DNA from: Trochalopteron elliotii
Lineage: Eukaryota > Chordata > Aves > Passeriformes > Leiothrichidae
Assembly: GCA_024734555.1 (NCBI GenBank)
Contig: JANPWX010000038.1
Location: 3,482,758-3,546,757, forward strand
Reading direction: 5' to 3'
Length of the DNA: 64,000 nt
Numbering within the stretch: the first letter of the stretch is position 1; the number at the start of each line of letters is the position of its first letter. The notes under the pieces are model-generated. The model was not told the origin of the DNA, did no database searches, and worked only from the letters and a program-made list of their open reading frames with translations. Of the stretch, positions 1 through 64,000 are shown in pieces. The position numbers were made by a program, and so were the translations under genes.

Positions 1-3000
1 CTTTGCAGGAGATTAAAAATAAAAAAGGGAGGGTTGGGGGCTGTTTGAAAAAGATGTGCTTTAACTTCTAAAGAGTGCAGCAGTCTTTTATGTTTTCCAG
101 AGGGCTCAAATGCACTGGCATTTTATTGATCAATGTATTTTTCCTTGTTACTTTATTTTTTCACATTGAGCATAATCATTTGGGGTTTCTGTTTCAGTTC
201 TGTTTCCTTGCTGTGCAGTGTGAACTCTTGGCAGGAGAATCTGAGGAAGAAGGCCTTTCAAGGAGACCTTGCTCTGACATAATAGTGTGGCCTGGGGACA
301 GTGCACTTTGTCATGATACTATTGTATAGATGAACATAGCAAAGAGTCAAAATTTTACTAGCTCTCTCTTGAAAAGTAGGGATGTTTACTTCAGGAGCCA
401 GGCCAGGTAGCATCTGAATGAGCTGTGCCCTTTCTGCTCATAGAATCCTGTATTGATACGCTGCCAGCATCGTGTCCCAAAAGACTTCAGGCAGCAGAGG
501 AGGCTCCTTCTCCTCTTTAAGTTGGGTATATATTTCTCCTCATATGCATGGTGCCCAGTGAACTGGCAATATTCATCTTACCTTTTGCCTTGGTGAATTA
601 TCACAATGTTGAAATGTGAATGCAGTATACCTTTCTGAAGCTACAATTTTTGGTCTACGGACAAAACCCAAGCTGACCTGATAATCAGAGTTTAAATCTC
701 TCTTAATAGGGATGTTGTAGAGTGACAGAACAGAGCGGGAAGCTCCTCCTCTAGCAGACAGTGAAATGCATCAACCACTGGAGCTCAGTTTGAGTGCAAT
801 TGCCTCCGGTAAAGCCACAGGCAAAGCTTAGCGAGGGGATTCTCCTGTCTGTGACTGGAACGCTGTCTGCCTGTGCTGCTCTCACTTTTAGGCTGGATCA
901 CAGCAACTTTTGCATTTTAGAAGGTTTGGTCAGTACAGAATGTGATTGCTGGCTCTCTCAATAATGTGTCATGTTGGAAGCACGGGCTGGAGAACCTGGA
1001 AGCCATGGGAAATGCATGTTTTTCCTTATTTAAAGAAATTAACATTATAAAATGTTCGGTATTAACTTTGTAACAGAAACAGGAGAGAATTGTACAAGAT
1101 AGAATTAAATATGGGAATGCTTAAGCACACAGAAACAATGGGACAGCTTATTAAGGCGGGGGAAACTCAAAAAACATAAAAATGAGATTCTTCTTGATGA
1201 AAATCTTATAGACAAGCAACTTGTTTTGGTTTATGATTCCTTGGAAAGACAGTACTCTGCACAGCTGTTAGCCACGTAAGAAAGAAATACATATGTGCAT
1301 ATCCAAGTGTGAATATTCACTTACTAATCCAGTTTCCCCAAATACTTGGAATGAAGCTTTCAGCAGTGCTCGTTAGATTAAAAAAAAAAAAATCCCCTTG
1401 AGAAACTATGTTCCAAAACCTCAATTCTTATTAGGAAATGAAGCAACTTTCTTGTGGCATAAAAATAATGATGCTTTGGGTAAAAGCTTTCAAACATATG
1501 GCCCACAGAAATAGCAGGTTTCAGAAAGATTTATCCTAAACAGTACATAAACAAATTATCTTTGCACGTGCAAGCTGCACATTGGATAAAACATGTTCTT
1601 GCAAAGTGCCGTTCCTTAGAAAAATGTCTTCAGTCTCCATCTTCAGGTAAGACCCTGCAAAACTACATTAGAAAATATATCAAATGGTACAAACATGTGG
1701 GAAAGAAGACAATGGCCCTCACTGCTTCTGCTAGTGGCACAAGAGCCGGATACAGACTGCTTGATTACAGGGTTTGTGGGGTCTCTTTAGTTGCTAGGCT
1801 GAGTTATGGAGGTGAAAAAGTATGGTTTGTGCATTCTGCCAACCACATAAGCAGTTTTCAAGTCACCACTTTGAGTATACTTAGTGTCTTTTCCATTATA
1901 CATTGAACAAAAATAGACATCTATTGCACAGACATACATTATCTTGTTTTGTCTTCCTTTGAGATACCTAAGAAAGGGAAGAGACATGATCTAATTCAAG
2001 ACAGTGAATAAATGAGTAAAATATAGTTACCTGATGAGGCCAATGGTATCTTTTTGTAAAGACTTTAAGTAGCCAGCCTTTGTGTCACTGCACAATCTTT
2101 ATGGTTGCAGAAGCTTAGCAGTAAGCTTAGAGAGCTTTGCCTGTTTTGCTGCTTTTCTCATCAGTGCCTTAATGCCTGCTGATTAAGGGCTCATAAATCT
2201 TTGCAATATTAGCAGAGGAGTCCATTTCCATAGCAAATGGCAACATTTCCCTGCCTCCTTCTAGCTGTTATCACACACGTGTGGCATATACTTGTAGGTA
2301 TCATTGTCACGCTCATGCCATATATTCTGAACAATGAATGCTCTCTTCCTGGAAACCTGAACCTCTTAACCACTGCTAGAGAGTAGCCTTTACTCTTGAG
2401 GTCACCTAACTTGGCAAGTCAGTGAGTTAATGGGTCTGAAAAGATTATCCTAGACCAAAACTGATGTAAACATTCTCCTTTCAATGTAGAACGTATGAGC
2501 TTGCATGCCTTTCATCTTTCACTGCACATTCCAGATGTTTCTTCTTTCCTCTCATCATATATACATGATGGGATAGATAATGTACTGAGTTGAGATTTAT
2601 GTCTAAGGCATGATGTGTTTGTACTCTACTTCATTACACCTTCTTTTTCCCTTTTATTTGGAAAAAGGAGAAGTACCTTAAAAGCCTTTATTTTTAAATT
2701 CAGGTTTGATTTGTTTATTCAGTGCTTTCCAAAAGCAGTCTGGTTGGACTTCCTTATCCCCTCTATTTCCTCTGCTGTTACCCTGCAATATATCTCTTTT
2801 CAGTTTAGGGTGACTCTATGACTTGGTTGCTTTGAAAAAGTTCCATAAGACAGATCTCAAAATTTGCTGTAGAAAGGTTCATGTTAAAAAATAAATAATT
2901 AAATATCTAACTAAACAAATAAATAAATATATATATATCACCAACATAATACCAGATTTTTAGCTTGATTTTTGATATTTTGACAATCTAATGCTAATTT

Positions 3001-5468
3001 CTAATTTTTCCCCAGGTGATGCACTAATGTATTCACTATTTAAGATTATGGAGAAACTAAAGTTACAGTGGATGTTTCAGTTTTTATCATTCACTGAATG
3101 TCAGCACCCCTTAGTTGCTAAATGCTATTTAAAATCTTACTTTGTTTTTTGGGTTCAACCTGAAAGACTCTGAAACTGAATTACTGTTAAATTCTCTGCT
3201 ATATGGACTTTTTTTTTTGGTCATCCAGATGTCATTTATTTTTCCCAAACAGGCATTGTAGGTCTGTTAATAAAAGTCAGAATCTGCAGACCACAGTTAT
3301 GCCTACTTTTTCCTGTTTTGCCAATGTTCTTTATTTCAGTGTGTGTCAATCCCGAATAGATTCCTTTTTCCTCAGTTCAAGGAGGATGCAAACATACTTG
3401 ATGCAAAATCAAAAGATATGCTCAAGTGTCAAGAGAAGGCATTTAAAGAAAAAGGAAATATTTTTGAACCAGGATAACATTATCATCTGGAAAAATTGTG
3501 ATTATTTCATTCAATATTTAGATTTGTTTTATATATTGTTTCTCTTAAATTAAACACCTTGTTACCATGACACATAACCTTAGTTTACCTGAACCCTTAA
3601 TGTACTTTACGTTAAGCTTAGCTGGGAGATTCAGTGGATACGTTTCCTCTCTTGAGTTTCAGGAGAAACAGAATTCAAAATTCTTAAGAAGAAATGATTC
3701 AGGTATCTTTGAGTTAAAAACACCATATAACGAAGTGATACATGGGAGGGAGCACTCACCTGGTGGTGAAAATGCATGGAGGAAATTCGTTGTCATGAAA
3801 TTGTGTGCTTGTATCTGTAGTGCCTTGGTCTGACATGTGAGTTTGTAAACTTCTTAGCTTTTCAGAAACCACTATTAAGATTTTTATCTAGCTACTGAAA
3901 AAAAATAGCACTCTTAAAAGATAAAACATTGAGACTAAGAAATAAAAAGAATTTTTAGCTCAAGGGTGCATATGCAGAGGTTTTATCTTATGTATTTTGG
4001 GCTTTTACAATATACTTTCACCAGAATGTGGGGTATGATTGCATGCTTCCACTCTGTATACTTTTAAACTTCATTTAAAGGATAAATCACCTTTATCATG
4101 TGATTAATTTGTGTTTCTGTACGTGACTATAATATTTTTCAAATTGTTTTAACAAATTTGACCAGCTAAAACATAAAATGGATTTTTTTTTTTCTCATAA
4201 TTTCTAAACTTCTCACAAACTGCTAGATCACCCTCCAATTATTAATACCTCGTTTGGTCAGATGGGAGGAATTATGTAAATTATCTCTGGTGAGAGAAGG
4301 AAATTCATAATAAATAAATAAACTATCTGGCTGAAAGAAACTTGCAGTAAGTGAAATGGCTCACTAAAAGGGGCTTGATTATTTGATTTCCCTTGGCAGT
4401 TTGCTAAGTGTTTGCCATGAAGTCAAAAATCACTCTCAACAAATTTACTGTATGGGTCTCGGACTCTTGGGGCCACATAACTGGAACGCTGGAATTTATG
4501 TCTGTTACACTGTTGTGTATAAAATCATAAATTAAGATTATTTGAAAGAAAGGAGTCAGCAACTGGAATTGTCTGCGGAGTAAATCTCTGCCATTAAAAT
4601 CTTTAATTGGTCTTGTGCCTAATTTGCATGGCTAAATCATTAAGGGCTGTTTAATCCAGTTCTTAGTAGCTTCTTGTTTGTCTGCATGTGCCTTCTGTAA
4701 GAGTAGACAAGCTTTAGATGTGGTGCTCTATAGTCCCTTGGCATAGCAGCTATTCATATAAAGCCCAGGAAAAACCCCTCCTCTTCCTGGTGTCACTTCC
4801 ACCTGTGACATGGGGTCATTCTGCTGCCCTAAGGAAAGAAATAATGGTGAAAAAACAGTGAGCCACTTTAGCAAGTATAAACTCCTGTGAAATTTTCTCT
4901 TCTATTTGTTGTTTCCATCACAGTGTGGGCATATTGTCTACTAGTGCTCTTATTTTTAACACTTTAATCTCCCATTCTAAATTAAGGTAATAAATATAAT
5001 ATTACATTGCAATAAAGCCAGTTTTAAAGTTCTGCTGTGCACACCTAAAATACTGAAACTGGAGTTATGCTAAAGAATAGAGATTGTGTTTTCTTGTTGA
5101 TCCTGACACTTTAGGGCGTTAAGGTTATTTGTTTGTGTGATATGATGAGATTTAGTATTGTGGAAAATATCTGCAAGCCTTCAAGAAAAAAAAATGAAAA
5201 GTCTTATTTTGCAGGTTTTAATTTTCTGTAGTTGACTGAAAGGTTAAAACTTGTTTTTTCTTGCTTTACACTGATGTATCTCATTCTGATTTTAAAACTC
5301 AAAATTCTGCTTTTGGTCCTCTGTATAACAACTGTCATATCAACTTGCTTACAACACATGAAACATAAAATCAGTGTTGGAGGCATGCATTTGTTTTTAC
5401 ATTATGATATAATCTGTTTCTTTGTCTTCCAAAAATCTAATTCAGCTTTTTCCTTTCTCCTGTGACAG
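1..5468 (+). other. FHOD-family gene, intron upstream of first visible exon
   Basis: No coding exon, RNA gene or clear transposon was recognised here. The tract is AT-rich with short open frames only, none showing a recognisable protein. Simple sequence includes a poly(A) run near 1380 and an (A/T)-rich (AAAT)n then (AT)n run at about 2885-2938. The interval ends in a pyrimidine tract and a TGTGACAG acceptor directly before 5469. A stretch at about 4585-4650 is rich in TAAT-type motifs and reads like conserved non-coding DNA, but this is only an impression. Confidence 0.7.
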
Positions 5469-5574
5469 GATGACAAGGACTTGGTTCATGAGTTTGTTGT
5501 TGCTGAAGGTCTGACTTGCTTAATCAAAGTGGGAGCAGAAGCCGACCAGAATTATCAGAACTACATCCTGAGAG
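5469..5574 (+). CDS. FHOD3: FHOD3-like formin, internal exon (FH3 domain)
   Basis: A 106-bp internal exon. The acceptor is a pyrimidine tract ending in TGTGACAG and the donor is AGAG|GTAAAG. It opens in phase 0 and ends in phase 1, encoding 35 residues from [11 protein letters not shown] through QNYQNYILR plus one base of the next codon. I recognise this as the armadillo-repeat FH3 (GBD-FH3) region of FHOD formins, which act in autoinhibition and targeting of these actin-nucleating proteins. FHOD3 is the sarcomeric actin-assembly formin of heart and skeletal muscle. FHOD3 is preferred over FHOD1 because FHOD3 has very large introns, as here, but the two paralogues are similar in this region and the choice comes from remembered family sequence. 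The next exon in the same phase lies 34.9 kb downstream. Confidence 0.85.
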
Positions 5575-6647
5575 GTAAAGGAAATGCATCCAAAAGTTGT
5601 TTTTATTGCTTGGAAGCTCTCGCAGGTCTGCATCAACTTGCTGTGTAAAGTGTCTTTGAACTTGCTTCTAAGTTTGGTCCTGATTCTTTCATGTTATGCA
5701 AGAAAATTAAGGGAAGATTAATACTCACCACTGAGCTGAATGAATTGGGATATTTGGAATCTTGATAGCCTCTTCGTTGTTCACCTTTTCTTGTAGATTA
5801 CAGTGCACATCTCTAATTCCAGGGAAGAAAAGGCATTCTAAAGCCTTTACTGGATAACTGTGTCAGGGGGCACAGAACAAATTAACTTTCTTAGAGTATG
5901 GTCATCTTTTACAAAGGAGCTGCTGCGAGCAGGTTGGATGCAGCAGGAGGAGTTTTGTGAGCTGTGTTTCTCTCCTTTCTTGCAGTGATGGGTGTGTGTT
6001 TACCTCCCAGGCAGCATGGAAGGTTTTCTCCATGCTGCTTAGACAATTGAAAAGTACCAGGGAAACAGAGAGAGGCAGCACCCAGCCTGCTCCATCACCC
6101 TGTTGGGAGATGTATTTTCTTGTCTCCTCTTTCCATTGTGGTGCAGCAGAATGCAGCATCCTCCGTATCTCTGGATATCATGCAGTATCTATGGAATAAA
6201 CTGGGAGAAAGTCATACTTTAAGGGGTCAGTTGACTCAAAAGAATTTTTAGTGATCTGACATTTTGGAGTTAAACAGGTAATGAGAGGTTTACATTCTAT
6301 TCTTTGCACTTAAAAGATAACTGGCAAAAACAGGGTTTGGAGTGGGATTTGGAAAAGGTGATTAAAAAGCTGATTACTTCTGTTGTGGCCCAAATGGATG
6401 CACGTGGTTTTTCATCTAAAAGGAAACCTAAGCTGTAAATTTGGAGACTTTGTTCAGTATTTTGAGGGGGAAACAGTCACTTCAAGGATCTTTGGTGCTG
6501 GATGATCTCATAGTAAATGGAGGCTTATGAATGCATAGTTGTGGTAGATTGCTCATTTGAGTTTTCTTAGACTGACGTATATAGCTGTATTTAGAAAATA
6601 TCACTCTGAGGTATTTAACTGCTAAAACTCAAACTACACATTGAGGA

Positions 6648-6713
6648 GCAAAAAACAAAACAAAAAACAAACAAAAACCCCAAAACAAAACAAAACAAAA
6701 AACCCCAAAAACG
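6648..6713. repeat. A-rich simple repeat (AAAAC-type)
   Basis: About 65 bp of AAAAC, AAAAAC and AAAACCCC units with almost no T on the plus strand. It could be the decayed tail of an old retroelement, but no element is recognisable beside it. Confidence 0.8.
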
Positions 6714-7774
6714 AAAATATATAAAACGATTTTGTAAGAACCAAAAATGCTGAATTATGGAAAGCAAGGATTCAAATAATAAGTGGGGCTTCATGCGAAG
6801 TTGTTGAAGATAAGACCAGGTTTGGAGGTGTAAAAGAAACAAACCAGTACTACAGGAATTATGTCCTATGGCAGCAGCTGTGCAGTCACATAAAAGTACT
6901 TGAATAGAAGACAAGGACACAGAAACATGTCCAGTTAGAAGTTTCTCGGAGAAAGCTGGCCATAGATGCTCTCAGAAAATTCAGACTGGAAGCAAAATAA
7001 AAGTGCTGTATGGGAGAGTCCAGCCTTCAGTCTAGGAGCCTTCCCATTATCCCTCCCTTGCCATATCCTAATGCATCCAGCATTCAAAGAGATATAATGG
7101 TCTCTTTCTTGTGGCTTTCAAGAGCTTTGTTTCTATGATCTAAAATTAGAAATTTACACGTGAATTCAATGAATGATAAAACAGAGCCTTAGTGTCAATG
7201 TTCATGGCATCATATAAATTCAACTCCAAACTCATCTTGTTGCATTGTTCTTAACTAGTGATTACAGCTTGTTCAAAATAAATATAACAAAATCACATTA
7301 ATAATAACAAAAATTAACTATGTAGCCATATACCATAAATGTAAAAACATGATTTTAGGAAGATGTTTCTAGGGATTGGTAACTTCTGAAATCAGGTCTT
7401 TTTTTTCCCTACATTGCTGCTGTGTGAAGCTGAAGTTTCTCTCTGGGTAGTGCGTCCTAGCATCCTTGACAATAATACAATTTTTTTGTGTGATGTGGGC
7501 TTCATTTCAGTTTTGGTCTTGATTGTCTTTCCGGAATTTCAAAGCTTGTTACAACTCCAAAATTATGTCAGGTGGCTTGCAGTTCCAGGAGCCAGCATGT
7601 ACTTTCTGAATAGGTCTGAGTGTGCAATGAGATAAAGATAGATTTAGAAGTACAGTATAGCCAAACAATCTTATCTGAATACATTGAGGAGGGTGCTGAA
7701 AAGAAGCATTAAATACATCATGTAGGAGAGTTTCTGGTGTATTATTTTTGGAAGATCATAGTGATTGGTTAGTG

Positions 7775-7790
7775 TTTTTTTTTTTTTTTT
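7775..7790. repeat. Poly(T) run of 16
   Basis: Uninterrupted T16 directly followed by AATGTCAG. No recognisable retroelement body is attached on either side. Confidence 0.8.
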
Positions 7791-9929
7791 AATGTCAGTT
7801 GTGTGTACCATTGCAGTGCTGCATTTTATTAAACCCAGAGTACTGGTAAATAGATGAATAAATTTTACTGAGGGTACATCACAGTTAGCAAGGAGGTGAT
7901 CCCACTAAGCTCTAAGCTTAGTGTTAGATTGTGGAGATTTGAGAAATAAAAAGTAGTCTTTATTTAGAGATTTTGTGCCTTCCTGCTGTGGTGTCCTTGT
8001 TCTGCAGATCCTTTTGGAGTGGAATTTATTCTCCTTATTTTCAGTGAATTTAACCTAAATCATAAATAGATGGGATTTCTCCTAAGTTCTGGCACTTCTC
8101 CAGCACCTTTGGTGTGATTCCCTCTTTTCCTCTGGCAATTCTAACTCAGCGTGCAGGGTTTGTGACAGTAAGTGGCAGCCTTAGGCATGGCATTGCCTCC
8201 CTCACTTTGGGGACTCACCTACATGAGACTGTCATTTTCACTGTCATTTTCCCAGTGTTTCATATCAACTTGTTTGCCTTCACTCATCAAGAAATAACTT
8301 TGTACCTTGGAGGGAAAATAGACTGGAAATACATTTATGCTTAAGGGCTGTAGGTGCTTCAGTGAGTTCCAGGTACAAGTTACTTCTTGAGGTTATTATT
8401 TTCCTTTTTCCAAAAGTCTGCATTGTTTCACTGTAATGTTTCTGCTTGTGAATTTCTGCTTGGGAGTTTTGACTTGGTTCAAGTAAGACTGAGCTGCCAA
8501 AAAATGATTAAATATGAATCATGAAAATTTTAGTTACTTCAATAGGAAAGTGAAGAGAAGGTAAGTGTGGCTTTTACATACAATGCTGAGAAATCCAGAT
8601 AGTTTATTATTGAGTGCTAAGGAATGACTGTTTATTTCTGCTCAGGTCCTCTGAGCTAAGGCTGTTTGACTGTACTTTTCCCAAGGTGTTTCCTTTTGTC
8701 AGTATATAGTCTATTGAATGTAAGCCAACAGTAGCCAAGGCTTCTCTCAAGGGTTACTTTTTAAAAAGACTAGCTTGGAAAACAGCTTTTGATCCTCCAT
8801 ATTTAACAGTTCTTGAAACTAGATTTATTCTCCAATGTTCCTTTTAATTTTATGGACATCTAAAGAAACCATGTTTTGAGGGATTTTTCCCTCCCCATGG
8901 AAACAGGCCTGTTTTCCTTTTGTTATTTCTTGCCTCTTCCTTTTTTTCACAAGGATCCATAAGGATAAAGAACTTCACTGATAACACTGAAATTAAAATT
9001 TTCTGTCCCAGTTACAAGATTGTGGTATGGTGGATGTTACCTAAATATTCAAAACCAGATAGAAATGATAGATAAAGGTAATGAAAATATCTGTAACTGA
9101 TGAGGATTAATATAAATCTTACTGTAATTTTGAAGATTCTTTGGATATAATTTTGAGGTCGTCTGTTCATTGCACAGAATGAGAAAGCAACACATGAAAT
9201 GCCATGGTAGCCTTCATGTTTTCTGATAATTTAGCCAGTGCTGTTGGGAAGGTGAAGAAAAAAAAGCAGCTTGTGTAGACCAAAGTTTAATTCTTTTAAA
9301 GATATACTGAATAAGTAAGCTATGAGGGTTCAGGGATGACTTTACTGGCACTGTGATGTGAGTTCTGCCTGATGGGGTCCCTCAGATCAAATGAGAAGGT
9401 TGTCAGAAGGTCATCCAGCCTTGTTTGTAGAGTGTAATTGTGTACTTGGGTCCCTGTTAGGCTGCTTGTGGATTCAGAAGGGTATTTAGAGGTGTCCATA
9501 ATTAGATGAAAGCTAGATACTGTTCTTTCGGTCTGGAAGCGCAAGGCAAGTGTTCAGCTGGAGCAGGCAAAGGCCTTGACCTTGCTGCAAGGTCTGAGGA
9601 ACTAAGGCGGAGGAAAAAATAGGACAGCAGTCAGTGCTCATGCTAGACTATCCTTGAATCAAATTCAGCTTTTGGATGCAGCTCTCTGATTTAGTGAGAG
9701 CTGTGCGCTTATATGGGGAACAAGAATTTGAGTGTCAAGTCTGGATAAGAGATGGTTTCAATTTGGTTTGGCAGTTTTGAATTTTTAGTGTAGGGTTTTT
9801 TTAAAGAAGACATAAAGAAAAACAAGTGCTTGGAGGAGCCTAGGAGTTATGATTTGAGGTAATATTTGTGCTTTAAGTTAACCCCTCTCCCATAAAACCC
9901 CAAATCATTACTGTAATCTGAAATTAAAG

Positions 9930-10135
9930 AGAAGTAGAACCCTAGAAGCATTTAGTTTGAAGAAAGCCCTTTATATCGAGTTCAACCATTAACCTAACAC
10001 TGGCAAATGCACCATGAAACTGTGCCCCTAAGCACCACGTGTGCACATCCTTTAGGTATCTCCAAGGACAGTATAGTCAAAACTTCAATAATTTGTACTT
10101 AATTCAATAACCTGGGCAGAGCACTAGGTTGCAAT
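9930..10135 (-). mobile_element. CR1 LINE 3' fragment, minus orientation, degraded
   Basis: The plus strand shows landmarks of the reverse complement of an avian CR1 3' region: a GAGTTCAACCATTAACCTAA-like block, then a 'cctaagcacca' block, then 'aggtatctccaaggaca' and 'cctgggcagagcact'. Several substitutions and small indels suggest an old copy. Identification is by remembered CR1 consensus. Confidence 0.75.
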
Positions 10136-13100
10136 AGAATCGGTAGACCATTTTCCTGTCACAGACCTCTGCGCTTCTGATAAAGTGTTGAAGTCCTGTG
10201 TGTTTCTACAGACACTCTGCAAGCACAGAAGATAATGGTAATGGTCCTGGGTAAGGAATCAGAAGTACTCTGAGGGATGGTGGCATACCGTTTAAGAGGA
10301 TTAAAGGTTGATAAGTTCATGCACAAAGTCAACAGCATCTTCAGTCTGATAGAACAGCATCTTTATTATTAAGTCCTACAATTCTTTTCTTATAAACAGT
10401 AAATGTAGTTTGGTTTGGAATTGCATTTGTACAAGCATGCTTTTATCTTCATGCAGATAAAATGAGTATATAATAATGCACCTTTTTTTGTTTGTTTGCT
10501 TTTGGGTTTGTTCTTTTTTTGCCAGGTTTTGCAATACCTTTCAGGACTTTTAAATAATTTTATGAGAGACTTTTACCAGAAAAGTTCTATTTGAGTCCAA
10601 AAATGTAAATAAAAAAGAACAGAGTGTCTAAAACACTAAAATTACATGTGAAACATAACTCCAAGGCCCATTTTGGTCTTTGTTACATCCTTCAATTATG
10701 AGGGATCCATTAAAACAATTTCGTTCAAGCCTGATAGCTGCAATTTGCACAGATGTGAACTGCCAGTGATGGAGAAGTTCCCAAGAGGAGCAGTGACTTC
10801 CAAAGGTAGAGAACAATGAGAACTGAGGAGCCTGAAACTTTCCAATCCCCCACTGAGGCATAAGAATGGGGCAATATTTTGATCCCTCACCTGGGATAGC
10901 TGGTAAATGGGAGCCAACCTTTGCAAAAGGGTGGATGAAGCGAAAGAGTGAAGCTGTATCTGGGTAGTTACCCTTTTAGTAACCTCAGCTCCCTACTGCA
11001 GCAAGATGATTCTAAATCTGTATTTTGCATGTGCTTTTAATTATGCATTACAGTGTAGCTGACAACAATAAAAAATGAAAAGAAATTACCATAAGAGCTA
11101 TTTGGTTGTAAAGCAGAAAGTTACTTTGTTGTTGGAATTAGGAGATGCTGAGCTGTTTGACAGGGTGGTTGGACATGCACAGGAGCCACCAGCGTCAGTC
11201 AGAACTACAGATGAATGCCCAGGCAGGGGTCAGCTTTTCCAAACTAACAGGCTAAAACACTGCTCAAACACTGACATGTACCAAAGCCACCAACAGTTAT
11301 GCCTATTTATAAAGCCAGAGACATGCAGTCCCACCTGCATGCCAAGTTTGGAACCAAGGGCTGTACTGCGTATTCTGGGAAATCAGATTAAATTCCTGAA
11401 ATGATTCTGTGCTGGATGGTAAAAGACCATCTGGTTACTGTCTGTCACCAGGACACCGTGTGTGCCCAAAGATGTCAGGGAGCTAGAGGAAGTCGAAGGT
11501 GAGGGTGAGGTTTTGCAAGCAGGCAGTGGAAGCTGCTGCTGATAACCCTTTCATTCTGAAAGCCAGGCATGAAGTTATCAGCAAACTGGTGGCATTTCTG
11601 CATTGAGCCAACTGCTACTAAGAATGCTTGGGGTCTGTAAGTGTGCTCTCTGAAACAGGGGGATGATCTACTTCCAGGAATTAGCTGGCTGTTTTTATCA
11701 AAAAGACCCCTCATTATTTGCAAGGACATGAATGTTGCCAGTGCTCTTGAACTTTTCTTCCTCAGCCTGATAAATTATATGGCTTTGGGCTTTTGCATTA
11801 AAGGTTAGGCATTACAAAGCATTTAGCATAGAGAAGCACGTTCTTCTGCAGTAAATGTCTATATGGGAAGCAGGGGTTGTGTAAATAACAAAAAAATAGA
11901 AATAAAGTCTGTGAGAGGCTATTTCTATCCTAAATAGACATGTCTTTCTGGTTGGTACAGCAGCAGTATAACAGATGGTAGTAATGTAAGTTTAGTAGTG
12001 AAAAGGGAGCTAATACTGAATACTCTGTATCTTTCCAATATTCCTGTTTTAGTGTGAACTGGAGAACTGTTTGAAGTTTTCCAGCTGTAGAAAAGTATCC
12101 CAGCCCCAAGTAAAAAGGGATAGACAGCACTTGATTAGGCTAACCTGTGTATTTCTGTCTTCTCTCTTAACCTCCAGTGTGGAGGTATCAATATGCAACT
12201 GTGAAGTTCCTATATATATCTCTATATATTCAAGTTGCCTTCTTATATGCAGTACTTTAAAATGATGTAAACTTTATCACTCCATCTCAAAGTATCTGCA
12301 GTAACAGTCTGAACTTTAAAAAGAAATTGGGTGCCTGTAGCTTGATTACTTGGGAGTGTTGCTTCTGAGAGAGATTTGCTGGCACAGTCTCCCAGTAAAT
12401 TCAGTTCTTTGACCTTTCAGAAAGCTTATCAGAACTGGACATTTGTCCTGTGGGCATTTCAAGATTCATATCCTTCATTTTTATGCTGGACATCAGACCA
12501 CAGTTCCTGTGGAACCATACCAACAGTCAGCAACGCCACCTGGAACTTGTGTCCGCATAGTACAGGGCAGCTCCACATGGAGATACAACCTAGGTTTCTT
12601 ACCACCACTACAAAAAAAACCCACGAAATAAAACACACCAAACCAAGCCACAGCTGTGTAAGCAGGTTAGTAGCAGATTAGTGTAGCTGAGCTAAGAAGA
12701 CTTGTTAATGGGCTGCACTGCTGAGCTGAGGTACAGCCTGGCAGGGATGCAGCCCTGCCATCTCCCTTTGTGAGACTGACTACACTGCCAGTTTTCCATC
12801 AGTGAGCGTTATAGGTACCATTTCTTGCAGTTCAGATCAAAAGTAGCAGTCCCAGAAAAATCAGACCTATATTCCTGATGGAGCAGTACCCCCTTCTGTT
12901 ACATGTGCAGAAACCACAAGATGTGCCTCTTCTTGAAAAGCCATGAAATGCAAAAATACAAATGGATTTAGCATCCTGATTCATGAACCCTTTAGATTAG
13001 AAATAATGAGCTTACGATGCTCTTTGTATACCAGAAGAAAAGGGCACATTTTACTATCTCCATGATTAATAATATAAACACTAAACCTCCTTGTCTCAGT

Positions 13101-16100
13101 AGGTGAATCCTCTCTCACTTCTGCAAGTATCTCTTTAAGACTAAAATGCATTTGTTTTCGTGTACACGGGCAGTTGGGAGAGCTTGACATTGGAAGCCAT
13201 GAAGCTTAAAAAGAGGGAAAACATCCTCTTTCCTTTCCACTCTACACTTCTAGCCTTTCCTTTCTTCATTTCTCATCTGCATATTTTAAAATTATATTTA
13301 TTAAACCTGTTCTATGCATGCATTACACTGAGTTCCCTACTGAATACAACCTTAGGCATTCCCTTAGTTGTTAGAGCAAGAGCTGCCCTCTCCTTTGTCC
13401 TCCTCTTTCTCCCTGGATGTGATTGTGATGTGTGATCCATCTGGAAGCAGAGCCAGATAGTCCACACAGAGCATACAGTACAAGTCCTCCCAGTCTGGGA
13501 TGGGAATTGGCATCGAAGCAAATTTGAGTTCAAAAGTTTAACCACCCTATAGTAATTTACACATCTACAAAAAAACTGAGCTGTTCCTTGTGCTGTCCAT
13601 TATATGAAATGGCCTTTCATGGTGGGACTGCTCTTGAAGAGGATATAGGGTCTACATGGAATTCAGAAATAACACTACCATAAAATTATGGATTTCCCTT
13701 GTTTTTAAAGCTGACGGAGGCTGGGAGACTTTGAGTTGCTTTCTGTCTCTATGAAAATGAATCTTCAGGTCCTGAGTAGGATTTTTTTATGCTTTGTGAA
13801 ATTCCCATGAAATGTGACACCTCAGGTTATGCAGACTCCATGTAAAATGAGGAACTGAACATGAAAAATGCACATCCTTAACTACTGAGCAAAGACTAAG
13901 TACTTGGGAAGTACTCCCAGAGGCCTTTAAAGCCATTGTGGATATTTTATGCTTTAACTACTCAAACTTCAAGAGCAAGCCTCAAAAACAATGTGCCAAT
14001 TCCAACTGGTTATGAGCATGTTACAGGGTGTTTCTGCCTTTTTGTAGTAATCTTGCAGCCCGAGAGTAGAGAAGAAGAAAATGTGTAGAAAAGTAAAGAC
14101 ATTCATAAGCCAGGACAGACATGAATAATTGCACAAAGTATATGGCTGCTGGTAATGCCACTATACATTATTTGCATTCCATATATGCACAGAAAACATG
14201 TTAAAATATCGTTGGGAAATAGTTTGATTATTGTCATTTTGAGATTAGAGACTTCCACAGCTATTTGTGATGGTAGTTGGTAGAGCGCCACACAGAGTGC
14301 TCCATCCTGATACATAATCAGGGAAAATTAAAGACTTTAAATGAGAATTGGAAGAGGTGGAGTCAAATGTGTAAGATAATTGAGAGGTGCTGGCTGCTAT
14401 TCCATGAAGGTGACAAAAATGAAGTTCTTCAAATATCTTCAGAGTTAATTTCCATATCCAGATGCATTATTTTAAGTCACATACTAGCTCTGTCTGTTTG
14501 TAATCCTTGCAAATGTGCATGTGTATGGATTTCTGTCAATTACATTCTTATAGGTACAATCAGGAAACTGGGCCAGTGAACTCTTAAAATACTTACTTTC
14601 ATTACTGTTAGGTAGTGACCACCTTTTAAGTCTCTGAGCACTGCTGCATCAAATTCTAAGAAATTGTAGATGAGTGAAGAACTTAAAATCTAAGCCATAG
14701 GACTTCCGTGTATTAGCATGGTATTAATTATTAACTGATCATAAATACTGTGTTCATACACATGTGTCTAAGGAAAACTAGAATAATGACAGTGAAGGAT
14801 AATCTTAGTGAACACATGGGAATATTAATGTTTCTGTTTCTGCTGTGGAGGGTTTCTGCTTGCCTGTTCTTCTGTGCAGCCCAAAGAAGCACTGCAGGAG
14901 CAGTGCCTCTCAAGAAAGCAGAAATAGCAAATAGGTGCTCATGGGTTGAATGAGAAAAGAGTGAAACTCTTTTTGCTGGTTTGTAATGAAGTGTAAGGAC
15001 CAGCTTACCTTCTGCCAGCACTGCTTCCTACCCTCCTGCTCTGCCCTCTCCACCTCCTTCCATGCACAGGACTGGAGACACTGGAGGTGGCGTTGGAGTG
15101 ACGAGAGTAGATGGGGGCTGGCATCTCCCCACAGCCCACGTGTGTGTGAAGGCTGTCAGTGCATGCACAGGCAGGGGCTGAGCAGACTGGGTAAGGCAGC
15201 AAATTCGAGGTGCCATGTAAAGGCAGACAGGATATTGTGTCTTCCCTTTGCAAGCCAGAGGAAGAAGGGTTGTACCTGGGGCTCCCTGTCTGCATTGGGA
15301 GAAGCAGAGGTTTATCCCATTCCTACTCTTTTACAAAAACAGGGACTCAATACATTATTTATTAGTTATAGCATGATTTCTTTCTCTCCATATTGCCTGA
15401 CAATGAGTATTTTTCTTTCTGTTTTCAGTGAGTGAGGCATTTCCAGCTTTTTCCATTAAATTCTTGGCATTAAAGCTGGTGCTGTCATGCCAGGAGAGGA
15501 GACTATGCCTACCTCCTGCACCCAAGCAATACTGGATCACTGGCCTGCACTAGCTGCTAAAAATACAGTACCTCTGTTCTTTAGGGTGTGTTTTTTAATA
15601 ATGTATCACTTTGAAATTTCTTCCCAGTCAATTTAGTGAAGAGAGTTTGTTACTGTAGGTGCTACGTAAAATAAGCCTTTCTTTTCCTTTGCCTCTTGAA
15701 TTTGTTTACAGCAAGAAAACAAATATTCTTCTATCCTCTGACCTTGTAAGTGCTTTGGGTTCCCTGAAGTGGAGAAACACTAAAAATACTGTTGTGTGCT
15801 CTGAGGAGTGCCATCAAATGTCTCTGTTACAGCACTTTGACTTAAGTCACTAAAGTGCTACTCAGGATATGCTGTGTCTATTGTGTGTTTTAAGTAGGTT
15901 TATTTAAATGACAGGTGGGGTCTTAACTTCTGCCAATACTGGGTAATATCCTGTTTCCTCTTACTTAACCTTTCTCCTTCTATGTATTATCACCAGCCTA
16001 GGCAAGGCTCCTGACTTCCTCTTGCCTTCTCTGTCCCTTCCCCTTCCCCCTGCAAGTCCCTTCTTTGGAGATGCCTCTGTGATTTTTAAACTTATGGTCC

Positions 16101-18049
16101 AGATTGGCTTTGGGTACAGCAGGATTGCACAGCACTTACTCCTGATGAGCATCAAGTCTCTATAGTGACAAGGATCCTTAGCAGCAGGCTTACATCCCAG
16201 TTCCCAATCCCAGTACCCTGCTCCGGCATGCAGGGAGCAGTTTTGGGAGTAGACACTGTTTTTCACTCAGGCAAAATCCACTCACTGGACAGAAATACTG
16301 ATTTTAAAGCTGCAGCTTCTAAACACAGTTTCTACGTTCCCAAAATTCTGTAGTGGGTCACCATAAGCTTGCTTTAGTATTTAGGTCAATATCAGTAATG
16401 GAAACATTGACTGTATTGTGTATAAACTATATATATTGGTTGCTAAGAATATTTTTTATATGTGCTTGTGATAAATGTTTATTTTTTTCCTAAGATGATT
16501 ATAGACAAATGTACTAAGAATACTGTTAAGGGTGATAAACAAAACTCTTGAAAATTAAAAATACCTGTCTGAGCTTTCTTTGCAGACAAGCCCACCCCCT
16601 TTGTGTGGCAATTGATCCAGCCTTTGATGGCACAGTGGTACAGCTTTTTCCTCAGCTGCTCTGCTTCAGCCAGTGAGCACCATCACACCTGTGCACTTAC
16701 TGAACACCTTTTAAATAGCTGTTCTTATCAGCAGTCCTTCCCCAGGCTTTGTGATTTTTTTCATGCTATGCAAACTCTGTTATAAAGTGTTTGTTTTCCT
16801 CATGGATTTTTCTGTGTTTTGTCACTAGGTGTTATCCAAGAGCTCAAAGGTCAGCATTATCTTTGTGTGGTAGATAAGGAAATGAGGCACTTGAAAACAC
16901 ATTCTGAATTCAGAAAGATTCAGTAACTCTTGAGTTCTGGTTTGGAGCTTGTCCTTGGGCTGGTTTTTCAACGTCGATATGGTATTTTCTGTTTATTCCT
17001 TTTTTAATCATTACTCTTAGGATTTCTTTTCCTATTCAGACTCTTGTCCAGTCTGTCTTTGTTTTCCTTCTCTGATCTGTTCATATTTAATTTTCTATTT
17101 CTATTTTCATGCTTTTCACATCAACTTCCTTTAACCTCTGTCAATCTGTCAGTTTATTTACATCATCAATCCATTCAACAGTGTTCATAAATTCATTTGC
17201 ATTAATTTCTTCACCAGTTTCAGCTGTCTTAAATGCCTTTTCTTCCCATCACATCTTCCCACCTCTGTACTGTCTGTCCTGGGTTCTGACACAACAGCTG
17301 TGTTTGTGTGATGGTGTAATGAACTTGACAGAGGAATGTGTTCATCTGAAAAATACTGTTTTGGATTTTTTTTTTAGTAGTATTGAGTTACTCATTCCAG
17401 TTCTTAATGGTGGGACACAAACTCCTGTGTCAGTAAAACCCTGATTTTGATCTGAGACAAATAAGGGAGAGTGTTGCAGTGCCACTATCAAGGATGTAGT
17501 CAAGCTTTGGTATCTTATCTTCTGTACATTTCTTTCCTCAACATCACTTACAGCAGCCCTAATCTGTATGTTTCCTCCAGCCAAATAGCTGTTAGTCTTT
17601 CCCATTATTTCCCTCATTTATCCCAGTCACTTAATCTCTTTTCATAACTCTGGGACACTCATCGGGTATTCTGTCAGAGTTCCTCCCTCTTTCATTTCCT
17701 TGAACATCTCTAGGTTTGTATTTTGTTTCCTTCTGCATTCAGATTAGAATTCTTCTTCTCACCATCTAATAAGAATAAGAAGGTAGTTCTTTAAAACAAA
17801 ACCAAAAACCCTCACAAGCTGCTGCTCTTACTTTAAATACCTTGGCCTTCCTTGGAGGGCAGCAGCTGGGAGCATTATGGGGATACTTTGAGCTTCAAGA
17901 ATGGAGTATACAGAGCTGATTGCATATGTTCAGTAGAGGCTGTTACAAGTATCAGGCAATAGCTAATTTCAAATCCTCATGGTCGCAGGAAGTTTGGGCA
18001 CATTTTAATATTTTTTGTATGAACTTTTTCACTGACATGAGGTTCTAAC

Positions 18050-18215
18050 TTTTCTGGGTGTAGGAGAATGGATTGCAAGCAATCTCACCCCTAATGAGTT
18101 TCAGCTGTACTAATTACCAAAGAGGAGGAACAGCCTCATCCTTAATGGGTCACAGCTATGTCCAGTGAGAATGGGTGTTATTAAAGAGTGGGTTAGCTGG
18201 TTGAGAGACAGAGAA
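18050..18215. repeat. Possible interspersed repeat with an internal imperfect duplication
   Basis: Two blocks about 60 bp apart resemble each other: 'cccctaatgagtttcagctg' and 'tccttaatgggtcacagcta'. The composition differs from the surrounding intron. I cannot assign it to a family; it may be an LTR fragment or chance. Confidence 0.25.
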
Positions 18216-18340
18216 GGTGAAGCACAGGGAAGGTAGGGAAGTTTTTTTGGGGGTTTTGGTTTTTGGGGGTTTTGTTTCTGAAAGAACAAGTTGGGAAGGA
18301 TCTAAAACAAGTTGGGAAAGACATTTGGACCACCTGCAAA

Positions 18341-18365
18341 ATCAGAGATCTCCTGGATCTCTGAT
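18341..18365. repeat. Perfect 10-bp inverted repeat
   Basis: ATCAGAGATC and GATCTCTGAT separated by 5 bases. Short enough to be chance in a window of this size. Confidence 0.6.
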
Positions 18366-19508
18366 GAGTTTATGCAACTGTTCTTGCATACTTGGAACTG
18401 TCAGACTGGTCAGGACAGGGGTCTTCCTGCCCCACAAGACTCAGTCAAAAAAAGTCTTGTGTTCTGTACTGTGCTCCACTGGAACTGAATGATACCCAAA
18501 GCTGTGCATTGTCAGAGACCGGGCTTGGTCGCTTTACGTGACTGGCATTCACAGATGGCAGAATTGTTATTTCAAGGGAGTTTTAGCCTCATTGCCTCAG
18601 TTGAAGGAAGACCTGAATAGGTCTTTCAAAACATCTAGCCTGAATCCTGTTCACTAGATTATGCCAGCAAAGCCAGTTTTTTGCCAACAAAACCACAGTG
18701 CATGTCTTCTAAACCTGCCAGTCAGAGTGGTTGGATGTGCCACCTAAATCCAAAGCATTGCACACATGACCTGTGTTGGCCCAGAGCTCATTGGTTGAGT
18801 ACCATGGACAGGGGCAGCTCAGCCACAGCCTGCTCAAGACTTGAGGCTTAACAGTCTTGTTGAAAAACACCTTGTAAGCCTGCACAGTTGGTGCCAAATC
18901 CGCTATTATTGATTGCATGTAAAACAGCTAAACCCTCTTGAGCTTTTTATCACAGGCATTCCAGATTTAGTCCTCCTGTGCAATTGTGTTTGGTCCAGAG
19001 CTATTCAAGGCTCTTAAAATGCTGATAGATGAAAAAAACCTACTCCTGCCTGTAGATTTACAAAATTATAGATGTTCATGGAGTCCTCTCTTGGAGCATT
19101 TCCCATATGGTGCTGAGAAAACCCTTTTTGAATGCCTATTTGAATGAATTTCAAGAAGTCATTGCCTGCACTCTGTATATGATACTTCATTTGACCACAG
19201 TGATCAACCACTGATCTTAAGCTGACCTCTGTCTCCAGTGGTATTAGAACTTCATGTGAGCTAACTTGTAATAGAAGTATTGACAAACTTCTTCCAGATG
19301 TGTGTCAGAATATATTGCTTGGTTACAATCAGACAGATGTTTGGCTATGGTTACTCACAGAGGGCTGTTCTTAAATGCATCCCCTTGCAAAGGTTGTGGC
19401 AGAAAAAAAAAAAAAAGTCGGGACTTTTGTTTGAGCTTTTTTCTATCCTGAAATATTTCACTACTGGCATGTGGCATCATGTGCTTGTTTCAGACAAGAA
19501 CAGGTACA

Positions 19509-19526
19509 AGATAGATAGATAGATAT
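19509..19526. repeat. (GATA)n microsatellite
   Basis: Four tandem GATA units within 'gatagatagatagatatg'. Ordinary intronic microsatellite. Confidence 0.75.
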
Positions 19527-22054
19527 GTATGATATATTTGGGCCAGGAAAGAGTGTGAACTTGAGAGTCTAAAGCTCCTTATTCCTGTAAGGATAAATGT
19601 GAAATGCTCAGGTACTGCATGAGTACTTGAAAAATAACTAATGGTTACTCCCAAGAATCTGAAATTTCTTGATATGTGGTCAGTGTGAATAAGGCAACAC
19701 ATATTCTCTCCTTGATTTATAGGTTCTTCCCCTGTTCTGAACTTGCAATTGTCAGGGAAACAGAGAATTGTTTATGACTACTCTAGCCTTTGTGTATGGC
19801 ATTGTGAAGAGCTATGCACCAAATCATAGTGGATTCAGGGAAATGATCCATACTTGAACACAGCTGCAGCACTGACATCAGTACATGGGCTCTGACACAG
19901 TGCCTTATAATTTTATTTCTCCTGAAGCCTATGGAGGGGAATGGCAGTGATGATGTTGGCCTTTGAATTAAACACATATATGAATTAGGGTGAAAGTAAG
20001 CTCCTGGGATACTTACTTATAGCTAGGTTGCTGGTTTTCCCAGCATGTGTCTTCAGCAGCAGCTTTTTCCTGTGTAACTGAGGGAGAGCATGGTGAACAC
20101 CAATGCTTTAAGTTGTAAGATAGGCTTACATAACACTGAATTATTAGAAATAAAATGTACTGATTCTCTGCATTTTCAGAATGATTTCTGCATGGAAGAG
20201 GTATAATATTTCTAAGTTTTACTCTGCAGTCAAAAGACCAAGAAACATGGAGCAGACTGTTTGCTAATGACATCACTCCAAACCTGAGCTTGTAGTTAAA
20301 ACATAAACAGGTTGCTGCTCCTTATGATGGTGCAAGAAATATTCTTTCTTCTGATTGCAGATGGCCCTTGACAGAGCTGCTTAAGCATACAGGCACAAGG
20401 TGTGTGCATCATGACAAAGTCCCACAGTTCTGCCTTTAAATGTTGTGAGCCAGGATCACTCTTACCAGCAGTAATTTACAAAGTTTTTTTTCAAACTAGA
20501 TTAAGATCTGATGGGCTTGATTGTGCTTTTGTTTATTGTACTGACATGAATAGGAGTTAACTCTTGACATGTGTGTGAAACACAAATTTGGTACAGAATC
20601 TTAAATAATTAAAATCAGAGTCTTCCATGTCTTCCATAGGTATTTTCCTGTCACTTGTAATGTTCAAGCAAACCAATACACAGCAATATTGATAAATATG
20701 TTCATATTGAAAAAGTAATCTTTATTTTTCCTGCATGTTGTATTGACATTTACTGGCCATTTTTCTTTTCAAAAGAAACCATGAAACACAAGAGCTTTTT
20801 TATGTAAATGTTCTGAAGTTTGTTAAAAATAATCAGGATAATGCAGTGCTGCTTTAGCTGAAGAGCTCATTTTTCAATTCTGTTCTTTCATGTTTATTTA
20901 TAAGTTTTTTAAAAAAGTCTTTAGATTAAAACAGCAAATTGCTGGGTTGTCCTGTGAGAACACAAACACATTACTATACATAATGAAATTCCAGTAGATG
21001 TCTTATTACATACTTTATATACAATACATAGGACTGTGATTTCTCTAAATAGAGTGGTTATTTTGGTTTGGCATTTCTGGTTTTCCCCCAACACTTGTGT
21101 TCATGACGAGAACCACATTGCATTCGAGGTGTTTTTATATGTGCTAGCTAATAACTTGAAATAATTTTAAATCTATATTCTTCTTGCTGCTAATGAAGAA
21201 CATTGTGTGCTATATTTTTGGAAATTATTTCTTTTTTTTTTTGTCTTATTTTTCCAATCAAATGAAATTCAGAGAGTGTTTAGTCAAAGAAAAGAAATTT
21301 CAGTTTTTAATTTCCTCTTCTTGATGATTCACATCTTCTTTACATCACCATTACTGCCAGCAGATAAGATCCAGCAAATCAAAATCATAGAGACAGCTTT
21401 GCTTTTACAAAACATTATTTCCACTGTAACAGGCATTAAGCTTTCCTTTGGCATCTCCTTGGAATAGTGCAGGCTATTATATATGTCTGTCAGTGAAAAG
21501 ACAGCCTCTGCTGCTTCTACTCTAGCTGGAAGAACATAGGGAAAGCATTAGTTTGCTGTTCCAAAAAAGCAGAACAGAATGTCATTCTCTCCCTGTCCTT
21601 CTGCACTATTGCTGTCTGTTCCCATATTCCACACCATCTTATCCACTGGTCTAGAATATGTTAAATTCACTGGTTTCCTATTAATTTGTTGGGTCTGAAA
21701 TTCTTTCAGTTCTTCATCCATTTATTCATGGGTGTGCATAAAGAGCTGCAGCACTACAAATTTAAATGTCTCCCTTGAGTGGGAGAGGAAAATAATCTTT
21801 CAGCGATGGCACTGGCTATTTCAGAGTGCAAGTGGAATTCTTGCTCCAGTGACTTGACCAAGACAACTTGGGTTTCTTTCTGCTCTTACTGGCTTGGGGG
21901 TTGATTTCGAGTAAGGCACTTTTGCCTCCAGCTGTTTCAATCTGACCATCTATAAAACCTTGTGCTATTATATTCCCTTTTTCTAATTTTTTTTTTTTTT
22001 TTAAGTTTGTAGGTAAGATTATATATTCACAGTATTCTGTCAAATATGCATAGA

Positions 22055-22690
22055 AAACACACTCAACATGACCTGGCAATGTGCACTCGCAGCCCAGAAA
22101 CCCAACCATGTCCTGGTCTGCATCAAAAGGAGTATGGCCAAAAGGTCAACAGAGAAGACTGTGCTCCTCTGCTCTGTGCTCATGAGACCTCACCTGGAGT
22201 GCTGCACCCAGCTCTGGAGCCCACAACACTAGAAAAAATTTGACGTGATGAAGTGAATTCAAAGTAGGGCTGTGAAGATGCTCATAGGGCTGGAACACCT
22301 CTCCTCTGCAGACAGGCTGAGAGAGCTTGGGTTGTTCAGTCTGGAGAAGGCTCTGAGGAGACCTTGGAGCACCTTCCAGTACCTGTACAGGGCCTACAGG
22401 AGAGCTGGAGAGGGATTTTTTTATGGGGACATACAGTGATAGGACAAGGGGGAGAATTGCTCCAAAGTGAAAGAGCGTAGATTTAGATTAGATACCAGGA
22501 AGACATTCTTTAACGACAATGGTGAGGCACTGGAACAGGTTTCCCAGAGAAATTGTGGATGTCCCAGCCCTGGAAATGTTGATGGGCAGGTTAAATGGGG
22601 CTTTGAGTAACCTGATATAGTGGAAGGTGTCCTTGCCCATGCCAGTGGGATTGGAAGATGATCTTTAAAGTCCTTTCCAAACCATTCAGT
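22055..22690 (+). mobile_element. CR1 LINE 3' portion, sense orientation
   Basis: About 630 bp matching the last part of avian CR1. Landmarks in order are 'cgcagcccagaaacccaacc', 'gagacctcacctggagtgct', 'ggaacacctctcctctgcag', 'tgataggacaagggggag', 'gaggcactggaacaggtttc' and 'gatgatctttaaagtccttt'. It is 5'-truncated, as CR1 copies usually are, and it ends without the typical short tandem tail. Frameshifts and point changes show it is dead. Confidence 0.92.
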
Positions 22691-25600
22691 ATTTCCAGCA
22701 CTTCAGGCTTCTCTCTATTGTGATCAGAACCGGTTTATGCTTCTTGAGGGCAGAAGCACCAGGGCTTTCTGCTGCTGGATGAGGAAGAGGAAACTGCCAT
22801 GGCACAGATTGAAAGGACAGCTGGGAAGTGACCTGGAGAACTCTCTTTGCAGCTGCTGCAAAAGGGATGGAGCAGAGCAGCAGTTGGTTGCCACAGTTCA
22901 AACATGTTTCCAGTGATAACCACCACCTTTTCAGCTTTGTCTCTTCCTTTGGTTGCCACAGTCTGACCCAGCCTGTGCTTTTCAGCACAGGGAAGCAACA
23001 CCGTGGCTGAGTCCTCTACTAGTCTGCTGCCTTAGGGAGGTGCTTGTATTAAGGTTGTGCAGGCTGTCACTATGTTCCTGGAGTTATTTCTCAGAAGATG
23101 TCACAGGTTTTATTAGAGACTGGGTAGAGAAAGGGAAGATTATCTTAGCTAATGTTTTTCTTCTCTTCTTTGGAAAAAGGAATTGAGATGAAGTATTTAT
23201 GCTTTTCAACTCTACACACTTAACTCAGCTAAATGAAGAAGGTAAGTTCCCTAAGGCCACTGGGTGACTGACAGAGGCAGACTGCTTAAGAAAACTGTGA
23301 AGAGGAAAGCTCAGTTTTTATTCATATGTTTCAGGAGAATAGCCAGAGAATCAGTTAGGTACCTAAAGCCAGCTGGTACTTCAAGAGATGACTGCTTGGA
23401 AGAAAATGTAGAATTCATCTAAAGCAAGCCAATGAACTTCTAAATGCTTTCAAAATAATAGCACGATGCAAAATAGGCATAATATTGTTATTAGAGTGCA
23501 CCAGAGAGGACAGTGGTAGGTATCCTCAGGAATTAATATACCTTTTTCTAAGGATTCATATGTGAAGCAGAATTAAGATTGTTCAAGGTTTGCTTTCTGT
23601 TATCAGGTTAAGTTATTTGTGTTATGAGACACAGATTACAGCTGGGTTCCATTTTATTTGACATCTAACTCTTCAGAAGCAATGATATCGAATAGAATCT
23701 CATTGCTCAAGGCAAAAAAAAATTGACACCCATTCTTTTGAATCCAGTTCTACTCAGGTTTTTGAGATGCAAAATCCAAGGAGACTGAAGCTCTTTAATG
23801 CAATACAGTCAATATCTGTATTGAGTAGGAAAGAAGGCAAAATGCCCTTCTTGCCATTCTTATTACATGGCTAACCCATTCTCCCCTTCAGGTTTGAACT
23901 GCTTTGAGTTTGCCTCCTAAGAATTAGAAGTGTTGTTGTGGGTATTCCTAATACAGTGCAGAGTCCATTGGTTCCTCTCCTTTTTCAGTGTGGTTTTGTT
24001 TCATAGCATAGTGCAGTTAGCATTGTACTGGCTGGAGAGTTGTAGACTACTTCTCCAAATTACATGTATGGCTGGTGTTCTCTGAGTCAGAATTACTAAA
24101 TTTTTGGTCTCAAAATAAAGCTCTTGTCTAGCAGTTTTGGATCCCCTTAAGCAAGAAGTGACTTGTAAAAATGACAGCTGATTCTCTATCTCAGCCCTTT
24201 CTATTGCACATAAAAAAGCACCCCAAACTAAATTACCATGGAATTAAAATTGTGTTATTAGTGCTGTGTTCATGTTACTGTCTGTTCTGCCAGGCTTCCT
24301 ACTTTGAATGAGACAGGTCACGTAACACAAAATCCTGTTTTCCAGCACTGAGTGCTGATAAGTCTGCATGTAGACTGCAATAAGCAACCATTACTTGGTG
24401 TCTCATGCTATCTCATTTAGACCTCTTTAAAGTGAGAAATTGCAGGTGTTGCTCATATGTTTTCATATGCCTTCATTTGGTTTTAAAAACTTCTTGTGGC
24501 AGTTCACTCTCTTTTGTTTACTTTCTGAGAGTCATATTAGTTATGGCTTTGATTGGATTGACTTTTTGCTGTTCAGAATTCAGGCTATAGAGATACCTTG
24601 CATGGAAACTCTGAAAGCAGCAGAAGCACTGTTCTTTCACTGAATACTGTGGAATTATTATAAGGAGTGAGTGATTTCAAATTTAATTGTGATAATCTTT
24701 GTCAAAGTGGGAAGAAAAAAGAGGAAAATACTTCTACTTCAGTGAGGGGAGGCTAGATTTAGGAATTTTCTTAAGCCTTTTTCTCCCTCTGCAGGCACTG
24801 AAATGATATTCTAGTAGGAGCTGGTGGTGAAAGTGGTGTGAAACATTTCCTTTTCTTTCCACGTACGTCATTATATTGGACCTTAAACAAGGCAATGTCA
24901 TCTGTTGTTTGTAGCATGCATTTTATTGTAAAAATAGAATTCTGAAACCACTGTGAAGGTCTTGGAAAAGCTTATTTGAAAGTTTTTGTACAGATAAACA
25001 GCAATCCTTTTAAAAACAAATTATACACATATGAAAGCATTTGTTATGAAGTGACCAATTTTTTACGATACTGGAATAATTTTAGAGAGGGATATATGAA
25101 TTCATGCAGTTAAATATTTTTGTCTGCAGATATGCATCTGTAAACATATTGTATATTTAAAAACAAGGATATATGCACAAAAAAACCCAAATGTGGTAAT
25201 GCACAGTTCAGGGAGAATAAAAAGCATTGCTGGACTGTAGAAGAGGCCTGGAAGAAGTAATTTACTGCAGTAATGCATTTAATCTGCATTTGAATACTTC
25301 CTAATCTTCCAGATCTCTGAAATTTATTTGCTTACTCACAATTGTAGGTGCTAATGTAGGTGAGTTTGGAAAACTAAAGGGAAAAAAAATATTACCCTAT
25401 TTGGAAGGCACAATTCTTTACATAGGTTCTGACTGGTCTTGCCAGATCTGGAGCGTTTGTGACTGGTTGTGCAAGGAAACACACACACAAAAAAAGATAC
25501 AACAGGAAAAAGCACCATGGCAGCTGTACACACAGAGGCTATATTACACAGCTAGTCTTTGAGTTCTTCCTTGTATAAGCTCCATATTCTTCATGTCAAT

Positions 25601-28560
25601 TAGATGAGGAATGTGTATGGTGTGTGATGCATATAGAAGGCTTGTTAAAGTTGGCAGTCTAGATTTCAGAAAAGGTGGTGAAAGAAGACAGGAGGTAAAT
25701 GCAGCAGTATCTGATTTCAGCTTTATAGCACTCGCAGGCTCTGAGGGCAGGCAAGCTCAGTGTGACCTTGGAAATCCACCTGGGATCTGGTGCCTTGCTC
25801 TCTCTCTGGTTTACATTTTACTCTCCAGCTTTATGAAATGTCATGTAATTAAACCCTCAGAGAAATGAAAGACTGCTGAATCTCATGAGTTTAGAACATT
25901 TTTTTTTTCCTTTTCCTTCAATTTCTTTAGTGGAAAAGCGATAAATGAAGATGAAGAGGATATACAGCTTTTCCATGTGCATTTATGAATGAGGATTGTT
26001 AAGGAGATAGTAAACACACCTCAGGTTGAACAGGTAGCTCTACAAGTGCTGATTCCATGAAGTGGCCACTTTTCATGGAGCATGTGAAGTGCAGGGAAGG
26101 GTTTTACTTGTTTTGTTAGTTGAATCATTTCCCTCAAGTGTGTTCTTAAAGCCCTTTGACTAATGAGAAAACTAGAAGGCGTTTCTTTTGGCAACAGATA
26201 AGTAAAATATTGTGCTGGAAATCATCCCAGGAGAAGAAGGTGTTCTCGATGTTCAAGAAAATCCCATCTCTCACCTTTTGAAAATTTCTGTTCAGATGAG
26301 TGAATATTCCTCCTTATGTTTCCTTCTAGATGGTGAGGGAAGGAAGGGAGGAGAGTAAAGTGAGAGGGAAATAATATGCATGTGGTCAACCCAAAATTAA
26401 TTGCTTTGCTAATGCTACTATTCCTCTGATTGACCTTTCCAAGGTGTTACCATGTTTACATTATTAGCTGGACCAGCTGTCTGAAATGGGTTGTGTGGTG
26501 GTAAATGGCATTGCCTCCCTTTGACCCTGCTCAGGAATTCAGGAAGGGAATAAGGGAATTAATTGGGTCTTTCTCAGAGGCAGCCTCAGCAGCAGTGTGG
26601 GGTTCCCAGTTTCTGTAGGGTTCACTTTGGGTTTGGGGGCTTGTTTCCATTTCCATTTAATTTAATAAACATATTGCAAGGAAGGAGATTCATTCTTCTA
26701 AGGAAGGATGTGGTAGGAAAAGACTGATCAAAGATGTGATGAGAAAAGATAGCTCTCTACTAGATTTTCCTGCTGGAAAAGCACCATTAGAAAGAATTGT
26801 AAGGTTTTATGGGGACAGGATCATATACTATGGAGAGTTTGCCTAGAGATTTATGTAGTTTGGATAAGCATTCTGGCTCAGAGCCTTTCTGTATGTTAAA
26901 CTTGAAATGAAATTAAGGGAGGCGGGAAAGAATAGACTTTATTTTTTTTAGTGCTTGTACCAGCAATGTTGATTCTTTCTCTCACCACTTCAAATTTTAT
27001 TTCTTTTTGTAAGGTCAGTCGGATTGGATGAATTATAGGCAACCTGTTTATGTAACCAACTTAGAAGCATTTTCCCAAGTTGATATGTAAAAATGGAGCT
27101 CTCAAAGGTTCACACAGAGCGTTATTTTGGAGTCTGAATATTTTATTGTGAAGATGTGAAACAGTTTAGTGCCATTTATTATGTAGTGGTTGTGAAATAA
27201 TTTTTACAGGTTTATATCAGCCATAGTACTGCAGTGTTGATTTTGTAAAACTCTAAAATTTTCTTACACAGTAGCAAGCAGCTGTCCTCATTTAGCTAAT
27301 AACTATTGTTTACTTTTATATTTTCTTCTATTTGACTGCAACATGTGAATTACTTGCTTTCAGGCTTTTCTGTTGCTTTTACACTTTGTGCTACCATAAA
27401 TTTCTGTAGATCAAGCAGTGAATCAAAATGAGTATGTTTTAGTTCCATGTTATATTCTACACCAATAAAGCAATTCGGGTGTTTTACTTATTTTTTATCT
27501 TTTCCATTATTTGTACTGTATGAAAAGTGAAAAACCACCCTCTGGCTTTGAGCAGTCAGCAGGGATGAGATTAATTAAACCCTACTCCCAGCTGCAACTA
27601 TGAAATAAAGGTAATAATTCTAGAAAAAGTAGGCATCATTTTATGAAGAGCAGGAAGGCTCAAGACAGCATACATCCATTTCATTTCACAAGCAAGTAAT
27701 TTAGCCGATTTTGTTCAACAATCTTCTGTTAAACAGAGGTTGTTCTGGATGGTAACAATGATCAAATTGTTAGCAGCATTCTCCCAGACATAAGGATAGC
27801 AGCCCCAAAAGAAGGTGAAGTGTATTTTGAATAGGTGCTTGGAACTAAAGATGGCCATCCAGGACAAGTGGGAGGCCACAGAGCAGCAGCCTTGAGGAAC
27901 AGTGGCCTAGAGCAGATCAGAGCTCTGTTTTCTCTCCCTATCTCATAATCTGCACTTGCCAGAATTTGTTGTGTAGAGCAGCAGGATGCTCATCATTCTC
28001 TTAGAGTTCAGTAGGGTAATGAGAAAGTTTTGGCATTTTGTGATATTTTATCAGTGTTGCTGTGTTGAGAAACATGGATAAAGAGAGAAGGTGTCCCAAA
28101 TCCAGAGAATAGATTGGAGGATGACAAAACTGTGCATGATGGATGGTGGGTGGTGCTTTGTGGAAGCTCAGGGATATCAAAGCTGATCTGCAAAGTACCT
28201 CTAGATATGTCACCTGAATTATTGTCCATCTGAAATAACTCCTGCTTCTTCAAGCTGCAAGTATTGTTGCAATGATGTCCTGAACTTTTAAAATCATGTC
28301 TGGTGAAGCAACTTCTGCTAATGTGACTTCTATCATAAACCAGAGACAGCTTGTAGATTTGTTTGTCACTTTAGGGTGTGTAAAAAGTTAATGGGAGAAG
28401 TACTTGTTCTGTTAAATTAAATGGCAAAACTCAATGTGATGAACCTTGCAGTTTCATTCTACTTACACATGATGAGCATGATGAGGGATTCTTTTACACA
28501 CATACCTTTTTTTTTATTTTTTCCTCAAAACCAAAAAAAAACAATCTAACAAAAAAGCAG

Positions 28561-28622
28561 ATCACACAGAATATTCTGAGTTGGAAGGGACCCACAAGGA
28601 TCATTGAGTCCAACTCTTAAAG
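28561..28622 (-). mobile_element. CR1 / CR1-tailed SINE 3' end fragment
   Basis: 'cacagaatattctgagttgg' followed by an 'aagggacccacaaggatcat' block and 'gagtccaactctt' is the reverse complement of the conserved CR1 3' end, which passerine SINEs also use as a tail. Only about 60 bp remain, so LINE and SINE cannot be told apart. Confidence 0.8.
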
Positions 28623-31600
28623 GATTAGAATGTTTATAAAGCCAAAATTTCCAGACATTGGAAGTAAGGCTGCCAGTCCTCAAAGTTCAAGGAGAGAAAA
28701 GGGACGGTGGTGCTACGCAATTTAATGTTCCTGACATAGGGGAGAGAGGTTTTAAGTGAACCTCTGCCAAAGTGTTAGTATGAATTGTGCTTTCTAGGCA
28801 AGTGATTTCAGTTCAGCTTGTCAGAAAGTATCATGTTCCCTGTCAAGGTGTGTTTATTGTTTTCTGGGGGGCGCAATCTGAGACCGTACTGCACAGAGCT
28901 GAACCTCTGAACTCGAAGTACTATTATACAAAAAGGTGTTCTCAAATACAAATCAGATTATCAGGTGCCTCAGATGTGATATCCAGAGCTAGTGGAAGCC
29001 CCAACTTCTCTGCAGAAGAGAATAGTTTCTTTACCTTATTAATGTGCTATTCAGAAAAAAAGTGTTCAGACCCATGGAGCACTCACTGTATTGATGAACA
29101 TCTTCCTGCCGGAAATGAAATATTCTGTCTTCACAGCAGGTTTGCACTAAAAATTTCCTAGGACCACACAGTGAGAAAGTGCTTTCTAGACAGGACTTTC
29201 CAGGACTTGCTTTGAATGAGGAAGTACTCCAAAGCTCAGGAGTAATGTTTCTTAAAATTGATTTTGACATAGTTAAGTTTGTGCACAGAGTAGGCTGAAC
29301 AAACTTTTCTGCAGGAATCTTGACTCTGACATTTCTTGAAGTTTCAAGCACTTGAATTTTGTGTACCTAATGTTCTTTTAACTTCTTTCTAAGTACCCAG
29401 AAACAGCTAATTGCCCATGACAGATTTGTCTTGTTTGTGGACTAATTATTCCATAGATGCATAGCCTTCTATGCCAGTTATGCACAGATGGTTTGGGTTC
29501 AGTCCACATCACTTACTGGAGAAGTGTTGTACAGAAGTGTCCGTGATACTTCCAGGACTGGTTTGGGTCTGGAAGTAATTCAGCTGCTTCCATGTGGAGC
29601 TTGATGTTATTGCTCATAGAGCAGAGCTTGCTGTAAAACACTCCTGTCTCCAAATTGTCTCTGCACCATCTTCTTCAGTGTTGTTATCCTTGGATCCTAT
29701 AACCATACAGTCCTATGTAACTCCTACTAAGGGGGTGCTGACCAATTATACAGTCACAGAAACATGCTTGGTTCATATGAGGATTACCAATAATGTTCTA
29801 GTCACTGAATCATAGGACAATCAGCAAAAGGAATAAAATCACCCAAAAATATTCTCTATAAATAATATATGATTGTTCAACTGCATTTCTCTTTTACAGG
29901 GTTACTGATAAATAAGAAATGTAGATGGTCAAACCTGAATAAAGCCACCACCTTCATCTTCATATTCAGCCATTACATGATTGTATCTCCCTGCCACTAC
30001 ATAGATGACAATTAGTTACTGATGACAGACCTTAAATTCTTTTGTCAAACGAAGCTTATGCCCCCAAATATTTTCTTTTTGTTCTTAGATCCATTTTATT
30101 CCTGTTTTTATATGCTAAGAAAATCAAGTTAGAAGCAGAGACTCTCTGTTCTGTCTTTCTGTCAATCAGAAATTAGAATTTAAAAAAAAATTTTGTAAAT
30201 GTCAACTGTGAATTTTGAGAAGGCGAAGAAACAGGATGGGTGTGCATTGTGCTTGGCTGTCCACCTCTTGAGTCAGAGAGGAAAAAAGTCTGAGCATGAC
30301 ACTGATGATTTCATTGTGTTTCTCTTTAAGAATTGCTGTAATAAGGTGAGATTCAGAATTCAAAGGAGTTCTCGCTATCACCGTGCTGAAGGGGGGGAAA
30401 AAAAGAATAGAGGGATTAGAAGAGAATTACAGTTAATTTGGAAGGAATCTTTGCTCATTATCTGACATGAATGAGCAGAGACATAAAACAGCATTTTCAG
30501 TCAATATTTTGGAAGAGTGTGAGCTTTGTACTTAAAGGGATTTGTAATTATGTCTCTTCCCTGCACCTTTCTCATGGGAAGTCCACTTCAAATGGGAGAT
30601 ATGAACTTGTGGCTTGAGCACATTCTTTACTGTGAGATTTGAAAGGAGACTGTATAACCCTAAATTTCACATAGCAACAGACATACTTGAAACAAAAAGA
30701 AATAAAAAGCACATTTAATGAAGTGTTGTATTGGTTTTCTTTCTAGTGCTGACTTTGGCTTTGTTTAGCCAGTACTTAAAGAATAGAGTCTTTCATTAAT
30801 TTGCCCTAACAAGCATAAATTCAAGAGATGAAAGTGAATTCTTTAATGGCATGCACATTACTGCAGGGTGGAGTCTATCTGAAACATTAGAGACAGGCTG
30901 AGCATGCTGAAGAGCAATCTGAAAAGTATATCAAGAATTTAGTTTCAGCATCTGTCATGGTATAATTACAATAAAGAAAATTAGAAAGATACATTCACTA
31001 TTGTTTTTAAGGCAGGTAAATTAATAAAAAGTGACAGATGCATTATTTTTTAAGAATAAAATTATAAAATTACTGGATGTTGGGATCTATCTCTCAGTAG
31101 ATAAAAGAGATCTTTCTTGATTGAAACAGCTTGTATTTTCAGGCTGTTCGGTTTGATTCATTCTTAGCCAGCACAGTCTGCTGAGGAGGCTGGGGTGCTG
31201 TGAGAAAGCCTTACTTCTAGTCTTCTCTTTGCTTTGAACAGACATTTTCTTCTCCCGCTTTTCTTAGGAAATATTTTAATTTAGTTGCTGAATTTAAAGC
31301 ATAGTGAGTTCTTATTTATCCTACTGATTTCTGCCCTTGAGTCAGTCCTTCTTGAGCAGGGGAGGAAACTTTTATTCAAGGATTTTGGATGGTCTGGAAT
31401 ACAGTTAAGAAAAATATGACTTTCTGTGCTGCTCTACAGTGATCTTTAAATCAGTTGGTTTCAAGATGATAAAAGCATTGAAGAAATCTCAAGTTTGTAT
31501 TAAAAAGCATCATTTTAAAAAGCAGAGCTTCTTTACCTTTTTTTGACATTAACATTTCAAACACTACTCAAGTGCCCTGGAATGATCTTAATACATCTGT

Positions 31601-33971
31601 GCTGTGTGTTCACTTGTTGCATTCCTGTCTGCTGAGATGCTGAAAGCCAATGTATCCCTTTAGAGAAACTTTTGAACTTGTTGAAAATCATGTACCTGTT
31701 GTCACTTAAGCAACAAGAAATGACAAAAGTGATTCCACGTAAAGTGTTGTGTAGTGCTTCTTAAAATAATCTTTCTTTTACTGTGCTTTTCACACATAAT
31801 ACCTCACGTTGGAAGAAGAGGGACGTATGTTTGGAATACATCTCCAGGTGAAGGAACTATGTAAGAATTAAGAAAACAGCTTTATATTGAAGTAAACAGC
31901 TGGAGAAGTTTACTTGTGTTTTTATTCTCAGTGCATCTCTTCCCTGGTATTCCCCAAACATACCTTATGCTAATGGCTAAAATAAACAGTGTTTGAATTT
32001 ACCTCAAAATTGGATGGCTTCCTGAGGGTCACTTTTGGCAGCATGCTTTGTTTCCTGCAAAACCCTCTGTGAGAAGTGATGTAAAACACCAGTGGTAGGA
32101 TTACTGTTTTCAGTGGTTTTCATTCATCCTTCTTTCACTGCTTTTCTGTTCTTCAGGAATATAGTTTGCAACTTTTTTTTAGAAGTCCAGGCTTATTGAG
32201 TGAATGCCATAATACACGAATTTTGGAGACTGGCTGTTGGCATGGGAGTAGCAGAGGTAAATTTACATGCCCCTGGAAATCATTGCAACTCTCTGTAAGC
32301 CTCTCTGCCAAACACTGGTTTAAGTGTTTTTAGCTACCATACTAATTGCACCACTGTTATCCCAGGGTGCCAAACTGAGCCCATGTTTACCAGCCCAGGG
32401 CTGGACCTCCGAGAATGAAGGTGAGCTTAGAAAACAAAGAACTTCTATCTAGGGGAACACTAGCTCTCATGATAGCATCAACTTGTTGCTACATGACAGC
32501 AAGAAATCATTGATCAATGTTATGCTTTACAAAGACTGTGCTGATGGAGTTAGGCAATGTTTGAAATTTCAACTGGCACAGTTGTTTATCTTGTTTTTTA
32601 TTCTTCTATTCCTCTAATAAGAACAATACAATACAATAATATATTCCTCTAATAAGAATTGTATGGAAATATGAAAATTATAAATTATTAAATGATAGGA
32701 ATGTAGTAAGATGTTCCTGTAGTAAGAGGAATACAATAATGCTTGGAATTGTTGATTTTCCCCCTTTTGCTTCCCTGAGAATCTTCTTAACTTTTAGGAA
32801 AAAAATAAATATTAGGAAATGTGTCTTACTACCCCAGGAGAAGCAGGGGAAAAAAGCTATAAGTGAGAATTTATCACTTGCTCACTTCAAAGCCACAGGT
32901 TTTGTTTTGGAAGGTTTACAGTTTTACTAAGAAGAAACACTGTTGATGACTAAAAATGTTCAGTATGTGAACACTTTACCCTCCCATACGTCCTTTCTCT
33001 GCTCTAGTGTTCGTCCATTTGTTAAACAGCCCAGCTGTGCCACACTTGCCAGAGATGTCAGGAACGTCAAGACAGTGTTCTTTTTTCCATAGTCACTGGC
33101 AAAAGAGCCTACTTGTAGTCAGCAAAGATCCTGCTGATGTGTAATAGAAAAAAAAAATCCATATATTCCCTCATACTTTTCTTTGCTCCAGGTGCAAAGA
33201 CACACAGAGTCCAACAATGAAAATAACCAGTGTTTTTTGCTGAGACTGAGTACTGATTGCATTTTCTTCTCAACCCACCTCTGACTCCACAGTGTTTCCC
33301 AGACCAAAAGCTGAGTTCATTCTCAAAGCTTAGGTTTTCTGCATTTAAAGCAGATGCTGGAATTCCAAACTGATGTGCTGTATGTAATTGATAATGATTG
33401 ATAAAAGACAGCTTGCACCTGCAGGACCTTTCTTTGTCCAGGGTAAATAGGTGTCTGAGGAGCTCAAGAAAGGGAGCTGCAGAAATTATCTTTTCCATTC
33501 TGCAAAGGTTGGTTTGTGTTTCCCTCTTTGTACCTTCAAAGTCAGGATTAGTATTGTTTACACAGACAGAAGGCTTATGTTCATGATGATTAATGGACAG
33601 GGAAAGGCCTTGAAATCCATCACATCTAGCACACTGCCAGACTAAATTACTCAATCAGCTCCCAAATAGAAGGGCTAAGGTATCACTTCTTGGGAGGCTC
33701 ACTAAATTTCCCTAGTTTAATCCTAAATTGAAGGTTTTGGGATTTTTTTGAGACATCTGGCTTAATGTGTAGTTTTTGTTTCTCGACTGTATATTAATCT
33801 TCAGTTTAAATTCAGTTTAATTCAATTTCAGTGTTATGAAAGGGACTGAATATATGATTGGCAGAGTAAAAACAGAGCCAGACTTCAGAGGTGCACAATA
33901 AAAGGAGAAAAGGCCTGCCACTAGCTGAAATACAGGAAATTTGATTTACACTAAAAAAAATGAATAAAAAA

Positions 33972-34110
33972 ATCTCGTGAGGGTGTCTGAGCACTGGCAC
34001 AGGTTGCCCAGAGAGGCTGAGCAGCTACCTCACCCAAATGTACAGAGTCATGCACAACCTACTCTAGATTTTCTTAGTTTGAGCAAGAGGTTGGGCTAGG
34101 CAGCTTTGAG
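33972..34110 (+). mobile_element. CR1 LINE fragment, sense, degraded
   Basis: The block 'gcactggcacaggttgccca' followed by 'gagaggctga' is diagnostic of CR1. It is followed by increasingly diverged sequence to 'gggctaggcagc'. Confidence 0.8.
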
Positions 34111-34682
34111 CATGACAAATCCAGTATAAAAAATTTAAAATACATTTAAATATAAGAAAAGGTACCTAATCCTGAAACAGATCCTAATTTCTGCCCTGAA
34201 ACCAAACCACTTCTTGCTAGCTGCAGCATCAGTACTCAGTGCAAGAGTCCATAGCTGGAAGATGAGGTAAGTCCATTGGAGATAAGTCTTCAGTATTTGC
34301 ATGGGCAATGTCCTGCTCTGTTTGATGCTTTTGCAGAGTAGCTCAGCTTCACAGGAAAATCTGGCAATCTCATCATCATGTCCTGCTTCCTGAGAATTTA
34401 AGTTCTGAGGGCCAATGAAGAAGTCTTCTTGGAAAATGCTTTAAAACTCAAAAAATCACAATTTTTAAGAAAAATTTGTAATTTCATATATATATTGGAT
34501 GAAGATTATTCAGTGTTATAGCCAGTATTAGCTCCATTAAGAACTAGCTGCTTTAATTCAGCTCTATATCTGCATATATGTTATCTTAACTACAGGCTAC
34601 CATGCATCTCTTTTTCCAAATACATTTTGCTTCATAAAGCACTGAAGATGAATAAGCATCTTTTAAAACCATCTAGTCAAGC

Positions 34683-34800
34683 TTTTATTTTCTTCTTTTC
34701 TTTTGTCTTTTTTTTCCTTCTCCCATCTTCTTCCTTCCTTAATTCTTCCTTTTGTCTAGTTTCTTTCTGTCTTTGCTTTTTTTCATTCTTCCATGCTTCT
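34683..34800 (+). repeat. Polypyrimidine tract
   Basis: About 115 bp made almost only of C and T on the plus strand (TTC, CTTTT and TTCC units). It could slow polymerase or mimic splice-acceptor tracts, but no AG-bounded exon follows. Confidence 0.8.
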
Positions 34801-37800
34801 AGTCAGTTTGCAAAATAGCAGTCCAATTCTCAGCTATATTTGCTCACTTATTAATAAGGTATTTTAATTACATATTTCTTCTTCATAAGGAAGTGTTTTA
34901 TCTATTCTATATAAGCTGTACCCAGTTTATTTTACATTGCTGTGTTATTAATCTTGTAAAACATGCTAGAACAGTGCATTTAAAGCTGGAGTGCTGCGAC
35001 ATAAAATAATGATTAAAACAATTATGGCTAATCATGCAAATCTTTTATAATGCATATATGTAAGCCAAGTTTTACTTCGTTTAAAAAGGATTTCAGTAGT
35101 TTACCTATTGGCAGAGTCAAGTGAGAGTCCATTCGTTCTTTACACTCAAGTAAATTTTTTAAAATAGCACAAAAGAAATACTAGAAGAGGAGCTGCTTTG
35201 GCTCTGGTGGGGACTGTGCACTGCCACAGTGTTTCATGGTGTGTGTAAAGCTTTTGATGAAACATGCCAGCTGATTAAGGGTGCTGTATCCCCTTTGACT
35301 TTGCTGTGTCCTGTTTTAAAGGGAGAAACACCAGAGGAAAAGGATGGCGGAGGAAACATGGAGAAGAGAAAACTCCTCTGTAGAATGTTTCTGTGGTGGT
35401 GTACTTGTGGTGTCTCTATGTATTTTCTGTAAAGTAGACAGAGGGAAAAATGAAGATTAAGTTTGATCTGGAAATCCACTGTTTCTGCAAAAGATTTGAA
35501 TTTTGAGTAATTCTTTAGGTCTGAAACTAGCTTGCAGAGGTTCCCAAAGTGCATAAGACTAAAAATTGAAGTAATTTTGACCATGAGAACTTCTGAAGTA
35601 TAATAGCAACGTAATGCAGTGACATTTGTTCACAGCTGTTTTTGCAGCTTTGGTTCATAGCACTAGTTCTGCAATGTGATTTTTCTGACATAGTTGTTTA
35701 ATAGAAGTTCAGCCTGTGGTTAATATGGGAGTTGTGAAAATTAATTCCTTAGCCTATTTCAACCATGATGTTGTTATAATAGAAAGAACAAATGAACAGA
35801 GGACAAAAATGCAAAATTAAGAAAAGAGTTGGGATTTAAAAAAAACTTTGATAAGAAAAAAAATATTCATGCATTTGTGGCCAGGGACAAGATTGTTTTT
35901 AGCTCCTAGATGACATTACATATAGCTTCAACAATAGTAGAGTAATAGTTTTACAAATAGCAGATTTTTCACTGAAGCTAAAACCAACCCATACAAATAG
36001 TAACAGAGGAAAAAAACAACACCAACCCCCAAACATACAAATTTTAGGTGGTTCTAGCCCTGTGGACTGAGTGTGAGACATGAGATTTGCTGCAGTGTTG
36101 CTTTGTAAGATGACTTTCAGAAGCAGTGGAGAGTCCAAGTCATCTGTTTTATCGGATGTCACCTCTTAGAAGGAGCTCTGCTGTGATTTGGCTAATTTTC
36201 AAGTAGCTGGATGGTACAGAAGTTGTATTTAATAATGATTTCTCATCAGGGAAGTTAAATATCCTTGGATATTATAGAGACTATAAGCTCTGATCTGAGA
36301 GTGTGCATGCAGGCATGTTGGGAATGTGCAAAAAGTAGCAGCTCCTGACATCCAGCATATCAGGGCTGAGCTGAGTTGGAGGTTTTGTGCTCAAGATGGT
36401 CCCACTTTGTAGCTGGGATCTTGCCTCTCTCTAATGAGGAAACACCAAGAAAGAAGTGTGAAGTATGGTTGTTTTCTTCAGAATTACCACCTAGTGCTTT
36501 GTAGTAGTATATTAGGTAACTGTATTATCTCTTTCCTGGGATCCCTCACTAGACATAGACTGAGTTTTTCTTCATCAGGGTGTTTGTTTATATGGAGTAT
36601 GCCTTTTTGGTGCCCAGGATAGCATACCCAAATCAACAATCAAATGGAATGAATGCAATCACACAGACCCTGGATTTCTCATTGATGATGATAAGATTTT
36701 AGCTAGCAATGAAAAGATTAATTTTAGCAGCTGATTCTTCCCCATTAGTTTCATCACCATTCTGTCTGTTGTGCACACCCTCCTGTAGTTGTACACAGCA
36801 CATGACGTGCACCACAGCTGCTGGGTATGAACTGCCTGATGAACATGGGCCAGAAGCTTTCTTGGGAGCTGAAACCTGCAGTGACAAGGTCTGTCTCTGG
36901 TCTGCTTCACGCTGTACATTTGCTAATTCTGATGGAAACAAATGCAATCACAAGATGCATCCCTGCCGTAATTCTTGACATGATGAGTAGGGGTTTGACT
37001 CATTGGAAATTGTAAGAAAATCAGTCTTCTGTGCATTCAGTGATTTTGTTTTCTCAAAGTCAGTCTTGTGGTAAAATGGAAGCAGAAAAGACTAGAGAAG
37101 CAGGTGTGGGTCTGTAGGCAAGGAACAGCTTTGAAACTTTTTCCAGTCTGGGTGGGAAAAACAGACTTTAATTTAAAGTGATGTTCATTGTGATGATGTT
37201 TTGTGCTGGAGCTTTTCCTCTTTGGTCCTGTTAACTTTATATCCCAGGAGAGTATCAGTGCCAATACTGACAAGTTTTTAGAGGCTTTCTTAAACCTCTT
37301 ATTTCATAGAAATCTCTGAGCTTTCTAGATGGTCTGTCCTTTCTACCCTAAGCCTTTCCTAAGAAATCCAGCAATTTTCCACTTGAAAATAGTTACGGGT
37401 AAAGTCACACACTACTTTCACATAAGATTAAGGATTTGACAAGGGTAGTGGGAACAAAGAAATTCCAAATTAGGTTTGCTTCGTATTTAACCTCCCCTCT
37501 CCCACCCCCTTGTTGCACAATAGTAAACTTTCCTATACAAGTAGGTTGTTGATATACTTCCAAAAAGAATTCCAGTTAGCTGAGGGATGGGATTAAATGG
37601 ATTAAATAGCCTCCTTGTTTTTTGGTAAAGAAAAAAGAAGTTTGGTTAAAGGCACATACAGACGTGAATTTAAATTATTTTGGACTAGATTAGCCTTCTG
37701 AACTGCCTTGCATATGAGGCTGCCCTCCCCTGGCAGGGCCCTGGATGTTGGTGGTGGATGTGTGGGCATGCTGGGTGCATGGAGCTTGTGCTTCAGCCAC

Positions 37801-40482
37801 GGCCGTTTCAGCAGAGCACAGTGTCGTGGGCTGGGAGGTGAGATAGCAGTTGGGTAGAAAAGCTGCAAAGAATGTAAAATGTCCTCTCTCAGTCTCCATT
37901 TATTGCCAAGCTGCTGTGTCTTACTCAGCCAGACCTGAGGCCTGGGAGGGCCCAAGGACCTCCAGTCACCAGCCTCCACCTACACTGGTGTTTTTGGTGG
38001 TGTCTTTCATTTTGGCTGTGTGGTGTGGTTATGGTAAAGGAAATACCTTTTCTTCCTCAGCACAGACACTTGATGGGGTATGAAAACCATCATTCTCCTT
38101 CTTTTAGGTCTTCTTGTGGCCTTTTTTTCCTAAGAATTTATGGGGCATCAGCTTTGTACAAAGTATACAGATTCTCCCTATCTTACTCTACCTCTTAATG
38201 ACAACAGATTTCTTCTCAACCGTACCCATCGTCTCATTTTTCTGACCCCTGAAGACAGGAAATAGCAGTATGAAGATCCACACCAAGATTTGGCAGAAGC
38301 TGAGAGCTTCATGTGTGGCAGATAACTACTGGAGATGTGGACACATAACTGTTTTCATCTTGGTCATTTCATGGTGTTGTTTGTAATTCTTTACCCTGTG
38401 AAACTTACTGGCCACTAGTTCAAGCAGCAATGGGAGTGGTTTTTTTCTCTTGTGTTTTTAAGAATCCCTAAAATGTTTTTTGGCTTCTTTCTAAGGTCTA
38501 CTAATATGCCTTAACATATTGCTGTTATGAAGAGTCACATCTAAGAGGCTGAAAACAAATGCATGTCAAATCTCACTTAGGCATCATGTCTAATTAGTCT
38601 TAAGTATAAGCAGTAGAGTAGTTTTGTATTGTGTACATGTTTTTTAAAGTAAACTTTTGCTGTCTTTGATTTCTATATTAATTTGGAAAACATGCTTCAA
38701 GAGTAAAATTTGTTTCACATTTGTTTCGAGTTCAAAGTAAAGCCCTTCACCCCCAACCAAAGTATTTGCAAGGGGAAAAAAATGGATTTGTTGACCTTAT
38801 CATGACTGGATCTCATCCTGATCTAGTGCCAAATCTTTTTTAGCATTGAAAGGAAGTAAAAACAAGAATTAAGAACTTTCTCTGATTACTGCTGGGATAG
38901 CAGCCTTTCCTCTACCTGCAATGAAATGCTTCAAAGCAGCCATTTATTCAGGCAGTGTAATTCGTATCTCTTTTTACTGGCTGACTTACATCTTTTATTT
39001 TACGGTATCACTTGGGCCCGTGTCCCTCCTATCTGATTTTATTCACCTGAGAGACATGTCTTCAGAGGGTGGTGACTGATTGCTTCCTGGAGAGGAGGAG
39101 CAGAGTGCCTGGCATACCCCAGTGGCAGTGCCTGCCTAAAAGACATGTTATCTCTGTGCCAGAACTCTCTTGCTTGCTTCTTCTCAGTCTTCATTGATTG
39201 TGTGGCATTCATTGAGCATGCCTTTCCTTCTAGCTTTGTGTGATAGATTAGATAAAAAATGTAAGTATGTAAAAATAGTACCTCAGGGTTTAACTGTAAA
39301 TTGACCAACTAGACCAAAAGAAAAAGGAGGAGATGGTGTAAAAATGACTGTTAGCTATTTAGCTATAGGGGTACCTAAACACTTGCCTAGCATTCTTGTC
39401 TTTGAAAATCTGCCCTCAAGGCAAAGGATGCTGCTCTGTGCACAACCTGTGTAAAAGTTAGCAAACATTCAGAATGTGTTTGGAAGCTTAATAGTGTCAT
39501 AATTCCCCTCACCCTGTGGGTGGTTTTTTTTTCCATTTTCCCCCCATAAAGCGGTGTACTAGGGGCTCATCAGGCTGTGCATTAAATAATTGAGTTGTTA
39601 TGCCAACAGGCTGTGCTAAAAAGTGTTACATCAGTGATTTCTTTTTCATCCCACTGTGCTTTGATCTCCTGCTATAAAGCAGAAGATCTAACAGTGGAAA
39701 CTTTTGAAGATGATAGATGAATTGTACTAATTCACTTTTCATAATCCTTACAAAAAATGTCTGTCCTTATCAGTCAGAAAAGATTTAATAGCTGTTGTCT
39801 CTCAAAAGTCTCATATTATCAGGATTGCAAACTATGGAATCACTGTTATGAAATATTTTACTAGGATATTTTGTAATGTTGTTGTAAAACCTTTAGGATA
39901 AATTAATAAAGATGCTTCTTTGTTATAACCATGCTTTGGTTTTTGTGTTTTCTCATTAAAATGTAAAATTTCTTTTCAAGAGAGCACTGTGCAGTAGTGA
40001 ATAGTTGATGTCCTTATTGATGTTAATTGCCCAACTTTAATTTCATATCACTGGAATTCAATGAAACTGTCAATCCAAATATACTAATTCCAAACATTGT
40101 ATATGGTGCTGAAACAAATGGTGGAAGTCTTGGCTCATGATACAGAAAGCACTGTAATTGAAGGAACCACTGTGGCAGTAAGTAGTGTGTAGAGTACTGT
40201 TTCCAGATTTTGGGAGCATAAAATGTAGCATCTTCTTGGAAGGAACAGCTGTGTGGATTTGTCTTTGAATGAAATTCACACTTATATTTTCAGATTAAGT
40301 CAGTAAAGTTAGTGCAGTTGCCCAGGATTTCATCCAGCACAATCTTGCCCAGTATATCTTTCATTAGTTGAGGTCCCCACATCTCTGGTAAATCCTGCGT
40401 AGAGAAAATTGCCAGCAGTGCTTAGAATTATAAAAAGTGTTCACCAGCTCTGATTATATTTTCTCTCTTTTCTTTGCAATAG

Positions 40483-40577
40483 CTTTGGGCCAGATAATGC
40501 TTTATGTTGATGGCATGAATGGAGTGATAAATCATAATGAAACCATCCAATGGCTGTACACACTTATTGGCTCAAAG
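40483..40577 (+). CDS. FHOD3: FHOD3-like formin, internal exon (FH3 domain)
   Basis: A 95-bp internal exon. The acceptor is a long pyrimidine tract then TTTGCAATAG, and the donor is AAG|GTAAGA. It enters in phase 1: the last G of the previous exon plus CT makes an Ala codon. It then encodes LGQIMLYVDGMNGVI through ETIQWLYTLIGSK and ends in phase 0. The joined reading of the two exons, ILR-A-LGQIM, is continuous with the FHOD-family FH3 domain, which confirms the splice. The downstream exon expected to continue the armadillo fold was not found before 64000, so the next intron exceeds 23 kb. FHOD1 is the alternative paralogue. Confidence 0.87.
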
Positions 40578-41069
40578 GTAAGACTCTCAAAAATTCTCAT
40601 TTTATATGATTTTGATGTTGTTTTAATGCATTTTATTTCTTTTATGCTTTTAGGTTATAAATAGACTGTGTGTTAGGCTCTAAAATATTCCGTAATATTC
40701 TGTGTTGAAAACAGGTCACACTGAGCTCTTACTTCTTTCCTACTGTTTTTATACTCTTTTGTCAGTACCTACTCTTCCCTTGAAAGCAAAGATGCCCTCA
40801 TTACTGTCTGCTGCCATTGCACTTGACCATGAAGAAGATGTTTTGGTTTTGTAGTTGCAGTTCCCTAGGCGTTTTTTGGAACCGTTCTACTCCCCATTCT
40901 ACACTTCTCGCTGTGCTGGGCACTGGGAGAGGACAGTTCACAGTGACCTCCTTCCTAAACTGGAATACACAAGTTCACTTGGAAGCTACCTACAACAATC
41001 TGACAGCTTCACTTTATGAAGGTCGTTGTCCAAATACTTCTGAAACACTGACAGGTTTGGGACTTTGCC

Positions 41070-41165
41070 CACCTCTCCAGTAAGCCTCCTCCAGTGTTTG
41101 TCCACCCTCTCACCAAAGAAATTCTTCCAAATGTCAAGCTTTCTTTTGCCTGCAGAGCGCTAGAA
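41070..41165 (-). mobile_element. CR1 LINE fragment, minus orientation
   Basis: 'ctccagtgtttgtccaccct' followed by 'ctcaccaaagaaattcttcc' and 'aaatgtc' is the reverse complement of a well-conserved CR1 block. Both ends are indistinct. Confidence 0.75.
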
Positions 41166-44070
41166 GGCAAAGTCTGGTACCTGCCTACAGGGTATTCTTT
41201 GTTGGTCCCTACATATTAAGACAAAAGCTGAAAGCTGGAATATATGTGGCATGGGTAGGTCTTCTCCAGTGGAATAGTGATTTCTATAGTGCACAGTCTA
41301 CCTTTAAGGCCATCTTTGCTGAAGTTTGAAAAGCAAGCAGAACACAGAATCTACTGACACGCCATCCTGAGGGGCCATAGTCTAGCTAAACCCTCAAGTA
41401 TACCTTTCTCCAGCTTGCTGGCTCTCTTAATAAGGTTTGGGAAGCTTATTAAGGCCTGCCAGGGGCTGCAGCTGCTCTTACCATGCAGACCTGTACATTG
41501 GTAAATATTTACAACAATAGCTGGAAAAGAGTATGGTAGCTGTTGTTTACAACTCAAAAGTTGCTGTAATTGGTGGAGCTGAATCCATAGTTATTAAGAT
41601 ATTTCCAGAAATCTTTCAAGTGTCTGAGTTACAGATAGTTGCTTTTGGGTACTGTAGTGACATAGAGAGGCTTCTGCTCTCCCCTTTTCCTCTGATAGCT
41701 CTCACAACACAAGGAGAAAGAGCTCAATATCCCAGGGGTCCTTTTTTAACTAGAATTTTTTCTACAGTGTGCAAACTTCACTGCTGCAGCAGATTGTCAA
41801 CTCAAAGAACAGATGCTGCAGTATTGAAGAACTGATTTATCTTGTGTTGACATATCTATATTGGTAGATAAGTAAAAGTAAGTGAATTATGATTATCAAA
41901 TGTCAGGCTTCATGATTGGGAAAAGATAAGGAGAAACTTTTCCCTAGTGTAAAATGTTCCACTGTTGTCTAGACGTTACTCTGAGCCATTTGACTTTCTG
42001 AAACAAGGGATGTTGCCACAGTTGGAAAAGCAGTGTGAAATGAGAGAGAACTATTTGCTTCATATAGATCCTCATTTTCTGTGGAACAGATAAAAGAGAA
42101 AACAGGAACAAAAATACTGCCATGTCCATGGCTATTTTAATTCTCTAAAGCACATACTGCGAGTGGAATGGGAGAGAAATATGACTGTATTGCTACCTTG
42201 CAGATTAAATTCTTTCTAGATTTTCTTGCTCTGAGTACTTCAGCTCTTGGGTCCTTAAGCTCCTTTCTCCCTCCCCCATTGCCAGGCTGAATGATTATCT
42301 CCATGTCCTGGCTCAGTGCCTGCAGCTGAGGAATGCAGGCAATGTGCTTTGAATAGTTCGGTTTCAGGTAGCATCAAAGTTGCTTTTTCATTATTCTTCG
42401 ACTGTCTTGGAGGAGATCTAAGTCCCTGTCTGTGTGCCAGAAGTTAACCAAAGGTATGGCAGGCTTACTGTCAGTGTGGTGGGACAGCTGCTTTATTCAC
42501 TTTAAGGTGGTTTTGACTTTCTGTGAAAAATGAAGCCCTGGAATTCGCAATGCACCTACAGTCTGATTTTCAGCCCTGCTATGCTGGTGTCTTTTCCACA
42601 GCAAAGATCATGAAAAATATGTTAACACTGCTGAGCAAAAAAGGAATAGTGAAACTGCCAATTAAGTCTTGGGACAAATCCCTCTAATAGGATGCAGGAG
42701 GAATACAGTTATTCAGCTGCCACAGCTGTGACACATGGTTTCTTGCCTTCTCACAAGCTCTGACAGGATTTAATATACTTAGCAGTGAAGTTTGTTGAAT
42801 CTGTTACACAGATTTTTTGTTTGTTTGTTTTTACCAAAATCTGTAGTGGTTTTGCCCCTTCACTGTTGCTCGCTCTGCTCTGTTTGCAAGGGGCTGCTGG
42901 CTTGGTCACCCTTGCTCTCTTTGAGCAGTGGATTGTTGCATCACAGGGGCTCAGCAGAGCACCTTGGGGGCTGGCATGCTCAGCACTACAACAGCTGGGA
43001 TTTTGGTACCCAGCTCCAAGATCACTTTATGCACCCAACAACAGGGATGGGGGTAAGACATGGGAAATAAAAAATTAAATTAGTGTGAAAGAAGGACTAT
43101 AAGCAATTTTCTGTAAGCCTCCCCAGATTGTTGCCATTGTATTTGTTACTATTGCTAATTCTGCTGGAGTTTTACCCTTCTGAGCATCAATGAATGCTTA
43201 TATTGATGGATTATCAGAAGTTGCTGATAGTTTTAGTGCTGTTATCTAAGTTTGCTCTGAATAAAGTTATTAGGGAGGCAGTTAGAATTCTGGTAGTGTG
43301 ACTGCACTCGTGCTGTTGTCATTGTAGCAATTCAGAAGCACCAGCTGTGTCAGGGTGAAGAACTGAAAAGCAGGAAGAAACTTAATCTTAGTTGACTTGT
43401 TTGCTATGGCACAGAAAGAACCTTCTGTTGCAGATTGGTATTATATAGGCACTAGATTGGAAGTGTGATGGTAGCAGTACCATTTTTTAGTGATATTACG
43501 TGGAGATAAGAGCATTATTGGCACATCCCAGACTCTTAGGCCCACTGCTGGTCTTTCACAAGATGCATCCAACCGTAAGTGACCACACCAGTGTGTGGCA
43601 GGGGCCTTTCACAGGCTGCCTGTAGACTGCTTTCCAATCATCACTGGCTGATACATCCCTGGCATAAAACATTGGCAGCATAATCCCAATGTAAATGTAC
43701 ATTACTACTATTTCATCATTAGTTATATGGGCAGCAAATCATCAGTGGTTCCCTGTTTGACAAAGCATTCAAGTACGTACTCAATTGTGGGTGTATGGTT
43801 ACATGCTGTTGGCTTCCAGATAACTTTAATACATAACTGAGGTCAGCAGTGAGCTGCTGCAGGCATGCAAAAGAGGGCCAAGGCTCTAACCATCTTATAT
43901 AAGCTACGAATTATGTAAATAGGAAATATCGGTGTCAACCAAGTTTTCTTCTAGCATTTGGTGCTAGCATGGGACATTTGCACAAGAGAGGTTGGTTCTT
44001 AGAAGACAAAACTAGAAGTCAATTGAATGTTAGTTAACAGTGCATTCAGAATTGCTCCTTAATTTTTATC

Positions 44071-44086
44071 TTTTTTTTTTTTTTTT
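44071..44086. repeat. Poly(T) run of 16
   Basis: T16 just 25 bp before the LTR/tRNA element. It is probably pre-existing target-site sequence. Confidence 0.8.
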
Positions 44087-44111
44087 GAAACTAACCTACC
44101 AAGGATGATGC

Positions 44112-44547
44112 TGATGCCTTAAGCTTTAGCTTTCATATTTGCAGATTCTGTGCTGCTTAGGTGTAGTTGTGAGCCTCATATTAAGTGCTAGTAAGCTCTC
44201 TTCACAGAGTAGGTAGACAAAACAATTTCTTTTCCTGCTGAAGGAAGGACAACTTTCAGCCCAAGAGCATAAACAATGGTGGACCGAAGAGAGGAAACAA
44301 GAAGGATGAGACCTCACAACCTGAAGCTGTGATTGGACAATTAAACCCCAATATGCAAATGAACCAAAACTTACAAAATGTAAGACCTCGTGACTGTTTA
44401 GCCATTTTCTGACCATTCTTATTCCACCTTGGGTGTAGCCCAGGTCAGTCCTGCCCAAGGTGGATCCTGGAGGCCTTTCAATAAATACCTACTTTAACCT
44501 CTAGTTCTGCCCAGTCTCTGTTTCAGGTCAGCCTTCCCAAGCCATCA
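44112..44547 (+). repeat. LTR-like unit, complete-looking (solo)
   Basis: It begins TGATGCC and ends GCCATCA, giving TG...CA with a short terminal inversion. It carries an ATGCAAAT octamer at 44353-44360, common in retroviral enhancers. It has AATAAA at 44480-44485, then a GT/CT-rich downstream stretch, so U3, R and U5 can be placed roughly. No gag or pol sequence is attached. The family was not identified; the organisation looks gammaretrovirus-like (class I). Confidence 0.72.
44480..44485 (+). terminator. LTR polyadenylation signal AATAAA
   Basis: Exact AATAAA in the distal part of the LTR-like unit, 62 bp before its CATCA end. This is a normal place for the R-region signal. Confidence 0.6.
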
Positions 44548-44555
44548 GTTTCTAT

Positions 44556-44599
44556 TTCTAATTCAAAGGTTGCGGGTTCGTGTCCCACCAGAGTCGCCA
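44556..44599 (+). pseudogene. tRNA-Arg(UCU) 3' half with CCA, reverse-transcribed
   Basis: The 44 nt match the mature tRNA from U33 to A76. The anticodon UCU is at 44557-44559, followed by the 3' anticodon stem, variable loop, T arm (TTCGTGT loop at 44577-44583), acceptor strand CCAGAGTCG and an untemplated-type CCA at 44597-44599. The anticodon arm runs on without an intron, although tRNA-Arg(UCU) genes commonly carry one after position 37. Together with the CCA this indicates an RNA template and not a gene copy. The 5' half is absent, so it cannot be a functional tRNA gene. The usual A58 is T (44581). The tRNA identity is from remembered sequence. Confidence 0.82.
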
Positions 44600-44604
44600 G
44601 AAAC

Positions 44605-44643
44605 TGATGCCTGAAAATATGAAAGCTAAAGCTTAAGGCATCA
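44605..44643 (-). repeat. Inverted, internally deleted LTR terminus
   Basis: These 39 bp start TGATGCC and end GGCATCA. Read on the minus strand they give the first 29 bp of the 44112 LTR, then a short CAGGCATCA end and the GTTTC leader pentamer. The minus strand is thus a miniature LTR followed by a tRNA-Arg-type primer-binding site (TGGCGACTCTGGTGGGAC). Confidence 0.72.
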
Positions 44644-44994
44644 ATGTGTTAACTGTCCACCTGCTGTGGCACTTGTGTTTCAACTTCATGGTGCCTGGGA
44701 GATGATATTTCACCACTTTCTCAGTGTTTCTTCCACCTATGCGTTACCACTCCTGCAGTTGGAATTAAGTTTTTGTGTTGTATTGCAGATATATTTAGGC
44801 TGGTTGTAAATGGACTTGAGGCATTTGTTTATGCTGGCAGCTGGCACTGGAGCTCTTTGATGGAGCACTGGCAGGTAAATGGTGATGGCTCTTGGAAGAC
44901 TTCTCTTGCCCAAAAGAAGGGACACCAGGTTAAAGACATCTGTGTATTAAGCCTTCTTAAGTCCACAGAATGTATTTCTCATCTGTATGAGGTT

Positions 44995-45050
44995 TTATAT
45001 ATATATATAAAAACTACATATAAACTATATATATATATATATATACATAA
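44995..45050. repeat. (AT)n-rich microsatellite
   Basis: Two (TA)n blocks, about 13 and 23 bp, separated by an A-rich 'aaaactacatataaac' spacer. Ordinary unstable simple sequence between the LTR/tRNA element and the retrovirus. Confidence 0.8.
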
Positions 45051-45689
45051 AAACTTCTGTATGTGTTGATAGTTCCTCTGACCTAGTAAGAGAAAGTGTA
45101 CGATACTTACAGTGTATTAGTGCTTTAAGTTCTCCAGGACTAGCTATTGACTGTTTACAAAAAGTACATTTCTGGACCAAACATCTTGGAAAAAACATAG
45201 GACTTTATATCTAGAGAAGCAAACGTTTCTTTGCATCACAAATCCACAAGCTTTTGCCAATCCATTTCAAAGCCATTTCTAAGGTATAAAGTGGTCCAAA
45301 ATCTGAGTTTAGTTTCACCTTTTCTTTCCCTCTGTTTCTGACTGCTCCAGATAATGATTATTTTTTCCCATTTGATGATCCAGGCTGTTCTAATTTCCCC
45401 CAGGGGAGCTAAAGCCCCTTTTTGGCATTGTTTTCAGTGGAAAATAATCCATTTTCAAAGTGGTGCTGGGTAACCTCAGAAGACAGGGTGGAATGCTGGG
45501 CCCAGGCTGATACAACGACGTTGATTAAAGATTCCTATCTCACATCTTGATTTAATTTTTTTTCCCCCTACTTTGCTTCTGTCTGAGTCCTAGATTGCAA
45601 AGTTAACTACAAACTTTAACTATCAAGTTGTTCCTTGTGCCTTGTGTGAACCTTTTGCTGACTTTGGTATTGAAAAAATTACTTTCTGA

Positions 45690-45694
45690 ATGTT
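45690..45694. repeat. Target-site duplication ATGTT (left)
   Basis: ATGTT lies immediately before the 5' LTR and is repeated exactly after the 3' LTR (52337-52341). This shows one intact integration with both original ends. Five bp fits class I and class III avian retroviruses better than class II (6 bp). Confidence 0.92.
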
Positions 45695-46297
45695 TGTCCT
45701 GGGTTGACGGTGCCTCCTATCCCAATTGTGCAGCTTTATCTCTATGTACTGCACTGTTATGTCTAACCGCTGCCCCCCCCCGCCCCTCGGTGGGGTGTTT
45801 TGCCGTGGTGGGGCTACTGGCTCTTTGGCTTTGGTTGCTAGCTCGGCTTGGCTGCAGGCTTTGCTTTGCTTTGCTTTACTGCTAGCTTTGCTTTACTTTG
45901 CTGCTGGCTTTGTTTTTTTTTTTGCTTTTGCTTTTGTTTTTTTCCCCTTTGCTGGTTTTCGCTGCTTTCGGTTTTTTTCCCTTTTCTTTTCTCTCCCTTC
46001 CCCCCCCGCTGAAGATCATTGGACCAGCTCCAGGCCTGACCTGGGAATATCTGGGGGTCCTCGACGCCTGAAGACAGAAGCTCTGTGCCCTCCCCTCACA
46101 GCAACTGCTTGAGTATTTTTCTTTTCCCTTGTGTTGGGGAGTGTCTTTGTTTATTTGTCAATAAATAAGTTTTTTCCACTTCTCCTCCGAGAAATTCCTT
46201 CTCAAACCCAGAGCTGGGGGGGGAAGGGGTGGTAGAAGTTTGTTTTTTGGGGAGCTCCTTCTGGAAACCTTCCCCTAATTTGTCCTAAACCAGGACA
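45695..46297 (+). repeat. 5' LTR of the endogenous retrovirus
   Basis: 603 bp, TGTCCTGGG...CCAGGACA. U3 is dominated by GCTTT-type repeats and T-rich pyrimidine tracts on the plus strand and lacks an obvious TATAAA box. AATAAA sits at 46160-46165. At 16 positions this copy has G where the 3' LTR has A, so it appears to be the unedited version. Confidence 0.95.
46160..46165 (+). terminator. Polyadenylation signal in 5' LTR
   Basis: Exact AATAAA in 'gtcaataaataagt', about 130 bp before the LTR end. In sense orientation within the host intron it could cause premature polyadenylation of host transcripts. Confidence 0.75.
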
Positions 46298-46306
46298 GTA
46301 TACTTT

Positions 46307-46324
46307 TGGTGCATTGGCCGGGAA
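46307..46324 (+). other. Primer-binding site for tRNA-Gly
   Basis: TGGTGCATTGGCCGGGAA is an exact 18/18 complement of the 3' end of vertebrate tRNA-Gly(GCC), including CCA (recalled end TTCCCGGCCAATGCACCA). It lies 9 bases after the LTR end, a longer gap than the usual 0-5. The match stops at base 18, as expected when plus-strand copying of the tRNA halts before m1A58. Confidence 0.9.
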
Positions 46325-46395
46325 AGGGCCAGAGGAAGTGGAAAAAACTTTAATAATAATATTGGTGGTTCTAATTGTTGTGTGAGTGTATTGGT

Positions 46396-46941
46396 ATGGT
46401 TTTTTCTGGATTCATAATGTCATTTGAGGTGGAAACCTGCCGGTATTTCTGGTCCCTAGGGTTTTTTGAAGTTTTAATACCTCTGTGGTACCTAGGGTTA
46501 CTTCCTTACCCAGAAATAGCTCTGGTATTTTCCCTAATACGTACTTCTTTTAGCCATGGGGTACTAACCAGAATACTCATTAGGCTGGGCTTGTTTGTAA
46601 TGATTTACAGGAGGGTTACAAAAATGCTGAAATCTGTTCCAGAAGTGTTTGGTTCATTGTTATGGGTGTTTACTCAGTTTGTTGGGGGAGAAGCAGGGGA
46701 AGGGGTTTTCCAGCCTCTGTTCTCCTTCTTCTCCTTTAGATTGCTTACATCTCCATTAGAAAATGTTCAGTCTCCCCTGAGTGTTAAAGAGACCATCTTT
46801 CTGGCATTTAATTTAATAAGTTTTTTCTATACTGTCCGTAGTTTATATAAAATGAAAGCTGAGATTTCCAAAGGGGCTAATGAGACTTCTGATTTAAGAG
46901 TAAAGCCAACCAAGAGAAATCTTGAGTGGAGTGGGAAATGA
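46396..46941 (+). CDS. Pre-gag ORF with several hydrophobic segments
   Basis: An open frame upstream of gag, 181 codons from ATG 46396 or 174 from ATG 46417, ending at TGA 46939-46941. It is rich in F, L, I, V and W. Counting from ATG 46396, hydrophobic stretches lie at about residues 17-49, 56-71, 86-97 and 131-146, followed by a basic, charged tail. No known domain was recognised. It is in the same frame as the gag ORF that begins 6 bases later. So it may be a separate small membrane protein, or the N-terminal part of a longer Gag cut by a G-to-A-type TGA. Low polar content makes chance openness possible but unlikely at this length inside an otherwise coding element. Confidence 0.5.
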   Translation: MVFSGFIMSFEVETCRYFWSLGFFEVLIPLWYLGLLPYPEIALVFSLIRTSFSHGVLTRILIRLGLFVMIYRRVTKMLKSVPEVFGSLLWVFTQFVGGEAGEGVFQPLFSFFSFRLLTSPLENVQSPLSVKETIFLAFNLISFFYTVRSLYKMKAEISKGANETSDLRVKPTKRNLEWSGK

Positions 46942-46947
46942 GAGGAT

Positions 46948-47691
46948 ATGAGCCAAATTTTAAAGGAATTCTCTGATCCTATAGTCTGGGACTTCCCATC
47001 TGAACAAATTCAGAACCCAGCTGAAGTGGCAAAGTACCTGAAAGAGAAGTGCCATGCCAATACTAAAGAGAAAAGGATTATTGTAGTGAGCTGGGCCCTG
47101 GCATATGTTTATCGTACTCTGCTAGATACTGCAAGGCAGCAGATAGAAGAAAGAGAACAAGGAAATAAATTAGTTACTATTCCAGTCACTCAGGCTGCAG
47201 CTAATATCCCAGGCTCCAGGCCAGTAGCTGAACGAGACAGTAGGCCTCAACCAATGGCTGTTGCTGCTAATACAAGAAGCAGAAAGTGTAAAAGCAAGAC
47301 CGATCGCAAGGTGGAGGATGATGATGATGATCCAGGAGAAGGACCTTCTCCAAAATCAGAAGCCACATCGAGGGGTACAGATTCTAAAGCCAATATTGAT
47401 TCCTTTTCCCTAAAAGACCTTCGAAGCCTAAGAAAAGACTACAAGCGACAACCCGATGAATCTATAATTAGTTGGTTAGTCTGCCTTTGGGATGCTGCAG
47501 AGAAAGCTACCATTCTAGATGACACCAAAGTGAAACATTTGAGATCTCTGTCACATAATCCTGTCATTGACCAAAGCATGATGAGGGAGGCTAGCCCTCA
47601 CAGTCTCTGGAAACAAATCCTGGACGGTGTAGCACAAAGATACCTGTGTGCAGATGACCTCTATTTGCTCAAACACAGTGAAAAACCATAG
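46948..47691 (+). pseudogene. gag: Endogenous retrovirus gag, N-terminal and capsid part
   Basis: An open frame of 247 codons from ATG 46948, ended by TAG 47689-47691. The N-terminal part is followed by a proline- and charge-rich linker with a run of Asp (about residues 124-128). A helical region from about residue 150 contains 'LKDLRSLRKDY' and 'SLWKQILDGVAQRYLCADDL', typical of a retroviral capsid. The assignment rests on position between the primer site and protease and on overall composition. The reading continues one frame over after about 47682, so a one-base shift as well as a stop breaks it here. Confidence 0.75.
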
Positions 47692-48368
47692 AACAGAAGA
47701 TCCAACGTCTGAGAGAGATGGCAATAGCAGAGCTCATTTTTTCAGATAACATAACAACTAGGAATCCAGACTTGGTACCATGTACACCTGTAATGTGGAG
47801 GAAACTTGTGCGACTTGGGCCACCTGAATATGCTTCTGCTCTAGCAATAATGAAGCGGGATGAGACATATGAGACTGTGCTCGATATGGCGAAGAAGCTT
47901 CGAGCATATGCAGATGCTGTACATGGCCCAGCTCATGCCAGAATTGCAGCTGTGGAAACACGTCTACAGAAACTAGAAGATAGGATAAAGGAGAATCACA
48001 AGAAACTCAGAGAAGAGATTAGAGAAGACCTCTTCCAAATTTCAGCAGTACAGATCAGAGGTTCTGGTACCCAACGCAGACGTTCCCCAGATAGGGAGAG
48101 AAGGTACACTCCACGAGCTGAGTTGTGGTTCTTCCTGCGTGAGTCTGGAGAAAACATGAGGAGATGGGATGGAAAACCCACTGCTGCTCTGGCACAGCAA
48201 GTACATGAACTAAAAAAAGGCAAGACCCAGAGAGGAAGTTCCACCAAAAAGGAAGCAGCTCCAATTGCCCGTAGGCAAACTGCCAGATATGATGATGATG
48301 ACATGTCCAGTCCCCTTGAAGAAACCTCTAAGACATATGCCCAAGGAAAGAAAAAAAACCAGGCCTAG
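47682..48368 (+). pseudogene. gag: Endogenous retrovirus gag, C-terminal part with coiled coil
   Basis: Open in the same frame as the downstream pol until TAG 48366-48368. The first internal ATG is at 47718. A capsid-like stretch (PVMWRKLVRLGPPEYASALA) is followed by a heptad-rich, probably coiled-coil segment (RIAAVETRLQKLEDRIKE), then a basic Arg/Lys tail suited to RNA binding. No CCHC zinc knuckle is visible, unlike orthoretroviral nucleocapsids and as in several class III elements. The closing TAG may be the natural gag terminus or an acquired stop. It is in frame with protease, so stop read-through is possible in the parent element. Confidence 0.7.
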
Positions 48369-48710
48369 AGGGGCCATGCCTCTAGCCAGGTAGAGGCTAG
48401 GGAAAATCGTGTTTTTTGGAATGTGTGGATTCGTTGGCCTGGCATGTCTGAACCACAAGAATATGAGGCCTTGGTCAATACTGGTGCACAGTGCACATTA
48501 ATTCCATCAACACATGTAGGGGCAGAATCTGTTTCTATTGCTGGTGTGACCGGAGGATCACAAGACTATACGTTGGTGGAGGCAGAGGTGAGCCTGACTA
48601 GAAATGAGTGAAAGAAACACCTTATTACAACTGGCCCAGAGGCCCCATGCATTTTGGGCATAGACTACCTTCGGAGTGGGTATTTCAAAGACCCTAAGAG
48701 ACTCAAATGA
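48369..48710 (+). pseudogene. pro: Retroviral aspartic protease, broken
   Basis: The frame runs on from gag. The catalytic-loop region reads EALVNTGAQCTLIPS, where retropepsins have Asp-Thr-Gly. The codon at 48477-48479 is AAT, so the catalytic aspartate is Asn. A second conserved block reads ILGIDYLRSG near 48654-48683. In-frame stops TGA 48609-48611 and TGA 48708-48710 interrupt it. The frame itself is kept, so the damage is by substitution and not by indel. Confidence 0.75.
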
Positions 48711-49835
48711 GCATTTGGAATAGCAGCTGTAGTGACAAAGAGCATCCAGCAATTGAACACCTTGCCTGGACTGTCCAAGAATCCGTCGACAGTAAGACTT
48801 CTGAAGGGGGAAGAGCAACAGGTACCAATTGCCACTTCAATAGTGCACCGCCGACAGTATAGAACAACTCGAGATGCCGTGATCCCCATTCATAAGATGA
48901 TCCGTGAGCTGGAGAGTCAAGGGGTGGTCAGCAAAACCCACTCACCCTTCAACAGCCCCATCTGGCCTGTGCGAAAATCTGAAAGAAAATGAAGACTGAC
49001 TGTGGACTATCGTACATTAAATGAAGTGACTCCACCGCTGAACGCTGCTGTGCCAGACATGTTGGTGCTCCAGTACGAGCTGGAGTCCAAGGCAGCAAGG
49101 TGGTATGCCACTATTGACATTGCCAATGCATTTTTCTCCATTCCTTTAGCAGTAGAGTGCAGGCCTCAGTTTGCCTTCACATGGAGGGGAGTGCAATACA
49201 CCTGAAACCGACTGCCCCAGGGGTAGAAGCACAGTCCTACCATCTGCCATGGACTGATCCAAGCTGCACTGGAAAAAGGTGAGGCTCCAGAACACCTACA
49301 GTATATTGATGACATCATTGTGTAGAAGAACACAGCAGCAGAAGTGTTTGAGAAAGGAAAGAAAATCATCCAGATCCTCCTGGAAGCCGGTTTCGCTATC
49401 AAGAAGAGTAAAGTTAAGGGACCAGCCCATGAGATCCAGTTCTTGGGAGTAAAGTGGGAAGATGGACGGCATCAGATTCCTACTGACGTCGTCAACAAGA
49501 TTACAGCAATGTCTCCACCAACCAGCAAGAAGGAAACACAAGCTTTCCTAGGCGCCATAGGCTTTTGGAGAATGCATATCCCTGAGTACAGTCAGATCGT
49601 GAGCCCTCTCTACCTGGTTACCCGTAAGAAGAACGATTTCCACTGGGGCCCCGAACAGCAGCAAGCCTTTGCCCAGATCAAGCAGGAGATCGCTCATGCA
49701 ATGGCCCTTGGCCCAGTCAGGACAGGACCAGATGTGAAGAACGTGCTCTACTCTGCAGCTGAGAGCCATGGTCTGTCCTGGAGCCTTTGGCAGAAAGTGC
49801 CTGGGGAGACTCGAGGCCGCCCACTAGGATTTTGA
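48711..49835 (+). pseudogene. pol: Retroviral reverse transcriptase, broken
   Basis: Clear RT motifs in order: PIHKMIRELESQGVV (fingers), SPFNSPIWPVRK, VDYRTLNEVTPP, YATIDIANAFFSIPL (motif A Asp present), LPQG followed by a stop, the active-site box YIDDIIV followed by a stop, and FLGVKWEDG and FLGAIGFWRMHIPEY in the thumb. In-frame stops are TGA 48990, TGA 49203, TAG 49224, TAG 49323 and TGA 49833. Two fall directly after LPQG and after YIDDIIV, where related enzymes have Trp. No frameshift is seen. Confidence 0.92.
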
Positions 49836-50650
49836 AGTCAAAGCTACAAAGAAGCCAAAGCCAGCTACACTCCAACTGAGAAAGAAATTTTAGCAGCCTA
49901 TGAAGGAATCCAAGCTGCCTCAGAGGTGATTGGCACAGAAGCACAACTCCTCCTGGCACCCCGACTACCAGTGTTAGAGTGAATGTTCAAAGGAAAGGTC
50001 CCCACCACCCACCATGCCACCAATGCCACATGGAGCAAGTGGATTGCTCTAATTACACAGCGCACCCGTATGGGTAAATTGAATCGTCCTGAGATTTTGG
50101 AAGTGATTACAAATTGGCCTGAAGGTGAAAGTCTTAGTCTCACAGATGAAGAACCAGAACAAGTGACACGGGCTGAAGAAGCTCCACCATATAATCAACT
50201 GCCAGCAGAGGAGACACATTATGCTCTTTTCACTGACAGTTCCTGCCGCATTGTAGGGACAAACCAGAAGTGGAAAGCAGCTGTGTGGAGCCCCACACGA
50301 CAAGTTGCTGAAGCCACTGAAAGAGATGGTGAATCAAGCCAACTTACAGAACTCAAAACCGTTCAATTGGCCCTGGACATTGCTGAGAAAAAAAAGTGGC
50401 CAAAACTCTACCTCTATACTGATTCATGTATGGTAGCCAATGCTCTGTGGGGATGGCTAGAGAAGTAGAGAAAAGCTAATTAGCAGCGTAGAAGAAAACC
50501 AATTTGGGTTGCTGAAGAGTAGAAAGACATTGCTACCAAAGTAGAAAGACTACCTGTGAAAGTCCGCCATGTAAATGCTCATATCCCCAAAAGTAGAGCT
50601 AATGAGGAGCATCAAAACAATAAGCAAATAAATCAGGCTGTAAAAATAGA
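49836..50650 (+). pseudogene. pol: Retroviral RNase H with connection domain, broken
   Basis: The connection region (YTPTEKEILAAYEGIQAA, LLLAPRLPVLE) is followed by a type 1 RNase H. First acidic block YALFTDSS (about 50220), Glu block SQLTELKTVQLALDIA (about 50339), Asp block LYLYTDS (about 50409), and the last catalytic block near 50625, which reads with Asn where the family has Asp. In-frame stops are TGA 49980, TAG 50466, TAG 50481 and TAG 50520. Frame is preserved. Confidence 0.88.
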
Positions 50651-51548
50651 AGTGTCAAAGATAGACTTAGATTAAAAACACAAAGGAGAGTTGTTCCTAA
50701 CCCGATGGGCCCACGATGCCTCAGGTCATCAGGACAAAGACGCCACCTATAAGTAAGCACGAAACCGAGAGGTGAATCTAACCTTAGACGGTATTTCTCA
50801 AGTTATCCACGATTGTGAAACGTGTGCTGCCATCAAACAGGCCAAGCAAGTGAAGCCCCTATAGTATAGTAGACAGTAGTGCAAATACAAGTATAGAGAA
50901 GCCTGGCAAATTGATTATATCACATTACCGCAGACACGTCAAGGTAAGCACTACGTGCTCACAATGGTGAAAGCCACCACGGGGTTGCTGAAAACCTACC
51001 CTGTTTCTCATGCTACAGCCCGTAACACCATCCTGGGCCTTGAGAAGCAAGTCCTGTAGAGACATAGTACGCCTGAAAAGATTAAGTCAGACAACAGGAC
51101 TCATTTCAAAAACAGCCTTATCAGCACGTGGGCTAGGGAACACGACATTGAGTAAGTGTACCATATTCCCTACCACGCACCAACTGCTAGGAAAGTGGAG
51201 AAGCACAATGCACTGTTAAAAACCCAGTTGAAAACATTGAGTAAAAAATCTTTCAAAAGCTGAGAGCAGCATTTAGCAAAAGCCACCTGGTTGGTTAACA
51301 CCCGAGGTTCCACCAACCGAGCGGGTCCTGCTCAGTCTGAGCTCCTTAATATCGTAGATAAAGATAAAGCCCCAGTGGCCCATGTCAGAGGTTTATTAAG
51401 AAAGACAGTATAGACCAACCCTGCCTCAAGTACAGGCAAACCCATCCGTGGAATTGTTTTTGCTCAAAGACCAAGTTGTACATGGTAGATAATGCAAAAA
51501 GATGAAATAACACACTGTGTACCTCAAGAAAATCTGAATGTGAGGTAA
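50651..51548 (+). pseudogene. pol: Retroviral integrase, heavily broken
   Basis: The N-terminal zinc-binding HHCC motif is readable as HDASGH (about 50709) and CETC (about 50817). Catalytic-core blocks are present: IDYITLPQ (first Asp), SDNRTHF (second Asp) and a RKVEKHN block with the Glu. In-frame stops are TAA 50673, TAA 50754, TAG 50862, TAG 50877, TAG 51057, TAA 51153, TGA 51261, TAG 51411 and TAG 51486, with TAA 51546 perhaps the natural end. It is the most densely interrupted part of the element, again without frameshifts. Confidence 0.85.
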
Positions 51549-51705
51549 GACTCTTATATAAATGTCATTGTTGGCTGAATGTTACTACATAGAACAGAAA
51601 AGAACGTATAAGTGTCAAAAGTCTGAGCAAATAAAATAGAAAGAAATGTGTAAGTGTTGAAAGTTTAAGTAAGTGAGATACAAGTTTTTTATTGTATGTT
51701 CACGA

Positions 51706-51724
51706 TATGGGATAAGGGGTGGAA
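51706..51724 (+). other. Polypurine tract
   Basis: The purine-rich run 'tatgggataaggggtggaa' abuts the 3' LTR exactly, where plus-strand synthesis is primed. A few pyrimidines interrupt it. Confidence 0.75.
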
Positions 51725-52336
51725 TGTCCTGAGTTAACAGTGCCTCCTATCCCAATCGTGCAGCTTTATCTCTATGTACTGCACTGTTATGTCTAACCGC
51801 TGCCCGCCCCCCCCTCGGTGGGGTGTTTTGCCATGGTGGGGCTACTGGCTCTTTAGCTTTAGTTGCTAGCTCGGCTTGGCTGCAGGCTTTGCTTTGCTTT
51901 GCTTTACTGCTAGCTTTGCTTTACTTTGCTGCTGGCTTTGTTTTTTTTTTTTTTTTTTGCTTTTGCTTTTGTTTTTTTCCCCTTTGCTGGTTTTCGCTGC
52001 TTTCGTTTTTTTTTCCCTTTTCTTTTCTCTCCCTTCCCCTCCTCCCCCGAAGATCATTAGACCAGCTCCAAACCTGATCTGGGAATACCTAGAAGTCCTC
52101 AATGCCTGAAAACAGAAGCTCTGCACCCTCCCCTCACAGCAACTGCTTGAGTATTTTTTCTTTTCCCTTGTGTTGGGGAGTGTCTTTGTTTATTTGTCAA
52201 TAAATAAGTTTTTTCCACTTCTCCTCCGAGAAATTCCTTCTCAAACCCAGAGCTGGGGGGGGAAGGGGTGGTAGAAGTTTGTTTTTTGGGGAGCTCCTTC
52301 TGGAAACCTTCCCCTAATTTGTCCTAAACCAAGACA
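51725..52336 (+). repeat. 3' LTR of the endogenous retrovirus
   Basis: 612 bp, TGTCCTGAG...CCAAGACA. It is collinear with the 5' LTR. Outside homopolymer runs I count about 22 substitutions, of which 16 are G in the 5' LTR and A here; none is A in the 5' LTR and G here. Five are T/C in mixed directions and one is G/T. The T-run is longer here (about 18). Confidence 0.95.
52199..52204 (+). terminator. Polyadenylation signal in 3' LTR
   Basis: Exact AATAAA, the counterpart of the signal in the 5' LTR, with an unchanged sequence context. Confidence 0.75.
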
Positions 52337-52341
52337 ATGTT
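52337..52341. repeat. Target-site duplication ATGTT (right)
   Basis: Exact copy of 45690-45694 directly after the 3' LTR. Confidence 0.92.
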
Positions 52342-52472
52342 TAAAAATGTAATTCTGTCAGAAAGAAGCAAAAAAAAAGCCTATTTCAAAGCAAAAGGAA
52401 AAGCAAAACCCAACACATTCAGATAGAACAATGTAGTTTTAGTGGATATATTTGTTGATTGCAAAAAGAAAG

Positions 52473-52638
52473 TCATAGAATCATAGAAGCATAGAATTGG
52501 TTTGCATTGGGAGTGTTTGTAAAGATCATTTACTCCAGGCTCCCCCTGCCACATGCAGGGACACCTTCCACTAGACCAGGTTTCTCAGGGCCCCTGAGTT
52601 TCAACCTGGTTTCAAACATGTCCGTTAGGGGCTGCTTT
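52473..52638 (-). mobile_element. CR1 LINE 3' end, minus orientation
   Basis: It starts with the CR1 tail repeat 'tcatagaatcatagaagcat'. This is followed by 'aaagatcatttactccaggc', 'atgcagggacaccttccact' and 'agaccaggtttctcagggcc', the reverse complement of the CR1 3' region. It lies about 137 bp beyond the retrovirus. Confidence 0.9.
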
Positions 52639-54774
52639 TTCTGCATAGTGCCAGGGTGGGTTAAAGCATGCACGTGCTTGGTAGTCATTTCATGAGAATT
52701 TTGAGAGAAATAATATTCACAAAAAACTCTTAATTTATTTTTTTTTAACAAATGAATCATTTAATGTATATGGAGGTAAATACTCAGTTGAAAAGCTTGA
52801 TTAAATTAGTCTTTGTTTCACAAGTCATTTATGCCTGTGCTACACTGAAGTTGAGAATACCATAACTTCATCTTTTCCTCAAGAAATTCCTCACCCAACC
52901 TTATGCAACTGGATTTTAAAGCGGGTCTTCAAATAAATATCAAAAATTGGTTTGCAGTAAAGGAAAAGGTTACAGTTCTAAGGGGCTTAACAGATACGAA
53001 TAAAATCAAAATAGTAGTATTAGTAGTACCAAACCCCAACACATGTTGAATGAAATCACTGCCAACCTGGATGGTATATCCTATTGTTGAGAATCTTGGA
53101 AATATTTGGATCTCATTCAATTTTCTGGCCATATATTTTGAAAAATAATTGTGTGTATAGATGGTCTATTCATATGCCTGATTTTTGTGAGCAGGAGATT
53201 GTGCTGTAGAACTGTCCTATGCTATTCTCAACATGTTTGAAAGGTGATCTAGGAACTTTGGCTATCTAAAAGAATTAAGAATCCAGGAAAAATCACACAG
53301 CTTGGAGACCTGCTGTGATGAATTTTACATGTTTTCTTCCCAATCTGCTGCCCTGATGGTTAACAAACCTTCCTGCAGCTTGTCAGCAGACAAATGAGAT
53401 GTCCCATACAACTTAAGCACAGGCTATTTAGATTGCATCATTGCTCTCTTACACCCAGCCACAGCCCTGACAAGCCTCTAGTTTTGCGCTGTTTTCAAGC
53501 CTAGACCGGGTAGAAGTGTTAGCTGGGTATTAGTCTTACAGGCTTCCTGGCTCCTTTGCTTCCTGGAAGGGTTCAGAGCAAAACTGAGATCTCCCCTCAA
53601 AGCCTAAAATTATTGCAGTCTCACCCATGGGCTGCCTGCCCTGCACACGAGATCTTGGGCTGTGTTGAACAGGTATGACTGCTTTGAGTTCACTGAAACT
53701 CTGAACATTCATCTCAGCTTAGCAGCTGCCTCTTACAGTTAATCTACTGTGCATTTGGCCATTGAACTGTTGTTATGAAAATGGCTATGGGAGGGAGAAA
53801 CCTGGCTTTACAGGAACTTTCCTATTTCCTACATCTCAAGGTCTTGAGCCTATGCTCACCCAGGCCGCCAGAGACCTTTCTTCTTCTTTCACTCAGAAAC
53901 TGAATCAGCACTGTTGCATGAACTGAGTTTATTTTGAATTGTTTTTTATTAGTGCTTTGAAGATAAGGATCAGGATGTTGCAATAAACTTGGAATAGGAT
54001 ACGCTAGCCAGCACAGACTGTGTAAAGCACTTGCTTTGGTCTCTCCAACTCAGCAGACAGACTGCTGTGAGTGCTGCTGCTCTTTACCAAACATTTGTAG
54101 GTAGATTTCAAAGTTCTTCCATCAAACATAAAAGTTGTTGAGTCCTGCAGCACTAACTATTCCTGTAGCTCTATCTGTTGCATTCACTTAGGAGTATTTT
54201 GAAGGGATGAATACACATTTTTCTGTGTTCAAAATGAACTCTTGTAGATTAAGGAGATACTAGAAAATACACAGTTCCCTCACAAGACATCAGAGATCTG
54301 ATTTCAACTCATTTGAAGTGGGGAATGAGAAAATGTAATGATTAACTGCCAACAATGTGGCAAATGCTCAGACCCAACTTTTCACTCAGCCTCATCTGTT
54401 CAAAACTGTGTAAGGAAGTGTTGGGTTAGAGATGAGTGAAATATGTCCAACTATTCCCAGAAAATACCATGCAGATGCATACTACGCAGATGTACAGATT
54501 TCTTGTTGTGAAGGAAACTCAAGAAGAAAGAAAAAAGCAAGAGTTACACTAGAATTAGGTGGGGTAAAAACTGAAAAACAACCCTAAAGTCAGTGCTAGC
54601 TTTTAGAATTGCCTTGATCTCCCTCACTACAGTAGTTGAGTGTCACAGGCCTGTTACCGTTCACATTTGTGAACAAAGTGCTGTGCTTCACACCCTAGGT
54701 ATTAATATCTATATTAATTGTATAATGGATTAATTAATATAGGTAAATTTTATATATTAAATTAATATCTATAT

Positions 54775-54974
54775 CTGCTATTAGCTCCTAGTGTTTTTCT
54801 AACAAGCACTATGTCCAGCATTGCTGTGAAAGGAGAAGATGCAGTTGGAAAGTTTGTCTGTATTGAGGACTGAGACTAAAGAAAATGGAGCCTGCTTTTT
54901 CCGGCATGCTTGAAAGCTGCCAGTGGGAAATGTCTTCGACAATAAAATCAATTGTCTGAGAAAAAAAAAAAAAA
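54775..54974 (+). pseudogene. Possible processed retrocopy, 5'-truncated, with poly(A) tail
   Basis: An open stretch ending MSSIAVKGEDAVGKFVCIED then TGA at 54870-54872. About 70 bases later comes AATAAA (54941-54946), and about 14 bases after that an uninterrupted A15. Coding end, short 3' UTR, poly(A) signal and A-tail in the right order are what a reverse-transcribed mRNA leaves behind. The parent gene was not recognised and no flanking duplication was found. An AT-rich repeat lies just upstream. Chance remains possible because the open stretch is short. Confidence 0.35.
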
Positions 54975-55693
54975 GAAGTTGTCAGGTGAAACAGAATGAA
55001 GAAATAAAAGAGAGTTGCTCTAAGTATAAAAAGATGCTAGTTATAATTCAGGATTATGGTATAGTATACACATGTGATTTTTATGCATATCTAAATGTAG
55101 CAATCAACTTGGCCAGTATAAAGCACATTGTGGTCATTGTGCCAAACCTTTTGGTATGGCTGTATTATTATTTTCCAGGGTAGAAATATCAATAGTCCTA
55201 GTTCAGGAGTTTAATAAGCTGCATTTTTAGGAGTGTTTTAAAATAAAATAAGCAGTTGCATCTGTACCTTTTATGGGAACACTGTTTCATGAACTTTGGT
55301 GCATAATGCTTCAGTTTCCAGGGTTGCCCATTTTCTGGTCTTCTTGCTCTTAGTTGTTGTAGTAATGTACCTTTTTTGATGGTGGCTGTGGTGCTTGGCA
55401 GAAGGCATGTGGGCTATTAGAAAGTTTAGCTGGGGGAGCAGGGAAATCCCTTCTGGTGCACAGTCATTGAAATGTCACCAAACTCAAATTTGTTACCTCA
55501 CACCTTTAGTGAAGATCAAGTGATACAGATTTCTTAATCTATTTATTAGTTAAAATAAGCGTTTGTAAAACATCCTGTAATGCTGGCAAATACCCTCTGT
55601 GCTTGGTCATTCTTTCTTGCCTTCATTGACAGGACCAGGTCAGTGGCATGTGTGGTACAGGAGATAGATTGCTATGAAACATAAGAAAATGCC

Positions 55694-55837
55694 CTGAGAT
55701 TGGCTCAGCTGGTTACAGCACAGTTCTAATAGCACCAAGGTTGTGGGTTCCATCCTTGAACGGGCCATTCATTTAAGAGATGGACTTCATGAGCCTGGTG
55801 GGTCCCATCCAATTCACACTATTTTGTGGTTCTGTGA
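55694..55837 (+). mobile_element. tRNA-Ile-derived SINE with CR1-like tail (TguSINE1-like)
   Basis: The head matches tRNA-Ile(AAU): box A TGGCTCAGCTGG at about 55701-55712, anticodon-arm region TTCTAATAGC, box B GGTTCCATCC at 55746-55755 and the tRNA 3' side CGGGCCA. The body continues into 'tttaagagatggacttcatg' and 'ggtgggtcccatccaattca', a CR1-type 3' end through which such SINEs use the CR1 machinery. This arrangement is that of TguSINE1 of passerines; several mismatches mark an inactive copy. Confidence 0.85.
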
Positions 55838-58800
55838 AAATGCACCATAGTGAATGGATATGTTTCAACCAAGTACCAGTACCTCATCTGAACCGCCTGG
55901 TGAGACCAGTATAAGAAAAAACCTGGCATCCAGATCTCCTGAGACTTAATTAAGTGTCTTGAATTTCAGGCAGAGCTTTTGGTTATTCTGCCAGTAGAAA
56001 GCAGCATATGGGTGTAGAGGGTTGCAGTGGTGGTGCTGAGAAGACTCCTGCACTCCTATAGGAGAAAGGAGGTGGCAAACCTTTTGCATTCTTGAGTAGG
56101 CGTTAAAATTCTGGGATTTTATGACTGTAAAAGAAAGGGCATTATACCTAATTTTTACTTACTCCATCAGATTTGAAGAATGCAGGTATTCTGGGCTTAT
56201 TTTGACAGAGCTTTGGGCTCAGTTTACATATTTATCTCAATGCACTATTATATTTATTCTGTGACAAGCAGAGTTAAATTAATTCATAGATGTGGATAGG
56301 ATGTTTTTGCTAATCACCTAATTTCTCAAACTGTTTGTAGTGAACTTTGTGACTTTGTTACCAGTTACTCCTTCCTCTCACCTCTATTTTGATGATTATT
56401 GAATTGTTAAAATTAAAGATTTTAAATTAAAGATTAAATTAAAGATTTTTGAGAATCGCACAATTGGTGTGGATCCTTTTTGCAGGATTTCGAAGAAATG
56501 CAAAGAGAATTTGCATGGAAGTAGCAAAAATTCCACACAAACTCTCTTTAAATGTTTGTCTGTGCAATGATCTCTTACTCCTCCAAAAGTATGAATTGCA
56601 TCTGCTGTGTACTCTGCAGCCACTGCTATGAGGCATAAAGGACCCATCTTTTCCTGCAGAATTGTGCTGCTTAATCTCCTCTCTATTATTTTCCTAAGTG
56701 TCCTCTTTTTGAACAGAAACTGAATTAGTATATACTTCATTGCCTTTATTTTTCCTCTTAAAGTCATCCTAATTTTCTTCTTAAATCAGTATCTGTCCTC
56801 GTTCCCATATATATAGTACAGTAGTGGAATTCTGCCTGCAGGAAAGAACGTGATATCCAACATTTTCTGCAGAGTCATGTAAACCAGATCCGAGACAGTT
56901 CAGCCAACACAGCAGTTAATGTACCAGTGTTTTGCTTGTAGCTTAGCCTGGAAGAATGGCCCAGATAGGGAGAGTTTTTACATTGGGAGACCCAGGCTGA
57001 ATCCAGCTTCCAGGCACATTCTTGAACCAGTTTTCAAATCCCTTTTTGCCTTGGTCCCTCATCTGGAAAATTGGTATTTGGATTTTAGAGCCCTGGAGGA
57101 AGAACATAAGGGAGTAGAAGGACAGATTATATGTGAAGACAGATACATAGGTGAAAGTTGAACCTGATACTAATTGTTACCATATCTGTTTTTTTGGCAT
57201 CACTCAAAAATGTTTGCCATTCTTTTATTTAGATATACTTGTTCTTTAAAGCAAGGGCTACTAGCTGAATATACTTGGATAACAGAAAAAATACACTTTA
57301 TCAAAAATTGAAACTACCAAAGCACACATGATGGCTCTATATTCAGCATGTAGGGCACCCCAAGGAACCTCTGACTTGCCACCAGCTCAGGTCCCTCACC
57401 AGGTTAGTGCCCAGGACCTGTCATGGTTACCTCACAGATTTTATGTTGGTCTCCTCAGTTACAGGACTTGTCCTTAGGAAAGAAGAGGTCTGGTAAGATG
57501 TGTGGACCTCAATTACTTTTCATAAGATCGAGATCAAAAGGAAGGTTCTTTGATAAGTTTTCTTTCTTCCTTTTTTTTTTTTCCTCTCCACAGTCCTCTA
57601 GGAATAGTTTATACCATATATAGACTTTTCAGAATAATTTCCAGCATACCAGCAGGTTTTCTAGCTGGCTCCCATGATACACTGAAATGAACCTCATCTG
57701 GGCATGCTGTGTACTCTCTTCCCGTATTCTGACCCTCTTTGATCACAGCAATTGAACAAGGAGTTCAGATGCATCCTGGTTTGCCCCCCTCTATCTCTCC
57801 ACTATTTCCCCTTTTTGAAGACCACATTAATAAAAAACAAGAATGTGGTGTTCAATATAAAAAATACTGTTAATACCTCAGCCAGCATGGAATTTTTGTA
57901 GATTGGCCCCTTTTATTTTTGAATTTCCTCTTCTTATTAGAAGACACACAACTGTAGTAAATGTATGCTTTGTCTTTTTCATTTCCATTAGTGTGTAACT
58001 GCTTCCTTCTTTAGCTCAGCAATAAAATTAAAGCAACCTCTCAGAAGCCATTTTTCTCCACTGCACTTTAAATGTCAGTGTGGTTGTCTAAGCATCTTAC
58101 TGTTATGATTTTGGACGAAAATGTAACACTTCTCTAACTTACAGTTTGAATGCTTCTGCTTCCCCAGTTAGGCTTTGCATATGACACAGGCTTTCTTGTA
58201 GAAAAGAAAGAGTAAAGTGGGACAAGAGACTTCCATAGCTGTTAATTCATGAATCTGCCTCAAAACTGTTAATCCCTGGAGACTGTGTTTTAGTTCACTG
58301 TATTTTCCTTAAGATACAAAATATATTAAATATATATTACATGTATGAAATTTAGTAAAATGTTTTACTATATTTATTAAATAGAGAAGATAGAATTCTG
58401 CTTCATAATTTTTGCTTCTCTGTGTCACTGCCACTCTGTGTGGTTTGCAGTATTTTCTGTTCAGGTAATTTTTTCTTTTTCACTTTCTCACCTGCAGTCT
58501 AGCTTCCACAAATACACACTCTTCTCATGTTTGGTGTGTCTTGGGACACTCTTCCAGGGCCAACTGGAACTGTAGAGCCTTTTGCATTAAGGGTTGTGCA
58601 TGGCTGTAGGGAGAAAGACATGATAGACCACCCAAAAGTAGGTTTGCTTCCAGATCTGCACTGCTCATATGGATATCTGTAATAGTTGTGGATGCAAAAG
58701 AGAGATTTGAGGCAAACTTCCTTAGAGTCACGATATACTTCAACTTTCCTTACTGCCCTGCAAAATTTTCCCTTTTTGCTTCCTTGACAGCCCCTTCTGA

Positions 58801-60992
58801 TGAAGGGATGCAATGTGAATGCCCAAGTTAAGTTCAGCTGCTGGCTGTGGAAGATCATTCATGGCAAAGCATCAGACAAAAATTTTTGATTTGCTACACA
58901 GAAATTGAAGGCTATGTTAAAGACATATTGCCACTTACTAGAATGGCTTTTGTATAGGAACTGCCAGAGCTCCAAGGGTGTCCCAAGGCATTGGGCCATG
59001 GGACATGATCTGACAACTGAGCACAAGATTTTCCTGATGTCATCATATGATGTAGTACTACAGTTACTCATCTTGGAAGTTGTTTTGTTTGATTTCCCTC
59101 CTGCTCAGAAGGGTGGGTTAGGATTATTCGTCATCTTTGGATAAAATGACGTGAAGTTACGTGGAACAGATGGACCAGACTTTACCTACAGGTCTGAATA
59201 GTTCAATCCCAGTCTGCACCATTTCTGATACTGTGGATATTATAGCACCGATAGCATCCTGCCACTTGAGTTATTGGTTAGTTACAGAAAAAAATTAAGC
59301 CTAAACCAGCATCCTTCTCATTACCACCCTTTTCAAAGTGTTGTCTTCCAAAGATTTTGCAGTAGGTTGCCTTTCATCATAGAAGTAAGTTGCCATCTGA
59401 GAAAGAAAAAAGGGAGACATTTCACTCATTGGACCTCCAGGAAGTTTTAGTCTTTCCCTTTTATTTGAAACGATGCTTTTGATTTGTGTGTCTGATTTAA
59501 TTTTAAATTCTTCTTTTTTCAATGAAAACAGTTACTGTAAATGTCCTGTATCTTTAGAACCAAAGGGAAATGAAAATTTTAGACTAGATATTGATACCTC
59601 CTGCCTCCATCTGAGGTTCCAGCTTTCCTGCATGGACACATGCAGATGAAAGCTGATAACTCATTTTCTCTGACTGCCCTGGAGAAGCAACATTCTCAGT
59701 GGTGGCCACCACCTGCTTGACAAGAGACCTGACAGGACACATTCTGTACAGCCAAGATACAGAAAACACTGCAACTGTTCTCATGTAGAAGGAAAAAACA
59801 TCAATGAGGGGAATGAAAAAAACAACTTCTCTGCCTGAGAAAAGGCATCCCACAGCACCACCTAGCAGGCACAGATGGATATGAATGAACAGTGTGAGGA
59901 TAGGACTGGAGCAAAATGCTCCTGGGAGAATACAATGTTGAGCAGGACTATGTGCTTTAAAACACCTATTCCATCTGATACCTAGCACAGGTCATTGATA
60001 TAAACTGAGTTGTGCTGTCCTTTCTTCAGGTAGCTGGTATATATTTAGTTTTGAATATCTGTAGCTTCATATAGCTAATTAATCTCTCTGCATGTCTAAT
60101 GAAATACATCTTCAGTTTTGGCGTATTTTTTGTAATCTGGATTTTTTCTCTTTAACTCCATGTATTTCTAACACACCTAGCTTAATCAGAATGATGGCAT
60201 TAGTTATCATGGAATTTCATATTTTTGTCTGCAGTCAGTCTGAGGTGCTGGGGAAGAATTACCCAGCTGCCTGCTGAGGAATACTGCCAGAGCACAGATT
60301 CTGAAGAGGCCAGCAAGCACATCTTCATCCCACTCCCATGGCTAGGAAAAATGTATTATAAAATAGTTAAGCTAAAGCTGCTAGATGTCTCTGTTTCTAA
60401 AAGTTGTTTTATATGTTTGTTTTTCTAGGGGGCCCAGAACATGGAGCTTTCTTTTGAGCCACAAATGTGAAGTATTTATTTGTGATTCTGTAGCAGCCTA
60501 TTGCCTCTACTTTGTTATTTGGTTAATTTTGTTCATCTCCATAGCTTACACAGTCTTTTAGCCTTCATCCTGCCATCCTAAACAGGCAGAAATGAAAGAC
60601 TGGCAATAGCCACTTGTGGCAAGCTGTCTATGAGATCAAGGCAAAAAATCAGGGCTGCAATTAAAGACGTGATTTCAGAGCATGAGTTGTAGATGGCTAT
60701 GCTGAGCTAGAGCAACACTGATTCTCCTATGAATTGTGCTGTGGATATATGGGTTTAAAAAAAAAAAGACTCAGTGGTTAGGCAGGAGGAGTAGACTTTC
60801 AGCTTGCAGAGATTTTTAGTTTGCCATTATGCATTTACACTGATCTATTGTACTACTAAGAGGCAGTACAGAGATATCTCTGGCAGCAAGACTGAAATCC
60901 AGTCCTTTCCAGGTTCTGAGATCTTATTTTCCTGGTTAAAGTAGGTGACTTTCTATCAAGACTCTTAATTTGCTCTGTAGCATTGGCAAAAC

Positions 60993-61036
60993 TGTTGTTG
61001 TTGTTATTATTATTATTATTAATAATAATAATAATA
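60993..61036. repeat. (TTG)n(TTA)n(AAT)n compound microsatellite, self-complementary
   Basis: Four TTG units run into TTA units and then flip to AAT units, so that (TTA)5 and (AAT)5 form a near-perfect palindrome. Confidence 0.85.
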
Positions 61037-61159
61037 GTATTCAAAGCTATATGACTAAATTCCTATATGGAAACCTAAAATAATTATTTCAAATATTGTG
61101 AGACATTTTGCTCTTATAAAAGGAAATGTGCTCATGTAGTGACCTGGCAGGGAGGAAGT

Positions 61160-61202
61160 GGAAACATCACCAGAAAAACCCAAATTTTTTTCTGGTGTTT
61201 CC
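61160..61202. repeat. Long hairpin-forming inverted repeat
   Basis: CACCAGAAAAA (61168-61178) pairs with TTTTTCTGGTG (61187-61197) across an 8-base loop. The stem extends through GGAAA/TTTCC with a 3-base bulge. No flanking element was recognised. Confidence 0.55.
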
Positions 61203-62992
61203 ATGATCACTGTGGTGGTATCTTTCATGCCATTCACAGGGTTGCTCCATGTGAGAGCCTACCATGAAAGACTTTCTAAAAGCAAGAAAATTACACCAAA
61301 AGTAAGAGTTCAGTGTGATTTTAGTACTCTCAATAAAGTCACCCCCTCAAAACTTGTGCTCCACTGTGTTGAAAGGGTCAAATCTCAATTACATTTGCTT
61401 TTGGCTAAATCTACAGGGTTTATTCCCATCAGGCATTACACAGCTACCGCAGTACATTTCAGTTGAGCTTTCTTGGATACAAAGGATCATGTTCTGGAGC
61501 GGTTTATTTTACTGCTTTTTTGAACTGCTGCCCCACATTAGAGCATCACTGTATTTACTGATTTTGTCTGCAGTTACTCTTGACTTCAGAAGAAAGTGGA
61601 AGTAATCTGTTGTGGTTAGTTCAGGAAAAAGAAAGGGTTGGGTTTTTTTGGTTGGGTTTCCCCCCCGCCCCTTCCCTGTCTCCTCTCTATCCCTCTTTCT
61701 GTCTGTACTGCTCCCAAAGAACTGAAACAACAGCTCAAAATTGATCTATGATGCAAGTCAAATCACTGCTGATTATGATCTTATGCTTCTGTGGGTTCAG
61801 CTCTTTGAATGACCCTGGCAATTACTTGGCTAAAAGCTATTCAAGTCCCAGATGCTGAATAATTCTTAAATACTGCATCTGAAATATGTTTCATTCTGAT
61901 GAAGCAAAACTGAAAAATATGTGTGAAATAATGCCACAAATAAAGGCACATCTCACTGTGCAGTGGCTTGGTCAAATGTGATTAGTCTTTAGGTCCAGAA
62001 CAGTGCATTAAGGGTCAGATGAACAGAAACAGCTATAGCAGACTACTATATAACAGACTCTATTTCTGTATAACAGAAATAGCTTGGTAGCTACAGCCTC
62101 CTAGGAATAGAGAGATACATTCTTGACTTCAGTTACCTTACTACATTGCTGTTGGTGTTTGTGGGCTTGTGATCACATCTCAGGTGATTTCAGAGGATGC
62201 TCTGTTGCACTTCTGAGACTCTTTTAACCTCACTTGGAAGATAGGAACCTAGTCCAGTCTTGTCTTTGAGCTGCATATCCAGATTTCCAGAAAGGTAGGC
62301 TGCAGGGAGACTATACATGCAGATGGGTTAGTACAGAAGCCCTGCTGGACGTGTCAGTTCTGAACCTGAGTTTCCATGCCTCGAATACTTTTCATAGCCA
62401 GGTTTCAATTCTGCTGTATAGAAAACATGTTTCTATCCCTTTCTGTCTGCTGTCAAACTAGACCCAAAGTGAGCATTGCTGCGGAGGACCTGAGACAAAA
62501 CCTGTGAGTCATTGGAGGTTCCTCAGCAAACCACTCAGTATTCTCTTAAGTGCTTGAGAAAATGTAATTAATCTGATATACAATATGACAAATTTTTACT
62601 GTAATCCCAGACCACAGCTGGTGTCCAGAGAGCTACTTGGATGTCATTGCATAAAAGGTCTTGTCTTCACATGGTATGTGAACTGAGAACTACATTTTGG
62701 GTATATGCATGGGCATTTGAATCTTAAAATATGTGGAACTGCTTTGTTATACTGAAATTAGGTAATCTCTGGGATCTGGTGAAAATAAGTGTTATGGATT
62801 TTTTGTCCCTTTCAGTATTTGTGTGTTTGGGGGCTGGTATGGGTGTGTGAGAGAGAGGCAGAAAATAAGTTGCAAGTGCCATGCTTTGAAAAATAAAGGA
62901 TAGTTTAAAAGACATATTTAAGAATCAGCATTTTTTTAATTCATGGTTTTTTATATCTGTTAATTTTTAGCCACGTTTAATAAATTAGACAC

Positions 62993-63077
62993 CGTCCTGG
63001 ACAAGTGTAGGTGGCTTTGCAGAGTTGGACAAGATGACCTCCAGAGGGATCCCTTCCAACCTCAACCCTTCATCTGA
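62993..63077 (+). mobile_element. CR1 LINE 3' end fragment, sense
   Basis: 'gagttggacaagatgacctc' followed by 'cagagggatcccttccaacc' and 'tcaaccctt' is the CR1 3' end in sense orientation, losing similarity after that. Confidence 0.82.
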
Positions 63078-64000
63078 ATCACCTGAACTTCCTCCTCCTT
63101 TTTCTGCTGTAGTGGTACCCACATATGTTTGCTTTATACTTTGAGGAAAACTATAAAAGCCAGATTTTTTTTATGAGCTGCAACAAAGGAATTTGCTTTT
63201 AGTCAAACTATGGTTGGGATCTGGACATGGAGGTTAGTGAAGCTGAAGTAAACTTCATCTAATCTGCAGACCTTTGGAACAAGTGAACGTGAGATGTGAT
63301 CAGAGTTAAGCCCATATTGGGAAGCATTTGCCACATCACCAGAAGTGCTGTATGGAAACAATTCCATTTCTCTTATCCAAGCAGGACTCTGAGGAGTCTT
63401 TTTCCAGCTCTTTCACCTTTCTGTGATTCAAAACCAACTATACATATTTTGAGTTTGTATGATTGTTTGATTTGCTGTAAAATTCGGGGTGGATATGATG
63501 AGTTTGGTTGATAAAAGTCAGAGGAAGGAGGTAGCTTGAGATATAGGAATTACATTATCTCCTTGAACACTGAGCTTTGTAACTCTTAAAAGTAGTTATC
63601 TCTGTAATATGAGAGCACTGTTGAGAGAAGCCTACAAGAATATAATATAATATATTCTTGCAGTTGTCCAGTTGTATACAGAAGTTGCATACTGGCTAGC
63701 ATTTATGAAAATTAAAATTGAGAATATCTCCATGCCTGTCCTCTTCTGGCAAAGGAGGGAGTTAGAATAATGTGACACTGCTAGGGCTGTGCAATTAAGC
63801 AATGCCTTAGCTGATATGCAGTGACTTGTGTCCCCAGAAATCAGGTTTCTAAATGGCTCCATGAAATATTCTACCACTCGCTTCAGAAACCCACCACATG
63901 GGAAGCTGGAAATGTGCCTGATCTGTTACATTTTTGTTTTCATCATGAAGTTCTTTGGATTTTCAAAAAAAGCATCTGGACTAGACTGATGATGAGAACT

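Follow-up and report, generated by a model that had tools for sequence, protein, structure and literature searches.

How does one half of a mature tRNA come to lie inside a palindrome made of two retroviral ends? Positions 44,112 to 44,643 of the window (the whole 64,000-nucleotide stretch of Trochalopteron elliotii DNA analyzed here) raise this question. They hold a complete long terminal repeat (LTR), the 3′ half of a tRNA-Arg(UCU) and a much shorter LTR in inverted orientation.

Results and Discussion

Architecture of the palindrome

An initial annotation, made from the sequence alone, had described an LTR, the pentamer GTTTC, a tRNA half, GAAAC and an inverted arm, and every one of these parts was found in its place (Table 1). 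The terminal inverted repeat, first described as 29 matches in 29 positions, is real and slightly longer, with 32 of 33 positions identical. The computed expectation for such a terminal inverted pair within the window is approximately 1e-10 by chance. An inner inverted repeat, formed by the LTR end and the leader, matches at 11 of 12 positions. Both outer ends of the palindrome are U3 starts, and the TG..CA ends of the LTR are as in LTRs of class I (gamma-like) endogenous retroviruses. The flanking tetranucleotides fit the 4-bp duplication of the LTR family with one mismatch; a 4-base duplication with at most one mismatch has a chance of about 5%, which counts against that of the window.

Table 1. 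Features of the palindrome and its flanks, in window positions
Feature	Position	Strand	Remark
Probable target duplication, left copy ATGC	44108..44111	.	3/4 match to right copy ATGT; 4-bp length from family copies
Full LTR (U3-R-U5), TGATGCC...GCCATCA, 436 bp	44112..44547	+	Multi-copy family, 4-bp target duplications
Leader pentamer GTTTC, between U5 and PBS; U5 end unprocessed	44548..44552	+	
Junction TAT	44553..44555	+	T probably opens the PBS, as the copy of tRNA A76; A and T possibly correspond to tRNA A31 and to C32 misread as T
tRNA-Arg(UCU) positions 33-76, 44 nt, spliced, with CCA	44556..44599	+ (tRNA sense)	39/44 to the L044 gene, 40/44 to L024
tRNA position 58, T in place of conserved A (m1A58)	44581..44581	+	
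Primer-binding site (PBS), 18 nt, TGGCGACTCTGGTGGGAC	44582..44599	-	
Right-arm leader pentamer GTTTC (GAAAC on +)	44600..44604	-	
Inverted 39-bp mini-LTR, 33 bp of U3 start and last 6 bp of U5	44605..44643	-	AG shared at joint
Probable target duplication, right copy ATGT	44644..44647	.	

Read on the minus strand from 44,643 to 44,582, the right arm has the U3-R-U5-leader-PBS layout of plus-strand strong-stop DNA, with approximately 397 bp missing inside. The earlier description of this arm as a mini-LTR followed by the leader GTTTC and a tRNA-Arg-type primer site is therefore correct. The tRNA copy runs to position 33, past the point before position 58 where strong-stop DNA ends, and thus has the read-through form. 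At 39 bp, the right arm is too short to prove that it was once a full LTR. At its internal joint (TTTTCAG/GCATCA), AG is common to both sides because 73 of the 92 family LTRs described below end with AGGCATCA.

A solo LTR of the same family has the LTR, the TG..CA ends and the 4-bp target duplication in common with the palindrome, whereas the leader, the tRNA and the inverted mini-LTR are additions; as these lie between the duplications, the locus is not a solo LTR. With inverted arms, no purine tract between them and a single occurrence, it is not a TRIM-type or other non-autonomous LTR element either. Nor is it a tRNA-derived SINE, which has a whole tRNA head, a tail and many copies: only the 3′ half of the tRNA is present, at two places genome-wide. 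The element has no coding part.

The LTR family and its primer-binding sites

The window LTR has at least 66 matches in the assembly (best 40 of 2963 first-look candidates scored). Thirty-nine other long matches end at query positions 436 to 444, and none of them reaches the tRNA half, which starts at query position 445. From a sample of 123 loci, seven that were window copies or carried tRNA only were set aside. The remaining 116 yielded 92 distinct LTRs; 16 were dropped by filters on length, end and identity, and eight were repeats of the same LTR. This set kept only copies with TG..CA ends and cannot itself test those ends. Among 64 family LTRs without a leader, the 4-bp target duplication is exact in 34 and within one mismatch in 50; at other lengths the same 64 have no exact duplication of 5 bp and four of 3 bp. 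Since the closest relative among the fetched copies is 92.9% identical without gaps, the window insertion is probably not recent.

The family shares 4-bp target duplications and a tRNA PBS beside U5 with class I (gamma-like) endogenous retroviruses. Of three pieces of L024, a relative with the same LTR, one matches RNase H (PF00075, 6.9e-8). This piece also matches nine solved structures, whose names are RT/RNase H (p80), RNase H or XMRV RNase H. The parent element was probably an endogenous retrovirus of class I-like type that used arginine tRNAs as primers, an assignment that shares the moderate confidence we place in the explanation below as a whole. Exact LTR or PBS patterns had no matches in viral contigs or in bacterial and archaeal genomes.

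Parent proviruses should show the leader and the PBS, and such sites are present. A pattern of LTR end, GTTTC and Arg-type PBS occurs at 38 places with up to two mismatches, and its reversed control at none; the pattern itself demands this leader and PBS form, so that PBSs of other form are missed. One of the 38 places (L095) aligns only with the LTR end, and two others (L102 and L116) could not be aligned usefully to the LTR. Merging identical stretches leaves 36 that bear a PBS, 30 of them with exactly GTTTC as leader. We take the PBSs of the merged stretches to be CCU-like in 23, UCG-like in eight, UCU-like in four and of another kind in one. The UCU-like sites are those of the window, L093, L107 and L116. 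The commonest form is two to three bases off the 3′ end of a tRNA-Arg-CCU copy at L124, which L109 fits exactly. One LTR family (L085 to L121) thus carries PBSs like several arginine isoacceptors (CCU, UCG and UCU), as if the PBS had been rewritten by whichever tRNA-Arg primed.

Past the PBS, 35 of the 38 places do not go on as tRNA. The usual internal sequence, GAGGCATC, lies within the next 12 bases in 23 of these 35 ordinary copies (21 of 33 after merging), and the base directly after the PBS is A in 28 of them (26 of 33). The tRNA continues in the other three places, namely the window, L036 and L113, and a search of the assembly for the read-through pattern returned the same three and no more (reversed control 0). 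We can therefore rule out that the tRNA segment is ordinary internal sequence of the family, and the initial argument that tRNA beyond 18 nt needs another explanation stands.

Five LTR copies (L088, L098, L109, L112 and L115) end 35 nt past U5, after the PBS and AGTGAGGCATCA or a close variant of it. At this farther end, an exact 4-bp duplication is present in two of the five (GAGG in L088, GGTT in L109), one matches at three of four positions and two have none. This suggests either that integrase can act at an alternative terminus or that the PBS was incorporated into the LTR.

A separate provirus lies nearby, at positions 45,690 to 52,341. Its LTRs are 93.6% identical over 614 bp and have the ends TGTCCTG..GACA; the flanking 5-bp duplication is ATGTT as read by eye. 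Its PBS, TGGTGCATTGGCCGGG, presumably corresponds to tRNA-Gly. On the basis of its LTR ends, the 5-bp duplication and this PBS assignment, the provirus is perhaps ERVL-like.

The tRNA half and other tRNA-Arg copies

The identification of the captured half as tRNA-Arg(UCU) is borne out by its match to L044, the only tRNA-Arg-TCT gene found in the assembly. This gene has a 13-nt intron at the anticodon. When L044 is spliced and provided with CCA, the window half agrees with positions 33-76 at 39 of 44 sites and differs at 49, 58, 64, 65 and 67. A UCU half at L024 also agrees at 39 of 44, with differences at 51, 61, 64, 65 and 67, and the two halves agree with each other at 40 of 44. The differences at 64, 65 and 67, which the two halves have in common, look like another isodecoder when the sequences are compared; a gene with the exact 3′ end of the window copy was not found in the assembly within two mismatches. 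The L024 half itself looks mixed between two isodecoders.

The core pattern of the spliced half occurs in 1.04 Gb only in the window and L024, both times exactly; its reversed control gave seven matches with up to two mismatches, so that weak matches mean little. A tRNA gene in the window is ruled out: the 13-nt intron of L044 is absent, CCA is present, only half of the tRNA is there, and ARAGORN and Rfam reported none in the window. When the assembly was searched for a tRNA-Arg-CCU gene, the sole matches were L113, L024 and the pseudogene at L124.

This LTR is associated with more than one tRNA capture, and no two of them are alike: L036, L113 and L024 carry tRNA-Arg cDNA in other arrangements. 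L036 has an LTR with an intact U3 start, GTTTC, the complement of tRNA-Arg-CCU to position 48 and then unrelated DNA; no matching duplication was seen beyond the tRNA part. In L113, the LTR is matched only from about position 193 on and is followed by GTTTC and the complement of tRNA-Arg-CCU from 76 to 26, after which 11 nt of the D arm are skipped (relative to L124) and the copy reads on through about 14-9. L024 comprises pol with RNase H, the complement of a tRNA-Arg-CCU half, the tRNA-Arg-UCU half with CCA, a purine tract and the LTR. Its two tRNA halves stand head to head at 1459-1556, with pol on one side and the purine tract on the other. The 185-base junction stretch of L024 has 17 matches, which are itself, the window, L113 and 14 that cover the pol side only; these 14 of the 16 other matches end before the tRNA part. 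Insertion of such DNAs by integrase is suggested by the window alone, L036 being without a duplication and the LTR of L113 being truncated.

L124 (47-113) is a tRNA-Arg-CCU retropseudogene that spans approximately positions 10-76 and includes CCA; it has T at both 32 and 58 and A at 57, and its anticodon stem lacks one C. Like the copy in the window, it is a tRNA-Arg copy with CCA and T at position 58. Unlike that copy, it derives from Arg-CCU, covers more of the tRNA and shows no match to the window LTR in the 450-500 bp on each side.

Origin of the palindrome

How might these parts have been joined? With moderate confidence, we propose that the window contains a germline insertion of dead-end plus-strand strong-stop DNA. 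Synthesis of this DNA would have continued into the primer tRNA beyond m1A58, a second U5 end would have been attached to it head-to-head, and the two outward U3 ends would have served for integration. On the minus strand, the right arm consists of the U3 start (with the internal deletion), the U5 end, GTTTC and the PBS, followed by the tRNA complement to position 33. This strand is continued by the complement of another U5-R-U3, this one full, beginning with GTTTC and one T. Reverse transcriptase would have passed m1A58 by inserting A, which gives T on the tRNA strand, and would then have reached the anticodon loop at m3C32. There it may have switched, or its product may have been joined, to another unprocessed U5 end. 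Removal of the tRNA from that end except for its last nucleotide would account for GTTTCT; in HIV, RNase H is described as leaving the last tRNA nucleotide at the U5 end (PMC5618025). A second study describes strong-stop products extended beyond the T loop as unable to undergo the second strand transfer (PMC13191261). The linear product would have had two outward U3 ends and could have been inserted by integrase with a 4-bp duplication. The loss of approximately 397 bp from one arm, at the joint that shares AG, would have occurred before or after insertion. Palindromes are unstable, and the mini-LTR could also arise by post-integration deletion. The initial annotation had likewise proposed that aberrant reverse transcription through the primer tRNA gave a cDNA with two outward U3 ends for integrase to insert. 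This idea is supported by the PBSs of the family, by the 35 of 38 places without tRNA continuation and by the near-matching flanks, although we infer the exact path.

A single molecule would suffice for the same palindrome if a strong-stop DNA, read to the anticodon loop, had folded back, primed synthesis from its 3′ end AGAA at the GTTTCT leader of the same molecule and thereby copied the LTR that it carried, with the hairpin later opened to a linear palindrome. The four nucleotides of AGAA are indeed complementary to TTCT in the leader. However, such a hairpin has a single U3 end until it is opened, and the two arms differ once at the U5 end and again at a site variable among family members (TTTGCAG on the left, TTTTCAG on the right; 17 G, 47 T and 28 unscored among the 92 LTRs). 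The difference at the variable site is a weak hint, taken from sequence comparison, at two parents, but mutation can do likewise. We consider this self-primed route unlikely.

Retroviral DNA ends from which the tRNA primer was not removed provide another starting point. A polymerase of host or viral origin could have filled in such an end, which host end-joining would then have linked to another U5 end. Inserts of PBS or tRNA primer sequence beside an unprocessed U5 end have been reported from HIV-1 2-LTR circle junctions and ascribed to faulty primer removal or mispriming (PMC5618025). The window likewise has an unprocessed U5 end followed by primer-derived sequence, and GTTTC is unprocessed on both sides of the tRNA. 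In contrast to those junctions, its U5 ends meet head to head, its tRNA sequence extends to the anticodon loop, and it resides in a host genome assembly. Taken alone, this route, unlike strong-stop DNA, leaves unexplained why the U3 ends face outward and neither arm has internal sequence, and we regard it as decidedly improbable. Autointegration was also considered and is ruled out, as the U5 ends at the joint are unprocessed and GTTTC is kept on both sides.

Could the arrangement instead have formed within the genome, by partial inversion of a solo LTR or provirus and chance insertion of a tRNA retropseudogene at the joint? L124 demonstrates that a tRNA-Arg retropseudogene exists without this LTR in its fetched flanks. 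In the window, however, the tRNA stands exactly in PBS register with CCA against GAAAC, read-through tRNA in the same register recurs in L036 and L113, and the palindrome has U3 at its two outer ends and a nearly matching duplication around it. We judge such a rearrangement very improbable. The propagating multi-copy element that the initial annotation had envisaged is scarcely credible, for despite the size of the LTR family (2963 first-look candidates, best 40 scored), the full junction was found once in the assembly (best 40 of 111 candidates scored) and the three read-through places include one palindrome.

Possible scars of tRNA modification

Read-through of the primer, as we favor it, would have copied positions that are modified in the mature tRNA. 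Position 58 is A in the L044 gene and T in the window copy. T (in tRNA sense) is also found at 58 in L036 and L124, and A58 is kept in L113 and both halves of L024; L036 and L124 were judged against L113, L024 and the usual tRNA-Arg-CCU sequence, no CCU gene having been found. As a rough post hoc estimate with hand-entered mismatch counts, the probability that three of six tRNA-Arg copies differ at one named site is about 0.02; with the further demand that all three changes be A to T, it is about 0.0007. Plus-strand synthesis normally stops at m1A58, a modification that retroviral primer tRNAs, tRNA-Arg among them, are said to carry; mutation of the m1A58 enzyme reportedly leads to extension past 58 (PMC13191261). 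Bypass of m1A by reverse transcriptase leads to misincorporations, with a C signal that is low if G comes next (PMC4787781), as it does at position 58 in the window. The A58-to-T change is thus plausible as a modification scar. In principle, the A opposite position 58 could also be viral in origin, as 28 of 35 ordinary copies have A after the PBS.

The second position of interest is C32. m3C32 is reported in mammalian tRNA-Arg-UCU and -CCU, with extension to vertebrates, and reverse transcription is blocked at 32 in Arg-CCU (PMC7237682); m3C causes arrest or misincorporation (PMC7969016). The window copy ends at U33, directly 3′ of C32, and the next window bases are T and A. This left junction is ambiguous: the two bases could be m3C32 read as T followed by a retained A31, or the copy may have stopped at U33, with AGAA/TTCT microhomology and a duplication of TTTCTA. 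C32 is kept in L113, and L024 has C there, adjoining its own joint. We tentatively suggest, while rating it somewhat below even, that an Arg-tRNA-primed retrovirus lineage repeatedly read through its primer, that its dead-end strong-stop DNAs entered the germline, and that A58-to-T, C32-to-T and the ends in the anticodon loop record RNA modifications.

Relation to known products

The closest parallel to the proposed intermediate is strong-stop DNA extended past m1A58, which, like the window sequence, consists of U3-R-U5-leader-PBS and further tRNA complement (PMC13191261). As described in that study, the product is a viral intermediate that cannot go on, whereas its derivative in the window appears integrated and has T at 58. 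Chimeras of LINE-1 with other RNAs (PMC13174262) also join an element's own sequence to cellular RNA by the copying machinery of a retroelement, but the window involves an LTR element, a primer tRNA and integrase-type ends. In the open-access literature searched, we recognized neither an account of a genomic LTR-tRNA-LTR palindrome nor one of integrated strong-stop DNA or of LTR-tRNA chimeras, which is a weak negative.

Implications

If the proposed origin is true, dead-end read-through DNAs can integrate through two U3 ends, and old modification states of primer tRNAs can be read from genomes. The same reading predicts that LTR-tRNA chimeras elsewhere will show changes or end points at m1A58 and at modifications of the anticodon loop. 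Genomes would then hold, in their LTR-tRNA chimeras, a record of reverse transcription that failed and of how tRNAs were modified in the distant past.
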